This document shows, in pieces, positions 1 through 64,000 of a DNA stretch of 64,000 nucleotides. The DNA comes from Sphingomicrobium sp. XHP0239. GTDB lineage: Bacteria > Pseudomonadota > Alphaproteobacteria > Sphingomonadales > Sphingomonadaceae. The stretch covers positions 992,001-1,056,000 of the forward strand of contig NZ_CP154608.1 in the NCBI RefSeq assembly GCF_039555325.1, in the 5' to 3' direction. The notes under the pieces were generated by a model, which worked only from the letters and a program-made list of their open reading frames with translations, made no database searches and was not told where the DNA came from. Position numbers and translations under genes: made by a program. The stretch's first letter is position 1. Each line of letters starts with the position of its first letter.

Positions 1-702
1 GAAGACGGCAAGTTCTGCGCTCATAAGGGCTTTGACTGGGAAGCCATCGAGGAAGCTCGCCGCCGCAACGCGGAAGGCGGCACGCTTCGCGGCGGCTCGA
101 CGATCAGTCAGCAGACGGCCAAGAACGTCTTTCTGTGGCAAGGCGGCGGCTATGTCCGCAAAGGCGTCGAAGCCTATTTCACCTTCCTGATCGAAAGGCT
201 GTGGGGAAAGCGGCGGATCATGGAGGTCTATCTCAACGTCGCCGAAACCGGGATCGGCACCTACGGCGTGACCGAAGGCGCGAGGCGCTATTTCGACAAG
301 GATGCGTCCAGTCTTTCGGCGCGCGAGGCCGCGGCGATCGCCGCGGTGCTCCCGCTTCCCAAGGAGCGCCCGGGTCGCAATCCGAGCGGTTTCACCGCAC
401 GCTACGGGGCGACCATCGCATCCCGCATCGGCACCGTGGAACGCGACGGCCTCGATGCGTGTGTCTATCCCGAAGGAGAATCGACGATGGACAACGACAC
501 CCCCGAACAGCCGCAGCCCGATCCGGCGCCGCGCCCGCAGCCGGCGACCCCCGGTCCGGACCAGGATCCGGCACCCGCGGAGACGCCCCCTCCCGTCGAA
601 CCGCAGCCCGATCCGGTCGACCCGAGCCCGAGCGAGACCCCGCCGATCGAAACCCCGCAGGAAACGCCCCCGCTGACGCCCGACAGCGTTCCGGAAGTCT
701 AA
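1..702 (+). CDS. mtgA: Monofunctional peptidoglycan glycosyltransferase, 5'-truncated by the window
   Basis: The reading frame is open from base 1, so the N-terminus lies outside the window. The visible part carries the GT51 signatures GGSTISQQTAKNVFLW and MEVYLNVAETG, typical of MtgA, which polymerises lipid II glycan strands at the inner-membrane surface. The usual family end is near the sequence CVYP. Here a further stretch of about 75 residues follows that is almost entirely Pro, Glu, Asp, Gln and Thr (487-699). A good Shine-Dalgarno (AAGGAG) sits 8 bases before an internal in-frame ATG at 487, so the Pro-rich tail could also be made on its own. The stop overlaps the convergent dnaE stop by 4 bases. 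Confidence 0.9.
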   Translation, partial: EDGKFCAHKGFDWEAIEEARRRNAEGGTLRGGSTISQQTAKNVFLWQGGGYVRKGVEAYFTFLIERLWGKRRIMEVYLNVAETGIGTYGVTEGARRYFDKDASSLSAREAAAIAAVLPLPKERPGRNPSGFTARYGATIASRIGTVERDGLDACVYPEGESTMDNDTPEQPQPDPAPRPQPATPGPDQDPAPAETPPPVEPQPDPVDPSPSETPPIETPQETPPLTPDSVPEV

Positions 703-3700
703 CCAGCCGCCGAGTAGACGAGCTGCGGTCGCTGCGGCTCGTCGCTCGACAGCGCGACATTGCTTTCGCCCAGCATCCGCTCGAGCCGATCGACGAGATC
801 GGTGTCGAGCGCGAAGTCGCGTCCGAGGAACAGTTCGGCCTGGCGCCCGTCACCCACCGGCACGGTCGCATGAACCGCTCCCCGCCCCCCGTTCGACAGC
901 TCTTCGACGAGAACCGACAGCGCCGCCCGATCTGTGATCGTCACGTCGAGCCGAAGCCGCTGATTGCTCGCCAAGGCGGAAAAGGGCGTGAAACCTCGGA
1001 CCGTGACGCGCACCTCTTCCTCGCCCTCGCGTCGATCCAGTTCCGCCGAAATGAGGCCCGCTTCGCCCGACTTGGCAGCCGCCTCGATCGCTTCCGACGC
1101 AGTCTCGTCGAAGCACATCGCGCTGAACTGGCCCGACGGGTCGGACAGCGTCGCCATCATGTAGCGATTGCCCCGCGCCGAAGTGCGCCAACGGGCTTCC
1201 TCGACCAGCGCTGCCATCTTCGCTGCCGCCCGCGATCCCGGCTGGACGTTGAGCTCGCCGAGGTCCGAATGGCGTCGCACCTGATGCGCCGCGATGAGGT
1301 GTGCGTCCGCTTCGACCGGGTGCGAAGAGAAATAGAAACCGAAGGCGTCGCGCTCCGCCGTCATCCGTTCGGCACGGTTCCAGCTCGCCTGCGGCAGGCG
1401 GATGGCCGCCATTTCGGCTTCCCCCTCGCCGCTGAACAGGGCTGCCTGCCCGCTCATCCGGTCGGACGCCGCTGACTGGGCGTGGCGCAGGATCGTTTCC
1501 GCGCCCGCATGCACCGCCGCCCGATCATCTTCGAGCGCGTCGAAAGACCCCGCCCCAGCAAGCGCTTCGAGCTGCCGCCTGTTGAGTAGCCGCGGGTCGA
1601 TGCGGCCTGCAAAATCCTCGAGGCTGGCGAATTTCCCGTTGGCCTCGCGCTCCTGCGTCAGCTGCTCCATCGCCTTTTCCCCCACGCCCTTGAGCGCGCC
1701 GAGGGCGTAACGGACCGCCAGTTCACCGTCCGGACCTTCCTGCACGTCGAATTCGGCCATCGCCTCGTTGATGGTAGGCGCCAGCACCTCGATCCCGGAG
1801 CGTTTCGCATCGTCGACGAACAGAGCGAGCTTGTCGGTCAGATTGCTGTCGTAGGTCATCGATGCGGCATAGAATTCGGCCGGATGATGCACTTTCAGCC
1901 ACGCGGTGTGATAGGCGACGAGCGCATAGGCCGCGGCGTGCGACTTGTTGAAGCCGTAGCCCGCGAACTTGTCGATCAGGTCGAACAGTTCGTTGGCCTT
2001 GGCCGGCGCAATGTCGTTTGCGGCCGCGCCTTCGACGAACCGCTTGCGCTGCTTGTCCATCTCCGCCTGAATCTTCTTGCCCATCGCGCGGCGGAGCAGG
2101 TCGGCTTCGCCCAGACTGTAGCCCGCCAGCACCTGCGCGGCCTTCATCACCTGTTCCTGGTAGACGAAGATGCCGTAGGTCTCCTTGAGAACGTCCTCCA
2201 GTTTCGGGTGGGGATAGGCGATCTCCTTGCGCCCGTTCTTGCGGTCCCCGAACAGCGGGATGTTGTCCATCGGGCCGGGGCGATAGAGCGAGACGAGCGC
2301 GATGATATCGCCGAAATTGGTCGGGCGAACGGCCGCCAGCGTTCGGCGCATCCCTTCCGATTCCAACTGGAAGACCCCGACCGTGTCGCCGCGCTGCAAG
2401 AGCTTGTAGACTTGGGGGTCGTCCCACTCGAGGCTGGCGTAATCGACCGTCACGCCTTTCTTGGCGCACAGCCGCGCGCCTTCCTTCAGCACCGACAGCG
2501 TCTTCAGCCCGAGAAAGTCGAACTTCACCAGGCCCGCCTGCTCGACATGCTTCATGTCGAACTGCGTCACCGGCATGTCCGATCGCGGGTCGCGATAGAG
2601 CGGGACGAGCCGATCCAGCGGACGATCCCCGATCACCACCCCCGCCGCATGGGTCGAGGAGTGGCGCGGAAGCCCTTCGAGTTTGGTGGCGAGGTCGAAC
2701 AGTCGCTTCACGTCGCTGTCGGATTTCACTTCCGCCGCCAGTTCGCTGACGCCGTTGAGCGCGCGTTTGAGGTCCCACGGATCGGTCGGATGGTTGGGCA
2801 CCAGCTTGGCGAGACGATCGACATGGCCGTAGCTCATCTGGAGGACGCGGCCCGTATCCTTGAGCACCGCGCGTGCCTTCAGCCGCCCGAACGTGATGAT
2901 CTGCGCCACCTTGTCGCGCCCGTATTTCTCCTGGACGTAGCGGATCACGCGGTCCCGCTTCGTTTCGCAGAAATCGATGTCGAAGTCGGGCATCGACACA
3001 CGCTCGGGATTGAGAAAGCGTTCGAACAGCAGGTCGAGTTCGAGCGGGTCGAGATCGGTGATGGTCAGTGCCCATGCCACCGCGCTCCCCGCGCCCGAAC
3101 CACGACCGGGACCGACGGGGATGTCCTCGTCCTTGGCCCATTGAATGAAGTCGGCGACGATCAGGAAGTAGCCGGAGAACCCCATGTTCGCGATGATCTC
3201 GAGCTCGTAATCGAGCCGTTCGCGATAGGGTGCCTTGTCATCGTCCGCCTTGTCGGCGAGGCGCTTTTCGAGTCCCGCGTGCGCGGCGCGGCGCAGCGCC
3301 TCGTCCTCGTCGTCCGACATGGTCGGCAGGATCGGGCGACGGTCGGGTGCCGCGACCGCGCATCGCCGCGCGATGGCACCCGAATTGGCAACCGCATCGG
3401 GAAGATCCGAAAACAGCATCTCGATCTGTCCGGCGTCCTTCAACCATGCCTCGGGCGAACTGGTAACGCGGTCGGGATTATCGACCTGGCTCGAACTGGC
3501 GATGCAGAGCATCGCATCGTGCGCGGCATGGAAATCGGGTGTCGAATAATGCGCTGGGTTTGTCGCGACGATAGGATAGCCTCGTGCGTCGGCCAGCGCG
3601 ATCAGGCGCTTCTCCGCTGCATTCTCGACGGGATGCCCGCGCCGGGACAGTTCGATGTAGAGCCGGTCCGGAAACAGGAGGGAGAGACGCGTTGCGAGCG

Positions 3701-4157
3701 CTTCCGCCTTGTCGTCCTGCCCGTCGGCGTACAGGCGCGCGATGCCCCCCTCGCCCCCTCCCGACAAAGCGATCAGGCCGTCGGTACGCCCCGCCAGCTG
3801 GTCGAACGTGACGTGGGCATCTTCCTCGACCGGCCGGTCCAGATGGGCCGCGGACACGAGGCGACACAGATTGTCGTATCCTGTCTCGTCCTGCGCGTAG
3901 AGCGGGAGCCAGTCGATCGCCTTGCCGTCACCGCAATCGGCGGGCCGCTTGACCGCGAGCAGCGTCCCGATGACGGGCTGCACCCCGTCCGCGAACGCCG
4001 CCTTGGAAAAACCCATCGCGGCGTAAAGACCGTTTCGGTCGCAAAGCCCTGCGGCAGGAAAGCCCAGTTCCTTCGCGCGCGCGGCGATCGCCTTGGGCTC
4101 GATCGCGCCCTCGAGCATGGTAAAGCTCGAGAAGATGCGCAGCGGGACGTAGGTCAT
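699..4157 (-). CDS. dnaE: DNA polymerase III subunit alpha
   Basis: Replicative polymerase catalytic subunit, 1152 residues with the start at MTYVPLRIFSS. The open frame continues upstream for 98 codons, but that part is antisense-like sequence overlapping lolD, so it was cut at the family's normal start. An N-terminal PHP domain (roughly residues 1-220) is followed by the family-C palm with GPGRGSGAGS and the catalytic-aspartate motif PDFDIDF (near residue 390), helix-hairpin-helix and OB-fold regions. Typical length for DnaE1. It lies 61 bases downstream of lolD on the same strand and is convergent with mtgA. Confidence 0.95.
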   Translation of the reverse strand: MTYVPLRIFSSFTMLEGAIEPKAIAARAKELGFPAAGLCDRNGLYAAMGFSKAAFADGVQPVIGTLLAVKRPADCGDGKAIDWLPLYAQDETGYDNLCRLVSAAHLDRPVEEDAHVTFDQLAGRTDGLIALSGGGEGGIARLYADGQDDKAEALATRLSLLFPDRLYIELSRRGHPVENAAEKRLIALADARGYPIVATNPAHYSTPDFHAAHDAMLCIASSSQVDNPDRVTSSPEAWLKDAGQIEMLFSDLPDAVANSGAIARRCAVAAPDRRPILPTMSDDEDEALRRAAHAGLEKRLADKADDDKAPYRERLDYELEIIANMGFSGYFLIVADFIQWAKDEDIPVGPGRGSGAGSAVAWALTITDLDPLELDLLFERFLNPERVSMPDFDIDFCETKRDRVIRYVQEKYGRDKVAQIITFGRLKARAVLKDTGRVLQMSYGHVDRLAKLVPNHPTDPWDLKRALNGVSELAAEVKSDSDVKRLFDLATKLEGLPRHSSTHAAGVVIGDRPLDRLVPLYRDPRSDMPVTQFDMKHVEQAGLVKFDFLGLKTLSVLKEGARLCAKKGVTVDYASLEWDDPQVYKLLQRGDTVGVFQLESEGMRRTLAAVRPTNFGDIIALVSLYRPGPMDNIPLFGDRKNGRKEIAYPHPKLEDVLKETYGIFVYQEQVMKAAQVLAGYSLGEADLLRRAMGKKIQAEMDKQRKRFVEGAAANDIAPAKANELFDLIDKFAGYGFNKSHAAAYALVAYHTAWLKVHHPAEFYAASMTYDSNLTDKLALFVDDAKRSGIEVLAPTINEAMAEFDVQEGPDGELAVRYALGALKGVGEKAMEQLTQEREANGKFASLEDFAGRIDPRLLNRRQLEALAGAGSFDALEDDRAAVHAGAETILRHAQSAASDRMSGQAALFSGEGEAEMAAIRLPQASWNRAERMTAERDAFGFYFSSHPVEADAHLIAAHQVRRHSDLGELNVQPGSRAAAKMAALVEEARWRTSARGNRYMMATLSDPSGQFSAMCFDETASEAIEAAAKSGEAGLISAELDRREGEEEVRVTVRGFTPFSALASNQRLRLDVTITDRAALSVLVEELSNGGRGAVHATVPVGDGRQAELFLGRDFALDTDLVDRLERMLGESNVALSSDEPQRPQLVYSAAG

Positions 4158-4218
4158 GGCGGCAATATGGCGGCTGCGAGGGCGCGCGCCAACCGACTTA
4201 TCCACAGATTTTCGAATG

Positions 4219-4911
4219 TTAGGCGAAGCTGATGCCCGGCCCCAGCTTGCCGTCGTGCAACCGCACGACACGGTCCATCTGCGCCGCCAGCGCTTCGTTG
4301 TGGGTCGCCACCAGCGCTGCTGAGCCCTCGGTTCGCACCAGTTCCAGGAAGGCCGCGAACACCCGTTCGCTCGTCGCCTCGTCCAGATTGCCCGTGGGTT
4401 CGTCCGCCAGGACGATCGGCGGCCGATTGGCCAATGCGCGCGCGACGGCAACGCGCTGCTGCTCCCCGCCCGACAGCTTCGACGGACGATGATCGAGCCG
4501 CTCTTCGAGCCCGAGCCGCGTCAGCAGATCCCTCGCGCGAAAGTCGGCGCCTTCGCGGTCCATGCCGTGAATGAGCTGGGGCAGGACGACGTTCTCGAGC
4601 GCGTCGAAATCGGGCAGCAGATGGTGGAACTGGTACACGAACCCCAGCGCGTCCCGCCGTAGCTCGGTCCGCTCTTCGGCGTTCAGACGGCTCGCCTCGA
4701 TCCCGTTGATGCGGATCGACCCGTCGAACCCGCCTTCCAAGAGGCCGACCGCCTGGAGGAGGGTCGACTTGCCCGAACCGGAAGGGCCCAGCAGCCCGAC
4801 GATCTCGCCCGGCTGGATCGAGAGGTCAACCCCGCGCAGGACATCGATGGTGACATGGCCCTGCGTGAAACTGCGCCGAAGATCGCGGGTCTGGACGACG
4901 GCCTCATTCAT
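4219..4911 (-). CDS. lolD: Lipoprotein-releasing system ATP-binding protein LolD
   Basis: 230-residue ABC ATPase with Walker [10 protein letters not shown] (about residues 42-50), signature LSGGEQQR and Walker [12 protein letters not shown]. These features and the size match LolD, which powers extraction of outer-membrane lipoproteins from the inner membrane together with the LolC/E permease. Its ATG overlaps the stop of the upstream permease gene (ATGAATGA, 8-base overlap), so the two are translationally coupled and almost certainly form one complex. Confidence 0.93.
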
Positions 4912-6154
4912 AGCGAAGCACCTCGACAGGATCGGTCTGCGCGGCCTTCTTCGCCGGGAAGAGCGTCGCGAGGAAGATCAGGACCAGCGTCGTGACGACG
5001 ATCGCGGCGACCTCGAACGGATCGGTCTTGGCCGGCAGTTCGGACAGAAAGCGAACGCTGGGGTCCCACAATTCCTGCCCGGTCAGGAACTGGATGCCGT
5101 TCACGACCTGCTGGCGGAACATGAGGAACAACGTGGCGAGAATGATTCCGAGCAGGATCCCGACCAGGCCGATCGTCAGCCCCACGGTCATGAAGATCTT
5201 CGTCATGCCGTTCCGGCTCGCCCCCATCGTGCGGAGGATCGCGATGTCCCGCCGCTTGGCGCGGACGAGCATGATGAGGCTGGATGCGATGTTGAATGCG
5301 GCGACGAGGATGATGATCGACACGACCACGAACATGACGACACGCTCGACTTCCAGCGCCTCGAACAGTGCGCTGTTCATCTGGCGCCAGTCGACGAGCA
5401 CGCCGCTTCCCTGGATGGTCGGAAGAAGCGGGACGAGCACTTCGCGGACCCGGTCGGGATTTTCCACTTCGATCTCGACCATCCCGACATTGTCGCCGAG
5501 CATCAGGAGCGTCTGCGCATCCTCCATCGGCATCATGACGTAGCGGGCGTCGAAATCGTACACCCCGACTTCGAAGATGGCGGCAACGCGATAGGAGACG
5601 ATGCGCGGCAGCGTGCCGACGGGTGTCGACCGTCCCTCGGGACTGATCAGCTGGATTTCCGCGCCCGGATAGGCGCCGAGCGCGGCGGCAAGCCGACTGC
5701 CAATCGCGATATTGTCCGATCCCGGCGCGACTTCGAGCAGATTGCCCGACGTGACGTTCTCCGCGATCAGCGCGTTCGTTCGAATGTCCTCGATACGGTT
5801 ACCGCGCAGCAAGACGCCCTCGACCCGTCCGTTGGCGGACGCCATCAGCGGTTGCTCGATCAGCGGCGTCGCCTCGACCACGCCGGGGAGGCGGACCGCG
5901 GCGTCGGAGATTTCCTCCCAGTTGGACAGCTGGCCGTCGAACCCCTGCACGACCGCATGGCCGTTCAATCCGACGATCCGGTCGAACAGGTCGGCGCGAA
6001 AGCCGTTCATCACGCTCATCACGCTGATGAGCGCGAAGACGCCGAGCGCCACCGCGACGACCGAAAAGCCAGCGACCACGAAAATGAACCCCTCGCCCTT
6101 GTGGGGCAGGAGGTAACGGCGCGCGATCATCCGTTCGTGGGCGGAGAGGATCAT
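4904..6154 (-). CDS. lolC: Lipoprotein-releasing ABC transporter permease (LolC/LolE family)
   Basis: 416 residues starting at [17 protein letters not shown]. The open frame extends 24 codons further but without family-like sequence. There is one membrane segment near residues 22-44, a large periplasmic domain, then three membrane segments in the C-terminal third (FtsX-like). Many alphaproteobacteria carry a single permease of this type that acts as a homodimer, so LolC versus LolE naming is a convention here. Coupled to lolD downstream; proS lies directly upstream on the same strand (80-base gap). Confidence 0.9.
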
Positions 6155-6233
6155 GCTGACGATGTTCCGGCGCTGGCCCGCAACAGGGCCGCACGATGCT
6201 GGACCCCGGCCCGTGCCGGGGAACAAGAATAGG

Positions 6234-7562
6234 TCATGCCGTCAACTTGGCCACGACCGCTTCGGGGGACAAGTTCTCGCGCTCCCCCGTTCGTCGATTT
6301 TTCAGTTCTACCACGCCGTCCTTCAGTCCGCGCGGACCGACGATGATCTGCCAGGGCAGCCCCATGAGGTCCATGCCGCCCAGCTTCACTCCGCCCCGCT
6401 CGTCGCGGTCGTCGTAGAGCGTCTCGACCCCTGCGTCGGACAATCGCGCGTACAGATCGTCCGCCGCCGTCATGGTCGCCTCATCGTCCGCGCGCATGGT
6501 GACGAGGCCGACCCGCCACGGTGCGACCGCTTCGGGCCAGACGATTCCGTCGTCATCGTGGCTCGCCTCGATGATCGCACCGACGAGGCGCGACACGCCC
6601 ACCCCGTAGCTACCCATCAACGGGTTGACCATGTTGCCATCTGGGCCCGAGACCTTGAGGTCCAGCGCGCTGGAATATTTGTCGCCGAAGAAGAAGATAT
6701 GGCCGACCTCGATTCCGCGGCTGGCCTTGATCGCGTCGCCATGCTCGGCCTCGCGAGCTTCATCTCGCATCTCGTCGGTCGCGGCATAGCGATCGGGATG
6801 TTCGATCATCCGGGCGTAGAATTCGTCGAGCGCGGCGCCGTCGTTGGTATCGAAATCCGTCGCGTCGATCAGCGGCTGGTCGTCCCAGACCTTATGGTAG
6901 AAGACCTCGCTCTCGCCCGTATCGGCGAGGACGATGAACTCGTGGCTCAACTTGCCGCCGATGGGTCCGGTGTCGGCGCGCATCGGAATGGCCTTCAAGC
7001 CCATGCGATCGAACGTGCGCGTGTAGGCGATCAGCTGCCGGAGATAGCTCTTGCGGCCCGCTGCCTCGTCGAGATCGAAGCTGTAGGCGTCCTTCATCAG
7101 GAACTCGCGCCCGCGCATCACACCGAAGCGGGGGCGCACCTCGTCGCGGAACTTCCACTGGATGTGGTAAAGCATTGCGGGAAGGTCGCGGTAGCTCTTG
7201 GCATAATCGCGGAAGATGATCGTCAGCATCTCCTCGTTCGTCGGGCCATAGAGCATTTCGCGGTCATGCCGGTCGGTGATGCGCAGCATCTCGGGGCCAT
7301 AGGCATCGTAACGTCCGCTCTCGCGCCACATGTCGGCGGGCTGGATCGTCGGCATCAGCATTTCCTGCCCGATGCGGTCCTGCTCCTCGCGCACGAGGGC
7401 CTCGATCTTCCGCAGCACGCGCAGGCCCAGCGGCAGCCAGGCATAGATGCCGCTCGAGGTCTGGCGGATCAGACCCGCCTGCAGCATCAGCTTGTGGCTG
7501 ACGATTTCGGCGCTGGAAGGGCTTTCTTTCAGGACGGGCAGGAAGGAACGGGACAGGCGCAC
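6234..7562 (-). CDS. proS: Prolyl-tRNA synthetase
   Basis: 442-residue class II aminoacyl-tRNA synthetase that charges tRNA-Pro. The start is a GTG (residues [15 protein letters not shown]). Class II catalytic sequences are visible, for example the stretch containing [20 protein letters not shown]. At about 440 residues it lacks the roughly 180-residue editing (INS) domain found in E. coli ProRS, as is normal for alphaproteobacteria. The C-terminal anticodon-binding domain contains [11 protein letters not shown] and [20 protein letters not shown]. Confidence 0.95.
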
Positions 7563-7655
7563 GGCGCGAGGACTTTCGACTGGGAATGGGACGCGCCTGC
7601 TCTAGAGGCGCGAGGCGATGAACACAATCGCTCGCACGGCCAATGCGTGGCCTCT

Positions 7656-7803
7656 CGGACACAGGTGACCCGAAAGCACCGATGTCGGCCCTTTCGGGGG
7701 TGACAAAAAGGTCGCGATCGTCCTAGCCAAAAGGGTGTCCGGCACGCGAACTCGCTCTTCGCCCGGACCCAAAGGGGGCTGACGAGCAATCGTCACGCAA
7801 GGA
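7656..7803 (+). ncRNA. Possible structured RNA or leader upstream of a terminator
   Basis: This part of the 358-base gap between proS and the DUF1622 gene has no convincing ORF. It shows nested complementarity: CGGACAC (7656-7662) pairs with GTGTCCG (7735-7741), and inside it CCCGAAAG (7669-7676) pairs with CTTTCGGG (7691-7698), itself enclosing CCGA/TCGG. A strong intrinsic terminator follows at 7804-7840. That is the layout of a small RNA gene, or of a leader with a terminator ahead of the DUF1622 gene at 7921. I do not recognise 6S, SRP, RNase P or a known riboswitch class in it. Confidence 0.4.
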
Positions 7804-7840
7804 CGCCCGGGCACCTCCACTGCCCGGGCGTTTTGTCTTT
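7804..7840 (+). terminator. Strong rho-independent terminator
   Basis: Perfect 9-bp stem CGCCCGGGC (7804-7812) and GCCCGGGCG (7822-7830) with a 9-base loop, followed by TTTTGTCTTT. The T-run is on the plus strand, so it ends a rightward transcript starting in the proS/DUF1622 gap. Confidence 0.85.
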
Positions 7841-7920
7841 CCGGGTCATTGATCGCAAAGGTTGCGCCGCTGCCGCGCCGGCGCCATCGTCGACACCGGC
7901 ACAGCGACAAGGGGCCGCGA

Positions 7921-8286
7921 ATGCACGACTTCCTGCAGCAAATTGCCCGGGGCATCGAGCTCATGGGCGTCGTGGTGATCTGCCTCGGCATCCTCTATGC
8001 CACGGTCGTCTTCCTTCTCCGGGTAGCGCGCACCGACAACCGCCTGCGCGCATTCGAGAATTATCGCTCCAACCTCGGACGCGGGATCCTGCTCGGACTG
8101 GAGCTGCTGGTGGCGGCCGACATCATCTTCACGATTACGTCCGAACTGACATGGGAATCGGTCGGGCTACTCGGCCTTGTCGTCGTCATCCGGACCTTCC
8201 TGTCCTTCAGTCTCGAAACCGAGATCGAGGGCGTCCTTCCTTGGAAACGTCGCTTCGTGAAGGACGGCGACGAACAGGAACGGTAG
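7921..8286 (+). CDS. DUF1622 family membrane protein
   Basis: 121 residues from MHDFLQQIARGIELMG. This ATG was preferred over the 24-codon upstream extension because AAGGGG lies 6 bases before it and the extension is Arg/His-rich with no family character. Three membrane segments are predicted by eye (about 13-33, 53-73, 78-96), followed by a charged tail. The family is widespread and of unknown function. It sits directly behind the 7804-7840 terminator and 20 bases before the prophage attL. Confidence 0.8.
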   Translation: MHDFLQQIARGIELMGVVVICLGILYATVVFLLRVARTDNRLRAFENYRSNLGRGILLGLELLVAADIIFTITSELTWESVGLLGLVVVIRTFLSFSLETEIEGVLPWKRRFVKDGDEQER

Positions 8287-8306
8287 GGTCGAATTATCGA
8301 AGGGAA

Positions 8307-8357
8307 TGGTAGCGGAGGAGGGACTCGAACCCCCGACACGCGGATTATGATTCCGCT
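8307..8357 (-). repeat. attL, duplicated 3' portion of tRNA-Met
   Basis: 51 bases identical to 38443-38493: the tRNA 3' end with CCA, T arm, variable region and half of the anticodon arm. The D arm and 5' acceptor strand are absent, so this copy cannot make a tRNA. It marks the host/prophage boundary on the integrase side. Confidence 0.95.
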
Positions 8358-8363
8358 TCATCG

Positions 8364-8383
8364 GCGCGGAAAACCGCGCTTTT
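8364..8383 (+). terminator. Short intrinsic terminator just inside attL
   Basis: GCGCGG (8364-8369), AAAA loop, CCGCGC (8374-8379), then TTTT. The T-run is on the plus strand, so it would stop transcripts entering the prophage from the DUF1622 side. The hairpin also lies downstream of the leftward integrase operon. Confidence 0.55.
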
Positions 8384-8422
8384 CGGCGTCCATGCCCGCT
8401 GTGTGCCCGTTCTAGGGAGAGA

Positions 8423-8722
8423 TTACTGCGGGCCGACGATTTTCTCGCCTGCCTCGATCCGCTCATGCGCATCCCAGTCCGAGTATCGCACTCGAACTTC
8501 TCCATCTGGACCGAACCCCGCAGGGGATGGTCCGTGGAGCTCACGATACGATTTCAAGTGGCGCAGATGTGGCTGGTCAATCATCCTAGCTCCCTCTGGC
8601 TCTTTAGTCCATGAGTATCGAGGCACGAGGATGTCGTAAAAGATGTCGATTGGCATATCGATCGCAACGATGCGGTCCATCGCGATCGAACAGTGCTGGA
8701 CGATAAATTCTGGTTCGATCAT
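8423..8722 (-). CDS. Hypothetical protein, integrase operon
   Basis: 99 residues. Its ATG overlaps the integrase stop by 4 bases (ATGA), so it is translationally coupled to the integrase. Acidic, with N-terminal hydrophobic stretches (IVAIDMPIDIFYDILVP) but no clear membrane helix and no motif I recognise. The position, last gene of the lysogeny arm next to attL, suggests an accessory or integration-associated function, but nothing in the sequence proves it. Confidence 0.65.
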   Translation of the reverse strand: MIEPEFIVQHCSIAMDRIVAIDMPIDIFYDILVPRYSWTKEPEGARMIDQPHLRHLKSYRELHGPSPAGFGPDGEVRVRYSDWDAHERIEAGEKIVGPQ

Positions 8723-9837
8723 CCCAAAAGCTCCCTCTCGGCAGCCGCAGCGATCGCGGCGTCCTTCTCGTCATCCTTGATGAGGTGACCATAGACATCG
8801 AGCGTGGTCTGGATGCTGCTATGCCCCAACCACGTCGTCAGGCGCTTCAGGTCGACCTTCTGGGTGATCCACGCTGACGCCGCCGCATGGCGCAGTTCGT
8901 GAAAAGTATGCAGCGCCTTGCCGTCGCCCTTCACCACTCCGGCGTCGACCTGGAGCGGCCAGTATTCGCGGTTGAGCATGTTCGAGTGCAGGCGCACCCC
9001 GCCGTCGCTGTTCGGGAATAGCAGGTCGGACGGCGGCGATCGGAGCATCCATTCGCGCAGCGCCTTCACCAGCATCGGCGGGATCGGGATCGTGCGGTAG
9101 CCTGCCTTCGACTTCGGGGCGCCGATCACGCCCCACTGGTCGGCGCGCTGCGTCACGGTGCAGGTTGCGGCCTTCAGGTCGAGGCCCGACCGGGGGAAGC
9201 CGCGAAGTTCGGACGACCTCATGCCAGTGAATATCGCGGTCAGGAGCATCGGGTGATAGTCGGCATGATTCTCCGCAGCCTCGGCGATCATCGCCTTGAG
9301 GTTCGGCTTCGTCGGCACCACGACCTTGCTCTTGCCGCGCGGGGCGCGCTCGATCGTCACGTCCTTGGCGACGTTCTGCGCAACGAGGCCCCTCTCCTGC
9401 GCATCGTTGATGATCGCGACGAGCTGGCGCAGCGCCTTCGCTGCCATCGCCCGTGACCGCGAACCGAGCAGCGCATCGACATACAGCCGGACGCGCGGCT
9501 TCGTGAGGCGGGACAGCTTCTCCTCGCCTATCAGCGGTTCGATGTGCAAGCGCAGGATCTCGTCATAGGATTTCGTGGTACTGCGCTCGAGGCCGCGCAG
9601 CTTCCGCCCATCCAGCCAGAGCGCGCCGGCCACCGCAACCGTCGTGCTGGCACTGTCGGGCGTATGAATGCCCTGCCGGAGCTCATAGCCCAGCTGGTCG
9701 CGGTACGCGCTGGCATCGCCCTTCTTCGCGAATGTCTTCTGGCGCGGTGTGCCGCCAGCATCGACATATCGAAGGCGCCAGGCGGTCTTTTTCTCGCCAC
9801 AGGCGGTAGTCCATTCGCGTTTCGCTATTGTCGACAT
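8719..9837 (-). CDS. int: Tyrosine site-specific integrase
   Basis: 372 residues. An N-terminal arm-binding region (about 1-70) is followed by a SAM-like core-binding domain (about 70-165) and the catalytic domain. Catalytic residues are visible: Arg207 in TGMRSSEL, the HELRH box (His313, Arg316), His339 in LGHSS and the nucleophile Tyr349 in TLDVYGHL; a lysine near 244 fits the beta-hairpin position. It is the recombinase expected to act on the tRNA-Met att site 360 bases away. Its start overlaps the stop of the upstream regulator gene by 13 bases. Confidence 0.95.
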   Translation of the reverse strand: MSTIAKREWTTACGEKKTAWRLRYVDAGGTPRQKTFAKKGDASAYRDQLGYELRQGIHTPDSASTTVAVAGALWLDGRKLRGLERSTTKSYDEILRLHIEPLIGEEKLSRLTKPRVRLYVDALLGSRSRAMAAKALRQLVAIINDAQERGLVAQNVAKDVTIERAPRGKSKVVVPTKPNLKAMIAEAAENHADYHPMLLTAIFTGMRSSELRGFPRSGLDLKAATCTVTQRADQWGVIGAPKSKAGYRTIPIPPMLVKALREWMLRSPPSDLLFPNSDGGVRLHSNMLNREYWPLQVDAGVVKGDGKALHTFHELRHAAASAWITQKVDLKRLTTWLGHSSIQTTLDVYGHLIKDDEKDAAIAAAAERELLG

Positions 9838-10982
9838 GGGTCGGGCTCCCCGCTGGCGATGAGGTGTCGACGGACGGACGCGAACAAGATCGTATCGGCT
9901 GCCGTCGGGTTCAGAAGCAGCTTGCGCTCAAAATACAGCGCTTTCTCAAGCGATCGAGCCTCCGCAAGTTTGGATGATTTGAGGGACTGGGCTGTGTCCT
10001 GCGTGATGAGGATACAATTGTTTTTCGGGAGGCTCTCTGCGGTGTCTTCGACGACCTTAAAAATCTCACTCACGTCTGCAGCTTCTATGCCGCGCAGGTC
10101 CAGTATCTCGAACTCATCCTGGCCAGGTAAGGAAACCCTGAATGACTTCCATGAGCCGCTTTTCGACACTTCGATGAAAGGCCAGCGTAGATGGTCGTCC
10201 AGATCGTGCCCCTCGCCATCCCTGAGACTTTCGTCCCAATTCCAGATGATGTCAGCGCCCGTGGCGCGGAACAGATTGTTGGCGACCGTCCAGCCTTGAG
10301 AATAGACCTCGTAGGCGGAGCGTCGCATCTCCTTCAGGGTTTCCAGTTTGTTCTGACCAGCGAGATAGTTCGCCAGTCGATTGAGGACGGTAGACAAGTT
10401 GACTAATGAAACTCGTGATCCTCGTCGCCTCGTGAGTTCTTCGATGGTCCTCGAAAGAAGCGGTGTTGGTGAACTGAAAGCTTGAAAACTCGGTCCGCTT
10501 TCTGGGCCTAGCGGATCGTTCGGATCGAGGCTCGAATCACTGAACCGAAACGGTGTTCTACCTGATGGATCAAACCCGAAGTAGACATCGTAGTCCTCAT
10601 CGATGTCGGCCCCATGCGCTTCGTCGATCTGGATGACCTGATCGGACGCTGCGGCAACGCCAGCAAAAATCCCGAAATATTCTCGCTCCGAGACCTCAAG
10701 CGCTCGTTGCGGATCAAGGCCCATCTGCGTGAACTCGAACATCAAAGTGTAGAGGATAAGTTCGCGGTAGCCGTAGGCTGGCACTCGCCCGCCCCCCTGG
10801 CCGACCTTCGGGAACGAGAAGTTCTCGAAATTTTTCACCCGCTCCAAATTCTTCAGGCGCGCCCTGAATGCAGTCCGGTGATCACCACCGATGCCATTCA
10901 CCGCCGCGATTGCGTTCTCGATTCGACTGAAGGTGAACCTCGGCGCTGACGCGAATAATTCGGATAGGGCCTCAATTTGCAT
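9825..10982 (-). CDS. Putative lysogeny regulator with MerR-like N-terminal domain
   Basis: 385 residues. The first ~100 residues look like a winged-helix/MerR-type DNA-binding region: a hydrophobic helical start, the GGGRVPAYGYRELILYTLMF stretch resembling the MerR wing and second helix, then QMGLDPQRALEVSERE. The remaining ~280 residues match nothing I recognise and lack LexA/CI-type autocleavage motifs. It is the first leftward gene, divergent from the HTH gene at 11069, and its start codon lies inside an operator-like inverted repeat (10971-11035). The position is that of a phage repressor, here unlike CI. Function is inferred from location and N-terminal resemblance only. Confidence 0.6.
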   Translation of the reverse strand: MQIEALSELFASAPRFTFSRIENAIAAVNGIGGDHRTAFRARLKNLERVKNFENFSFPKVGQGGGRVPAYGYRELILYTLMFEFTQMGLDPQRALEVSEREYFGIFAGVAAASDQVIQIDEAHGADIDEDYDVYFGFDPSGRTPFRFSDSSLDPNDPLGPESGPSFQAFSSPTPLLSRTIEELTRRRGSRVSLVNLSTVLNRLANYLAGQNKLETLKEMRRSAYEVYSQGWTVANNLFRATGADIIWNWDESLRDGEGHDLDDHLRWPFIEVSKSGSWKSFRVSLPGQDEFEILDLRGIEAADVSEIFKVVEDTAESLPKNNCILITQDTAQSLKSSKLAEARSLEKALYFERKLLLNPTAADTILFASVRRHLIASGEPDPCRQ

Positions 10983-11035
10983 TTTAATGTTGCGCTTTCC
11001 CGTTACGTACCATACGCGTTAAAGTGCAAATTGAG
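10971..11035. promoter_or_regulatory. Divergent control region with 19-bp imperfect inverted repeat
   Basis: The left arm at 10971-10989 and the right arm at 11017-11035 are inverted copies matching at 17 of 19 positions (shared core CTCAATTTGCA). The arms are separated by 27 bases and flank the only gap between the leftward regulator and the rightward lytic operon. The left arm contains the regulator's own start codon. A weak rightward TTGCGC-N17-TACGCG pair (10990-11018) lies between and partly under the arms. This is the expected architecture of an autoregulated lysis/lysogeny switch. Confidence 0.6.
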
Positions 11036-11068
11036 TTTTTGCAACAGAAAGCGGCAAGGATCGGAAGA

Positions 11069-11293
11069 ATGGAAAATGAAGCGGAACCCCGGGCGCTGCG
11101 TGGCGCCGCAGCCATTATGGGATACGCCAATTCGCGGATCGAAGGGGACGGCAAGCTGAGCATCCGCGCGGTTTATCGTCTTTGTGAAGGTGGTGACATC
11201 AGGTGTCGCCGGCTGGGTGGGATCCTGATGTCGACCACCCTTTGGGTCGACGAGGCACTCGGTCTCGCACCCGCCGCCGACGAAGCCGCCTAA
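11069..11293 (+). CDS. Small helix-turn-helix DNA-binding protein (excisionase/AlpA-like)
   Basis: 74 residues from MENEAEPRALRGAAAIMG. The start was chosen because GGAAG lies just upstream; the longer frame from a GTG at 11024 runs through the operator repeat. The sequence follows the excisionase-like pattern, with an N-terminal module, a helix region LSIRAVYRLCEGGDIRCRRLGG and a terminal LWVDEAL helix. First gene of the rightward arm, so it could be Xis or an early regulator. Confidence 0.65.
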   Translation: MENEAEPRALRGAAAIMGYANSRIEGDGKLSIRAVYRLCEGGDIRCRRLGGILMSTTLWVDEALGLAPAADEAA

Positions 11294-11295
11294 CC

Positions 11296-11493
11296 GTGGC
11301 CCGCGCGATCGGCCGGATCGCGGCCCCCATCATCCTCAAGGCTGTAGGCCTCGCGGGTATTCAGGCGTTCGTCGAGGCGATCGACGATCCAGCCGAACGC
11401 AAGGCCACCGTCATGAACTTGCGGACCGCCGGGATCGTCAACGACGATCAGGCGACGATCCTCATCCAGCATAATCATCTGGAGGCAGCGTGA
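11296..11493 (+). CDS. Small hypothetical protein
   Basis: 65 residues from a GTG two bases after the previous stop (VARAIGRIAAPIILKAVG). A moderately hydrophobic N-terminal half is followed by a polar half ending IQHNHLEAA. Coupled to the next gene by a 4-base GTGA overlap, which supports it being translated. No recognised family. Confidence 0.6.
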   Translation: MARAIGRIAAPIILKAVGLAGIQAFVEAIDDPAERKATVMNLRTAGIVNDDQATILIQHNHLEAA

Positions 11494-12191
11494 GCCGCAT
11501 CAGATCCGTTCACCCTGGCCTATGGACTGACGAGCGTTTCGTCTCGGTTTCCGTCGAGGCGCGACTTCTCGCGATCGGCATTTGGAACGAGTGTGACGAT
11601 CAAGGCTCGTTCGAGTGGGCGCCCCTGAAGCTGAAGATGCGGTTGCTGCCCGCCGACCACGTCGACGCCGAAGCCCTGCTTGGCGAACTTGAGGACGCTC
11701 GCCTTGTCCTGAAGTACGAAGTGGACGGAAAAGCTTACGGAGCGGTTCGGAACTTCCAGCGGTATCAACGCCCGAAGAAGCCGAACTCGATCCATCCACA
11801 GACCGACGAGGTTCGGAAGTGGGTCGACACTGAGGCCCGCTCAAAGCGCGACGGTGGGGAAGCGGTGGGGAACCAGTCCCGAACCGGTTCCGAAAAAGCC
11901 CGCCAGATGAAGGATGGAGGAGGAAGGAGGGATACTCCTGTTTCTAACGAAACAGGGCGGCAGGCCGCCGAGAAGAAATTCTGGGATGCCGCCAAAGCCC
12001 TTCTCGCTGACCATGCAAAGGACCCCGGCGCGCTCGTCAACAAATGGCTGCGTGATCACGGCAAGGAATTGACCACGGCGGCGATCAACGCCGCGCAGCT
12101 CGAGAATGCGGTCGATCCGATCGCCTACGTCGAAGGCTATTTCCGTCGCCACGATCCGCCGAAGGCCAAGACGCCGCTGGTGCCGCTGTGA
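11490..12191 (+). CDS. Phage replication initiator-like protein (N-terminal winged-helix)
   Basis: 233 residues starting at a GTG with GGAGG 4 bases upstream. The N-terminal ~100 residues (RSVHPGLWTDERFVSVS, LAIGIWNECDDQGSFEW, then NFQRYQRPKKPNS) follow the pattern of phage replisome-organiser proteins of siphoviruses. A charged, low-complexity linker (about 110-150) leads to a helical C-terminal domain. It lies directly before the zinc-finger/TOPRIM-helicase genes and overlaps the next gene by 4 bases, so it most likely delivers the helicase at the phage origin. Confidence 0.7.
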   Translation: MSRIRSVHPGLWTDERFVSVSVEARLLAIGIWNECDDQGSFEWAPLKLKMRLLPADHVDAEALLGELEDARLVLKYEVDGKAYGAVRNFQRYQRPKKPNSIHPQTDEVRKWVDTEARSKRDGGEAVGNQSRTGSEKARQMKDGGGRRDTPVSNETGRQAAEKKFWDAAKALLADHAKDPGALVNKWLRDHGKELTTAAINAAQLENAVDPIAYVEGYFRRHDPPKAKTPLVPL

Positions 12192-12700
12192 GCTGGCAGG
12201 ACGAGACGAGTTGGCGCCCGACGCGCGCCGGGAAATTCCGCTGCCCGATGTGCAGCGATCACCGAAAAAACAAACGCGAAAAATGCCTGAGCGTATCGGA
12301 GAGCACTGATGGTTTCGTCTTCTATTGCCACAACGGATGCGGGTTCACCGGCGGCACCGGCGAAGCTCCACGAGAAGCACGGGGAATGGCTCGAAGCGCG
12401 CGGGATTTCCGTGGACCTGGCCGAGAAGCTGGGCCTTTTCACGGCAAAGCGAGAGGGCAAGGCGTGGATCGCCGTTCCCTACGTTCGCCATGCCGAGACG
12501 GTGAACCACAAGTATCGCCTGACATCGAAAAAAGATCACCGGATGGATGCGGGCGGGGTTCTCTGTCTGTGGAATCACGACACGCTGAAGACCGACCAGT
12601 CGGCACCGCTCGTCGTCTGCGAGGGGGAATGGGACGCACTGACGGCAATTCAGGCGGGGTTTCGCGCCGTCTCCGTCCCGAACGGCGCGAGCGGCGCTGA
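12188..12700 (+). CDS. Primase-type zinc-binding domain ORF (split from the helicase by a frame change)
   Basis: Starts at a GTG overlapping the previous stop. The first ~55 residues carry a four-ligand zinc-ribbon pattern, CPMC near residues 19-22 and CHNGC near 47-51, as in the N-terminal domain of T7 gp4-like primases. Beyond about 12365 the frame continues to 12700, but the sequence becomes Arg/Gly-rich shadow of the TOPRIM-helicase gene, which occupies the +1 frame. A single +1 shift around 12345-12365 would join this domain to TOPRIM and helicase in the usual order. It may be a separate small protein, a programmed frameshift product or a mutation. Confidence 0.6.
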   Translation: MSWQDETSWRPTRAGKFRCPMCSDHRKNKREKCLSVSESTDGFVFYCHNGCGFTGGTGEAPREARGMARSARDFRGPGREAGPFHGKARGQGVDRRSLRSPCRDGEPQVSPDIEKRSPDGCGRGSLSVESRHAEDRPVGTARRLRGGMGRTDGNSGGVSRRLRPERRERR

Positions 12701-13754
12701 GCACGACAAACTCGACTATCTTTGGAACAGCCGCGAACTGCTGCTCGAGCAGAAGCAGTTCATCATCGCGACCGACGACGACGAGAAGGGCCGCGCGCTT
12801 CGCGATAATCTGATCGCGCATCTTGGCGCGGAGCGATGCAAATTCGTCGAATACCCGCCGGGCTGCAAGGATCTGAACGAGGCTCTGAATATCGACGGCC
12901 GCGATGCGGTGGCCGAATGTCTCGCCAAGGCGAAGGACTGCCCGGTCGCGGGGGTCCATCGGCTCTATGATTTCCCCAAGCAGGACAATGTGACCGGTCT
13001 TCCGACCGGCATCGACGTGCTGGACGACAAAGGCGCGATCGAGATCGTCCCGACGACGTTCACGGTCCTGTCCGGCTACGCCAACATGGGGAAGTCGACG
13101 GTCCTCTACACGGTCATGTCGAGCCTGCTGGCGCGCGGCGTCCGGTGCGCGATATTTGCGCCCGAAGGACGAACCTGGCCAATGGCGAACACGCTGGCGC
13201 AGGCGATGCTGGGCTGCAGCCGGTACGAACTGGAACGACACCCCAACCTCTACCCGACGCTCGACGCCATCCACGACCGGCTGTCGATCCTGACGAACCA
13301 CAACGACGAGGATCTGGAGTTCGACGTCGATACGATGCTGGAGAAGCTCGAATACACGGTCCTCCAGCACAGCGTGAAGTTCATCGCAATCGACCCGTGG
13401 AACGAGCTCGACCACAAGCGCCGGCGCGATGAAAGCCTGACCGAATACGTCAGCCGCGCCATCAAGCGCCTTCGCGCCTTCGCCAAGGCCCACAACGTAG
13501 CCGTGTGGGTCGTCGCGCACCCGACCAAGCCGGCGAAGGGTAACAGCGGCATGCCATCGCTCTACGATGTTTCAGACAGCGCCCATTGGGCGAACAAGGC
13601 GGACTACGGCCTGATCTACCATCGCGACGACAAGAGCAGGAACGACGCTCAACTGGCGATGGTGAAGAAGAAGGAATGGCTGCCGGGCGAGTACGTCAAC
13701 GAGCGCGTGAAACTCGACCACCGAACGGGAAGGATCTGCAGATATGAAAATTGA
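12309..13754 (+). CDS. TOPRIM domain / DnaB-like replicative helicase
   Basis: 481 residues. The TOPRIM nucleotidyl-transfer domain is marked by CEGEWDA (104-110) and TDDDEKG (155-161). A RecA-like hexameric helicase domain follows, with Walker A SGYANMGKS (255-263), Walker B-like FIAIDPW, and WVVAHP. This is the T7 gp4 architecture without its zinc-binding N-terminus, which lies in another frame upstream (12188 onward). GGAG 7 bases before the ATG at 12309 supports independent initiation inside the zinc-finger ORF, reminiscent of the shorter gp4B form in T7, although there the two starts are in the same frame. Confidence 0.85.
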   Translation: MVSSSIATTDAGSPAAPAKLHEKHGEWLEARGISVDLAEKLGLFTAKREGKAWIAVPYVRHAETVNHKYRLTSKKDHRMDAGGVLCLWNHDTLKTDQSAPLVVCEGEWDALTAIQAGFRAVSVPNGASGAEHDKLDYLWNSRELLLEQKQFIIATDDDEKGRALRDNLIAHLGAERCKFVEYPPGCKDLNEALNIDGRDAVAECLAKAKDCPVAGVHRLYDFPKQDNVTGLPTGIDVLDDKGAIEIVPTTFTVLSGYANMGKSTVLYTVMSSLLARGVRCAIFAPEGRTWPMANTLAQAMLGCSRYELERHPNLYPTLDAIHDRLSILTNHNDEDLEFDVDTMLEKLEYTVLQHSVKFIAIDPWNELDHKRRRDESLTEYVSRAIKRLRAFAKAHNVAVWVVAHPTKPAKGNSGMPSLYDVSDSAHWANKADYGLIYHRDDKSRNDAQLAMVKKKEWLPGEYVNERVKLDHRTGRICRYEN

Positions 13755-14082
13755 GACGGAAGACGGCTTGCTTAGGTCCTATTCGATCAGTGAATTGATC
13801 GCCGATCACGAGCGTCGCGAGGCGCTTCCTCCGACCGATCCCAACAGTCCGACCGGATTTGAGCGCGACAACGAAGCCGGCGGATGGGACCTGCACTGGG
13901 GCAACTACGCGTACTTCGTGCCGGACGATCGGCTGAAGACGCCAGAGGAGCTTCTTTGGTGGATCCATCATCTCGGGTCGAAAGGATGGAAGCGCATGAC
14001 GCCAGGACGGATCGCGCGCTTCATCATGACGGTCGCGCTGCGGCGCGGGTGGGAACCTTACGGCGACAACGCTCAAGGCTAG
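13744..14082 (+). CDS. Hypothetical protein, replication module
   Basis: 112 residues, overlapping the helicase stop by 11 bases. Aromatic-rich middle (GGWDLHWGNYAYFVPDDR and LLWWIHHLGSKGWKRM), no recognised motif. The tight coupling to the helicase suggests a replication or recombination accessory role. Confidence 0.65.
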   Translation: MKIETEDGLLRSYSISELIADHERREALPPTDPNSPTGFERDNEAGGWDLHWGNYAYFVPDDRLKTPEELLWWIHHLGSKGWKRMTPGRIARFIMTVALRRGWEPYGDNAQG

Positions 14083-14092
14083 GGAGGCGAGA

Positions 14093-14722
14093 GTGGGGAG
14101 AAATACTCGTTTCGATTTCGGGGCAGAGCGCTATCCGAACGGTCGAAAGAAACAGGAGAAGAAGGGATGCGATCGCGGCAACAAGCGAACGCACCAGCGC
14201 GAGCAGCTATTCAGCGCCCTGTGCTTCGCCGACGGCGGTCGCGGAAAGGAAGCTCACGATGGCGTCGGTCAACTGATGCTGATCGGTGCGCTCGACGAAA
14301 AGGACATGGAGCCCAACCAGCTCGTGCAGGTGGCGCGGGAATACGCCCGCCTTTACCACGAATGCCTCAACGACGTTGCGCCGACCACGCCACAACTGGA
14401 GCGCGTCGACAGCAGCCGCGCCCCCACCCCTGCCGCGCGTCGGCGGAAGGCTCGGGACCAACGAAGGTTCGAGGCGATGGACGATGCGCTGCGAGAACGT
14501 CGAGCAGAGCGCGAGGCCGTTCACGAACTGGCGATCGACACGTATTGGAATGACCAGATCGCCGGATGGGTGCAGCGCGCTGTCGTGGCCCACATGGTGC
14601 GCACGGCCTTTCCTGGCATGCGGGATATTCAGGCCCAACCGGCCGACCTCGCCACGATCCGTCTCGCACGGCAGGGATTGGTGAGGATGGCCGACGCGGT
14701 GGACAGTAATAGGTCGCCCTAG
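14093..14722 (+). CDS. Hypothetical protein, end of replication module
   Basis: 209 residues from a GTG with AGGGAGG upstream. Basic N-terminus (RFDFGAERYPNGRKKQEKKG) and a strongly charged helical middle rich in Arg/Glu, plausibly coiled coil. No recognised family. It is the last gene of the rightward early operon; its stop overlaps the convergent small gene at 14719-14892 by 4 bases. Confidence 0.6.
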   Translation: MGRNTRFDFGAERYPNGRKKQEKKGCDRGNKRTHQREQLFSALCFADGGRGKEAHDGVGQLMLIGALDEKDMEPNQLVQVAREYARLYHECLNDVAPTTPQLERVDSSRAPTPAARRRKARDQRRFEAMDDALRERRAEREAVHELAIDTYWNDQIAGWVQRAVVAHMVRTAFPGMRDIQAQPADLATIRLARQGLVRMADAVDSNRSP

Positions 14723-14892
14723 GCCCGATCGATGCTGATGGTATGGTCGAACGGTTCAGAATTGGGGAAAGCCTGATGGAACAGCTTCATCGCCTCGGCG
14801 ACCGCCAAGTGCAGATCCCCGCTCCCGTGGATTTGCCACTCATGCTGAACCTGTTCCCCGTTCGACTTCGATACCGTTACCCGAATATCCAT
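14719..14892 (-). CDS. Small protein encoded opposite to the lytic operon
   Basis: 57 residues (MDIRVTVSKSNGEQVQHEWQ, then a helix with LAVAEAMKLFHQAFP, ending HTISIDRA). A canonical AGGAG lies 7 bases before the ATG, and the N-terminal beta-like plus helical composition looks like a real small domain. It is convergent with the replication operon, overlapping its last stop by 4 bases, and is the only leftward gene between the regulator and the accessory genes at 36 kb. Function unknown; it could be expressed in the lysogen. Confidence 0.6.
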   Translation of the reverse strand: MDIRVTVSKSNGEQVQHEWQIHGSGDLHLAVAEAMKLFHQAFPNSEPFDHTISIDRA

Positions 14893-15015
14893 CGCTCATC
14901 TCCTAGTTCGACTAAGCAGTCTCCTGCACCAGGATACGCCTCGCTTGCAATCGGGGTGGAATTATGCTTCAAGGCAAGTGATGTTGATAGGCAGGCTAAT
15001 AAAGTCATGCCAGAG

Positions 15016-15039
15016 AGCCCGCCACCGAGCGGGCTTTTT
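15016..15039 (+). terminator. Intrinsic terminator between early and late modules
   Basis: AGCCCGC (15016-15022), 6-base loop, GCGGGCT (15029-15035), then a run of T to 15039. It lies just before the HNH gene and separates replication from packaging genes, so it may be a point of antitermination control. Confidence 0.8.
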
Positions 15040-15060
15040 CATGCCCGGACGGGAGGCACG

Positions 15061-15357
15061 ATGGCCGAACGCATCCGAGGCAGGAAGGGCCAGGCACTGA
15101 GGCGCCGACGCCTCGCCCGCACCAACGGACTGTGTGAGGACTGCAAGGCCAAGGGAAAGATCACGGTGGCAACGATCGTCGACCACACCATTCCGCTCGC
15201 TCATGGCGGCGAGGATGTGGACGAGAACACCCGCAACCTGTGCGACCACTGCAACCAGAAGCGAACCGCCGAGCAGTTCGGACACCGGCAGACGGTAGGC
15301 ACCGACGAGGACGGATGGCCCATAGGCCGGGGGGCGGCTGACGCTTCAAGGGCTTAG
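15061..15357 (+). CDS. HNH endonuclease
   Basis: 98 residues from MAERIRGRKG with GGGAGG upstream. The longer upstream frame crosses the terminator and was rejected. It has a zinc-ligated HNH fold: Cys25/Cys28 (CEDC), the catalytic histidine in DHTIPLAHGG (His42), the Asn58 region TRNLC, and Cys61/Cys64 (CDHC). Such HNH proteins sit next to terminase genes in cos-type phages and assist end formation with the large terminase, which is consistent with its position here. Confidence 0.88.
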   Translation: MAERIRGRKGQALRRRRLARTNGLCEDCKAKGKITVATIVDHTIPLAHGGEDVDENTRNLCDHCNQKRTAEQFGHRQTVGTDEDGWPIGRGAADASRA

Positions 15358-15377
15358 GGGCCGGACACCGCGCGGGT

Positions 15378-15394
15378 ACTGTAATTTTCACAGT
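15378..15394. promoter_or_regulatory. Small dyad upstream of the ParB-like/Mom pair
   Basis: ACTGT and ACAGT separated by 7 bases (AATTTTC), within a 61-base gap between HNH and the ParB-like gene. A candidate operator or weak hairpin. Notable because mom expression is tightly controlled in phage Mu, but unproven here. Confidence 0.3.
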
Positions 15395-15418
15395 CGCGTA
15401 ATTGCGATAGGGGGTTCG

Positions 15419-15910
15419 ATGTCTCCACAGATCGAGAGCCGCCGCGTTTCCGACCTCATCCCGTATGAGCGCAACGCGCGCACCCATAGCGCGTCCCAGG
15501 TCTCACAGTTGGCGGCCTCGATCCGCGAGTTCGGCTGGACGAACCCGCTGCTGATCGACGGGAAGAACAACATCATCGCCGGACATGGCCGGATGCAGGC
15601 GGCGCTGAAGCTTGGCATCGACGAAGTGCCGGTGTTGGTCATTGATCACCTCGACGACGCGCAGCGGAAGGCACTGGGTCTGGCTGACAACAAGCTGGCG
15701 TTGAACGCGGCTTGGGACGAACAGATGCTAGCGCTCGAAGTCAGCGAACTTCAGGTGAGCGACTTCGACATGAAGCTGATCGGCTTCTCGAATGCGGAGA
15801 TCGCCGACCTATCCGCCGAGGTGCAGTTCATGCCGGCCGACGAGGGCGATCAGACCCGGCTGGACGAGAAACCGCTGAAGATGTGTCCGGCGTGCGGCCA
15901 TGAGTTCTAA
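15419..15910 (+). CDS. ParB/Srx-fold nuclease-like domain protein with CxxC tail
   Basis: 163 residues. The N-terminal half is a ParB N-terminal domain (NARTHSASQVSQLAASIREF, then the box GHGRMQAALKLG at 55-66 and the ADNKLAL segment). In many phages this domain is fused to an adenine DNA methyltransferase. Here the methyltransferase is absent and the chain ends in a short tail with a CPACGHEF motif. The stop overlaps the Mom-family gene by 11 bases, so the pair is translationally coupled and probably acts together in DNA modification. Confidence 0.82.
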   Translation: MSPQIESRRVSDLIPYERNARTHSASQVSQLAASIREFGWTNPLLIDGKNNIIAGHGRMQAALKLGIDEVPVLVIDHLDDAQRKALGLADNKLALNAAWDEQMLALEVSELQVSDFDMKLIGFSNAEIADLSAEVQFMPADEGDQTRLDEKPLKMCPACGHEF

Positions 15911-16592
15911 GCCAACGCTTCGGCTCGATTGGGCAACCAGCGAGGCGGCGCAGTACGCGTGTCGGACCTGGCACTACACAGGCAAGATGCCCAATAGCGG
16001 CGTGAAGATCGGCGTCTGGGAGGACGACAAATTCATCGGCGTGATCCTGTTCGGGGTCGGCGCTGCGAACGCGACGAACGGGAAGGCATACGGCCTTGCC
16101 CGATCACACGAGATTGCGGAACTCCAGCGGGTCGCGCTGAAGGCGGGCCATGCCTATCCCGTGTCGAAATACGTCTCGATCGCGATCCGGATGCTGAGGA
16201 AGCAATCGCCGAAACTGCGCATGCTGATATCGTTCGCCGATCCCGCGCAAGGGCACCACGGCGGGATATACCAGGCAGGCAACTGGATTTACACGGGCCG
16301 GTCGGGAAGCGACCACGCCTTTCGCGTGAAGGGGGAGGTACTTCACTGCAAGACGGTCCATTCGCGCGGCTGGAAACAACAGGTCGCATGGCTGCGCGCC
16401 AACATCGATCCGAAGGCTGAGAAGGTAGTCGGCGAAGGCAAGTACCGATACCTGATGGCGCTGGACGCCGAGATCGCCGAGCGGATCGCACCGCTGGCGA
16501 AACCCTATCCCAAGCGTGCGAAAGAACAGGCCTCCGAGCGCCCCTCGGAGCTGGGCGGTGTAACTCCGACCCGCACGCTCCAGAACACGTAG
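15900..16592 (+). CDS. mom: Mom-family DNA modification protein (adenine methylcarbamoylation)
   Basis: 230 residues. The conserved blocks WHYTGKMP (24-31), KIGVWEDDKFIGVILFG, the ELQRVALK helix and SFADPAQGHHGGIYQAGNW (111-129) match the phage Mom family as I know it. In phage Mu, Mom converts adenine to N6-carbamoylmethyl-adenine and shields phage DNA from restriction; the fold is proposed to be GNAT-like. Here it is the only DNA-modification enzyme seen in the prophage and is coupled to a ParB-like gene rather than to com. Placed just before the terminase genes, it would modify DNA before packaging. The assignment rests on remembered family motifs. Confidence 0.8.
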   Translation: MSSKPTLRLDWATSEAAQYACRTWHYTGKMPNSGVKIGVWEDDKFIGVILFGVGAANATNGKAYGLARSHEIAELQRVALKAGHAYPVSKYVSIAIRMLRKQSPKLRMLISFADPAQGHHGGIYQAGNWIYTGRSGSDHAFRVKGEVLHCKTVHSRGWKQQVAWLRANIDPKAEKVVGEGKYRYLMALDAEIAERIAPLAKPYPKRAKEQASERPSELGGVTPTRTLQNT

Positions 16593-16600
16593 GTCGCACC

Positions 16601-17047
16601 ATGACACGAGGCCGCAAGCCGAAGCCCACTCACCTGAAGGTGGTCGAGGGCAACCCGGGCCGTCGCCCGCTCAACACGAAGGAGCCGAAGCCGAAAGGTA
16701 ATCTCTACGATTGCCCCGAGCACCTGAACGCCGATCAGCGCAAGGTGTGGAAATATGCGATCGAGTGCGCGCCGCACGGCCTGCTGAAGCGTGTCGATCG
16801 CTCGGTGCTGTTGGCGTGGGTCGTGGCCGAAGACCTTCACCGACAGGCGACCGAGAAGTTGAACGAGCATTCGCTACTCATCTCGACGCCGAACGGAATG
16901 CCCGTCCAGACGCCCTACATCTCGATCATCAACAAGCAAGCGGCGATCATGGTGAAGGCTGCATCGGAGATGGGTTTCACGCCCGCGAGCCGAAGCCGCG
17001 TCGAGGTGGACGAACCCGAAGAGGGAAATGAGTTCTTCACCCGATAG
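16601..17047 (+). CDS. terS: Terminase small subunit (P27 family)
   Basis: 148 residues. N-terminal MTRGRKPKPTHLKVVEGNPG and LYDCPEHLNADQRKVWKY are typical of P27-family small terminases, which recognise the packaging site and load the large subunit. Its end overlaps the large terminase start by 20 bases. Confidence 0.92.
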   Translation: MTRGRKPKPTHLKVVEGNPGRRPLNTKEPKPKGNLYDCPEHLNADQRKVWKYAIECAPHGLLKRVDRSVLLAWVVAEDLHRQATEKLNEHSLLISTPNGMPVQTPYISIINKQAAIMVKAASEMGFTPASRSRVEVDEPEEGNEFFTR

Positions 17048-18869
17048 GGCGACCGCCTACGGCAGAAAAGTCGTCGCCGGAAAGATTACCGCAGGCCCGC
17101 ACGTCCGCAACGCCTGCCGCCGCCATCTGGACGACATCAAGACCGCGAAGAAGCGCGGGCTGCGCTGGAACAAGACACTGGCAGCGCGCGCGATCCGCTT
17201 CTTCGAGACGCAACTGAAGCTGAGCGAAGGGCAGTTCGAGGGGCAACCGTTCGAGGCGCAGCCCGCGCAGGATTTCATCATCGGATCGCTGTTCGGCTGG
17301 GAGCGTAAGAGCAGCGAACACGGCTGGGTTCGACGCTTCCGCCGCGCCTATATCGAGCAGGGAAAGGGCAACGGGAAATCGCCTCTGGCGGGAGGGATCG
17401 GCCTCTATGGTCTGATGGCCGACGGCGAGCCGGGCGCGGAAATCTACTCCGCGGGCGCGACCCGCGATCAAGCCGCGATCCTGTTTCGCGACGCGGTGAA
17501 AATGGTCGACCAGTCGCCGGAGCTCAGCAAGCGGCTGCGCAAGAGCGGCGGGCCGGGTCGAGAGTCGAACCTCGCCTATCTGCTGACCAGTTCGTTTTTC
17601 CGGCCGGTAAGTCGCGAAGCGAAGAAGACAGGCTCGGGCCCTCGCCCGCACATGGCGCTGTGCGATGAAATCCACGAGCATCCCGATCGCGGCGTCATGG
17701 AAATGCTTGAGCGGGGGTTCAAATTTCGTCGCCAGCCTCTGCTGTTGATGATCACGAACAGCGGCAGCGACCGCAATTCGGTATGCTGGGAAGAGCACGA
17801 ACACGCGGTCAAGGTCGCGGCGGGCAATCTCAACGCGCGCAGTGACGACGCAGCCTATCTCGGTGAAGTGGTGGACGACACGACGTTCTCCTATGTCTGC
17901 GCGCTCGACAAGGACGACGATCCGCTCAACGATCCGAGTTGCTGGGAGAAAGCCAACCCGCTGCTCGGTGTGACGATCACCAAAGAATATCTGGAGATGC
18001 AGGTCGCTCAGGCGAAGGCCATGCCTGGGAAGCTCAATGGCATTTTGCGCCTTCACTTCTGCACATGGACTGACGCCGAAACGGCGTGGATGACACAGGC
18101 CAATCTGGCGCCCGCACTCGTCGACTTCGAACCGGTGGACGATCACGCGGGTGCGCCAGTCTTTATTGGTGCCGACCTTAGCCAGACGAAGGACATCACT
18201 GCCCTTGGTTACTGCGTGCAGACGGGCGCGGTTGAGGACGGCGAGCACGCAGGAAAGCCGATTTACGATGCGTGGGTTCAGGCGTGGACGCCCGGCGATA
18301 CGATTGCCGATCGCGCACTTGCTGACAAGCAACCCTACGAGGTGTGGGTCAAGCAGGGTCATTTGAACGCGCCGAAGGGAAAGAGCATCAATTACCGCCA
18401 CGTCGCGCAAGCGATCGCCGAGGCGGAACACGACTACGATATCCGCTGCCTCGCCTACGATCGCTACGCGTTCAGCCGAATGCTCGAACCGGAGATGCAG
18501 GAGCTGGGGCTGAGCGTCGAATGCGTCGAGCATCCGCAGGGCGGGACGAAGAAGGGTAAGCCGACCGAGGCCATGAAGGCCGCGGCGAAGAAGGCAGGAC
18601 GCGAACCCGAGGGCCTGTGGATGCCCATGAGCGTCCGGCAGGTCGAGACGCTGCTGCTGGAAGGGCGGCTGCGCATCCAGCGCAATCCCGTGACCGTGAG
18701 CGCGATGATGAGCGCCGTCACCGACGAGGACCGCTGGGGAAACTATTGGCTCGCGAAAGAGCGATCCACGAACAAGATCGACGCCGCCGTCGCTCTCTGC
18801 ATGGCGGTGGGGGCAGCCTGCGCATTCGAGAGCGCAAAGCCGAAGAAATATCAGATCCTCGTCGTCTGA
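17028..18869 (+). CDS. terL: Terminase large subunit
   Basis: 613 residues. ATPase domain with Walker A QGKGNGKS (111-118) and Walker B MALCDEIHEH (about 209-218). A C-terminal RNase H-like nuclease domain has the expected acidic positions, including GADLSQTKDITALGY and LAYDRYAFSRML. It drives ATP-dependent packaging into the prohead. With the adjacent HNH nuclease and P27 small subunit this resembles HK97-like cos packaging. Confidence 0.93.
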   Translation: MSSSPDRATAYGRKVVAGKITAGPHVRNACRRHLDDIKTAKKRGLRWNKTLAARAIRFFETQLKLSEGQFEGQPFEAQPAQDFIIGSLFGWERKSSEHGWVRRFRRAYIEQGKGNGKSPLAGGIGLYGLMADGEPGAEIYSAGATRDQAAILFRDAVKMVDQSPELSKRLRKSGGPGRESNLAYLLTSSFFRPVSREAKKTGSGPRPHMALCDEIHEHPDRGVMEMLERGFKFRRQPLLLMITNSGSDRNSVCWEEHEHAVKVAAGNLNARSDDAAYLGEVVDDTTFSYVCALDKDDDPLNDPSCWEKANPLLGVTITKEYLEMQVAQAKAMPGKLNGILRLHFCTWTDAETAWMTQANLAPALVDFEPVDDHAGAPVFIGADLSQTKDITALGYCVQTGAVEDGEHAGKPIYDAWVQAWTPGDTIADRALADKQPYEVWVKQGHLNAPKGKSINYRHVAQAIAEAEHDYDIRCLAYDRYAFSRMLEPEMQELGLSVECVEHPQGGTKKGKPTEAMKAAAKKAGREPEGLWMPMSVRQVETLLLEGRLRIQRNPVTVSAMMSAVTDEDRWGNYWLAKERSTNKIDAAVALCMAVGAACAFESAKPKKYQILVV

Positions 18870-18882
18870 AGGAAATCAGTAC

Positions 18883-19518
18883 ATGGAAAACCGCGCCTAC
18901 AGCCTGCTGGAAATCAAGCAGGTCGATACCGAGGAACGTGTGATCGAGGGCATCGCCTCGACGCCGACCACCGATCGCCTCGGCGACATTATCGAACCGA
19001 TGGGCGCGAAGTTCGCCCTGCCCATGCCACTACTGCACCAGCACAACCACAGCCATCCTGTCGGGCATGTCGAGTTCGCGCAGCCCACCGAGAAGGGCAT
19101 TCCCTTCAAGGCGCGGCTGGCGCGGATTGACGAGCCGGGCGCGCTGAAGGATCGCGTCGACCTCGCTTGGCAAGAAGTGAAATCCGGCCTCGTTCGCGCC
19201 GTCTCGATCGGTTTCCGGCTTCTCGAGGATGGAGCCGAGGTCATGAAGGGCGGCGGCTTTCGCATCAAGAAATGGGAATGGATGGAGCTGTCGCTTGTCA
19301 CGATCCCCGCCAATGCCGAAGCGACCATCCTTCAGGTCAAGACATTCGACCGTCTCGCTCTTGCGGGTGTGAGCCCCGCTGAAGGCGAGAAGGCAGCAAT
19401 TCCGCAAGACGACCCGCCTGCCGCGTCCGGCAATTCCGTGCGCGTCGTCAAGCTGGATGACCCGGCCCGCGATCGGGCGAAACCCTTTGTCATCAAATCC
19501 ATCAAGAGGATTGCATAA
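18883..19518 (+). CDS. HK97-family prohead protease
   Basis: 211 residues. The serine-protease catalytic signature is visible: His in PLLHQHNH, Ser in VRAVSIGFR and Glu in WEWMELSLVTIPAN. It cleaves scaffold/delta regions during capsid maturation. Located immediately before the capsid gene (stop and start overlap as TAATG). Confidence 0.92.
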   Translation: MENRAYSLLEIKQVDTEERVIEGIASTPTTDRLGDIIEPMGAKFALPMPLLHQHNHSHPVGHVEFAQPTEKGIPFKARLARIDEPGALKDRVDLAWQEVKSGLVRAVSIGFRLLEDGAEVMKGGGFRIKKWEWMELSLVTIPANAEATILQVKTFDRLALAGVSPAEGEKAAIPQDDPPAASGNSVRVVKLDDPARDRAKPFVIKSIKRIA

Positions 19519-20918
19519 TGGCGACTATCGCAGAGCAGATCGCGGGCTTCGAGCAGAAGCGCGCCTCGTTGGTTGCGGCCAACGAAACCATCATGACCAA
19601 AGCCGCTGACGACGGCACCACCCTGGACGAAGAGCAGTCGGAAGCGTTCGACGGCAACAAGGCCGACATCGAAGCGATCGACAAGCATCTCGACCGTCTC
19701 CGCGCAATGGGGAAGGCTGCGGCGAGCACCGCCGTGCCGGTCAACGGCGAAGATCCCGACAAGGCTTCTGCGTCGCGTGGCGGGGAGCGCATTCCCGTGC
19801 GGGTCGAAAAGAAGCTCGAACCGGGCATCGCATTCGCGCGCATCGCGAAGGTGAAGGCTCTCGCATCGAAGGACCAGATGAGCGTGCGCGAGAAGGCGCG
19901 CGACCTCTACGGTGAGCAGTCGGAGACGTTCGCGCACTTTAACAAGGCGGCCGTCACGGCGACCGACACCTCCAGCGCGCTCGTGGGGGATGAATCCTCG
20001 GCGTTCGCCGACTTCGTCGAGTACCTCCGCCCGATGACAATCATCGGCAAGTTCGGTCAGAATGGCGTTCCGGCCCTACGTCGGGTGCCGTTCCGCACTC
20101 CGCTTGTCGGACAGAGCACGGCGGGTTCGGCCAACTGGGTCGGCGAGGGCAAGGGGAAGCCGGTTACCAAGCCCGACTTCACCCGCACCACGCTCGATCC
20201 GCTCAAGGTGGCGGCGATCACCGTCGCGACCGAAGAAGCGCTGCGTGACTCCAGCCCTGCGGCTGAAGGCATCCTGCGCGACGATTTGGCGGCTGCGGTT
20301 GCCGAGCGTCTCGACCGCGACTTCATCGATCCGGCCAAGGCTGCGGTGGCGGGTGTCAGCCCGGCGTCGATCACCAACGGCGTCACGTTCCGCGTGGCGA
20401 GCGGCACCGATGTCGACGCGCTCCGCGCTGACGTGCAGGCGGTGTTCGCGAACTTCATCGCCGCGAACAATGCTCCGACCAGCGGCGTGTGGATCATGAA
20501 CGGCATCACCGCCCTCGCGATCTCCATGCTCCGCAATCCGCTCGGCCAGAAGGAATATCCCGACCTCAACATGGGCGGCGGGACCTTCGAGGGCCTGCCG
20601 GTCATCGTGTCGGAATATGTCCCGAACGACTACGATCCCGACGACGCGGGCGCGGCGGAAGCCGGTTCGCTCATCGCGCTGGTCAACGCATCCGACATCT
20701 ACCTCGGCGACGACGGCGGCATGGCGGTCGATCTGTCGCGCGAAGCGTCGATCGAGATGGCCGACAACCCGACGCAGGACAGCACGGGCCCGACGGCCGC
20801 GCAGCTGGTTTCGATGTTCCAGACCAACAGCGTCGCGCTGCGGGCGGAACGGACGATCAACTGGGCGAAGCGTCGTGCCACGGCGGTCGCTGCGATCGCC
20901 AGCGCCAACTACGCCTAA
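19518..20918 (+). CDS. Major capsid protein (HK97 family)
   Basis: 466 residues. The first ~130 residues are charged and helical (delta/scaffold region, likely removed by the protease). The HK97 fold follows, with FVEYLRPMTIIGKFGQNG, an E-loop-like region GSANWVGEGKGKPVTKPDF and the LRNPLGQKEYPDLNMGGGTF segment. It forms the icosahedral shell. A strong hairpin follows its stop (20925-20960). Confidence 0.93.
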   Translation: MATIAEQIAGFEQKRASLVAANETIMTKAADDGTTLDEEQSEAFDGNKADIEAIDKHLDRLRAMGKAAASTAVPVNGEDPDKASASRGGERIPVRVEKKLEPGIAFARIAKVKALASKDQMSVREKARDLYGEQSETFAHFNKAAVTATDTSSALVGDESSAFADFVEYLRPMTIIGKFGQNGVPALRRVPFRTPLVGQSTAGSANWVGEGKGKPVTKPDFTRTTLDPLKVAAITVATEEALRDSSPAAEGILRDDLAAAVAERLDRDFIDPAKAAVAGVSPASITNGVTFRVASGTDVDALRADVQAVFANFIAANNAPTSGVWIMNGITALAISMLRNPLGQKEYPDLNMGGGTFEGLPVIVSEYVPNDYDPDDAGAAEAGSLIALVNASDIYLGDDGGMAVDLSREASIEMADNPTQDSTGPTAAQLVSMFQTNSVALRAERTINWAKRRATAVAAIASANYA

Positions 20919-20924
20919 CGGCTT

Positions 20925-20960
20925 GGGGAGGGGTCGCCATAGCCCCTCCCCTTTCCTTTT
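20925..20960 (+). terminator. Intrinsic terminator after the capsid gene
   Basis: Perfect 9-bp stem GGGGAGGGG (20925-20933) and CCCCTCCCC (20943-20951), 9-base loop, then TTTCCTTTT. Placed in the middle of the head operon, it probably attenuates rather than abolishes transcription, giving more capsid than downstream proteins. Confidence 0.75.
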
Positions 20961-20972
20961 CAGGAGACGAGC

Positions 20973-21188
20973 ATGACGAAGCGAAGCGGCTATATGACGC
21001 GCGCGCTGGCATCGAAAGATCGCCGCTATGCGCAGATCCTCGGCAAGCTCGGCTATTCGTCCGGCGACGTGGAGGTCGAAGAAGACCTGACCACGCTGCG
21101 CGCCGAGTACAAGGCGAAGATCGGGAAGCAGGCCTATCACGGCTGGGATGCTGCGACGCTTCGCGCGAAGATGGCGGAAGCCAAGTAG
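20973..21188 (+). CDS. Small hypothetical head-module protein
   Basis: 71 residues with AGGAG before the ATG. Basic (MTKRSGYMTRALASKDRRYAQ), helical C-terminus. Sits between capsid and portal genes, its stop abutting the portal start. No known family recognised; a minor head protein is possible. Confidence 0.65.
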   Translation: MTKRSGYMTRALASKDRRYAQILGKLGYSSGDVEVEEDLTTLRAEYKAKIGKQAYHGWDAATLRAKMAEAK

Positions 21189-22526
21189 ATGAAGATCCTT
21201 GGGGTCGAGATCACGCGGGCCTCGGTTGCGAAAGCGCTGAACCCCGTGGTCGGCGGCTGGCGCCGAGTCCTCGAATCCTTTTCTGGTGCCTGGCAGCAGA
21301 ATGTCGAGATCGACCAGAAGACGGTCCTGACGAACCCCGTCCTTTTCCGGTGCATGACGTTGATCGCGACCGACATCGCGAAGATGCGCGTGAAGCTGGT
21401 CGAGAAGAAGGGCCGCGTGTCGATCGAGACGACCTCGCCCAGCTTCTCGCCCGTGCTCGCGAAGCCAAACGATTACCAGAACCGCATTCAGTTCCTCGAA
21501 AGCTGGATGCTGTCGAAGCTCGGCTACGGCAACGCCTACGCGCTCAAGGTGCGCGATCAGCGCGGCGTGGTCGTGAAGCTATTCATTCTCGACCCCAACC
21601 GCGTCCGTCCCCTCGTGGCGACGAATGGCGATGTCTATTACGAACTGCGCCGCGACGACCTCAGCAAGCAGAACGCCGAAATGGTCACGGTCCCCGCCCG
21701 CGAGATAATCCACGATCGAATCAACACGATCTTTCATCCGCTGATCGGCACGTCGCCGATCTACGCCGCCGGCCTCGCCGCCGTGCAGGGCGTGGAGATG
21801 CACAACCACTCGGCGAAGTTCTTCAAGAATGGAGCGCTGCCCAGCGGTTTCGTAAAGGTGCCCGGCGAGATCAAGCAGGAGCACGCCGACGAGCTGCGTG
21901 ACCATTGGAACAACAGCTACAGCGGCGACAATGCGGGCAAGGTCGCGCTGTTGAGCGACGGCATGGAGTTCGTCGCGGTCACCGCCTCGGCGAAGAACAG
22001 CGAACTCGTCGAACAGCTGAAGATGACGGGCGAAGCCATCTGCACCGCTTTCGGCATGCCAGCGCACAAGGTCGGCGTCGGCGCGCCGCCCGCCTACACG
22101 AACATCGAGGCGATCAACCGCCAGTACTACACCGACTGCCTGCAGATCCACGTCGAGCAAATCGAGGAAGTGCTGCGCGACGGGCTGGCGCTCCCCGCTC
22201 CCTACGAAGCGCAGTTCGACACGGAATTGCTTCTGCGCATGGACATGGCGACGCAGGCCACCGTCGCAAAGGATCTGGCGGGCGCTGGCATCGCGAAGAT
22301 CAACGAGATGCGCGAATGGTTCGGCTGGGAAGGCATCGAGGGCGGCGACACGTCCTACCTCCAGCAGCAGAACTATTCCCTGGAAGCGCTCAACAAGCGC
22401 GACACGCAGGACGATCCGTTCGCGAAGAGCGCGCCGCCCGCGCTGCCCGCGCCTGATAATGACGACGACGAAACCGAGGACGAGGCCGCCAAGGCCCTCG
22501 CCGCGATGAAGAAGGGGCTGGCATGA
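21189..22526 (+). CDS. Portal protein (HK97 family)
   Basis: 445 residues. Portal signatures include VLFRCMTLIATDIAKM, NRIQFLESWMLSKLGYGNAYAL-type sequence and PAYTNIEAINRQYYTDCL. The dodecameric ring forms the DNA entry vertex. In most HK97-type genomes the portal gene precedes protease and capsid; here it follows them, separated by a terminator and a small ORF. Confidence 0.92.
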   Translation: MKILGVEITRASVAKALNPVVGGWRRVLESFSGAWQQNVEIDQKTVLTNPVLFRCMTLIATDIAKMRVKLVEKKGRVSIETTSPSFSPVLAKPNDYQNRIQFLESWMLSKLGYGNAYALKVRDQRGVVVKLFILDPNRVRPLVATNGDVYYELRRDDLSKQNAEMVTVPAREIIHDRINTIFHPLIGTSPIYAAGLAAVQGVEMHNHSAKFFKNGALPSGFVKVPGEIKQEHADELRDHWNNSYSGDNAGKVALLSDGMEFVAVTASAKNSELVEQLKMTGEAICTAFGMPAHKVGVGAPPAYTNIEAINRQYYTDCLQIHVEQIEEVLRDGLALPAPYEAQFDTELLLRMDMATQATVAKDLAGAGIAKINEMREWFGWEGIEGGDTSYLQQQNYSLEALNKRDTQDDPFAKSAPPALPAPDNDDDETEDEAAKALAAMKKGLA

Positions 22527-23044
22527 GCTTTGACGGACAGGCCTTCGGCACCGAGATGGTCGATGTCGTGAAGGGTTTCGTCGAGCGCGCGACAGCGCCG
22601 CTCGTCGAGGAGATTGCGCAGCTGAAGGCGCGCAAGTCGGTGTCGAAGGCGTTCATCGACCGCAACCACGAGTTGGTCCTCACCTACAGCGACGGGTCGA
22701 CCGAAAGCCTCGGTATCGTGGTCGGGAAGAACGGTGAGCCCGGCGAGAACGGGAAACATGGCCTGAACGCCGAAGACGTGGACATGGAATTGCTCGAGGA
22801 CGGCAAGACGCTGCGCATGAGCCTTGTCACGGGCGTGATCGAGCATTCGTTCGACATCTGCTTTCCGGTGATCGTCGATCGCGGCGTCTTCAGTGAGGGC
22901 AAGGAATATGCGCGCGGCGACGCGGTGACGTGGGCCGGATCGCTCTGGATCGCGCAGAAGGACACGAGCGAGAAGCCGGGGGGCGATGGGGACGATTGGC
23001 GTCTGGCGGTCAAGAAAGGCCGCGACGGGAAGGATAAGAGCTGA
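22523..23044 (+). CDS. Hypothetical structural protein with carbohydrate-binding-like C-terminus
   Basis: 173 residues overlapping the portal stop by 4 bases. N-terminal helix, a collagen-like run GKNGEPGENGKHG near the middle, and a C-terminal segment GVFSEGKEYARGDAVTWAGS resembling a carbohydrate-binding (chitin-binding type 3-like) module. Could be a capsid decoration or connector-associated protein. Function not established. Confidence 0.6.
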   Translation: MSFDGQAFGTEMVDVVKGFVERATAPLVEEIAQLKARKSVSKAFIDRNHELVLTYSDGSTESLGIVVGKNGEPGENGKHGLNAEDVDMELLEDGKTLRMSLVTGVIEHSFDICFPVIVDRGVFSEGKEYARGDAVTWAGSLWIAQKDTSEKPGGDGDDWRLAVKKGRDGKDKS

Positions 23045-23325
23045 TGGCGGCGCTCGTGACAATGGAGGAAGCGAAGCGCCAGTTGCGCATCATCGGAAAC
23101 GAACACGACGAGGACATTGAGGACAAGCGCGTCCAGGCATCGGAGATTGTGATCGACTATCTCGACCAGCAGGCCGACGAAACGTGGACCGACGCGACCG
23201 TGCCCGACCACGTAAAGGCGGCGGTCCTTCTGCAGCTTCGCGCACTCTTTGACGGGACGCGTGACGGCATCCCCGACGGCGTGAAGGACATCCTTCGCCG
23301 CACTCGAAAGCCGACCTTGGCATGA
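23044..23325 (+). CDS. Head-tail connector protein (gp6-like)
   Basis: 93 residues. The pattern TMEEAKRQLRI, EDIEDKRVQASEIVIDYL and VPDHVKAAVLLQLRALFDG is that of HK97 gp6-like connector proteins that sit below the portal. Starts inside a TGATG overlap with the preceding gene. Confidence 0.8.
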   Translation: MAALVTMEEAKRQLRIIGNEHDEDIEDKRVQASEIVIDYLDQQADETWTDATVPDHVKAAVLLQLRALFDGTRDGIPDGVKDILRRTRKPTLA

Positions 23326-23651
23326 TGGACTCGCGCAAGCTTGATCGCCTCATCACGATCAAGCGGCCGGGCGCACCGGTTGACGATGGTTATTCAGAAG
23401 TGCCCGGTGCGCTCGAAACCTACGCGCAGCGCTGGGCATCGTGGATGCCCGCAAATGGTCGCGAGGTGTTCGAGAACCTCGGACGCGAGGCAAAGTCGGG
23501 CGGTTCCTTCTGGCTTCACTACGATGCGATCACGGCTGCGATCGAGCCTACCGACAAGATCGAGTGGGATGGTCGGCTTTGGGAAATCCTGAGCATCGCG
23601 CAGATCGGCCGGCACGTCGGCATTGAACTCATCGTCACGACGGAGGATTAA
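23322..23651 (+). CDS. Head closure / head-tail adaptor protein
   Basis: 109 residues. SRKLDRLITIKRPG, the RWASWMPANGREVFE segment, and IEWDGRLWEILSIAQIGRH match the phage head-tail joining family (SPP1 gp16-like). It seals the portal vertex after packaging. Overlaps the previous gene by 4 bases. Confidence 0.85.
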   Translation: MMDSRKLDRLITIKRPGAPVDDGYSEVPGALETYAQRWASWMPANGREVFENLGREAKSGGSFWLHYDAITAAIEPTDKIEWDGRLWEILSIAQIGRHVGIELIVTTED

Positions 23652-23654
23652 GAC

Positions 23655-23819
23655 ATGCTCGTTCGCACCATCCGCAAGCACCAGAACGCCTTCGGCGACA
23701 AATACACGAAAAACCTACGCAAGCATTACGAAGTCACCGACGAGCAGGGCCAGCGCCTGATCGCGCAGGGACTGGTCGAGGAAGTCGTCGCGAAGAAGGA
23801 CGATGAAGGTCAAGTTTGA
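23655..23819 (+). CDS. Small hypothetical protein between head closure and gp10-like genes
   Basis: 54 residues (MLVRTIRKHQNAFGDKYTKN, ending KKDDEGQV). It fills the gap between neighbouring structural genes, has GGAGG 10 bases upstream, and overlaps the next gene by 17 bases. Such short ORFs at this position are common in HK97-type connector regions. No assigned function. Confidence 0.65.
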   Translation: MLVRTIRKHQNAFGDKYTKNLRKHYEVTDEQGQRLIAQGLVEEVVAKKDDEGQV

Positions 23820-24261
23820 AGGCGGGCGGCAGCTCGAAGCCGCCTTCCGCGAACTGGACATCACGCAGGCGCGCAAGAAGGGGATCGCTCGCCGCGCCCT
23901 CGATCGTGCCGCCGAACCGATCCACGACGATTGGGCGGCGCATGTCGATAAGCAGTCGGGCGACATGAAGAAGTCCATCAAGATTGGCAGCCGGAAGGCC
24001 ACAAAGGCCAATCGCAAGTTCGCGCGCGGCGCGGGCAAGGATATCGTCGAACGCTTCGTCGGCATCGACCTAACGGTCAACGACCGACTGGCTGTCTACG
24101 CGCCGATCGAGGAATTGGGCAGCGAGAAGCAACCCGCCAACCCCGCCGGTCGCGCGGCATTCGAGAGCAAGAAAAACGTCGCGCTGGATCGCCTCGGGGA
24201 TGATCTCTGGGAGGAAATCGAGAAGGTGGCGAAGCGCGTGAACCGGAAGGTGGGAGCCTGA
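23803..24261 (+). CDS. HK97 gp10-family neck/tail-completion protein
   Basis: 152 residues. MKVKFEGGRQLEAAFREL, a helix with ARRALDRAAEPI, and VNDRLAVYAPIEELGSEKQP followed by NPAGRAAFESKK are characteristic of the HK97 gp10 family. Located in the expected place between head closure and tail terminator. Confidence 0.82.
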   Translation: MKVKFEGGRQLEAAFRELDITQARKKGIARRALDRAAEPIHDDWAAHVDKQSGDMKKSIKIGSRKATKANRKFARGAGKDIVERFVGIDLTVNDRLAVYAPIEELGSEKQPANPAGRAAFESKKNVALDRLGDDLWEEIEKVAKRVNRKVGA

Positions 24262-24644
24262 TGGAAGATGCGCTGCGCACTCGGTTGAAGGCCGATCCGG
24301 CTGTAGCGGCGATCGTCGGTGCGGGCGTCTATTGGGATGAGCGACCACAGGCGACGGCCTATCCCGCCGTGGTGCTCGAAACGATCTTCGGCCAGCGCGA
24401 CCAGCACCTGAAGGGGTTCGACGGCTTCCATTCGACGCGGGTGCAGGTGAACTGCTTCTCGACCACCAAGAAGGAAGCGGTTTCGCTTCGCGAGGCCGTG
24501 ATCGCCGCCATCGTTCCCGCAGCGGCTGAAGGCGGCACCGAATTTCTGCGCGCGCAGGACATCGAGGTTCGGCAGGGACCGAAAAGCACCTCGACCGGCA
24601 CGACGCACAACGAAATCGTCGAAGCGACGATCTGGCACGACTGA
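24261..24644 (+). CDS. Tail terminator-like protein (DUF3168)
   Basis: 127 residues beginning MEDALRTRLKADPAVAAIVG, with WDERPQATAYPAVVLE and RVQVNCFSTTKKEA, as in the DUF3168 tail-completion family that caps the tail tube. Start overlaps the previous stop by one base. Confidence 0.82.
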   Translation: MEDALRTRLKADPAVAAIVGAGVYWDERPQATAYPAVVLETIFGQRDQHLKGFDGFHSTRVQVNCFSTTKKEAVSLREAVIAAIVPAAAEGGTEFLRAQDIEVRQGPKSTSTGTTHNEIVEATIWHD

Positions 24645-24687
24645 GCCAGCCACGGGGCATGCGCCCAACCCATAGCAAGGAAACGAA

Positions 24688-25125
24688 ATGACGACAGAAG
24701 CCCGCATTGGGTGGGGCGCGGAGTTCCACCTCGACGACGATGGCGACACGCTGACCGAAATCGGCGAAGTCACCAATATCACCCCGCCCAACCCGCAGAC
24801 GGAGGACGTGGAAGCGACGCACCTGAAGTCGCCGAACCGTCGGAAGGAATATATTGCGGGCCTGATCGAAGATGGCGAAGGCACTTTCGAGTTGAACCTC
24901 GTGCCTGGCTCCGACAGCGACACGCTGATCCAGACTGCGCAGAACGACGGCGTGGCGCGCGATTACAAGATCGTGATCCCCGACGGTGCGTTCGGCTGGG
25001 AAATCACCGGCACCTGCTACGTGAAGGGCTATGATCGCGGCAACATCACTGCCGGCGAGAAGATGACGGCCACGGTCACGCTGCGCTTCACCGGCGACAA
25101 GACCGAAGCGGCGGCGACTAGCTAA
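24688..25125 (+). CDS. Major tail tube protein
   Basis: 145 residues. Beta-rich, with EIGEVTNITPPNPQTEDVEA and a C-terminal KMTATVTLRFTGDKTEA, typical of siphovirus tail tube proteins. Followed immediately by the tail assembly chaperones and tape measure gene. Confidence 0.85.
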   Translation: MTTEARIGWGAEFHLDDDGDTLTEIGEVTNITPPNPQTEDVEATHLKSPNRRKEYIAGLIEDGEGTFELNLVPGSDSDTLIQTAQNDGVARDYKIVIPDGAFGWEITGTCYVKGYDRGNITAGEKMTATVTLRFTGDKTEAAATS

Positions 25126-25445
25126 TGGTCGCGCCGATCGACGCGAAGACGGAAATCGAGGTGGAGGGTGAGACGATCACTCTTCGCCTCAACTTCCGCA
25201 CGCTGGCCCTTGCGAAGAAGGCTGGGGCGAACCTTATGAACGGCACCAGCATGGACGCGCTCGAAGTCGCTGCTGCGATCCGGTGCTTGGCTTCGGTCGA
25301 CCATCCGAAGATGACCGACGAGGAAGGCCTCGCGATCGCCGTGGTGGCGAGCGACGAGGTGGCGGCCGCGATGGAGCGGCTGGCGGTGGACTTCGGATCG
25401 CGGGCGAAGGGGGAGCCGGGAAAGCCGGAGAAGGCGACGACCTAG
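25125..25445 (+). CDS. Tail assembly chaperone, G-type product
   Basis: 106 residues (IEVEGETITLRLNFRTLALA, GTSMDALEVAAAIRCL). Gene-transfer-agent/lambda-G-like chaperone that coats the tape measure during tail assembly. A slippery heptamer at 25418-25424 lies six codons before its stop, so a fraction of ribosomes should extend into the T frame (25424-25762) to make a fusion of about 212 residues. Confidence 0.85.
   Translation: MVAPIDAKTEIEVEGETITLRLNFRTLALAKKAGANLMNGTSMDALEVAAAIRCLASVDHPKMTDEEGLAIAVVASDEVAAAMERLAVDFGSRAKGEPGKPEKATT
25418..25424 (+). other. -1 ribosomal frameshift site GGGAAAG
   Basis: G GGA AAG in the zero frame of the chaperone gene, the same heptamer used by lambda gpG/gpGT. 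Slippage by -1 at this point enters the frame that stays open to 25762. Confidence 0.85.
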
Positions 25446-25762
25446 ACTACTACGAGCTACTGGCGAACTGGTGCGAAGCCGGTTTCTCGCCGGAAAGCTT
25501 CTGGGATCAGACGCCGCGATCGTTCGACGCTGCGATCGAGGGCGCGATCCGGCGCATCGATCGTGACATCGAGACCGGCCTTCAAGTCGCACACGCGATG
25601 GCGCGGTTCAACGCCGCCACCAAGACACGCGAGGGGCTTAAACCCTTTGCCGATTACGTCCGCAAAAAGCTGCGGTCGCCCGCCGAGATGGCCGCGATGT
25701 TGAAGTCGATGGGCGCTGGCAGCGACATGGTCGTGCGCCGGGTCGAGTTGAAAGGAAAATAG
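25424..25762 (+). CDS. Tail assembly chaperone T-part (made as a -1 frameshift fusion)
   Basis: 112 residues in the -1 frame after the slippery site (AGEGDD, then DYYELLANWCEAGFSPESFW, RRIDRDIETGLQVAHAMARF and KKLRSPAEMAAML). It has no good start of its own; the ATG upstream at 25283 lies in shadow sequence. The GxxPxxFWxxTP-like element is usual for the T domain, which contacts the tail tube protein and tape measure. Ends one base before the tape measure ATG. Confidence 0.82.
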   Translation, partial: AGEGDDLDYYELLANWCEAGFSPESFWDQTPRSFDAAIEGAIRRIDRDIETGLQVAHAMARFNAATKTREGLKPFADYVRKKLRSPAEMAAMLKSMGAGSDMVVRRVELKGK

Positions 25763-25763
25763 C

Positions 25764-28046
25764 ATGGCGACGATGTTGGGAAGCCTCCTCGTCTCGCTCG
25801 GGCTGGAATCCGGTCAATTCAAGTCCGGCATGAGCGACGCGCAGAAGGAGATGGTGAAGACCGAGCGCAAGTTCATGAAGATCGGCTCGAGGATGCAGTC
25901 GATCGGTGCGAAAATGTCGCTTGGCCTGACCGCCCCCATTGCAGCGATTGGTGCCGCGGCCGTGCGCATGGGCGCCGACTTCGAAAAGAGCATGTCCAAT
26001 ATCTCCACGCTGGTCGACACGAACGTCGAGAGCATGGAGGCGATGAAGAACTCGGTGCTCGAAATCTCGAAGCGCACCCCCGTCGCGATCTCCGACCTGA
26101 CCAGCGCGCTTTACGATGTCCGTTCGGCGGGCATCTCCGCCAGCGACGCTATGCAGGTGCTGGAGCGGTCGGCGCAGCTCGGCGTGGCGGGGCTAGGGTC
26201 CACGGCGGAGTCGGTCGATCTGGTCACGTCGTCGATCAACGCATTCGGCCTTGAAGGCGAGGAAGCGTCGAAGGTTTACGACAACATCTTCCGCACGGTG
26301 CAGGCGGGCAAGACGACGATCAGCCAGCTATCGCAGGGCTTCGGTTCCGTCGCTCCTGTCGTCGCGCAGGCGAATATCGAACTGGACGAATATCTCGCAT
26401 CGGTGGGGGCCATGACTTCGGTCGGCCTTCCCGCCGCGCAGGCGCAGACGCAAATCCGCGCCGCCATCGCGGGGCTGTCCCGAGAAACGAAGGAAACGTC
26501 GGCGGTCTTCGAGACGTTGGGCGCGAAGAACTTCAAGGATCTGGTTGACAAGAGCGGCGGCATGGTCGCGGCGTTCCAGCGGATCGTCGAAGCCACGGGC
26601 GGCAGTGAAGCCAAGATCATCAAGCTGGTCGGTTCGGTCGAGGCGTTCAATGCGATCATGTCGCTGTCGGGACAGACCAACGAGACATTCACGAACACCC
26701 TGGCGGGCATGCGCGACGGAACCGATGCCGTTGGCGAGGCCTTCGAGAAACAAGCCGGCACGAGCGCGGCAAAGTGGCAGGAGGCGCAGAACTCGCTTCA
26801 GGCCAGCGCAATCAAGATCGGAACCGCCCTGGCGCCTGTCGTGTCGCAGCTCGCCGAGATGCTGGCGGGCCTTGCGGGCTGGTTCTCCAGTCTCAGTCCG
26901 GCATCGCAGAAGTTCGTGATCGCCCTCGCCGGTATCACCGCTGCGGCGGGACCTGTCTTACTGGTGCTGGGAAACATCGTGTCGATCATTCCCGCCCTCC
27001 TGAAGTTGGGGCCCGTATTCTCAGCTATCCGCGTCGCGGCGCTGGCGTTGATGACCAATCCGGTGATCCTCGGCTTCGCAGCGGTGATTGGAGCGATCTA
27101 TCTGGCGTGGAAGAACTGGGACAAGATCGCGGCGATCGTCCAGAAGCTCTACAATGGCGTGAAGACGTGGCTGCAGGACAAGCTCGGCGCGGTTCTGCGG
27201 TGGGTGGGAAAGAAGGTCGAGAACCTTGCCCTGCCCTTCAAGGCGCTCTACACCGCCGTCGTCGGCAACAGCTACATTCCCGACATGGTGGACGGCATCG
27301 GGGCGCACATGAAGCGCCTCGACAAGCTGATGGTCGAACAGGCGGAAAATGCCACGGCCAAGACCGCGCAGAAATTCATGGAGCTGCGCGCGCTTCTCGA
27401 TCGCCTGTTCCCGGAGTCGGCGCGGCTTCTTCAATTCAAGGCCGAACGCCAGCTTATCGCGGACAGCGACCTTTCGGATGAGTTGAAGGCGGCTGCCGAT
27501 GCGAAGTTGGCCAGAGACTTCTTCAAACCGACGAAGCTGAATGTCGGCGATCGCATCCTTGGCCACGATCGTTTGGACGGGGAAACTGTCGCCGTTAGCG
27601 AAGGGCTGCGGGAACTTCCCCGCCTGATCGACTATGCCGCCGAGCGCATGGAAGATTTCAAACGTTTGGGCAGTGCGGCATTCGGGAAGCTTGGCGACGA
27701 ACTGAAGGGCGTCGTAATGGGCTTCCAGTCGCTCGGCGATGCGGTGAAGAACCTCGCTTCCCGCCTCGCCGACCTCGCGTTCGACTTCGCGTTCAACTCT
27801 CTCGGTCGCGGCTTGAGTATTCCTGGCTTTGCGAACGGCACGAATTTCGCGCCGGGCGGACTGGCCTTGGTCGGTGAGCGCGGTCCGGAGATCGTCAACC
27901 TGCCGCGGGGATCGTCTGTCTACACCAACGAGCAAAGCGTTGGGATGATGGGCGGCGTCAAAATGACGATCGTCACCCCGAATGCCGACAGCTTCCGCCG
28001 TAGCGATCGTCAGATCGCGCGTCGGTGGCGACGGAAGGCTGTCTGA
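25764..28046 (+). CDS. Tail tape measure protein
   Basis: 760 residues. An N-terminal helical region and TP901-type core (MGADFEKSMSNISTLVD, TPVAISDLTSALYDVRSAGI, ASVGAMTSVGLPAAQAQTQI) are followed by hydrophobic segments near residues 385-415 and 425-450 that probably insert in the host membrane. A helical C-terminus contains FANGTNFAPGGLALVGERGP, shared by many tape measure proteins. Sets tail length. Confidence 0.92.
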   Translation: MATMLGSLLVSLGLESGQFKSGMSDAQKEMVKTERKFMKIGSRMQSIGAKMSLGLTAPIAAIGAAAVRMGADFEKSMSNISTLVDTNVESMEAMKNSVLEISKRTPVAISDLTSALYDVRSAGISASDAMQVLERSAQLGVAGLGSTAESVDLVTSSINAFGLEGEEASKVYDNIFRTVQAGKTTISQLSQGFGSVAPVVAQANIELDEYLASVGAMTSVGLPAAQAQTQIRAAIAGLSRETKETSAVFETLGAKNFKDLVDKSGGMVAAFQRIVEATGGSEAKIIKLVGSVEAFNAIMSLSGQTNETFTNTLAGMRDGTDAVGEAFEKQAGTSAAKWQEAQNSLQASAIKIGTALAPVVSQLAEMLAGLAGWFSSLSPASQKFVIALAGITAAAGPVLLVLGNIVSIIPALLKLGPVFSAIRVAALALMTNPVILGFAAVIGAIYLAWKNWDKIAAIVQKLYNGVKTWLQDKLGAVLRWVGKKVENLALPFKALYTAVVGNSYIPDMVDGIGAHMKRLDKLMVEQAENATAKTAQKFMELRALLDRLFPESARLLQFKAERQLIADSDLSDELKAAADAKLARDFFKPTKLNVGDRILGHDRLDGETVAVSEGLRELPRLIDYAAERMEDFKRLGSAAFGKLGDELKGVVMGFQSLGDAVKNLASRLADLAFDFAFNSLGRGLSIPGFANGTNFAPGGLALVGERGPEIVNLPRGSSVYTNEQSVGMMGGVKMTIVTPNADSFRRSDRQIARRWRRKAV

Positions 28047-28708
28047 TGGGAGGCTTCGTCGACGAATATCTGCCCGACGCCGTACCGGGCTATCCCTGCG
28101 TTTCGTCGCCTCGCACAAAGACCACGATCGTTTCGACGCACGGCGGGCGTGAGCAACGTAATCAGGAATGGGAGCACCCGCTCTACCGCTTCACGCTGCC
28201 ACGGGGTGTCCGTGAATGGTCTGAAGTCGCTGCGCTGCGCGATCACTGGTTGGCGATGCGAGGACCGCTGCACAGTTGGCCGTGGGTCGATCCCTTGGAC
28301 TTTACAAGCCGGGAGCTGACCGCGCCTAACCCCGACTACGATCCGCCGATCGGCGCGACCGACCAGGCGATCGGCACGGGCACCGGGTTCACCGACAAGT
28401 ATCAGCTGGTGAAGCGGTACGTGCGGGGTGCGCAGACCTACGTGCGGCCGATCCATCTGCCGGTCGTCTCGACGGTCACGGTGGCGGTCGACGGGGACGT
28501 GGTGGATCCCGCTGACTTCTCGGTTTCGCGCGAGGGCGGCGTGGTGTCGCTGGCCGAGCCTCCCGGCAACGGGCTGGCGGTGACGGCGGGGTTCTTTTTT
28601 GATGTCGAGGTGCGGTTCGAGGACGACGACGTGTTCGAGGGCATCCTCCAGACGTGGCAGGCGGGCGGGTTCGCCGATCTCTCCTTTATCGAAGTCCGTC
28701 CCTGCTGA
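28046..28708 (+). CDS. Distal tail protein, DUF2460 family (gene-transfer-agent gp12-like)
   Basis: 220 residues from MGGFVDEYLPDAVPGYP, its ATG overlapping the tape measure stop; seven codons of upstream open frame were not used. REQRNQEWEHPLYRFTLPRG, LRDHWLAMRGPLHSWPWVDP and GILQTWQAGGFADLSFIEVR match the DUF2460/TIGR02217 family found in tail tips of gene transfer agents and related siphoviruses. Confidence 0.88.
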   Translation: MGGFVDEYLPDAVPGYPCVSSPRTKTTIVSTHGGREQRNQEWEHPLYRFTLPRGVREWSEVAALRDHWLAMRGPLHSWPWVDPLDFTSRELTAPNPDYDPPIGATDQAIGTGTGFTDKYQLVKRYVRGAQTYVRPIHLPVVSTVTVAVDGDVVDPADFSVSREGGVVSLAEPPGNGLAVTAGFFFDVEVRFEDDDVFEGILQTWQAGGFADLSFIEVRPC

Positions 28709-28823
28709 GGGGCTGACCTACTGACAATTCAAACGCTGGCGTCGGCATTGCCGCGCGGGGAGGTGTATTATCGCTAATAGGTGGTGCGACGGGCTGGCGC
28801 GGTACGGCGGCGACAAGACCAAG

Positions 28824-29873
28824 ATGCTCAACGGCTCGTCGGGGCAGGCATGGGCGCAGAATGATGCCGACAGTGGATCGGGCGGCACGCTGTCGACCAC
28901 GCATGCACGGACGGGCACGCACTGCTTTGTAATGGGGACGGGAACGCGTCCAAGGCTGCGCCGAGTGTTCGGTGCGGCGCTCCAGGAAGTCTTCCTCGGC
29001 TATGCGATGCGCTGTGGGGCGCTGCCGACCAACGAAACTTCGTCGGGAATTATTAGCAATGCCACGAGCGGCGGCGTCTGTCTCTTCCTGCTCGGCGACG
29101 CCTCGAACAACTCACAGGCTTCGATCTGGCTTGGCACCGACGGCGCGATCATCGCGCGCAATCGCGACACCCTCCTAGGGCGCAGCACACCAGTCGTCGG
29201 CAGCGGAGCGTACAACCATTTCGAGCTTTTTGCCGCCGCGGGCAACGGTACGAGCGGAGCGCTCGAAGTTCGCGTCAACGAGCAGACCGTCCTCAATCTC
29301 ACTGGGATCGACACGGTAGCTAGTGCCAACCTCGAATTTAGTCAATTTACCGTCGGAGCAGGATCACTCGCCAATCAGGACGAACAGGATTATCGCTTTG
29401 CCGATTTCTTCTGCAACGACACGGTCGACGACGGGTCGGGGTGTGACACGTTCATTGGCGATTGCAAATCAGCGCTCCTGCAGTTCGACGGAGACACGGC
29501 GCAGGCCGACTTCCTAAAGTCGGCGGGTACGAGTGGGTACGAGCTGCTCGACCTGCCGATCGATGATGCCGGGCACATCTACGACACGACGGGCACGGCG
29601 CGGAGCGACTTCACGCTCGCCGACCTGCCTGCCAACCTCACCGAGATCCTGACGGCGCGGCCGTTCGGGCGGGTGAAGAAGGACGACGCTGGGACCGCGC
29701 TGTTCGCGCCAACTTTGGTGTCGAACGGCGATAAATCGGTGGTGACGCCGCAGCCGATCACGACGGGCTTCGCCTACCACGACAGCAACGTGCCGTTCGA
29801 CCCCGACACCGGTGCGCCGTGGACGCCAGCGGCCCTCGCGGCGGCATTGGGTGTGATGGAGCGGACGGCTTAG
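28824..29873 (+). CDS. Hypothetical tail protein, start uncertain
   Basis: 349 residues if the ATG at 28824 is used. The same frame is open upstream to 28725 and contains plausible protein (IANRWCDGLARYGGDKTK) directly after GGGGAGG (28757-28763), but with no ATG, GTG or TTG; an ATT or ATC near 28767-28770 would be the ribosome-spaced start. The domain is Gly/Ala/Thr-rich and beta-like, with LSTTHARTGTHCFVMGTGTR and HFELFAAAGNGTSGALEVRV suggesting a lectin-like fold. A role in the baseplate or receptor binding is inferred from its position only. Confidence 0.65.
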   Translation: MLNGSSGQAWAQNDADSGSGGTLSTTHARTGTHCFVMGTGTRPRLRRVFGAALQEVFLGYAMRCGALPTNETSSGIISNATSGGVCLFLLGDASNNSQASIWLGTDGAIIARNRDTLLGRSTPVVGSGAYNHFELFAAAGNGTSGALEVRVNEQTVLNLTGIDTVASANLEFSQFTVGAGSLANQDEQDYRFADFFCNDTVDDGSGCDTFIGDCKSALLQFDGDTAQADFLKSAGTSGYELLDLPIDDAGHIYDTTGTARSDFTLADLPANLTEILTARPFGRVKKDDAGTALFAPTLVSNGDKSVVTPQPITTGFAYHDSNVPFDPDTGAPWTPAALAAALGVMERTA

Positions 29874-29874
29874 C

Positions 29875-30909
29875 GTGACGCAGCAAAGCGTCAGCCAAGG
29901 CGGGGTGGAGATCCTCTACCGCGCGACGGCCGAGATGCGTGTCAGTCAGTCTGGGGTAGAGGCGCTTACGAAAGAGCGCCCCGCTATGCGCGTTTCGCAG
30001 GCTGGCATCGAGATGCTACACCGCGTCCTGCCGAGCTTCTCCATCAGCCAAGGTGGCATCGAATATCTGAACAAAGCCGCTCCCTGCGTGACGCACCTTG
30101 CGCAGATCTGGGCGATCAAGCGGTCGGACGGCGAAACGCTTCGGTTCACCAGCCTTGACCGCGACCTGGAATGGGGCGGGCAGACGTATCACGCTTGCGG
30201 GTCGATGAGCCCCAGCGCCAGCGAGAATGCGGCCGAAGCGGGGAGCGTGGGCAATATCGACCTGACCGGGCTTGTCGCGGCGGGGTATGTCACTGAAACC
30301 GACCTTCAGGGCGGGAAGTATGACGGGGCGCGGGTGCGAGCGGTGCTGGTGCCGTGGAAGGGTGCGGCGTCCGTTCGCGTGCTGCTGGACGGGACGTTCG
30401 GGCGGGTCGAGTTTGACGATCGCAGCTTCACGGTCGAAGTGACGGGATCGGGTGGTCGACTGGCGCAGACGCCGCTGGTGCGGACGATGAAGCCCGGATG
30501 CGATTATGTGTTCGGCGACAGATATTGCGGGCGCTCGCTCGACGGGCTGATCGTGTCGGGGGCAGTTGAAACGTCGGGCGACGGGCGCAACTTCACCGAC
30601 AGCGCGCGTAGCGAGGCGGCGGGCTATTTCACGAACGGGATCGTCGCCTTCATCAGCGGCAACAATGGCGGGGTCGAAGCGCGGATCAAGGAGCATGGCG
30701 ACGGGGGGCAGTTCACGCTGTGGCCGCGGCTGACGTTCCCGATCGCGGCGGGCGACGAGTATGAGATGACGCCCGGTTGTTCGCAGCATCGGGAGAGCGA
30801 CGGCGGCACGAACGGCTGCATCTCGTGGGATAATTTTGTCAATTACGGCGGCGAGCCGGACAGCCCCGGCGGCGACGCGGTGGCGCGGCGGCCGGACGTG
30901 AAGAAATGA
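29875..30909 (+). CDS. Tail tip protein, DUF2163/BR0599 family with N-terminal repeats
   Basis: 344 residues from a GTG. Residues ~5-66 hold four tandem ~19-residue repeats of the form VSQxGVExL (VSQGGVEILY, VSQSGVEALT, VSQAGIEMLH, ISQGGIEYLN). A DUF2163-type body follows: HLAQIWAIKRSDGETLRFTS, the MKPGCDYVFGDRYCG motif and CSQHRESDGGTNGCISWDNF. In gene transfer agents the equivalent gene (gp13-like) is followed by an NlpC/P60 peptidase; here it is followed directly by the large tip protein. Confidence 0.85.
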   Translation: MTQQSVSQGGVEILYRATAEMRVSQSGVEALTKERPAMRVSQAGIEMLHRVLPSFSISQGGIEYLNKAAPCVTHLAQIWAIKRSDGETLRFTSLDRDLEWGGQTYHACGSMSPSASENAAEAGSVGNIDLTGLVAAGYVTETDLQGGKYDGARVRAVLVPWKGAASVRVLLDGTFGRVEFDDRSFTVEVTGSGGRLAQTPLVRTMKPGCDYVFGDRYCGRSLDGLIVSGAVETSGDGRNFTDSARSEAAGYFTNGIVAFISGNNGGVEARIKEHGDGGQFTLWPRLTFPIAAGDEYEMTPGCSQHRESDGGTNGCISWDNFVNYGGEPDSPGGDAVARRPDVKK

Positions 30910-33299
30910 GCTTCAACCCCGCGATCTTCATCGCGCAGCTAGGTGCCAGCTATCTGTTGTCGCGCTTCTCGGCGCAGAGCGGGCCGGGCATCGACGAGCT
31001 TGCGGTCGAGATCGGCGATTATGGCGCGCCCAAGCCGCGTGTGTACGGGGCGGCGGTGCGTCTGTCGCTGCCGGTGCTGGCGTGGGACGGGCTGCTCGAC
31101 GAGACCGAGCATGTGGTCGAGGATTATTCCGAGGTCGCGGGCGCGATCAGCGGCGCGGCGGCGGGGTTCCAGATCGGTGGGCCGATCGGGGCGGTGGTCG
31201 GCGGGGTGCTGGGGGGACTGCTGGGATCGGCGGCCCCCGAACAGAAATACTGGACCTATTCGGCAACTTGCGGGTGGCTGCTGGCGGATCGGATCGACGA
31301 CAAGCCGATCGAGGGGCTGGGGTTGCTGTGGGGCCAAGGACGGCTGATCTTCGACTCCGGCGAGACGCCCGCGATCAGCGAGACGCTCGACGCGGACGGC
31401 AATCTGCTGAAGCGGGTGTACGGGGCCAACCGTTATTTCAAGAGCCTGACAATCTACGGCGGCGGGGACGAACAGACGGCCGATCCGGTGTTGGAGGGGC
31501 GGTTGGGCGACCAGCCCGGCTATCGCCACCGCGCCTATGTGGTGGTGGAAGACCTGCAGCTCGAAAATTTCGGCAATTCGGTGCCGGGGCTGGAAGGGCT
31601 GGTCGAGGCAAACGCCAATGTCACGCTGGCGGACTTTGCCGAGGCTATCTGTGCGCGGGCGGGGATCGACCCCGTCCGCAACCTCTCGACCACCGCGCTC
31701 ATCGATATGCCGCTTCGGGGCTATGCCATCACAGGCGAGACGAGTTGCTGGGATGCGCTGTCGCCGTTGTTTCCCGTCTATCGCTTCGAAGCGGCCGAGC
31801 GGGGCGGACAGATCCAGTTCTTCGAGCGGGCGCAGGCGATGCGCGCGACCATCCCCACGAACGCAATGGGGGCGCACGAGGCGGGGACCAGCCCGAACGC
31901 GCCGTACCGCTTCACGCGGGCGCAGGACATCGAACTGCCGCAGGAAACGAGTGTCACTTTCATGGACCCGGCGCGCGATTACCAGCCCAACACCGCCTCG
32001 GCACAGGCGGCGCACGGGGACGCGCAATCGAACGTGTCGGTGAACCTCAACCTGGTGATGAGCGCGGAGGAAGGGGCGACCGCGGCAGCCACGCTACACT
32101 GGGATGCGTGGCTGGGGCGCACGACGCTGACGACGACGCTGACCGGCGCCTGGGCGGGTATCGCGCCGGGGGTGGCGTATGGCGTCCAGACGAAGGATGC
32201 GTCGGTGCTGCCGTTCATCGTGCGGCGGGTGACGCGCGGGGCCAACGGGCTGATCGAGGTCGAGGCGCAGTCGGACGAGGCCATCGCCTTCACGGGGCGG
32301 GCCTCGGGTGCGAACGCGCCTATCGAGCATGAAAGCACGTTGTTCGCCGACACGGTGGTAGTGCCGATCGACATGCCGATGACGAGCGACGGGCACGACG
32401 ATTTCGGCTTTTACGTCGCGATGGGGGCGGGGCAGCGATACTGGAACCGGGGGCGGATCGAGGTGTCGAACGGCGGCACGTTCGCGACGTTGCTCGATCA
32501 GCCCGATGCGGCGGTGATGGGGGCCGTAGTCGGGACACTGGGGCCGGACGACGAGACGCTGACGGTCGAGCTGTTGCACGATGGCATGACGCTGGAGGAT
32601 GCAAGCACGGCCGAGCTGGACGCTTACGCTAACTTCCTGTTTGTCGGGATGGGGCGCGGCGAATATATCCAGTTCGCCAGCACGACGAAGATTGCGCCGA
32701 AGACGTGGGAATTGAGCGGACTGCGGCGCGGGGTGCGCGGCAGCGAGGACTTCATCGACCAGCACAGCCCGGGCGAGATGGCGGTGGTGATGGGCGAAGG
32801 GGGGATCTACCGGATCCCAGTGACGGACGACAGCGGGTGGGGCGATGCGCTCAGCCTGCGCGGCGTGACTTTGTACCAGGACCCTGCGGGGGTGCCGGTG
32901 GTGCCGTTCACGAACGTAGGGATCGCCAAGCGCCCGTTCGCGCCCACCGACCTCGTCGGCAGCTTCGATGCGGGCGACCTCGACCTGGCATGGACCGACC
33001 GCAGCCGCTTCTTCGGCGCGGACGGCGATGCGCCGGCCGTGTTCGACGTCGAGATCGTGCGCGGCGGGGTGGTGGTGCGGACGCTGGCGGGTCTGTCGAG
33101 CCAGGCGGCGACGTATACGGCGGCGCAGCGGACGAGCGACGGGTTCGCGAGCGGGGAGCCGATCGGGGTGCGGGTGTACCGCGTGAACGACGACTTCGGG
33201 CGGAGCGCGCCGCTGGCGGACGAATATCTCGAAGCGCTGACCGCCCACAACAGCTTCATCACTGCCGACAGCACGATGTGGACGGCCGACGGGGAGTAA
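30906..33299 (+). CDS. Large tail tip / host-specificity protein
   Basis: 797 residues. N-terminal FIAQLGASYLLSRFSAQSGP and a Gly/Ala hydrophobic stretch (SGAAAGFQIGGPIGAVVGGV) are followed by a baseplate hub-like core (KYWTYSATCGWLLADRIDD, YKxx-like loops) and a C-terminal fibronectin-like segment (TDLVGSFDAGDLDLAWTDRS, YRVNDDFGRSAPLADEYLEA). Position and organisation match the central tail-tip protein of GTA-like siphoviruses (gp15/lambda J role). Its GC-rich coding style matches its neighbours. Confidence 0.85.
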   Translation: MSFNPAIFIAQLGASYLLSRFSAQSGPGIDELAVEIGDYGAPKPRVYGAAVRLSLPVLAWDGLLDETEHVVEDYSEVAGAISGAAAGFQIGGPIGAVVGGVLGGLLGSAAPEQKYWTYSATCGWLLADRIDDKPIEGLGLLWGQGRLIFDSGETPAISETLDADGNLLKRVYGANRYFKSLTIYGGGDEQTADPVLEGRLGDQPGYRHRAYVVVEDLQLENFGNSVPGLEGLVEANANVTLADFAEAICARAGIDPVRNLSTTALIDMPLRGYAITGETSCWDALSPLFPVYRFEAAERGGQIQFFERAQAMRATIPTNAMGAHEAGTSPNAPYRFTRAQDIELPQETSVTFMDPARDYQPNTASAQAAHGDAQSNVSVNLNLVMSAEEGATAAATLHWDAWLGRTTLTTTLTGAWAGIAPGVAYGVQTKDASVLPFIVRRVTRGANGLIEVEAQSDEAIAFTGRASGANAPIEHESTLFADTVVVPIDMPMTSDGHDDFGFYVAMGAGQRYWNRGRIEVSNGGTFATLLDQPDAAVMGAVVGTLGPDDETLTVELLHDGMTLEDASTAELDAYANFLFVGMGRGEYIQFASTTKIAPKTWELSGLRRGVRGSEDFIDQHSPGEMAVVMGEGGIYRIPVTDDSGWGDALSLRGVTLYQDPAGVPVVPFTNVGIAKRPFAPTDLVGSFDAGDLDLAWTDRSRFFGADGDAPAVFDVEIVRGGVVVRTLAGLSSQAATYTAAQRTSDGFASGEPIGVRVYRVNDDFGRSAPLADEYLEALTAHNSFITADSTMWTADGE

Positions 33300-33300
33300 G

Positions 33301-34011
33301 ATGGCGAAACAGACGATCGACACGGGTGCCGTGCCGAACGACGGCACGGGTGACAGCATCCGCACGGCCTTCGGGAAAGCGAACGCGAACTTCGACGAGC
33401 TGTACGACGGGGTCGATGGCAGCCTCGAGGTGGCGGCGAACCTTGCGGACCTCGCGGATGCGGCGGATGCGCGAGACAATCTCGACGTCTATTCGACGGG
33501 CGAGGTCGATGCCGTGGTGGCGGGAGCGGGAGGCGGCGGGGGCGGCGCGACCACGCTCGACGGGTTGACCGATGTCGACACGACGACGGCCGCCCCAACC
33601 GACGGGCAGGCGCTGATCTTCGACGATGTCGACGACACGTGGAAGCCGGGCGACCTACCAAGCGGCGGTGCCGGCGGCGACCTCTTGGCATCGAACAACC
33701 TGTCTGACGTCGCCGATGTCGAGGCATCTCAGCAAAACCTCGGCTTAGCGAATGTCGCTCTTGCACAGCCTGCCACGTTCAACTTTTCTGGCAACGGGGA
33801 AGCCCGCTTCTACGCCGATGTCGAAATGACGCTGACGCAGCAGGCCACTAGCGGCACGGGAACGATCGCCTACGAGAAGTCCACGACTGCTTCGCCCGCC
33901 ACGTTCTCGGGCACGACCAGCCCGATCAGCTTGCAGGCCGGGGCATGGCTCAAGGTTACGGCGTCGGCGGTGACGGGCCTCGTCGCAGTCCATCTGAAGC
34001 GCACGGCATGA
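33301..34011 (+). CDS. Tail fibre-like protein
   Basis: 236 residues. Opens with MAKQTIDTGAVPNDGTGDSI and IRTAFGKANANFDELY, a recurring phage fibre N-terminus. A Gly-rich linker, TLDGLTDVDTTTAAPTDGQA and LASNNLSDVADVEASQQNLG repeats, then a beta-rich tail. Likely trimeric and host-contacting. Confidence 0.75.
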   Translation: MAKQTIDTGAVPNDGTGDSIRTAFGKANANFDELYDGVDGSLEVAANLADLADAADARDNLDVYSTGEVDAVVAGAGGGGGGATTLDGLTDVDTTTAAPTDGQALIFDDVDDTWKPGDLPSGGAGGDLLASNNLSDVADVEASQQNLGLANVALAQPATFNFSGNGEARFYADVEMTLTQQATSGTGTIAYEKSTTASPATFSGTTSPISLQAGAWLKVTASAVTGLVAVHLKRTA

Positions 34012-34514
34012 TCGTTCAGACCATGCCGTACCCGCCTCCCGCCGGGGGCACTGCGTATCGCTACATCCGACTATTCTTTCCGGACGGCGCTGACATCAAC
34101 GTTTCGGGTCGTGTCGGCCTGCGGGAAGTCGAAATAGCCGCCACCCTCGGCGGGCCGGATCAATGCTCGGCAGACGCCAGCATCAACCTGTCAGCCGCCG
34201 CCAGCAGCAGCAACGTCACTGGAAGCTACCTTCCACGCAATGCCTTTGATGGAATAACCAGCAGCGGCAACGGGTGGTGTTCCGGCACGGGTGCGGGGGT
34301 CAACGCTTGGATCAGATACGATTTCCAAACTGGCATTGGGTCACCTGCTGTCTGTTCGGAAGTTCGGGCGTGGCAGGGTTGGACAACCGTTTGCGGCAGC
34401 CCTTCTCGGATCGTCGTTCAAGGCTCGGATGACGCAGCCACCTGGACGACGCTCTTTGAGAGCGCGGCGGGACTCTCTTGGTCGGCCGGCGAAATGAAAA
34501 CGATAACAGCCTGA
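34008..34514 (+). CDS. Discoidin-like (F5/8 type C) carbohydrate-binding protein
   Basis: 168 residues from MIVQTMPYPPPAGGTAYRYI; ATG overlaps the fibre stop (ATGA). Contains the F5/8 type C pattern: YRYIRLFF, a disordered Ser-rich loop, NAFDGITSSGNGWCSG, WIRYDFQTG and SPSRIVVQGSDDAATWTTLF. Likely an adhesin subunit binding cell-surface glycans, expressed with the fibre. Confidence 0.7.
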   Translation: MIVQTMPYPPPAGGTAYRYIRLFFPDGADINVSGRVGLREVEIAATLGGPDQCSADASINLSAAASSSNVTGSYLPRNAFDGITSSGNGWCSGTGAGVNAWIRYDFQTGIGSPAVCSEVRAWQGWTTVCGSPSRIVVQGSDDAATWTTLFESAAGLSWSAGEMKTITA

Positions 34515-34594
34515 TGCGCGAGAGCAGCGCGGTCGCCCTGCTTAACGCGCTGCGAATGCGCGAAGGCAAGGCTGGGCTTTACGTCGAAAGGTGA
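34514..34594 (+). CDS. Possible 26-residue coupled peptide
   Basis: Its ATG overlaps the stop of the discoidin-like gene (TGATG) and it ends three bases before the next GTG start. The predicted peptide is amphipathic (MRESSAVALLNALRMREGKA...). Placement between two coupled genes suggests real translation or a spacer that keeps ribosomes loaded for the lysis genes, but 26 residues is too short to judge. Confidence 0.35.
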   Translation: MRESSAVALLNALRMREGKAGLYVER

Positions 34595-34597
34595 GGC

Positions 34598-34966
34598 GTG
34601 GATCAGGAAGACCTCAAGAATATCGCGGCCGCCGCTTTCCCTCAACCGGTGGACAGTACGCGCGATTGGCCGCTCGACAAGTTCAACGAGCACATCGACG
34701 AGCGGATCGACCGGAAGGTCAACAAGCTGGTGGTCACGGTCATGTTGAGTGCGTTCGGGGTCATCCTTTCGGTGATCGTCGGCGCCTGGCACGTCTCCAA
34801 CGAGCTACGCGACGCGGTCGTGCTTGCCGATAAAAGCGATCAGCGGCTCGATCAGCGTGCGTTGTGGATGCAGCGCCAGGAGCAGCACGATCGCGAGCAG
34901 GACCGCGTCCTGCGCCAGCTCGATCCGACCTACCAGCCTCCGGGCTTCCGGGAGACACCGTTATGA
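34598..34966 (+). CDS. Membrane protein of the lysis region
   Basis: 122 residues from a GTG. Charged N-terminus, one membrane helix (LVVTVMLSAFGVILSVIVGA, about residues 44-64), then a charged helical tail rich in Asp, Gln and Arg. One-helix proteins before a SAR lysozyme may be holin, pinholin or antiholin; the sequence alone does not decide. Confidence 0.65.
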   Translation: MDQEDLKNIAAAAFPQPVDSTRDWPLDKFNEHIDERIDRKVNKLVVTVMLSAFGVILSVIVGAWHVSNELRDAVVLADKSDQRLDQRALWMQRQEQHDREQDRVLRQLDPTYQPPGFRETPL

Positions 34967-35262
34967 CGATCTTCTCTACCATCGGCGACAAGCTGCGCCA
35001 GCGCTGGGCCGAACTGTCCTTGAATTCGATGCGGCTCGGCCTCGGCGCTGTGGTGCTGCTGCTCTACGTCTTTCTCGATGCGGGCGCGCTCTTGCAGCTG
35101 GCCCTGTTCCTGATCGAAAACCCGGCGGCACAGAAGGTGGGCGGACTGGCGGCGTCGATCGGGACTTACGAGGTCATTCGCTGGGCCCGCTTCTCCCGTC
35201 AGCAAAAGGTGACGGTGCAGGCCGACGGCCGCGTGATCCGCGCCGAGGGTGTCGAGCTGTGA
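34963..35262 (+). CDS. Holin-like small membrane protein
   Basis: 99 residues from MTIFSTIGDKLRQRWAELSL; starts in an ATGA overlap with the previous gene and overlaps the lysozyme start by 4 bases. Two hydrophobic segments (about residues 22-42, and a weaker one near 45-68) and a basic C-terminus. Position directly before the endolysin makes it a candidate holin or pinholin. Confidence 0.6.
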   Translation: MTIFSTIGDKLRQRWAELSLNSMRLGLGAVVLLLYVFLDAGALLQLALFLIENPAAQKVGGLAASIGTYEVIRWARFSRQQKVTVQADGRVIRAEGVEL

Positions 35263-35768
35263 CCAAGGGCATTCCCGGAACCGCGATCGCCGCGATGTTG
35301 GCGATCGCCACGCCGCAGGTGGCGCAGCACGAAGGGCTGCGGCTCGAGCCCTATCGCGACGTCATCGGCGTCCCGACGGTGTGTTACGGCGAAACTCGGG
35401 TCGAGATGCGGGCCTACAGCAAGGTCGAGTGCGACGCGCTGCTCGCGAAGGCGCTTCGCAACGATTTCGGCCTGCGCGTCGCCAGTTCGGCGCCGGGGAT
35501 ATGGACCCAGCCATATGAATGGGCAGCGCACACCAGCCTAACGTTCAACATCGGCCTCGGCGCCTATCGCAAGTCGAGCGTCCTCCGGCTGTATCGCGAG
35601 GGCAAGCCGGTCGAGGCCTGCCGGTTCATGCGGCGCTACCGGTTTGCGGGCGGGCGCGTGATCCAGGGTCTCGTCAATCGCCGCGAAGGGCATGGCGCGA
35701 CGATCGGGGAATATGAACTGTGCCTGGTCGGGGCGATACCCCGCCAGATTGGGGGAGATCGATCATGA
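35259..35768 (+). CDS. Endolysin, GH24 lysozyme (likely SAR type)
   Basis: 169 residues from a GTG. The E-x8-D-x5-T catalytic triad of T4-type/P21-type lysozymes is exact: Glu25, Asp34 and Thr40. The N-terminus has a weakly hydrophobic, Ala/Gly-rich segment (TAIAAMLAIATPQVA) and no cleavage site, as in signal-anchor-release endolysins exported by Sec and activated on release from the membrane. The longer open frame upstream runs through the preceding genes and was rejected. Hydrolyses peptidoglycan at lysis. Confidence 0.85.
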   Translation: MTKGIPGTAIAAMLAIATPQVAQHEGLRLEPYRDVIGVPTVCYGETRVEMRAYSKVECDALLAKALRNDFGLRVASSAPGIWTQPYEWAAHTSLTFNIGLGAYRKSSVLRLYREGKPVEACRFMRRYRFAGGRVIQGLVNRREGHGATIGEYELCLVGAIPRQIGGDRS

Positions 35769-36124
35769 TACCGCCCGGGTCGCTCTCTATCGCATGGAAT
35801 AGCATCCCGACCGTCGTGAAGTGGATCGCGCTTGCGGTTCTCGTCCTCGGCATCGCCTACTGCATCGGTAAGGCCGCAGGCAAAGACGATATGAAGCGCA
35901 AAAACGCCAAGGCGCAACTTGAGGTCGAGCGCACCGACAGCGCATCGAAGGAAGAGCGCGCGCAAGAGCGTGTCGTCGACCTGTCGCGCAATCGAGATCA
36001 GAAAGAGGAGTTGGACGATGTTCGTGAAGCCAATCCGCCTGGCGACGATCGCCGCCGTGCTCGTGGTTGCGCCATCCTGCGCCAGCAAGGGCGTCACGAC
36101 GATGCCCGCGCCGCCGGCTGCTGA
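35765..36124 (+). CDS. Inner-membrane spanin subunit, Rz-like
   Basis: 119 residues from MIPPGSLSIAWNSIPTVVKW (start overlaps the lysozyme stop). An N-terminal membrane helix (about 17-37) is followed by a long charged periplasmic coiled-coil-like region (KRKNAKAQLEVERTDSASKE). Contains the Rz1-like gene in the +1 frame within and beyond its C-terminal part, the classic nested layout of spanin genes that fuse inner and outer membranes. Confidence 0.75.
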   Translation: MIPPGSLSIAWNSIPTVVKWIALAVLVLGIAYCIGKAAGKDDMKRKNAKAQLEVERTDSASKEERAQERVVDLSRNRDQKEELDDVREANPPGDDRRRARGCAILRQQGRHDDARAAGC

Positions 36125-36332
36125 CCTCGCTGTCGAGCCGGAACCGCCCTATCCGATCCAAGCGATCACCGCGCCGACAGAGGAAGAGCGGCAGGACGCC
36201 GAGGATGCGTGGGATGATGAAGTGCGGGTGTGGGGCGGTCGCGGATGGGCGCAGGTCGCCCGCCTGTGCCGCTGGGCGGTCGACGTGACGCGCTCGACGG
36301 TCCAGTGCCCCGCCTCCAGTCTTGAGGAATAG
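36018..36332 (+). CDS. Outer-membrane spanin lipoprotein, Rz1-like
   Basis: 104 residues from MFVKPIRLATIAAVLVVAPSC, with GAGGAG upstream. A signal peptide ends in a lipobox (VAPSC), then a Pro-rich region (MPAPPAADLAVEPEPPYPIQ), the hallmark of o-spanins. Overlaps Rz by 107 bases in another frame and is longer than a typical Rz1. Confidence 0.75.
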   Translation: MFVKPIRLATIAAVLVVAPSCASKGVTTMPAPPAADLAVEPEPPYPIQAITAPTEEERQDAEDAWDDEVRVWGGRGWAQVARLCRWAVDVTRSTVQCPASSLEE

Positions 36333-36360
36333 GCCGGGACCGTAGCCCCGACCTGTTAGG

Positions 36361-36750
36361 CTATCTCTCCAATTCCCCCAGAAGCCGTTTGACGTCCGCC
36401 TCGATGAAATCGAAGGGCTCCCCCTTCACCGGCAGATAATTGTCGAGTTCGTGGTGCTTAATCGCTTCGATCTTGACCTGAACGGCGGCGACATCGGGCG
36501 CCGGAAAGTTCACGAGCGTTATCGCCGCGTCCGCTGCGGGCTCGTCATAGGTGCGATAGCCGTGGTCGTCGGCCTTCGAACACCGCTCATGGGCCGCGCG
36601 TAGCCGTGGATCATCCTTGTTGCCCCTCGCCTCGCTTTCAGCGCATTCATATTCGTAATTCGCCCGCGCGATCGGACCGAAGTCGTAGTTGCAATCCTGA
36701 AGGGCCCGGAGCAGGCGCCAGCGCTTCTCCAGCGTCGCGAAATCGGTCAT
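36361..36750 (-). CDS. Hypothetical accessory protein A (leftward)
   Basis: 129 residues, downstream partner of the gene at 36747-37325 (4-base overlap). Acidic. Its C-terminal block FPAPDVAAVQVKIEAI, a gap, then FIEADVKRLL resembles the C-terminal block of its neighbour (PAPRPAALLWKLDQLL, then VMADARRFL), which suggests a shared domain. Transcribed against the lytic genes at the far end of the prophage, a typical place for genes expressed in the lysogen. Function unknown. Confidence 0.65.
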   Translation of the reverse strand: MTDFATLEKRWRLLRALQDCNYDFGPIARANYEYECAESEARGNKDDPRLRAAHERCSKADDHGYRTYDEPAADAAITLVNFPAPDVAAVQVKIEAIKHHELDNYLPVKGEPFDFIEADVKRLLGELER

Positions 36751-37325
36751 GCGCCCTCTCCTGACAGGAATCGTCTCGCGTCGGCCATCACTGGAATGAC
36801 AAGGCGTTTATGCCAGGCCGGGATATACTCTCCGTCCTCGCTGTCGATAACGCGCTCAGATAACAGCTGATCCAGCTTCCATAAAAGCGCTGCAGGCCTC
36901 GGTGCCGGACAAATAAGTGCGCGGTCCCGAGCGTCGCCTACCGCCTCACCTACGGCGTCGATCTGCTCATTGATTTCATTCCAGCTCACACTGGCTTCGG
37001 CTTCGCGAAGCGCAGCGCGATATTGACGCACTCCATCGATCTTCGCCTCGAAGGTTTCCATTGTTGCGGGTGCGAACGATAGGGTCGACCATCCCCTTGA
37101 GCGGTACTTTTCGACCTGCTCGTCGAGGTCCATCGCGTGAGTGAGTTGGCGCTTATCGACGAACATGAAGAAACCGAAGTCGATGTAGTCCTCCGGCCTC
37201 GGCGCGGCCTTCTCCAGCTCTTCATTGGCCTGATCCCATTCTGCTGACTTCGCTTCATATGCGAGATCGGCGCGCTCGAATGCCTCGAACGCTTCGTCCC
37301 ATTCGGACGTGTTCTGGTTTTCCAT
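36747..37325 (-). CDS. Hypothetical accessory protein B (leftward)
   Basis: 192 residues. Strongly acidic, helical N-terminal half (WDEAFEAFERADLAYEAKSA, coiled-coil-like). The C-terminal part contains ICPAPRPAALLWKLDQLL and VMADARRFL, similar in layout to the downstream gene. Leads a two-gene leftward operon whose promoter must lie in 37326-37666. Possible lysogenic conversion or defence function, without direct evidence. Confidence 0.65.
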   Translation of the reverse strand: MENQNTSEWDEAFEAFERADLAYEAKSAEWDQANEELEKAAPRPEDYIDFGFFMFVDKRQLTHAMDLDEQVEKYRSRGWSTLSFAPATMETFEAKIDGVRQYRAALREAEASVSWNEINEQIDAVGEAVGDARDRALICPAPRPAALLWKLDQLLSERVIDSEDGEYIPAWHKRLVIPVMADARRFLSGEGA

Positions 37326-37666
37326 TGGTGGTCTCTCACAGTTTGGCTTTCCACAGCCGTGACCGCTTCGGGCGGTCGCCGGGGGTTGGAAACACGCTGT
37401 GAGACGTGTCGGCGGCTTTTAAGCTTGCGCTCTGGACATGACGCACCGCCCCCGGCTATAAGAGCCGAAGTCAGCGCGTCCCGCCAAGGACGCCTGGGCG
37501 AGCCGCCAAGCTCGCTTTCGCAGCAAAACCCACGCCAATGGGCAGAACTGCTATCACAGTCCGGGTTTCCACACCCAGCCGGACTTCTACCCGTCAAATC
37601 GCTGAGATTGCAACTCCCCTTCGGGGGAAACTTGCGTCCGCAATCCGCGCGGTCCAGCATCGTGCG
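37326..37666. other. Divergent intergenic stretch rich in potential RNA structure
   Basis: No convincing ORF in 341 bases between the leftward accessory operon and the rightward exonuclease gene. Nested inverted repeats are visible: TCTCACAG (37334-37341) with CTGTGAGA (37397-37404), TTTCCA with TGGAAA inside, and GACCGC/GCGGTC with a TTCGG loop at the centre, forming one long hairpin. A separate CCCC-TTC-GGGG hairpin lies at 37616-37626. It must hold divergent promoters and could encode a small RNA. The longer upstream frame of the exonuclease through this stretch was rejected. Confidence 0.5.
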
Positions 37667-38290
37667 ATGGAACTGATCCTCGTCATCGCTGCCGTCGCCG
37701 CGCTGTTCTACCTGATGCGCCGATCGGAAAAGCCGAAGCCCGCGCCGCGCGAGCCGAGGCCGCTGGCCGAGGTGTTGCCCGAACGCTTCGTGGTTTACGA
37801 TCTGGAGACGACCGGCCTCAGCCCTGCCAAGCACGAGATCATCGAGATCGGCGCGATCCGCGTCCATCGCGACAGTGACCAGCACGAGACCTTCTCCACG
37901 CTCGTCATGCCGAAAGGACGCATCTCGTCGCGGATCACCGAAATCACAGGCATCAACCGCGCGATGATCAAGAAGGACGGCATGGAGCCTGTTGCGGCGC
38001 TCGTGGCCTTCCGCGAGTTCGTCGGCGACCTCCCGATGGTGGCGTTCAATGCGCCGTTCGACGCGGGCATGCTGGAAGCCGCTTGCGATCGCCACGGTCA
38101 GGATCGCTTCCCGAACGAACACGACTGCGCGCTGGCGCTGTCACGGCGCGTTTGGCCTGGTCGAAAGTCCTATCGCCTCAGCGCCATCTGCGCCGACGCT
38201 GGCATTAGCCTCAACGGCGAACACCGCGCCCTCGCCGACTGCGAGCGGGCGCTGCGGATATACGTCGCCGCGCGACAGCTTGGGGACTGA
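37667..38290 (+). CDS. Membrane-anchored DnaQ-family 3'-5' exonuclease
   Basis: 207 residues from MELILVIAAVAALFYLMRR, an N-terminal membrane anchor followed by a Pro/Lys linker. The exonuclease core has Exo I DLETTG (Asp45, Glu47), Exo II FNAPFD (about 127-132) and Exo III EHRALAD (His186, Asp191), all DEDDh catalytic positions intact. A membrane-tethered DEDDh nuclease as the last gene of a prophage suggests an accessory role, for example degrading incoming DNA or RNA, rather than replication proofreading. The host dnaQ is not in this window. Confidence 0.85.
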   Translation: MELILVIAAVAALFYLMRRSEKPKPAPREPRPLAEVLPERFVVYDLETTGLSPAKHEIIEIGAIRVHRDSDQHETFSTLVMPKGRISSRITEITGINRAMIKKDGMEPVAALVAFREFVGDLPMVAFNAPFDAGMLEAACDRHGQDRFPNEHDCALALSRRVWPGRKSYRLSAICADAGISLNGEHRALADCERALRIYVAARQLGD

Positions 38291-38442
38291 TCCATGCCCG
38301 ATCCATGCCCAGTGGAGTAAATCTCAACGCAAGGGAAATCGCGGAAAACTGCGTAAATCGTCGGGAATGATCGGAAAGGATGGGAAACGGGCTATTCGAG
38401 CGCTGATTACACAGTAATTCGCAGATTTCCGAGATAAATGAT

Positions 38443-38493
38443 TGGTAGCGGAGGAGGGACTCGAACCCCCGACACGCGGATTATGATTCCGCT
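38443..38493 (-). repeat. attR, within the intact tRNA-Met
   Basis: 51 bases identical to attL (8307-8357), covering the 3' end of the tRNA from CCA to part of the anticodon arm. The prophage therefore lies downstream of the tRNA and supplies an unchanged 3' end. The 152 bases from 38291 to 38442 hold no gene and probably contain integrase arm sites. Confidence 0.95.
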
Positions 38494-38519
38494 GCTCTAA
38501 CCAGCTGAGCTACTCCGCC
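38443..38519 (-). tRNA. tRNA-Met (CAT), elongator
   Basis: 77 bases with encoded CCA. Acceptor GGCGGAG pairs with CTCCGCT; D arm AGCTCAGCTGGTTAGAGC; anticodon stem GCGGA/TCCGC with loop ATCATAA, giving CAT; T arm GGGGGTTCGAGTCCC. The sequence resembles elongator Met rather than initiator tRNA. It is the integration target of the prophage. Confidence 0.93.
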
Positions 38520-38682
38520 CCAATTCGGGCGCGCGCGGATCGGCCACGATGGCCGGGCGGCGCGGTTGCGAGCCTATAGTCGGGGCGCCCATCGTCGTCA
38601 ATCGACCTTTCGCCGGGCCGAGGAACCGTGCCGCCCCGCATGTCGTTGCCCTCCCGCAATTGATCAAGAAAGACCTTCAACG

Positions 38683-39096
38683 ATGGAACCCGCAACACCG
38701 CTCGACACGCTCTGCCGTATCATCATCCGCGCTCGCGAGAACGAGGCGCAGGTGACGACGAACTACGATGGTGACGAGGCACCGGAGAACGTCGACGGCG
38801 ACGATGACGACGAAGCCTATTCGGTGCTCGACGACGATATCAACACGAGCGTCGAGGAAGAGCTGATGGGGATCCTCGAGGATCTGGCCGAGGATCAACA
38901 GGCCGAGGTCTATGCCTTCGTGCTCATCGGACGCGGCGATTTCGACGCGACCGACTGGGACGAGGCGATCGAAGCGGCGGGCGAGGAAAGCGACATCGTG
39001 GAATCGCTCATGGAGACCCCGATGCTGGCCTCGATGCTGGAAAGCGGCATGGCGAGCTTCGATCTCGATTGCGACGGCGTCGGCACCATCACCTGA
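38683..39096 (+). CDS. DUF3775 domain protein
   Basis: 137 residues from MEPATPLDTLCRIIIRAREN. Very acidic, with EELMGILEDLAEDQQAEVYA and LIGRGDFDATDWDEAIEAAG, matching the DUF3775 pattern. Function unknown. Start chosen at the family N-terminus; 39 codons of upstream open frame are not family-like. It is the first host gene to the right of tRNA-Met. Confidence 0.8.
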   Translation: MEPATPLDTLCRIIIRARENEAQVTTNYDGDEAPENVDGDDDDEAYSVLDDDINTSVEEELMGILEDLAEDQQAEVYAFVLIGRGDFDATDWDEAIEAAGEESDIVESLMETPMLASMLESGMASFDLDCDGVGTIT

Positions 39097-39102
39097 GCGT
39101 CG

Positions 39103-39621
39103 TCACGCGCGCGCCTTGCCGCGAAACGACCAACTGCCCAGTTCTTCCCACGGCCCGCCAAGATAGCGATTGAGGGTGAGTCCCCTGATCGCAAGCGCCC
39201 GCGGGTCGAACGCGGCTTTCTTCTGATCGTACAGCGCGCGCGCGACGTCCTTGTCGACCTTGTTCTGGATGGTGACATGCGGTCTCCACCCCCCCTGGTC
39301 CTGCGCCGTCAGCATCCCTTCGAACCGTGCCTGGATCGCCGAACGGATCGCCTGCAATTCGTCCGAATGCACGCGATAGGCCACCCCCCGTCCCATGAAC
39401 ATGACCTCGCTCAACCGCGCGGCCGGCGGCGCGAACTCGCTAGCCAGTGTCGCCAGCAGGCGGCCGACCTCGTCCTCGCAACTGGGCGGCAGCGCATGGA
39501 ACATCGTCAGATGGGCCTTGAGGTAGTTGCGCTCCGGCGGGAAATGCTCGGTGCGTTCGGAATTCAGCCACGACAGGTCGTCCTGTCCCAGCGCGGCGGT
39601 GACGATCAGGGCTCCACTCAT
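39103..39621 (-). CDS. 2'-5' RNA ligase / 2H phosphoesterase family protein
   Basis: 172 residues. Two HxT motifs in the right spacing, HLTMFHALPP and HVTIQNKVDK, define the 2H superfamily (RNA 2',3'-cyclic phosphodiesterase or ligase). Convergent with DUF3775, six bases between stops. Confidence 0.85.
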   Translation of the reverse strand: MSGALIVTAALGQDDLSWLNSERTEHFPPERNYLKAHLTMFHALPPSCEDEVGRLLATLASEFAPPAARLSEVMFMGRGVAYRVHSDELQAIRSAIQARFEGMLTAQDQGGWRPHVTIQNKVDKDVARALYDQKKAAFDPRALAIRGLTLNRYLGGPWEELGSWSFRGKARA

Positions 39622-39729
39622 GCACGCCGAACGGGCCGCTCGCCGAAAAGTTCGTCTTCGGGGGATGGGCGTCCCCCCTCCCCCTCGTTATAGGCCGCGC
39701 CCAGAGGATTGTTTCAGGAGAGACTTCGC

Positions 39730-40814
<1,085 letters not shown>

Positions 40815-40830
<16 letters not shown>

Positions 40831-41441
40831 GCCGCGGCTTGCTGTTCGGCGATCGCGAGGGCTCCCAGAACGAGCGCGCGTCGGTCCGACCCCTCGGGCG
40901 CGCGCTCCTCGAGCGAGCGCAGCGCCGGCAGCGCCGCCTCGCCCTCGCCGCTGCGCACCTGCGCTAGCGCCTTGAAGAACAGCGGCCCCTCCGCGTCCCC
41001 GCCCAGTTCGATCGCGCGGTCGAAGGCCAGTTCCGCTGCGGGCGACAAGGTGCCCGCATGGTCGGCCAGCGCATTGGCGTAGAGCGACCAGAGCGCGAAG
41101 TTGCGCGGATTCTCGCGCACGCCGCTCGCGTACAGCTTGGCCGCACTCTCGGTATTGCCGATCCGCGTCCGGCTGTCGGCCAGGATCGCCCATTGCTCGA
41201 CCTGGTTGAAGCGCCCGTAGAAGGCCTCGCGCGCGCCGGTGAGGGCCATCGGCGGTCCCATGTCGGGCCTTTCCGCTACCGGACGGGCGGGCAGGCCGGG
41301 GCGCCCCGCGATCGCATAGCCCGCTCCCCCCAGCAGCATCGCCGCCAGCGATAGGGTCAGCGTCGCGCCGCGAACCTTGGCGAGCCACAATCCTGCCGCC
41401 ACCACGCCGATCAGCAGGATGATGATCAGATAGACGGTCAT
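40815..41441 (-). CDS. TPR-type cytochrome c biogenesis protein (CcmI/CycH-like)
   Basis: 208 residues. Two N-terminal membrane segments (about 3-22 and 29-46), then a periplasmic helical-repeat region (AKLYASGVRENPRNFALWSL, AFDRAIELGGDAEGPLFFKA). In this place it corresponds to the CcmI-type chaperone that presents apocytochrome c to the heme ligase. Overlaps ccmH by 4 bases. Confidence 0.78.
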
Positions 41442-41830
41442 TCGCCTTTACTCCGCCGCACGAACCGCCGCCTCAACAGCCAGGCCGCCAGCGCCAGCAG
41501 CACGAGCGGCGCGGCGAACAGCGGCCAGCTGACCGGATCGCCGGAGACCGGGCGATAGGTCACGACGCTTCCGTACCGATCGACCAGCCACCCGCGTACT
41601 TCGGCGGGTCGTTCGCCCTTGGCAAGGCGCGCCCGGACGAGATGGCGCATGTCACCCGCCATGTCGGCATCGCTCTCGGCGATCGACTGCCCTTCGCACG
41701 TCAGGCAGCGCAATTCCTCCATCAGCTGCACCGCTTCGGCCTCCAGCGCCGGATCGTCGAGCTGGCGGTCCGCATAGTCGGCCGGCGCGGCGGACGTCGC
41801 CGCGGCGAGGAAGAGCGCGGCAAACATCAT
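41438..41830 (-). CDS. ccmH: Cytochrome c maturation protein CcmH (CcmH/CycL family)
   Basis: 130 residues from MMFAALFLAAATSAAPADYA, a signal peptide. The redox motif LRCLTCEGQSI (Cys42, Cys45) and a C-terminal membrane helix are present. Reduces apocytochrome thiols before heme attachment. Start overlaps the ccmG stop (ATGA). Confidence 0.92.
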   Translation of the reverse strand: MMFAALFLAAATSAAPADYADRQLDDPALEAEAVQLMEELRCLTCEGQSIAESDADMAGDMRHLVRARLAKGERPAEVRGWLVDRYGSVVTYRPVSGDPVSWPLFAAPLVLLALAAWLLRRRFVRRSKGE

Positions 41831-42345
41831 CGAAGCGCCTCCACACGCGCGAGGATGTCGGGCAGGTCGTCCGCCTCGATCGGTCCCTGCCAATGCGCCC
41901 GCACCACGCCGTCCGCGTCGATCAGGAACGTTTCGGGCACGCCGGTAGCGCCCAGTTCGAGCATCGCCTGACTGTCGGGATCCGCCCCGATCCGCGCGAA
42001 GGGATCGCCATGCCGGTCGAGAAATCGCTGAACGGCTTCTGGCTCGTCTCGCACCGCGATCCCGTCGATCGGCACACCTTGTCGTGCCAGATCGTCCAGA
42101 TACTCCGCCTCGGCGATACACGGCACGCACCAGCTCCCGAACAGGTTGATCAGATAGGGCTCGTCGCGGCCGATCGGCTCGATCCCCGTCGTCCCGTCGA
42201 CCATCGGTGGCAGCGACAATTCGGGCAGATGTTCGCCGACCAGCTGGCTCGTCACCTGCGATCCTTCGGACGGCGACGCGAGACGCCACCCCGCGAACGC
42301 CAGCAGCGCCAGCGCGATGGCGAGGGGAAGAAGACGGGCTACCAT
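41827..42345 (-). CDS. ccmG: Thioredoxin-like protein CcmG (DsbE)
   Basis: 172 residues from MVARLLPLAIALALLAFAGW. N-terminal membrane anchor, then a periplasmic thioredoxin fold with WCVPC (Cys73, Cys76) and GVPETFLIDADG. Keeps the CcmH/apocytochrome thiols reduced. Overlaps ccmF by 7 bases. Confidence 0.93.
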   Translation of the reverse strand: MVARLLPLAIALALLAFAGWRLASPSEGSQVTSQLVGEHLPELSLPPMVDGTTGIEPIGRDEPYLINLFGSWCVPCIAEAEYLDDLARQGVPIDGIAVRDEPEAVQRFLDRHGDPFARIGADPDSQAMLELGATGVPETFLIDADGVVRAHWQGPIEADDLPDILARVEALR

Positions 42346-44288
42346 GCGCGCGCCTGTCGATAACCGCCGCTGTCCTCGGCGTCTCGTTCGGCCATCCGGC
42401 GACGCCATCCCCGCATGCCCCGCCCGATCAGCGAGATCAGTCCGCCCAGGACGATCAACATTCCGCCCGCCCAGATGAACGTCACGAACGGCTTCCACCA
42501 CAGGCGGACCTGCCAGCCTTCATCGAGGCTGCCCGAACCGATAGTCGCATAGAGCTGCCCGTCCCAGTTGGTGAGCAGCGCGCTCTCGCTGGTCACGGTG
42601 ATCGGGGTATTGAACTGTCGCTGCTGCGGCGCAAGTGCGGCGGCTCCGCGCCCGCGCGCGGCGGCGAGTCGTGCCTCGACCGCGGTGAAATTGGCACCGG
42701 CTACGGGCGTCACGTCGCGCATCTCGACGGTCCAGGGTCCGACCTCGGCCTGGTCCCCCGGCTCCATGATGGCGAGCCGCTCGGTGGTGAAGGCGCTCTC
42801 GCTGGCGACGCCGAGCGTCAGGATGGCGATTCCGAAATGCGCGATCGCCATGGCCCAGGTCGGCGCCCCGATCCGCCAGGGGCGCTTTCGAAACAGCGGC
42901 ACGAGACTGGCGATCGCGAGCCCTGCCCCCAGCGCCAGCCCGCCCCGCTCGAGCAGACTGATGTCGAGGCCAAGCACGATCGGTATCACCAGGCCTGCCA
43001 CAGCGGCCAGCGCGGCCACCCGCAGCGACTTGGGAAGCGGGCGCTTCTGTCGCCGCCACGTCAGGCTGGGCCCGACGAATAACAGAGCGATCAGCAACAG
43101 CGCCAGCGGGCCGGTGACGAGATTGAAATAGGGCGGACCCACCGAAATGGCCGCACCGAACACCTCGGCGATCAACGGATAGAAGGTCCCGAACAGCACC
43201 AGCGCGAGAATGATCGACAACAGCACGTTGTTGGCGACCAGCGCGCTTTCGCGGCTCGTCACCTCGAACGGCTCACCCGCCCGAACCGTGGCGATCTTCC
43301 ATCCGTAAAGCGCGAAGGCGGCACCGATATAGATCGTCATCAGGATGAGAATGAAGGTCCCGCGCTCCGGATCAACCGCGAACGCATGCACCGACGTGAG
43401 CAGTCCCGAACGCACGAGAAACGTCCCCAGCATGCTCATCGCAAAACCCAACAGGGCGAGCATCATCGTCCACGCCCGAAGCGCCTCACGCGCCGCGAGG
43501 ACCGACACGGAGTGAAGCAGCGCCGTCGCGGCCAGCCACGGGAGCAGCGAGGCATTCTCGACCGGATCCCAGAACCAGTAGCCGCCCCACCCGAGCTCGT
43601 AATAGGCCCAGTAGCTCCCCGCCAGGATCCCCGCCGTCAGGAAGGTCCAGGCGACCAGCACCCACGGTCGCATCGCCTCGGCCAGCGAACGGTCGACCCG
43701 CCCCGTGAGCATGGCGCCGACCGCCAGACTGAACGCGACCGAAAGCCCGACATAGCCGACATAGAGAAGCGGCGGGTGATAAACGAGCCCGGGATCCTGC
43801 AGCAGCGGATTGAGCCCCCTGCCCTCGATCGCGGGCGGCGACAGCCGCGCGAACGGGTTGGACGTCAGCAGCAGAAAGGCGAGAAATCCCGCCGTCAGCG
43901 CTCCCTGGCTCCCCAACGTCACGGACAGCGTCCGCCGGTCGAGCGCTCTCGCGAACAGGGCGAGAAGGCCGCCGAACAATGTCAGCAGCACTACCCACAG
44001 TAGCATCGACCCTTCATGGTTTCCCCACGCCGCGGCGAGCTTGTAGAAGGCAGGCTTGGCACTGTGGCTGTTGGTCGCGACGAGCGCCACCGACAGATCG
44101 ACCGCCGCGAACACGCGCAGCAGCATCGCGAAGGCAAGACAGCAGAGCAGCGCCTGCGCCACCGCCAGTCCGCGCAGGGCCGCAGCACGGTCCTCGGTTC
44201 CTCGGGTTGCCGTCAGGCCCCACCCGGCCTGAAACAAGGCTAAGCCGAGCGCGAGCCACAAGGCGGCGTGGCCGATTTCGGCGTTCAT
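42339..44288 (-). CDS. ccmF: Heme lyase CcmF
   Basis: 649 residues, polytopic. The tryptophan-rich heme-binding motif is visible as GWGGYWFWDPVENASLLPWL, together with the conserved NPFARL-type segment and GRGLNPLLQDPGLVYHPPLL. Joins heme to apocytochrome c. Central gene of the ccm operon. Confidence 0.95.
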   Translation of the reverse strand: MNAEIGHAALWLALGLALFQAGWGLTATRGTEDRAAALRGLAVAQALLCCLAFAMLLRVFAAVDLSVALVATNSHSAKPAFYKLAAAWGNHEGSMLLWVVLLTLFGGLLALFARALDRRTLSVTLGSQGALTAGFLAFLLLTSNPFARLSPPAIEGRGLNPLLQDPGLVYHPPLLYVGYVGLSVAFSLAVGAMLTGRVDRSLAEAMRPWVLVAWTFLTAGILAGSYWAYYELGWGGYWFWDPVENASLLPWLAATALLHSVSVLAAREALRAWTMMLALLGFAMSMLGTFLVRSGLLTSVHAFAVDPERGTFILILMTIYIGAAFALYGWKIATVRAGEPFEVTSRESALVANNVLLSIILALVLFGTFYPLIAEVFGAAISVGPPYFNLVTGPLALLLIALLFVGPSLTWRRQKRPLPKSLRVAALAAVAGLVIPIVLGLDISLLERGGLALGAGLAIASLVPLFRKRPWRIGAPTWAMAIAHFGIAILTLGVASESAFTTERLAIMEPGDQAEVGPWTVEMRDVTPVAGANFTAVEARLAAARGRGAAALAPQQRQFNTPITVTSESALLTNWDGQLYATIGSGSLDEGWQVRLWWKPFVTFIWAGGMLIVLGGLISLIGRGMRGWRRRMAERDAEDSGGYRQARAW

Positions 44289-44731
44289 GAACCCTCGACG
44301 CTGTCGGCCGTGTCGCGTTCCTCGGCCTCGCTCGCCAGTTCGGGCGGCATGTAATTCTCGTCATGCTTGGCAAGGATGCGGTCGGCGACGAACGTGCCGT
44401 CGGGGGCCAACTGCCCTTCCGCGACCGCGCCCGATCCCTCCACGAACAGGTCGGGCGTGATGCCGCGATAGGCGACCGTCGTGCTGGCCTCCGTGTCGGC
44501 GAGGCGGAAGCGAACCTCGAGCCCATCGGTGCTGCGCTCGATCGATCCGTCCTCGACCATTCCGCCGAGGCGAAGGGGAACGCCGGTTTCCACCGTCCCC
44601 TCCACGATCTCGCTCGGCGTCACGAAAAAGGCCGCTCGCCCCTGCAGTCCCCACAAGGCGAGCAATGCCGCACCCGCAATGGCGCCGACGGCGATCAGGA
44701 CGAGGACGAGCCGCTGTTGCTTGGGCGCCAT
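44285..44731 (-). CDS. ccmE: Heme chaperone CcmE
   Basis: 148 residues from MAPKQQRLVLVLIAVGAIAG. Membrane anchor followed by the OB-fold; heme-binding His123 in AKHDENYMPPE with Tyr127. Carries heme covalently from CcmC to CcmF. Confidence 0.94.
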   Translation of the reverse strand: MAPKQQRLVLVLIAVGAIAGAALLALWGLQGRAAFFVTPSEIVEGTVETGVPLRLGGMVEDGSIERSTDGLEVRFRLADTEASTTVAYRGITPDLFVEGSGAVAEGQLAPDGTFVADRILAKHDENYMPPELASEAEERDTADSVEGS

Positions 44732-44865
44732 TATGATCGCCCGTCCCGAAGGTCGCGATGGCGCTGCTCGGCGCGGCGCATCGCGCGCCACGAGACGAGG
44801 ACCAGCACGGCCGTCGCAACGATCGTGATCGCATAAGCGGCGATGACGAAGGGCCACGGCGCCAT
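44731..44865 (-). CDS. ccmD: Heme exporter accessory protein CcmD
   Basis: 44 residues (MAPWPFVIAAYAITIVATAV, then a basic RRAEQRHRDLRDG tail), one membrane helix. Fits CcmD in size, topology and position between ccmC and ccmE. Its stop overlaps the ccmE start by one base and its start overlaps the ccmC stop. Confidence 0.88.
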   Translation of the reverse strand: MAPWPFVIAAYAITIVATAVLVLVSWRAMRRAEQRHRDLRDGRS

Positions 44866-45596
44866 CAGTGCTGCGCCCCCAACCGCTGCAACCGCGCCTC
44901 GACCTTGGTACGCGCGATGTCCGCGCGCATCCGCATCAGCACGATCGCCGCGAACAGCAACGTGAACCCGAGCGCCGCCAGCAGCAGCGGCCACAGCATC
45001 GAACCATCGATGCTCGATCGGCCCTCGACGATGCTGATCGAACGACCCTGATGCAGCGTGTTCCACCAGATCACACTGTAGTGAATGATCGGCAGATTGA
45101 TCGCCCCGACCAATCCGAAGATGGCCGCAATCCGCCCTTCCTGTCCGGGCCCGCGGGAACGCTCGGCATCCGCCAGCGCGACATAGGCCAGATAGAGGAA
45201 GAACAGCACCAGCATGCTGGTCAGCCGCCCGTCCCATTCCCACCAGGTCCCCCACGTGGGCCGGCCCCAGATCGATCCGGTCACGAGGCACAGCGCCGCG
45301 AACGTCGCTCCCGCGGGCGCGATCGCCCGCGCGGCGATGGCGGCGAGCGGATGCCGCCACACCAGCACCGCAACGCTGGAAACGGCAATGCCGCCCCATC
45401 CTGCCATGCCCAGCCACGCGGCGGGGACATGAACATAAAGAATGCGGAACGTGTCGCCCTGCAGATAGTCGGCCGGGACCAGGAACAGCCCGCCGATCAA
45501 TCCCGCGATCGTCAGCGCGAGACCCGACCACAGCGTCCAGCCGGTGGCGGGGCGCGCAATCTTCAGGAAGCGGGCGGGGTTGGCAAAACGATGCAT
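44865..45596 (-). CDS. ccmC: Heme transporter CcmC
   Basis: 243 residues, six-helix topology. Tryptophan-rich motif WGTWWEWDGRLTSMLVLF and flanking histidines (YVHVPAAWLGMAGW, LPIIHYSVIWW). Presents heme to CcmE. First gene of the ccmCDEFGH-ccmI-like operon; ccmA and ccmB are not adjacent on this side. Confidence 0.95.
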   Translation of the reverse strand: MHRFANPARFLKIARPATGWTLWSGLALTIAGLIGGLFLVPADYLQGDTFRILYVHVPAAWLGMAGWGGIAVSSVAVLVWRHPLAAIAARAIAPAGATFAALCLVTGSIWGRPTWGTWWEWDGRLTSMLVLFFLYLAYVALADAERSRGPGQEGRIAAIFGLVGAINLPIIHYSVIWWNTLHQGRSISIVEGRSSIDGSMLWPLLLAALGFTLLFAAIVLMRMRADIARTKVEARLQRLGAQH

Positions 45597-45645
45597 GGCG
45601 GTGCGCGCTCTTTACCCCGCTTCGGCCCGGTGGGCCAGATGGTCC

Positions 45646-46698
45646 TTAGCCGCGCCCGATCAGTCGCGCGGCCATGGCGTCGGCGACGGCCGCGGGATCG
45701 CGGTCGCTCGCATCGCTCTCGCTCCAGATCTGGTCGAGCCGCCCGGGAATGGCGTCGATCCGCTGGCGCACCAGGTCGGCGCCGCCATCGTCGAGATACT
45801 CGGTCGAGACGTTGATGATCCCGCCCGCGTTGATGACGTAATCAGGGGCGTAGAGGATATCGCGAGCGGCGAGCCGCTGTCCGTCCTCGGGCGTCCCGAG
45901 CTGGTTGTTGGCCGCACCCGCCACGATCGCCGCCTTGATCGCGGGAATGGTGTCGGCATCGAGAATCGCGCCCAGCGCACAGGGGCTGAGGACATCGGCA
46001 TCAAGCGCCAGAATATCGGCAGGATCGACGACCGTCGCGCCCGTCTCGCGGGCCAGCGCCTCGGCGCGCAGCGCGTCGACATCCGCGATCGACAGCGTCG
46101 CGCCGTCGTTCACCAGGTGACGCGCCAGATGGCTCGCCACGCTGCCCGCGCCCTGGATCGCCACGTGGACGCCCGACAGAGTCTCGCGCCCGAGCTTGCG
46201 CGCCACCGCGGCGCGAATACCGAGATAGCAGCCGCGGGCGGTGTGCGGGCCGGGATCGCCGCCCACTTCCTCGCCCGCCTCGACGGGCAGGCCCGCGACA
46301 TAATCGGTCTCGCCCGAGACCGCGATCATGTCGTCGACGGTGATTCCGACGTCCTCGGCGGTAACGTAATTGCCCGCCAGGCCGTCGATCGCGCGCCCGA
46401 AGGCGGCAAGCATCGCGGGGGTCTTGGTGCGCTGGGCGTCGGCCAGGATGACGGCCTTGCCGCCCCCCAGCGGCAAGCCCGCCATCGCATTCTTGTAGCT
46501 CATCCCGCGCGACAGGCGCAGCACGTCGCTGACGCCCGCCATGTCGTCGGGATACGGCCAAAAGCGCGTTCCGCCCGCTGCCGGACCCAATGCGGTCGAA
46601 TGCAAGGCGATAATGGCGCGCAATCCACTGGCGCGGTCGGTCACGAAATGCACGACTTCGTGATCGTCGAAATTGGGGTTGCCCAAAACGGTGCTCAT
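45646..46698 (-). CDS. Leu/Phe/Val-type amino acid dehydrogenase
   Basis: 350 residues from MSTVLGNPNFDDHEVVHFVT. The longer frame runs into tRNA-His and was rejected. Catalytic lysine region AGLPLGGGKAVI and Rossmann motif IQGAGSVASHLARHL define the Glu/Leu/Phe/Val dehydrogenase family; size fits leucine dehydrogenase. Substrate cannot be fixed from sequence. Likely degrades branched-chain amino acids by oxidative deamination. Confidence 0.88.
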   Translation of the reverse strand: MSTVLGNPNFDDHEVVHFVTDRASGLRAIIALHSTALGPAAGGTRFWPYPDDMAGVSDVLRLSRGMSYKNAMAGLPLGGGKAVILADAQRTKTPAMLAAFGRAIDGLAGNYVTAEDVGITVDDMIAVSGETDYVAGLPVEAGEEVGGDPGPHTARGCYLGIRAAVARKLGRETLSGVHVAIQGAGSVASHLARHLVNDGATLSIADVDALRAEALARETGATVVDPADILALDADVLSPCALGAILDADTIPAIKAAIVAGAANNQLGTPEDGQRLAARDILYAPDYVINAGGIINVSTEYLDDGGADLVRQRIDAIPGRLDQIWSESDASDRDPAAVADAMAARLIGRG

Positions 46699-46734
46699 GA
46701 CGGCGTCGTCTCTCCATCGATGCCGGACAGGAAA

Positions 46735-46812
46735 TGGGGCGATCGACGGGACTTGAACCCGCGACATCCGGTACCACAAACCGGTGCTCTAACCAGCTGA
46801 GCTACGATCGCC
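46735..46812 (-). tRNA. tRNA-His (GTG)
   Basis: 78 bases including the extra 5' G-1 that pairs with C73 and encoded CCA. Acceptor GCGATCG pairs with CGATCGC; anticodon stem CCGGT/ACCGG with loop TTGTGGT gives GTG; T arm GCGGGTTCAAGTCCCG. Confidence 0.94.
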
Positions 46813-46887
46813 ATGAGCGCCCTGGCTGAGGCGCGCCGGTCCCTTTAGGAGTGCAGGCCGCGCTTGGCAAGCCGCGTGACCGGAGAG

Positions 46888-46911
46888 CGACGAACGGTGC
46901 ACCGTTCGTCG
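46888..46911. promoter_or_regulatory. 24-bp perfect palindrome
   Basis: CGACGAACGGTG followed directly by its complement CACCGTTCGTCG. It lies 76 bases upstream of tRNA-His and 139 bases upstream of the divergent Crp-family gene. No T-run follows, so it is more likely a protein-binding site or cruciform than a terminator. Confidence 0.6.
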
Positions 46912-47049
46912 AATGTCGGGTTGCAGTCTTTCCCGTAAATCATCATAGGGGCATAGGCTTCGAGCCTGCATCCAATGATGTCAAACCATTAAGATAACAG
47001 ATAGTTAAAGGCCATGGGGGCGTGGCCGACGGAGTAGCTTTCACCCTTC

Positions 47050-47757
47050 ATGACCATTTCTTTGTTGGATACCGATGTCGACCTCGTGCAAACGCTGGTC
47101 GGCACTGGCCTCGCCGAGCCTGCCGCCAGGGCGCTCGCTGCCATTCCGTCGCGGATCGAGCAGGCCCATCCCAAGCGTCCCTTTCGCGAAATCGGCTTCA
47201 CGCGCAATGAACTGATGTTCGTGTGCACCGGCATTCTCGCCAAGTATCGGACCGACGGAAACGGCCGCCGCCAGATCGTCGCCCTCCGTTTTCCGGGCGA
47301 AGGGATCCTCCCCGCGAACGATCGGCATTCGAGTGTGGGATTGGCGGCCATCGTGCCGTCGCGGGTGATGGTCGCCTCGGCCGAAGACCTCGATCCGATC
47401 CTCGCCGCCCATCCCGAGATCGCGCAATATTTTCTCAAGCAAGTGCAGCGCGAGAATTCGATCAATTACGAATGGCTGCTCAGCTGCGGACGGCGCGACA
47501 GCCTTGCGCGGGTCGCGCATCTGTTGCTCGAAATGGCCCGACGGATGCGCGTATCGGCGGAGGAACACGGACTGCTCAATCCGTTCACGCAGCAGGAAGT
47601 CGCCGACATTACCGGCCAGACCTCCGTCAACGTCAACCGTATGTTCGCCCAGCTCGAACGCGACGGACTGATCCGCCGTGAGGGGCGCCGGGTTTTCTTC
47701 GAACGGACCGAGGAACTGCGGCGTCTCGCCGGTTTCGAGGAAGCCTACTTGGCCTAG
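47050..47757 (+). CDS. Crp/Fnr-family transcriptional regulator
   Basis: 235 residues. N-terminal cyclic-nucleotide-binding-like beta roll (about 20-135) without an FNR cysteine cluster. C-terminal winged helix with NPFTQQEVADITGQTSVNVN and LERDGLIRREGRRVFFE. Ligand and targets cannot be read from the sequence. It stands alone between tRNA-His and tRNA-Val genes. Confidence 0.9.
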   Translation: MTISLLDTDVDLVQTLVGTGLAEPAARALAAIPSRIEQAHPKRPFREIGFTRNELMFVCTGILAKYRTDGNGRRQIVALRFPGEGILPANDRHSSVGLAAIVPSRVMVASAEDLDPILAAHPEIAQYFLKQVQRENSINYEWLLSCGRRDSLARVAHLLLEMARRMRVSAEEHGLLNPFTQQEVADITGQTSVNVNRMFAQLERDGLIRREGRRVFFERTEELRRLAGFEEAYLA

Positions 47758-47856
47758 CCGAACGGACCGACGACAATGCACCATCGCCCCCGGGCCGCTC
47801 AATGACGGTTCGGTAGCGAGGATCGTGCTGTCGGAAGGTGATTAACGCTGGCGGCA

Positions 47857-47931
47857 TGGTGGGCGCGGCAAGGATTGAACTTGCGACCCCACCCGTGTGA
47901 AGGGTGTGCTCTACCACTGAGCTACGCGCCC
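47857..47931 (-). tRNA. tRNA-Val (CAC)
   Basis: 75 bases with encoded CCA. Acceptor GGGCGCG pairs with CGCGCCC; anticodon stem CACCC/GGGTG with loop TTCACAC gives CAC; T arm GCAAGTTCAATCCTTGC. Follows HU, as in many alphaproteobacteria. Confidence 0.94.
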
Positions 47932-48018
47932 ATGCCGAGCGGCGTGAGGGCGGCCTTTAAGTGAGGCCGCGCACCCTGTCCAGAGCGAAGCATGCGATCA
48001 CGCTCCGCTCCGACGGGT

Positions 48019-48294
48019 TCATTTCTGCACGGCGTCCTTGAGGACCTTGCCCGGGCGGAACTTGGGCTGCTGGCTGGCCTTGATCTGCATCGGCTCGCCG
48101 GTGCGCGGGTTGCGGCCCGTCGAGGCCTTGCGCTCGGTAACCGAGAAATTGCCGAACCCGACCAGGCGCACTTCGTCGCCGCGCTTCAGGGTCGAGGTAA
48201 TCACTTCGAGCATGGTTTCCACGGCGCGGCTCGCATCGCTACGGCTCAGCCCCGCGCGGTCTGCAATTTCACCGATAAGCTCTTGCTTGTTCAT
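48019..48294 (-). CDS. hup: DNA-binding protein HU
   Basis: 91 residues (MNKQELIGEIADRAGLSRSD, VRLVGFGNFSVTERKASTGR, NPRTGEP). Conserved nucleoid protein that bends DNA. The second of two ATGs was chosen because AAAGGAGG lies 8 bases before it but only 2 bases before the upstream ATG at 48300. Downstream of lon on the same strand. Confidence 0.93.
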   Translation of the reverse strand: MNKQELIGEIADRAGLSRSDASRAVETMLEVITSTLKRGDEVRLVGFGNFSVTERKASTGRNPRTGEPMQIKASQQPKFRPGKVLKDAVQK

Positions 48295-48412
48295 GCGCAT
48301 CGCCTCCTTTGGGGCGGTCGCCACCGAGATGTCCTTACGCAGAGACTCGGCTGGACCGCCAATCGAACGAAGCCCCGTTAGACCGTCTCGGCGGGGCAGA
48401 GTCAAAGGCACT

Positions 48413-48440
48413 TGTCCCGAAAATTACCCTTTTCGGGACA
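48413..48440. promoter_or_regulatory. Strong dyad between lon and hup
   Basis: TGTCCCGAAAA (48413-48423) and TTTTCGGGACA (48430-48440) form a perfect 11-bp inverted repeat with a 6-base centre. Outside it GCAC/GTGC could extend the pairing past one bulged base. There is no strong T-run on the lon strand, so it may be an operator or RNA hairpin rather than a simple terminator. Confidence 0.55.
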
Positions 48441-48461
48441 GTGCACGATGATTTTTCTCGC

Positions 48462-50864
48462 TTAATGGCGAATGGTCGCTTCCTCGCCGTCTCCTTTGGG
48501 CGGGACCAACGGTTCGGTCGACAATTCGTCGGCGTCAGTCCACTCGATCGCCGTCATCTCGGCGGTCAGCGCCCGCGACAGTACTTCATCCACGTGGCGC
48601 ACGGGAATGATCTCCAGCGACTGCTTGATCGCGTCGGGAATATCCGCGAGATCCTTCTCGTTTTCCTGCGGGATCAGCACGGTGGTGATGCCGCCGCGCA
48701 GCGCCGCCAGCAGCTTCTCCTTCAGCCCGCCGATCGGCAGCACCCGGCCACGCAACGTGACTTCGCCCGTCATGGCAACGTCGCGGCGCACCGAAATCCC
48801 CGTCAGCGTCGAGATCATCGCGGTGACCATTCCGATGCCCGCGCTCGGCCCGTCCTTGGGCACCGCGCCTTCGGGCAGATGGACGTGGATATCCTTGCGG
48901 GAAAAGACGCTCGGCTTGACCCCGTAGGAAGGCGAACGCGCCTTGACGAAGCTCATCGCGGCTTGGATCGATTCCTGCATCACTTCGCCCAGTTTCCCGG
49001 TCGTCTTAATCTGACCCTTGCCGGGAACGGTCACCGCCTCGATGGTCAGCAGCTCGCCGCCCACTTCGGTCCAGGCAAGCCCGGTAACGGCACCGATCTG
49101 GTCCTCGTCCTCGCCGATACCGTAGCGATGCCGGCGGACGCCCAGATATTCCTGCGCATTCTCTTCCGTGAAGGTGACGCTCTCGGTCTCCTTTTCGAGA
49201 ATCTTGCGCAACGCCTTGCGGGCCACCTTGGCAATCTCGCGCTCCAGCCGGCGCACACCCGCCTCGCGCGTATAGTGGCGAATCATCGTGCGCAGTCCGT
49301 CGTCGGCGAAGGTCAGTTCGCCCTCTTCGACACCATGCTGTTCGAGCTGCTTGGGGATGAGATGGCGCTTGGCGATCTCGACCTTCTCGTCTTCCGTATA
49401 CCCCTCCAGCCGGATGATCTCCATCCGGTCGAGGAGCGGCTGCGGCATGTCGAGGCTGTTCGCGGTCGTCACGAACATCACGTCCGACAGATCGTAGTCG
49501 ATCTCGAGATAATGATCGTTGAACTTGTTGTTCTGCTCGGGATCGAGCACCTCCAGCAGCGCCGAGGCCGGGTCGCCGCGGAAATCCTGTCCCAGCTTGT
49601 CGATCTCGTCGAGCAGGAACAGCGGGTTGTTGGTCCCCGCCTTCTTCAGGTTCGACACGATCTTGCCCGGAAGCGAGCCGATGTATGTGCGGCGATGGCC
49701 GCGAATCTCGGCCTCGTCGCGAACCCCGCCCAGCGACTGGCGGACGAACTCCCGCCCCGTCGCCTTGGCGATGGAACGGCCGAGCGAGGTCTTGCCGACG
49801 CCCGGCGGTCCCACGAGGCACAGGATCGGACCCTTCAGCTTGTTGGTCCGGGCCTGCACGGCGAGATATTCGATGATCCGTTCCTTGACCTTTTCCAGCG
49901 CGAAATGGTCTTCATCGAGGACGTTCTGCGCTTCCTCGATATCGCGGTTGAGTCGCGACTTCTTGCCCCACGGCAGCGCCAGCAGCACGTCGAGATAGTT
50001 GCGCGCGACCGTCGCCTCGGCGGACATCGGCGCCATCGCCTTGAGCTTCTTCAGCTCGGCCTCTGCGCGGGTCTTGGCTTCCTTCGACAGCTTGGTCTTG
50101 CGGATCTTCGACGCAAGCTCCTGAAGCTCGTCGCCCTCCTCGTCCTCGTCGCCCAGCTCGCGCTGGATCGCCTTCATCTGTTCGTTGAGGTAATATTCGC
50201 GCTGCGTCTTCTCCATCTGGCGCTTCACGCGGCTGCGAATCTTCTTTTCGACCTGCAGCACGCCCAGTTCGCCTTCCATGAAGGCGAACAGCATCTCCAG
50301 ACGCTTGGCGGGGTTGAGTTCGCCCAGCAGCGACTGCTTGTCGGCGACCTTCACCGACAGCGCGCTGGCGACCGCATCGGCCAACAGGTTGGGATCCTCG
50401 ATCTCGGCCAGTTGCATGCCGGTCTCGGCTGGCAGCTTCTTGTCGAGCTTTGCATAATTCTCGAACTGGTCGAGGACCGAGCGCATCAGTGCGGCCGTCT
50501 CCGGCCCCTCGCCTTCCTCGGCCTCGACGATCTCGACTTCGGCCATCTGATGACCGCCCTCGGCATCCTCGATCTTCTTGAGGCGCGCACGCTGCGCTCC
50601 TTCGACGAGCACGCGGACGGTCCCGTCGGGCAGCTTCAGCAGCTGCATCGCGGTCGCGATCACGCCGAGGTCGTACATCTGATCGGGCTGGGGATCGTCC
50701 TCGGCAGGATCGAGCTGCGCGACCAGGAAAAGCTGCTTGTCTTCGGCCATCGCCGCTTCGAGCGCGGCGACCGATTTCTCGCGGCCGACGAAGAGGGGAA
50801 CGATGCGCTGCGGAAAGACGACGATGTCACGCAGCGGGAGAAGGGGAAGGGTCCGTTTTGTCAT
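48462..50864 (-). CDS. lon: ATP-dependent protease Lon
   Basis: 800 residues from [20 protein letters not shown], the usual Lon start. The frame remains open for 534 more codons upstream, which lie antisense to the DUF3857 gene and are not protein-like. Lon substrate-binding domain, AAA+ module with Walker [10 protein letters not shown] and Walker B FLLDEIDK, and the Ser-Lys proteolytic dyad in [10 protein letters not shown] and LPIGGLKEK. Degrades misfolded and regulatory proteins. Confidence 0.96.
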
Positions 50865-50966
50865 GTTCGGACATATGGTGATCGCTTTGTGTGCTGACAA
50901 TGCTTGTAACCCATGGCAAGAAACGGAAAGCTCGGTCCAACACGCTGTTATTCCGGAGTCTTTGGT

Positions 50967-53090
50967 ATGTTTGTGCGTTCTCTGATGGCCGTTCTGGCGG
51001 TATCGACTTCTTTCGCTTCCATCGCCGCCGCGCAGGATCAGCAGGTGTTGCGCGAAAAGGCGCCCGAATGGGTCGTCGAACGCGACGTCAACCGTCCGAC
51101 GGAAGAGACGGGCGCGGCCGCCGATCTGTTCCTGATGGACAGTCAGGCGCGCGTCGATGCGGAAAAGGCGAGCATCTATCTCAAGATGGTCATGCGGCCG
51201 AACAATCGGGCCGGTCTGCAACAGGTCGGCACCGTCTATTTTCCCTGGGTGTCGGATCGCGGTCCGGCCTATCTGCACGAACTCACGATCCATCGCGACG
51301 GGACGGTCGTCGACCGGCTGAGCGACGCGGACATCCGCGTGATCGACCAGAACCAGCAGCTCGAGCAATCGATGCTGAACGGCATCAAGACGGTCATGGT
51401 CCCGGTTCCCGGCCTGCAGGTCGGTGATGAGGTCCACATCGCTTACGGCTTCGACATGCGAAAGGACCTCTTCGGTCTCCCGCCCGAGCAATTGTATGTG
51501 AAGGCCAATCTCGGCGACAATACCGCCTTCTACCAACGCATGGTGGCCGACGAGACGGACGGCATCCGCGTCAAATATACGCCGCACTACGGAAAGGTTT
51601 CGGCGCAGGACACGAAGTTCGGCAAGGCCTACGACGTACGGGTCGATCGCCTCGCTCTCGATGGATCGCTCAAGCCTCCCATCGTCCCGGTAAAGGCGGA
51701 CGACGAGGAAGACGAAACGCTCGCCATCCCCGAGCACGCGCCGGCCGACAAGGTGATCGGCTTCTTCCAGGCGGCTCCTTACGCCACCTGGAACGACGCC
51801 GCGGCCGCAATGCGTCCTTTCTACGCCGACGTCACGGACATCGACCCCGATGGCGAACTCGCGCAGGTCGCCGATCGCATCATGGCCGAACATGACACGC
51901 CCCGCGCCCGCATGCTGGAGGCCTTGCGCGTGGTGCAGGAAGACGTGCGCTATATCGCCATCCTTCTGGGACAGGGTGCCTTCACCCCGGTCGACCCCGA
52001 ACAGGCGTTCCGCGACCGCGCCGCCGACTGCAAGGCCTCGACCGCGATCCTGATGGCGCTGCTGTCGCGCATGGGCATCGCCAACGACGCGCTTCTCGTA
52101 CGGTCCGAACAGGGGGGCATCCTCTCGGGATCGCTGCCCGCTCTGATGCTGTTCGATCATGTCATCGCGCGCGCCCATATCGACGGCCAGACCTACTATC
52201 TCGACGGGACCGGCTTCGGCGATCTGCGCGCCGACGATCTCAAGGGGAATGACTTCGAATACGGCCTGCCCCTCGTCGCGAACGCCGACCTGGTCGCGAT
52301 TCCCCGCGCCATGGGCACCGTTCCCGATATGCAATATGTGATCGAATGGGACGGTTCGAACGGGCTGGCGGGCGAGGTTCCGTTCACGGCGACCATCCGG
52401 ATGGCCGGTTCCCACGCCGCGGAAACCCGCGCTTCCCTCAGCCAGGCACCGTCCCGCGACGTCCACGACACGATGATGAAATCGATGCTGCCAAGCATTC
52501 CCAACGACGATATCGATACCGCCGAACTGGTGGACCGCGACGACGACGGTACGCTCCTTATCCGCTATTCGGGCCTCACGCGCCCCGAATGGGAGGAAAG
52601 CACGAGTTTCGAGGGGCTTCCCGAAGATGCCGAAAAGGGCGATCGCTATCGTCTGAACGCTGCCCTCGACGCGACCGACTGGCCGGTCGATTTCGATCGC
52701 GAGGAAGGTCCCTATCGCGACTGGGACGTGAACATGGGTTCGCCCTATTGGGAAACCACGCGCGAAACCTTCCTCCTCCCTGCGGCGGACGCCGATCTCT
52801 ACGCTACCGAGGTCAAGGGTTTCACCGAGAAACTGGCGGGTGCGGACGTGACGCGCACGATCACCCGCGACGGACGACGGGTTGAAATCACGACCGAATA
52901 TCGGGGCCGGACGGACCGCATCACCGCGGCCGAGGCACGCGCCGCCCAGGAGCGGATCGACGAGATCACCGACGCTGACATCTATCTTTATTCGCCGGTT
53001 GGGTTCAAACCGGAAGAGGATCCCGATGCCGACGCCGATGAAGATTTCGTACCCCCGCCCATCGTCAGGGTGGAGCCGACGAACGGCTGA
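50967..53090 (+). CDS. DUF3857 / transglutaminase-like secreted protein
   Basis: 707 residues from [20 protein letters not shown], a Sec signal peptide ending near AAA-QDQ. DUF3857 region in the N-terminal half ([34 protein letters not shown]). Transglutaminase-like core with the catalytic Cys in [13 protein letters not shown] and His/Asp in [19 protein letters not shown]. Periplasmic, function unknown. The only rightward gene in the lon-clpX interval, divergent from lon across 102 bases. Confidence 0.82.
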
Positions 53091-53096
53091 TCGCGC

Positions 53097-53651
53097 CTAG
53101 GCCGTCCCCGCCAGTTCGGGAAAGGCGACGGCCAGCGCGGGCAGGCTGTTCTGCAGCATGTGCGTCACCGCCGGCAGCAGAAACGCCAGGACCAGCGACC
53201 GTTCGCGCCAGACGACGAACAGCAACGAGAAGATCAGGAAGGGCCACCAGATCACGAGGCCCCAGATGGCGGCCTGCATGCTGTGCGCGACCGCCCAACC
53301 CGCCGCGCTCACGATCACCGCATAGCCGGGGCGCATGAACTGGAGGAGGACGAGCAGCACGCCGCCCATGATGAGCGTCTCCACGACGGGCGCGAAGATC
53401 ACGAGACTGAACAGGATCGTCGCCGGCCCCAGCGCCTGCAACGCCGAAAAATCGGGCGCCTCGCCCTGCGGCAGGAGCGCGCGAACGATCGCCGCAATCA
53501 TCAGCGACCCCAAGATGCACAGAAGCCACGCCCCGATCACCGCCACGACCGGACGGCGGGGCGTCGTCAGAAAGGTGGGGACGAACGGAGGAAATCGACG
53601 CGCGCGGGAAGCGTGCGGCTCGCGGGTGCCGGAGACGGTCGGTTCGTTCAT
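53097..53651 (-). CDS. Degenerate CPBP-family membrane protein
   Basis: 184 residues with about five membrane segments. CPBP (Abi/CAAX) intramembrane proteases need EExxxR, FxxxH and HxxxN/D. Here the first motif is reduced to VETLIMG (Glu91 kept, first Glu and Arg missing), while AHSMQ (His123) and HMLQN (His164, Asn168) remain. It may be non-proteolytic. Convergent with DUF3857 and 17 bases from the clpX stop. Confidence 0.65.
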   Translation of the reverse strand: MNEPTVSGTREPHASRARRFPPFVPTFLTTPRRPVVAVIGAWLLCILGSLMIAAIVRALLPQGEAPDFSALQALGPATILFSLVIFAPVVETLIMGGVLLVLLQFMRPGYAVIVSAAGWAVAHSMQAAIWGLVIWWPFLIFSLLFVVWRERSLVLAFLLPAVTHMLQNSLPALAVAFPELAGTA

Positions 53652-53668
53652 CGACTAGGGGACTGGGT

Positions 53669-54952
53669 TCAGGCCGCCGTGTCGCCGGCGGCCTTGTCCT
53701 TGTCCTTCTTGGCATAGACGCGCACGGGTTCCTTGCGGCCCGCGATGACGTCGCCGTCCACATGCACCTCGTCCACGCCTTCCATCGAGGGAAGGTCGAA
53801 CATCGTGTCGAGCAGAATGCCCTCGAGGATCGAGCGGAGGCCACGCGCACCGGTCTTGCGTTCGATCGCCTTCTTGGCGATTTCGGACAGCGCATCGTCG
53901 GTGAAGACCAGCTCGACGTCCTCCATCTCGAACAGCTTGCTGTACTGCTTGACCAGCGCATTCTTGGGCTCGCGTAGGATCTGTACCAGCGCATCCTCGT
54001 CGAGATCCTCGAGCGTCGCGATGACCGGCATCCGTCCGATGAATTCGGGGATCAGCCCGAACTTCATGAGATCCTCCGGCTCGGTATGCTTCAACGTCTC
54101 GCCGACGCGCTTCTCCTCGGGTGCGGCGACATGCGCGCCGAACCCGATCGACTTGCCTTCGAGCCGGTCGCCGATGACCTTTTCCAGCCCCGCGAACGCA
54201 CCGCCGCAGATGAACAGGATGTTGGTCGTGTCGACCTGCAGGAATTCCTGCTGCGGATGCTTGCGCCCGCCCTGCGGCGGAACGCTGGCCGTGGTGCCTT
54301 CCATCAGCTTCAGAAGCGCTTGCTGCACCCCCTCGCCCGACACGTCGCGGGTGATGGAGGGATTGTCGGCCTTGCGCGAAATCTTGTCGATCTCGTCGAT
54401 GTAGACGATGCCGCGCTGCGCCTTGTCGACGTTGTAGTCCGACGCCTGCAGCAGCTTCAGGATGATGTTCTCGACGTCCTCGCCGACATAGCCCGCTTCG
54501 GTAAGCGTCGTGGCGTCGGCCATCGTGAACGGCACGTCGAGGATCCGCGCCAGCGTCTGCGCCAGCAGCGTCTTGCCGCAGCCCGTGGGCCCGACGAGCA
54601 GGATGTTCGACTTGGCGAGTTCGACCTCGCCGCCGGTCTTGGCGCTGTGGTTGAGCCGCTTGTAATGGTTATGCACCGCGACCGAGAGCACGCGCTTGGC
54701 GCGGCTCTGCCCGATCACGTAGTCGTCGAGGACTTCATTGATCTCGAGCGGGGTCGGCACGCCGTCCCGCGTCTTGACAAGGCTCGACTTGGTTTCCTCG
54801 CGGATGATGTCGTTGCACAGCTCGACGCACTCGTCGCAGATGAACACGGTCGGCCCGGCGATGAGCTTGCGCACCTCGTGCTGCGACTTGCCGCAGAAGG
54901 AGCAATAGAGCGTCGACTTGGAGTCGCTGCTGCCGCCGGAAAGCTTGGTCAT
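53669..54952 (-). CDS. clpX: ATP-dependent unfoldase ClpX
   Basis: 427 residues from [20 protein letters not shown], chosen because GAGGA lies 8-9 bases upstream; 16 codons of upstream open frame were not used. Zinc-binding domain with CSFC and CDEC pairs, AAA+ core with [17 protein letters not shown] and pore loop GYVGED, and the ClpP-contacting loop region. Delivers substrates to ClpP. Confidence 0.96.
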
Positions 54953-55134
54953 CGAGATGTCCTCATACTTGTCTGTGCCGCCCGGGGGCGACATGCTCAT
55001 GCTAGCAGAACGCCTAGCAAGAACAATTGTCGGAAATGATTAACGTCCCCAATGGTGTGGGGGGTCCTTTGCATCGAATATGGAGATAGCGGGCCATGCC
55101 CGCAAGGCCGTGCGCGAAGACTGTCCCGAAGCGA

Positions 55135-55509
55135 TCAGAAACGGCCCCCGGTCGCCACCCCCAGGATCAGCAGCGCGTTCATCAGAAGCGCGAGAATCAC
55201 GATCCAGCTGATCGGCAAGGGATCGCGCCGCGGTTGCGCCCCGCCATGCTCCTGCACCGCGAACGATACGGCGCGCTCGCCGACCTGCCCCGAAGCGGCC
55301 GCGCCCGATTGCCCGATGTCGCGATCGTAGGCCGCCCGCGTCTCCTCATTCGACAGGACGGCGAAGGCATGGTTCAACGCCTGTGCCCGTGCCCCGTCGT
55401 CGCGGGCGACGTCGGGATGGGCCGAGCGCATCGCCCGGCGATAGGCCGACCGGATCGTCGCCGCATCCGCGTCACGCGCGATGCCAATGAGGGCGTAATG
55501 ATCGCTCAT
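55135..55509 (-). CDS. J-domain membrane protein
   Basis: 124 residues. N-terminal J domain with an intact HPD (MRSAHPDVARDD) within residues 1-65, a polar linker, and one C-terminal membrane helix (ISWIVILALLMNALLILGVA). Would stimulate DnaK at the membrane. Inserted between clpP and clpX, 42 bases after the clpP start side; the 182 bases before clpX carry a 6-bp dyad (55000-55019) and probably a promoter for clpX. Confidence 0.82.
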   Translation of the reverse strand: MSDHYALIGIARDADAATIRSAYRRAMRSAHPDVARDDGARAQALNHAFAVLSNEETRAAYDRDIGQSGAAASGQVGERAVSFAVQEHGGAQPRRDPLPISWIVILALLMNALLILGVATGGRF

Positions 55510-55550
55510 TCCACCCTCCTAGCATGTCGCGTGCGCGGACGCGATCCGTC

Positions 55551-56210
55551 CTAGCTCGGCGTCACGTCGCCCGCGTGGGTGTCGTTGTCCTCGCCCTGTT
55601 CGGGGCGCTTGGCGAACACCTGATCGATGATGCCGAATTCCTTGGCCTCATCAGCCTCGAGGAAGGTGTCGCGGTCCATCGCCTTCTCGATCTGCTCGAT
55701 CGGCTTGCCGGTATATTTGGCGTAGAGCGCGTTCATCCGGCTGCGGATGCGCAGGATTTCCTTGGCCTGGATCTCGATGTCCGAAGCCATGCCGCGCGCG
55801 CCGCCCGAGGGCTGGTGGACCATGATCCGCGCGTTCGACAGCGCGACCCGCATCCCGGGCTCGCCCGCGGCGAGCAGGAAGCTGCCCATGCTGGCGGCCT
55901 GGCCGATGCACACGGTGCCGACCTTGGGGCGGATGTATTGCATCGTGTCGTGGATCGCCATGCCGGCGGTCACCACGCCACCCGGTGAATTGATGTACAT
56001 GAAGATGTCCTTCTTCGGGTTCTCGGACTCGAGGAAGAGCAGCTGGGCGGTGATGAGCGAGGCCATGTTGTCCTCCACCCCGCCGGTGACGAAGATGATG
56101 CGTTCGCGCAGCAGGCGCGAGAAGATGTCGAAGCTGCGTTCGCCCCGGTTCGACTGTTCGATGACGACGGGGACGAGGGCGCTGGCAATATCTTCGTGGT
56201 CGAGGCTCAT
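55551..56210 (-). CDS. clpP: ATP-dependent Clp protease proteolytic subunit
   Basis: 219 residues. Catalytic triad Ser107 (GQAASMGS), His132 (IMVHQPSGG) and Asp181 ([11 protein letters not shown]). The N-terminal region carries the usual [20 protein letters not shown] motif. Forms the double heptamer with ClpX. Confidence 0.96.
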
Positions 56211-56263
56211 GGAAATTCCTTATCGTTGGCTTGTGGCCCAACATCGGGATTTCCGCGAACCTT

Positions 56264-57214
56264 TCAAGCCCCGCTTTGGGCGCTGTTGGGTGCCTCGTAG
56301 GACAGGTAGGCGAGCCGCCGTATTTCCTTGCGCGCCCGCGTGACCGTCGCGACGATCAGCCCGGTCATGAACAACAGCCCCGCGACCACGCTCATCCCCG
56401 TGACGAGGATCGCGGTCGGGAAGCGCGGCACCTCCCCCGTCTGGAAGAAGGTGATGAACAGCGGGATGGCCAGAAACACCGCCAGCGCCTGTAGGAACAC
56501 CGCGAAGAAGCCGTAGAAGCTGCGCGGACGTTCGACGCGATAGAGCGTGCCGATCATCTTCAGGATGCGCCATCCGTCCGAATAGGTGTTGAGTTTGCTC
56601 TCCGATCCCTCCGGCCGCGCCAGATACTTGGTCGCGACCTCGCCGGTCGGCATCCTGAGCTCGAGCGCATGGACGCTCATCTCGGTCTCGGTCTCGAACC
56701 CCTCGCTGGAGGCCGGGAAGCTCTTCACGTAGCGGCGCGAATAGGCGCGGTAGCCCGAGAAGATGTCGGTAAAGCTCTTGCCGAACAGCCGCGCGAGCAG
56801 GCCGGTGAAGGCGCGATTGCCCAGCACGTGGCCGCCGCGATAGGCTTCCTGCTCCTCGTGGTGGCGGGTGCCGACCACCATGTCGAGTTGCTGTTCCCAC
56901 AGCATCTCGACCATCTCGGGCGCGGCGGCGGGATCATAGGTCAGATCCCCGTCGGCCATCAGATAGATGTCGGCCTCGATGTCGGCGAACATGCGCCGCA
57001 CGACGTTGCCCTTGCCCTGCTGGGTGACCGAGCGGACGACGGCACCGCGTGCGCCCGCGATCTCGACCGTCCGGTCCTTCGAATTATTGTCGAAAACGTA
57101 GATGGTGGCGTCGGGGAGAACGGCGCGGAAGCCGTCGATCGTCGCTCCGATCGCGGCTTCCTCGTTATAGCAGGGCAGCAGGATCGCTACCCGTGGCGCC
57201 TTGCCCCCCGCCAT
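56264..57214 (-). CDS. Family 2 glycosyltransferase (polyprenyl-phosphate sugar transferase-like)
   Basis: 316 residues. GT-A fold with [27 protein letters not shown] and DxD-like MADGDLTYD, then two C-terminal membrane helices (about 240-265 and 275-300). Resembles DPM1/ArnC-type enzymes that charge a lipid carrier with a sugar. It lies between trigger factor and clpP, three bases after the tig stop side, an insertion in an otherwise classical tig-clpP arrangement. Confidence 0.82.
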
Positions 57215-57217
57215 GCA

Positions 57218-58852
57218 CTAGTCCTTCTTCGCAGACGCCTTCTTGGCCGGAGCCTTCTTGGCCGCCGGCTTCTTGGCAGCAGCCCTAGCAGGCGCTTTCT
57301 TAGCAGCCGGTTTCTTTTCGGCGGTTTTTTTCGCGGGCGCCTTCTTGGCGGCGGGCTTCTTGTCGTCCGACTTCTTGTCGTCCGCCGTCTTGGCCGCAGG
57401 CTTCTTTCCGTCCGCCTTCTTGTCGTCGGCCTTCTTTTTGGCGGCCGGCTTCTTGGCCGCGGCCTTCTTGGCCGGCGCCTTCTTCTTGCCCGACTTGGCC
57501 TTGTCCGCCTCGACCTTGATGTCCTCCTCGCGCTCGAGATCTTCCTCGAGTTCCTCGCGGGTCACGGTGCGATCGGTGATGTCGGCCTTGTCGAACAGGA
57601 AATCGACGACCTTTTCCTCATACAGCGGCGCGCGAAGCTGCGCGGCGGCCATCGGGTTTTCCTGGACGTACTTGAGGAACTGCTGCTGCTGCTCGGCGGG
57701 ATACTGCTGCGCCGCCTGCGCGATCAGCCGGTTCATCTCGGGCTGCGTGATCTCGACGCCATTCTGCTGGCCGATCTCGGACAGCAGCAGGCCGAGCCGC
57801 ACGCGCCGTTCGGCGATCGCGCGATAATCCGCCTCGTCCGCCTCGATTTCCTTCAGCGCGGCTTCGGGATCTTCCTCATGGCTCGCTTCGTGGCGAAGCT
57901 GCTGCATGATGTTCTGATATTCCGCATCCACCATCGTCGGTGGGACGGGGAAATCATGCCCCGCCGCCAGCTGGTCGAGTAGCCGCCGCTTCATGTGCGT
58001 GCGGGTGAGATTGTTGAGCTCCTGCCCCGCCTGGTCCTTCAGCAGGTCCTTCAGCTGGTCGAGGTCCTTGAGACCCAGCGACTTCGCGAAATCGTCGTCG
58101 ATCTTGGTCTCGTCCTCGACGCGGACCTTCTTGACCTTGGTCTCGAAGACGGCGTCCTTGCCCTTCAGGTCCTTGGCCGGATAATCCTCGGGGAAGGTCA
58201 CGTTGAGGTCGCGGCTCTCGCCCGCCTTCACGCCTTCCAGCTGGTCCTCGAACCCGGGAATCAGGCGGCCCGACCCCAGTTCGATTTCCATGTCCTCGGC
58301 GGCGCCGCCCTCGAACGGGTCGCCGTCGACCTTGCCGACGAAGTCCAGCACGACGAGGTCGCCCTTGGCCGCCTTCTTGGTCTTGGCCGCGTCCTTCCAG
58401 CTCTTCTGGTTCTTCGCCAGTTCCTGCATCCGCGCCTCGACCGCCTTATCGTCGGTCTCGACGTTCAGCCGCTCCAGCTTAATCCCGTCGATGTCGGGCT
58501 GCGGGACGTCGGGAAGCACTTCCAGTTTCACCGAAACCTCGGCGTCCTTGCCATGCTCGTAACCGTCGGCGAGCTTCACTTCGGGCTGGATCGCGGGCTT
58601 CAGCTTCTTCTCGCGGATCAGCTTGTCGACGCCGCCCTGCACCGCCTGTTCGATCGCCTGCGCCTGGAGCGCCTCGCCGTGCATCTTGCGGATGAGGTTG
58701 GGCGGCACCTTGCCGGGGCGAAAGCCGGGCATCCGAATCTGCGGCGCGACGCGCTTGATCTCGGCATCGACATAGCCGTCGATGTCCTTGGCGGGGATGG
58801 TGAGGTCGTAGGCCCGTGTCAGGCCCTCGTTCTTGGTTTCGGCAATCTGCAT
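57218..58852 (-). CDS. tig: Trigger factor with Lys/Ala-rich C-terminal tail
   Basis: 544 residues. Ribosome-binding signature [17 protein letters not shown] near residues 44-60, PPIase domain ([20 protein letters not shown]) and C-terminal chaperone domain. After about residue 450 comes a tail of roughly 95 residues made of Lys/Ala/Pro repeats ([15 protein letters not shown]) like histone H1-type proteins, which is not part of E. coli trigger factor. ATG at 58852 was preferred over the GTG two codons upstream. Confidence 0.93.
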
Positions 58853-58928
58853 GGTCACGCTTCAAAAACCCCGTAGTCGGATGGAAGATCGGACGGGCGT
58901 TCCTGACCCTCGTGCGGGGAAGCGGCGG

Positions 58929-59013
58929 TGGTGCGGGCGAAGGGACTCGAACCCCCACATCTTGCGATACTGGTACCTAAAACCAGCGCGTCTACCAATT
59001 CCGCCACGCCCGC
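58929..59013 (-). tRNA. tRNA-Leu (TAG)
   Basis: 85 bases with encoded CCA and a long variable arm. Acceptor GCGGGCG pairs with CGCCCGC; anticodon stem CTGGT/ACCAG with loop TTTAGGT gives TAG; T arm GGGGGTTCGAGTCCC. Confidence 0.93.
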
Positions 59014-59115
59014 AGTGGGTAAGTGCCCGAAGTGCAGCGCGCTATAGCAAGATGGACGCGCGGGGCAAGAGACGTGGCCGCGAAACCTGCGAAGGGTCCG
59101 ACGGGTTGAGGGAAG

Positions 59116-59253
59116 ATGGCCAGCAAACCCCCTCGCCCCGAGCGGCGCGTCACCCCCGATCCCGACCCCGACGCGGACGAACCGCGCCGCATCGACCAAC
59201 CTCCGCCGCAACCCGGCGAACCGCCGCGCCGCGAACGCGACGATCCCGTGTAA
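59116..59253 (+). CDS. Small Pro/Arg/Asp-rich protein
   Basis: 45 residues (MASKPPRPERRVTPDPDPDA, PPPQPGEPPRRERDD). GAGGGA lies 3 bases before the ATG. Low complexity makes it uncertain, but start, spacing and complete frame between tRNA-Leu and the phosphatase support translation. Convergent with the phosphatase gene (24 bases). Confidence 0.4.
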   Translation: MASKPPRPERRVTPDPDPDADEPRRIDQPPPQPGEPPRRERDDPV

Positions 59254-59276
59254 ACGGCTGAACCCGCGCGCCTGAT

Positions 59277-60929
59277 CTAGTCGGCGCAGCGCACCCCGTG
59301 GACGCCGTCGAGGCATTCGCCGTCGATCCGCTGCCCACCGAGCGATACGCCCAGATGCGTCGCGAGCGTCGGAAGGATGTCGACCGTTCGCGCGGGATCG
59401 GGACGTCGCACCGGCGCCTCGCCCGGACGATAGAAGACGATCGGCACGCGCCGGTCGTATTCGTACGGGCTGCCGTGGGTCGAGATATAACCCGCGCTCG
59501 GCACCGGGATCGGCATGATGAATTCCTTCAGCACGATCACCACGTCTCCGGAACGGGCGGGATGATGGGTCGCGCGTAGCCGCTGGAGGATCGACCATTC
59601 GGTCGGATCCCCGATCGGGATCGGCAGCGCCATGATCTCGGCTTCCGAATACACCCCTTCGACCTGGGGATGCGCGGAATAGGCGGTCTTGAGCGCCGCG
59701 ATCAGCTCGACCGCGACCGAGGCTTCGAGCGCGGGATCGATGTAGATGTCGCCCGATCCGGCCAGCGCGGTCTCCGGCAGGCCCATGTCGGCAAGCACGC
59801 CCGCCGCCAGCGCGCCGAATTCGCGATCGACCCGCGCGGCCTGGTCGTTGCCCATCAGCTTCAGCCGCTCGGGAATGGTCAATCCGCCATGATCGGCCGT
59901 CAGCATGACCGCATAGTCCAGTCCCCGCGCGTCGAGCGCCTTGAGGAAACCGTCGAGATTCTGGTCGAGCCCGAACAACTGCAGGCACATTTCGCCACCC
60001 TGCGGCCCGAACTTGTGGCCGTTGTAATCCGTCGCCGCCAGCGCGAGGCTGATGAGGTCGGTCTGGTCCTGTCGGCCCAACTCCATCTCGTCGATCAGCG
60101 CCGCACCCAGCGCCAGCACCGCGCCGTCATAGGCGGGCGTCGTGCGGAAGGCCGAAAGGTCGCCCGGTTCCCAGCCCAACGGATCGTTGCCGATCCGACC
60201 GCGATTCTCGACCGTCACGACCGGCTTGGACGCACAATAAGGCGGAATGGAGAAACCATCGGAGCCCGCGTCGAGAAGATTGCGCGTGCTGACCGTCGCC
60301 GCGCTGACCACGCTCGGCGCCGGGGTCGTCTGGTCGGTCATCCAGCCATCGTCGCCCCACCACCAGCGCTGGTCGACCTGCCGGCCGCCGAGCATCACGG
60401 CGCTGCGGTCCTTGCCGCCCACGACGACGTTGCGCGCCGCGGGGTTCGCGGACTTCATGTATTCGCCCAGCGTCGGCACCATCAGATGTTCGGGGCTGAT
60501 GACTTGGCGTGCGCCCTGTTCGCCGCGGCGGTCGGGGTCCTCGGCGCAATAGACGCTCTGCTCCTCGTCGCCCCGTTCGCGCTCGATCCAGTTGTTGGCC
60601 ACGATCCCGCTCCGCGCGGGAAGGCTGCCGGTCAGGATCGTCGCATGGCCGGGACAGGTCTCGGTCGCCGACTGCGCCTGATATCCGTTGATGAACAGCG
60701 TTCCCTCGTTCGCCAGCCGCGCCAGTCCGCCCGACATGCGAGGCAGATATTCCTCCATCAGCTCGCTCGACAGCTGGTCAACCGAAATGACCACGAGAAG
60801 ATCGGGCTGGCCCGCATCTTGCGCCGCCGGCTGGCCGGGGACCGGCAGTCCCGCGACGCTTCCCTCTTGCGGGGCGGTGCAGCCAGCAAGGCCGAGCGCG
60901 GTGGCTGCCAGAAGGATCGTCTTACGCAT
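59277..60929 (-). CDS. Alkaline phosphatase-superfamily lipoprotein (PafA-like)
   Basis: 550 residues. Lipoprotein signal with lipobox LGLAGC, so probably membrane-anchored. Metal-binding and nucleophile elements of PafA-type phosphatases: VVISVDQLSSELMEEYLPRM, the nucleophile region SATETCPGHATILTGS, ATDYNGHKFGPQGGE and LTADHGG. Second of two adjacent ATGs chosen for better spacing from GGAG. Probably hydrolyses phosphate esters in the periplasm. Confidence 0.85.
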   Translation of the reverse strand: MRKTILLAATALGLAGCTAPQEGSVAGLPVPGQPAAQDAGQPDLLVVISVDQLSSELMEEYLPRMSGGLARLANEGTLFINGYQAQSATETCPGHATILTGSLPARSGIVANNWIERERGDEEQSVYCAEDPDRRGEQGARQVISPEHLMVPTLGEYMKSANPAARNVVVGGKDRSAVMLGGRQVDQRWWWGDDGWMTDQTTPAPSVVSAATVSTRNLLDAGSDGFSIPPYCASKPVVTVENRGRIGNDPLGWEPGDLSAFRTTPAYDGAVLALGAALIDEMELGRQDQTDLISLALAATDYNGHKFGPQGGEMCLQLFGLDQNLDGFLKALDARGLDYAVMLTADHGGLTIPERLKLMGNDQAARVDREFGALAAGVLADMGLPETALAGSGDIYIDPALEASVAVELIAALKTAYSAHPQVEGVYSEAEIMALPIPIGDPTEWSILQRLRATHHPARSGDVVIVLKEFIMPIPVPSAGYISTHGSPYEYDRRVPIVFYRPGEAPVRRPDPARTVDILPTLATHLGVSLGGQRIDGECLDGVHGVRCAD

Positions 60930-61029
60930 CATCGTCTCCGTTTTCCCGGCGCGTCCTGCGGGCCGCGGCAAATGCCGGGAATCGAGGAGACGCGCGGTCC
61001 TGGCTCCGGCCCTCGCCGGAGCGCGTGAA

Positions 61030-62492
<1,463 letters not shown>

Positions 62493-62496
<4 letters not shown>

Positions 62497-62762
62497 GCCC
62501 GATCTTTCCCGTAATTCAATCGCGCCTGCTCCTCGATTTGCTTGAGCGAGCTTTCGACTGCTTCCCAGCCAGCTTTCCCGAGGTACCGTTCAGGAACGAT
62601 TTCCAGACCGTCCCGGACAAGCTCCGAATGTCGAATTGCGTCGGCCATCGAAAGCTGACCGGACCGAGCCAACACATCCCATAGATACATGGATGATTTC
62701 AGCGCCGCGAACGCGAAACCATAGTCTCGCTGGTCGGCTTCACTATCGCCAAAAATGCTCAC
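62493..62762 (-). CDS. Small hypothetical protein between gatA and gatB
   Basis: 89 residues from a GTG overlapping the gatA stop by 4 bases (GTGA), and overlapping the gatB start by 4 bases at its own end. Sequence ([40 protein letters not shown]) is not a known Gat subunit; it is not GatC-like. The longer open frame upstream is antisense-like shadow of gatA. Tight coupling implies co-translation with the amidotransferase genes. Confidence 0.65.
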
Positions 62763-64000
62763 CACCACTTCTCCGGTAGCTCGATCTTTGGCGCCCGCTC
62801 CTCGATCGCCAGCCCCGCGTTCAGCACCGCCTGCTCGTCCATTTCGTTGCCGATCAGGTGCAGTCCCAACGGTAGCCCGTCGCTGTCGAGCCCGCCCGGC
62901 ACGCTCATCGCGGGCAGGCCTGCGAGGCTCGCCGGAACCGCGAACACGTCGTTCAAGTACATCGCGATCGGATCGTCCGACTTTTCGCCCAGCCCGAACG
63001 CTGCACTCGGCGCGGTCGGGGTGAGGATCATGTCGCATTCCTCGAACGCGGTGCGGAAGTCCTGCTTGATCAACGCGCGGACGCGCTGTGCCTTCGTGAA
63101 ATAGGCGTCGTAGAAGCCCGCCGACAGAACGTAGGTGCCGATCATGATGCGACGCTTCACCTCGGCGCCGAAGCCCTCCGAGCGCGTTGCCTTGTACATG
63201 TCGTGCAGGCCACCGCCCTCGACCGTCTCGCGCAAGCCGTACCGAACGCCGTCATAGCGCGCGAGGTTGGACGAGGCTTCGGCGGGCGCGAGGATGTAGT
63301 AGGTCGGCAGCGCATATTGCGTGTGCGGCAGCGAGATCTCGACCGGCTCGGCGCCCGCGTCGCGCAGCCATTCGACCCCCTGCTCCCACAAGGCGTCGAT
63401 GTCGGCGGGCGTGCCGTCGATCCGATATTCCTTGGGAACGCCGACCTTCTTGCCTTTGAGATCGCCCGACAATTCGGCTTCCCACTGCGGCACCGGCGCG
63501 TCGAGGCTGGTCGAATCCTTGGGATCGAACCCGCACATGCTTTCCAGAAGGATCGCGCAGTCGCGCACCGTCCGCGCCATCGGCCCCGGCTGGTCGAGCG
63601 AGGAGGCGAACGCCACCACGCCCCAGCGGCTGCACCGTCCGTAGGTCGGCTTGATCCCGCAGATGCCGGTGAAGGCCGCCGGCTGGCGGATCGATCCACC
63701 CGTGTCGGTCCCCGTCGCGCCCGGCGCGATCCGCGCCGACACCGCCGCCGCGCTGCCGCCCGACGATCCGCCCGGCGTGATCGCTGCGTTCGATCCCTCG
63801 CGCCGCCACGGCGAGATGACGTTGCCATGCGCGCAGGTCTCGTTCGACGACCCCATCGCGAACTCGTCCATGTTGAGCTTGCCGAGCATCCCGGCACCCG
63901 CGTCGCGGAGCTTGCCCGAAACGGTGCTCTCGTAGGGCGGCTCGAAATTGCCGAGCATCTTCGATCCCGCGCTCGTCAGCACGCCCTCGGTCGCGAACAG
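62759..64000 (-). CDS. gatA: Asp-tRNA(Asn)/Glu-tRNA(Gln) amidotransferase subunit A, 5'-truncated by the window
   Basis: About 413 residues are visible; the frame is open to the window edge, so the N-terminus is missing. Amidase-signature catalytic region with [12 protein letters not shown] and [12 protein letters not shown] (Ser-cisSer) is present; the catalytic Lys lies beyond the edge. Produces ammonia from Gln or Asn for the GatB-bound tRNA. Confidence 0.95.

Follow-up and report, generated by a model that had tools for sequence, protein, structure and literature searches.

Within the 64,000-nucleotide stretch of the Sphingomicrobium sp. XHP0239 genome analysed here (the window), a gene for a ParB/Srx-fold protein runs directly into a mom gene, and the pair, which presumably hides phage DNA from bacterial defences, sits between an HNH endonuclease gene and two terminase genes (Table 1). 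The two reading frames share 11 bp (15900-15910), exactly as in the initial annotation, which had described a ParB/Srx protein overlapping a Mom-family gene by 11 bases and had placed both open reading frames correctly. The profile searches that it had proposed recover both families: ParB matches Pfam ParB_N (PF02195, E 2.5e-07, 31.1 bits with a cut-off of 26.3) and phrog_620 of PHROGs (ParB-like, 9.1e-60), and Mom matches PF25680 (E 4.6e-45, 154.2 bits with a cut-off of 27.1, residues 7-205 on profile positions 2-202) and phrog_1384 (Mom-like, 4.1e-51). That the ParB protein lacks the methyltransferase usually fused to it is borne out by its match to phrog_498, labelled 'DNA methyltransferase' (9.1e-53), which covers the ParB part only, positions 32-172 of 633. 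The annotated span is right for both genes but omits an RNA that lies inside them, at 16514-16582. The ParB-Mom pair is genuine and recurrent, and the interpretation first given to it is supported in part; a third part of the set, a tRNA-Gly-like RNA, was missed.

Table 1. Features of the locus, in window coordinates (R1, covariance model of the RNA element; A6, alignment of 40 elements)
Feature	Coordinates	Strand	Evidence or remark
Integrase gene, ~6.7 kb from the RNA element	8719-9837		PF00589 3.3e-18
HNH endonuclease, upstream neighbour (context)	14743..15357	+	PF01844 1e-11
ParB/Srx-fold protein, no methyltransferase	15419..15910	+	ATG, 163 aa; Pfam PF02195
CPAC knuckle codons, ParB C-terminus, directly before the mom overlap	15884..15895	+	CxxC in 73/73 pairs
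mom, Mom-family DNA modification enzyme, GNAT fold	15900..16592	+	ATG, 230 aa
tRNA-Gly-like RNA, 69 nt, within the mom 3' end	16514..16582	+	covariation; R1 79.5 bits
Acceptor stem 5' strand GCGTGCG, partner 16572-16578	16514..16520	+	7/7 pairs; helix paired in 100% of A6 cells
Anticodon hairpin, glycine anticodon GCC at 16540-16542	16532..16550	+	85.4% of A6 cells paired; 7/7 pairs changed on both sides
T arm GGCGG-TGTAACT-CCG(A)CC, bulged A at 16569	16554..16571	+	bulged A 40/40 in A6; stem 100% of cells paired
Acceptor 3' strand CGCACGC, discriminator U73 (16579), encoded CCA (16580-16582)	16572..16582	+	N73 = T in 54/54
Terminase small subunit, downstream neighbour (context)	16601-17047	+	PF05119, PF03354, PF20441 for the terminase pair
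Terminase large subunit, downstream neighbour (context)	17028-18869	+	PF05119, PF03354, PF20441 for the terminase pair

The window Mom has the fold of the solved Mom (PDB 8bv8); its folded core stops near residue 205, at a PYPK motif (base 16514) where Mu Mom ends too, and the model is disordered beyond that motif. Its residue S89 aligns with S124 of Mu Mom, and the title of PDB 8bv8 calls the S124A mutant of the latter inactive. The AlphaFold2 model of ParB (pLDDT 90.1) finds its best solved-structure match in Caulobacter ParB (7bm8, Foldseek E 6.5e-09), and the P motif (GxxR, NTP-binding) is present as GHGR at residues 55-58. Among 46 Mom-partner ParBs, G55 is found in all 46 and R58 in 41, with T instead of R in the other 5. 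We detected neither a partition-type HTH nor a C-terminal dimerisation domain; at E<=0.1, Pfam gives ParB_N alone in the 163 residues. This protein is thus of the ParB-CTPase fold, by its structure and its GxxR motif, and is not a partition ParB of the ParABS kind. Further upstream, at 15000-15042, lies a hairpin with a T run, with a weak Trp_leader match (22.7 bits, gathering 41), which is probably an intrinsic terminator ahead of the HNH gene.

ParB-fold proteins upstream of mom and of other genes

How constant is the pairing? In a first scan, for which viral contigs were searched with the window Mom and 80 loci, the best of 314 related ones, were kept, ParB is upstream of mom within ~0.6 kb in 79 loci, and in the 80th mom is 87 bp from the contig end. 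Two further scans, one from the distant Mom of Enterococcus phiEf11 (from at least 595, the best 80, which include 78 new loci) and one from the Mom of locus L161 (8 loci), gave 86 loci, 10 of which carry the same mom sequence as loci of earlier sets; ParB is upstream within 0.7 kb in 83 of these 86, while two have mom at a contig edge and one is without ParB. None of the 32 Mu-type loci, all close Mu relatives and so a single lineage, has ParB upstream. The proposal that the partner here is ParB-like rather than Com holds well beyond the window. On 25 bacterial genome contigs, ParB is upstream in 15, downstream in L161 (a ParB-like gene below the Pfam cut-off) and absent from nine, one of which is at a contig edge. 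Mom homologs number 4515 in all, and a Mom match occurs in 181 phage records, among them divergent Moms from phages of Listeria, Proteus, Salmonella and others. In the six phage records looked at, four have ParB upstream, and it is absent from Mu and JD024. Psychrobacter phage Y8A is described as having a ParB gene ahead of the terminase and its Mom gene far away (PMC10434257). When 104 ParB-Mom pairs are reduced to 73 that are distinct by Mom sequence, 62 overlap or abut and 11 are spaced by 127 to 606 nt, and every one of the 73 ParBs has a CxxC within its last 45 aa. The ParB-Mom pairing is the rule in this Mom branch, beyond chance.

Several variants of the arrangement were seen. Four loci from Actinobacteria (L149, L151, L153, L156) have a Mom of the same branch, no ParB and no match to the RNA model R1. 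Tandem Mom genes, two behind a single ParB, occur in three loci (L051, L057, L193), and in Arthrobacter phage Martha a 73-aa gene of the uncharacterised family phrog_9461 (2792-3013) lies between ParB and mom. One 440-aa protein cluster with four member sequences (P0122) has ParB and Mom in one chain (99% of the joined query covered, 45% identity); since its junction has no CPxC end and the fusion may reflect a frameshift, we give it little weight as evidence for a complex.

Mom is not the only neighbor of this ParB. At L097 (3624-4849), a ParB with a CPxC end overlaps a transglycosylase-like gene (phrog_887, queuine tRNA-ribosyltransferase, 2.6e-50), so the CPxC tail is not specific to Mom. 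Because this kind of ParB is both fused to methyltransferases (phrog_498) and overlapping with a transglycosylase gene, it seems to serve the base-modifying enzymes of phages in general as a partner. Judged by eye, a similar ParB precedes a transglycosylase-like gene in two more loci (L098, L099). A glucosyltransferase-like gene (phrog_854) follows ParB in L090, and a gene for a PAPS-reductase-like protein (phrog_2302) follows it in L091; these are possibly other DNA-modification sets.

A tRNA-Gly-like RNA in the 3' end of mom

The C-termini of close Mom relatives look unrelated (GGVTPTRTLQ and RRGSTDLHAP, for example), and they are a single DNA sequence read in different frames: when the DNA past the PYPK codons is aligned, a conserved element ending in CGCTCCA emerges. 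In the window, it starts in the last codon of the PYPK motif and has no clear D arm. Our first reading of this conserved DNA, as a cos or packaging site, was dropped because of compensatory changes in what proved to be acceptor, anticodon and T helices. Standard searches pass over the element; between 15000 and 18000, Rfam RF00005 gives no match at E<=1 and ARAGORN no tRNA, and the thermodynamic fold of 16517-16585 (the first three bases missing) is no better than that of shuffles (z -0.21).

The evidence for the RNA lies in its pairing. In an anchored test, GCG and CGCTCCA were fixed by sequence only in 108 mom tails that differ in their first 100 nt; 55 tails were anchored, and none of the 25 Mu-type tails among the 108 was. 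The four bases inside each anchor are complementary, G-U allowed, in 22 of 23 distinct combinations (shuffled mean 2.7, maximum 10 in 10,000), and the one exception, L014, has its anchor two bases early. With only CCA anchored, a fully paired 7-bp stem appears in 54 of 74 ParB-Mom tails, with 21 different stems, and all 54 begin GCG and have T at position 73, neither feature having been imposed. The same search gives such a stem in 25 of 1480 shuffled tails, in 3 of 73 stretches of DNA 300-500 nt further on, in none of 18 Mu-type tails and in one of nine tails of Moms without ParB. Alignment A6 comprises 40 elements of 67 to 70 nt, the longer forms being excluded because MAFFT misplaced their acceptor strand. 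Of its cells, 94.7% pair, and 14 of its 19 pairs are changed on both sides (four variable acceptor pairs, all seven anticodon-stem pairs and three of five T-stem pairs), a number reached by 3 of 500 shuffles; in the anticodon stem, the two outer pairs do not form in 20 and 13, respectively, of the 40 sequences. Covariation is 0.581 versus 0.162 in shuffles, none of 500 of which reach the score, and 0.064 to 0.114 with partners slid; kinship among the sequences may inflate such scores, and the stem variation of the anchored test is independent of them. RNAalifold, unprompted, returns the same helices minus one outer anticodon-stem pair and adds two pairs that join the D region to the variable region. 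Additionally, the mom reading frame crosses the T arm in frame 0 in 59, in frame 1 in 19 and in frame 2 in 10 of 88 loci, and its stop falls inside the element in 14 of the 88; this use of all three frames speaks for selection on the RNA and not on the peptide.

Where does the element occur? On the whole 2.42 Mb host genome, the window element is the sole strong R1 match (79.5 bits); a second, weak one (24.8 bits, L170), in which ARAGORN finds no tRNA, is taken as chance. Over 197 relatives, R1 gives two weak matches beyond the host's own genome (33.2 and 31.2 bits, one of them at L290). Among 87 sources, 24 match at E<0.01, all of them mom loci and 19 outside the training set; at this threshold there is no match in 19 Mu-type or distant Mom sources or in 24 sources that have ParB and no Mom. 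In L157, which is among the 24 matching loci, the match lies 2.2 kb away from mom, and a weaker one (0.011) follows mom directly. The 86 Mom loci of the further scans were fetched without using the RNA, and 54 of them match at E<0.001, 53 within 124 nt of the Mom ORF end and one (L296) 661 nt beyond it. R1 gives nothing in 21 of the 22 loci with a Mom nearest to that of phiEf11, or in the three Yersinia ParB-Mom loci (L141, L142, L144). The 18 Mu-type tails of the stem search, which also lack the RNA, are all close Mu relatives and one lineage.

The search also works in the other direction. A DNA pattern made from the RNA 3' half alone is found in at least 120 viral stretches, and 118 new loci were examined, 12 of them with an element already present in the first scan. 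Among the matches listed, 110 of the 118 loci led to mom; the Mom ORF ends within 200 nt in 109, and in L221 mom is just downstream, so that the element (~4865) precedes it. An element before mom is also found in L161 (5912-7338), where the ParB-like gene comes after mom, a shuffled-module order. Six of the loci listed have the element within 384 nt of the contig end. In L206 (element ~215), the ParB frame runs straight into the element with no mom between, and in L252 (element ~860) there is no recognised mom and the adjoining gene is, by eye, cytosine methyltransferase-like. For the 109 loci listed, ParB is just upstream in 95, mom is at a contig edge in 11, and ParB is further off in three (L181, L193, L238). 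The 98 distinct elements of this set have a fully paired acceptor in 93 cases, with 49 different stems, the CGC side being fixed by the pattern itself, and where a perfect hairpin is chosen by pairing alone, CC stands at 35-36 in 54 of 58. A plain enrichment of tRNAs near mom was tried as well and given up; ARAGORN on 162 sequences returned 10 tRNAs, only two of them tRNA-Gly, as it is blind to the reduced form. Judging from these alignments and searches, we are nearly certain that the RNA is real and bound to mom.

A glycine donor for Mom?

Bacterial GlyRS recognizes U73, G1-C72, C2-G71, G3-C70, C35 and C36 (PMC9976931), and the window element carries this whole identity set. The host has three tRNA-Gly genes (CCC, GCC, TCC), all beginning GCG and, in the two where the 3' end was seen, ending CGC-T-CCA; it also has the GlyRS alpha-chain family, matched likewise in E. 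coli. Elongator tRNAs have U33, to our knowledge universally, together with a T54 U55 C56 loop and an unbroken T stem. Of 119 elements, 31 have T at position 33, and the D arm, where there is one, is short. In A6, positions 32 and 38 form a pair in 33 of 34 sequences, which leaves an anticodon loop of five bases, and 39 of 40 sequences carry G at T-loop position 55; the window element itself has C33, a TGTAACT T loop and a bulged A in the T stem. By these features it is not an elongator tRNA, nor is it a tRNA by the gathering score and D-arm cloverleaf of Rfam. More canonical forms do exist. Among eight longer-form loci, L150 alone matched Rfam tRNA (29.2 bits, gathering 29); ARAGORN finds a tRNA-Gly at the mom locus L293; and one is annotated at the mom locus of Salinibacter phage B2_17. 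Arthrobacter phage Martha (L005) has a full cloverleaf with TCC, parsed by hand and without an Rfam match, and Microbacterium phage Bush has a tRNA-Gly just past mom on the opposite strand. Two further loci (L368, L370) have at the mom end an ARAGORN tRNA to which no amino acid is assigned. All this looks like a series from ordinary tRNA-Gly down to the reduced form, in which the RNA appears to have been cut down to the features that GlyRS reads while those of translation were lost. With GlyRS features kept and translation needs lost, the RNA would work for Mom rather than for the ribosome; a molecule that donates glycine outside translation would need just this, a glycine identity with no ability to decode.

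The sequences show the two proteins with their folds and the coupling of their genes, as well as the RNA, how it pairs and that it is bound to mom. On this basis we consider it reasonably probable that the locus encodes a three-part DNA-modification module, in which a ParB-fold protein and Mom are joined by a phage-encoded tRNA-Gly-like RNA that the host charges and that acts as glycine donor. The working that we infer would begin with release of the RNA from the mom transcript and its charging with glycine by the host glycyl-tRNA synthetase. Mom, a GNAT-fold transferase, would then move the glycyl group onto N6 of adenine in phage DNA, and in the N6-glycyl adduct the glycine nitrogen would attack C6, an intramolecular rearrangement leading to the glycinamide-adenine known from Mu. 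ParB, whose gene overlaps the start of mom and is translated just ahead of it, would bind nucleotide as a subunit and either load the modifier on DNA or control it, the role described for DpdB towards DpdA. In ParB-Mom loci without the RNA, and for Mu Mom, host Gly-tRNA would have to serve as donor.

How plausible is Gly-tRNA as the source of the group that Mom transfers? We think it fairly probable. The modified base of Mu is a purinyl glycinamide, according to the title of Swinton et al. 1983, and a GNAT toxin, TacT, acts on Gly-tRNAGly via U73 and G71 (PMC9976931). The literature passages covered contain no proven donor of Mom's group; glycyl-CoA has been proposed (PMC7824862). Counting against a Gly-tRNA donor, the fold of Mom is like that of GNATs that use CoA, and Mu Mom works though the Mu-type tails examined are without the RNA. 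The glycinamide has been known since 1983, and a tRNA-Gly locked to mom in many phages now points to Gly-tRNA as its origin. With similar, moderate confidence we suggest that Mom enzymes use a glycyl-tRNA donor, that this branch carries a dedicated non-decoding mini-tRNA-Gly, and that the ParB-fold NTPase is an exchangeable DNA-loading partner of Mom, methyltransferases and transglycosylases. If true, this would be an aminoacyl-tRNA-dependent DNA base modification, and tRNAs would feed DNA marks as they do cell walls and lipids. For the ParB-fold protein, we see an even chance that it is an NTP-dependent partner of the modifier; short phage ParB proteins would thereby gain a partner and a function open to testing.

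Other explanations deserve consideration. The RNA might be genuine and act in cis, as a GlyRS- or RNase P-binding structure that tunes the expression of mom or the terminase genes and would parallel the structure under Com control in Mu, with Mom using another donor such as glycyl-CoA. It does sit within the mom message, Mu mom is under Com RNA control (PMC6483171), and the glycyl-CoA donor is the one in print; however, the element, which is at the mom 3' end in most loci, stands ahead of mom in L161 and L221, and a regulator has no obvious need for an encoded CCA and a full glycine identity set, which leads us to regard a cis role as unlikely. Could it instead be an ordinary extra tRNA-Gly that aids phage translation and lies beside mom by accident? 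Phages often carry tRNAs, and the more canonical tRNA-Gly at L150, L293 and L005 would suit this idea, but the glycine-type anticodon is accompanied by a variable position 33, an altered T arm and a D arm that is short or absent, the RNA is bound to mom, and the host already has its three tRNA-Gly genes; we find the idea very improbable. We give hardly any credence to the idea that the conserved stretch is a cos, pac or attachment site in the DNA that links mom to the terminase genes. The element is immediately ahead of terS in the window, but compensatory changes in all three helices are unexpected for a DNA site, the element precedes mom in the same two loci, and the integrase gene is ~6.7 kb off.

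It is possible, if somewhat doubtful, that ParB stands outside the modifying complex, as a translational or transcriptional controller replacing Com or as a nuclease against unmodified DNA. Com acts as a zinc finger by which the mom mRNA is opened, and the end of ParB that directly precedes the mom start invariably carries a CPxC, a tail that may be put to a Com-like use; some ParB/Srx proteins are described as able to nick, and DndB as having a regulatory role (PMC12839542, PMC10853773). Against such a role, ParB has one CxxC versus Com's four cysteines, and the same ParB kind occurs in fusions with methyltransferases and in overlap with a transglycosylase gene, in favour of a general partner for enzymes that modify bases.

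Comparison with known systems

For the pairing of ParB with a base-modifying enzyme, DpdB with DpdA appears to us the nearest described case, although DpdB belongs to what we take to be a different branch of the ParB superfamily. In Dpd, the base-modifying DpdA has the ParB-like ATPase DpdB, and the system is described as one of DNA insertion; unlike Mom, it uses transglycosylase chemistry on guanine, and no tRNA is mentioned in the portions of that article that bear on it (PMC12839542). Short single-domain phage proteins of the ParB-CTPase fold, and the same fold fused to methyltransferases, have been described by Kaljevic et al. 2025 (PMC12704722), who report that the GxxR motif is required for NTP binding and that one bacterial acetyltransferase fusion binds GTP. 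In the main text of that article, Mom has 0 occurrences, and the sections bearing on the short phage ParBs give no partner for them (PMC12704722).

The RNA has a counterpart in the non-proteinogenic tRNAGly of Staphylococcus aureus. We know of no tie between the genes for these tRNAs and a transferase gene. They too have an altered T stem and altered positions 18-19, and they are thought to escape EF-Tu and to give their glycine to FemXAB, a non-ribosomal use; the acceptor is the cell wall, however, and not DNA (PMC4052509).

The com-mom operon of Mu resembles the window locus in having a Mom of the same family and fold (PDB 8bv8) behind a small overlapping gene. It differs in that Mu has Com upstream where the window has a ParB-like protein, so that the window pair is not a com-mom operon; Mu Mom ends where the window RNA begins, and Mu-type loci have neither ParB (0 of 32) nor the RNA (0 of 18 tails).

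The three parts have been sighted together before, in the ssrA islands of Dehalococcoides, where McMurdie et al. 2011 describe, as conserved across 16 modules, a gene with a ParB domain, a homolog of Mom and, lying inside mom, a tRNA-Gly-like locus of 76 bp, and mention one ocean fosmid with a putative tRNA in its mom (PMC3146451). The likeness, drawn by description only, extends to all three parts, whereas the Dehalococcoides tRNA is in the first 150 bp of mom and the phage RNA is mostly at the 3' end and shorter. The passages concerned present the tRNA-Gly-like locus as a primer target and do not tie it to Mom chemistry (PMC3146451). Elsewhere in the literature searched, which included few subscription papers and so leaves room for an earlier publication, we found no report of Mom and a tRNA together. 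What we believe to be new beyond this earlier work is the occurrence of the set on many phage contigs, the reduced form of the RNA, its covariation and the functional link that is proposed here.
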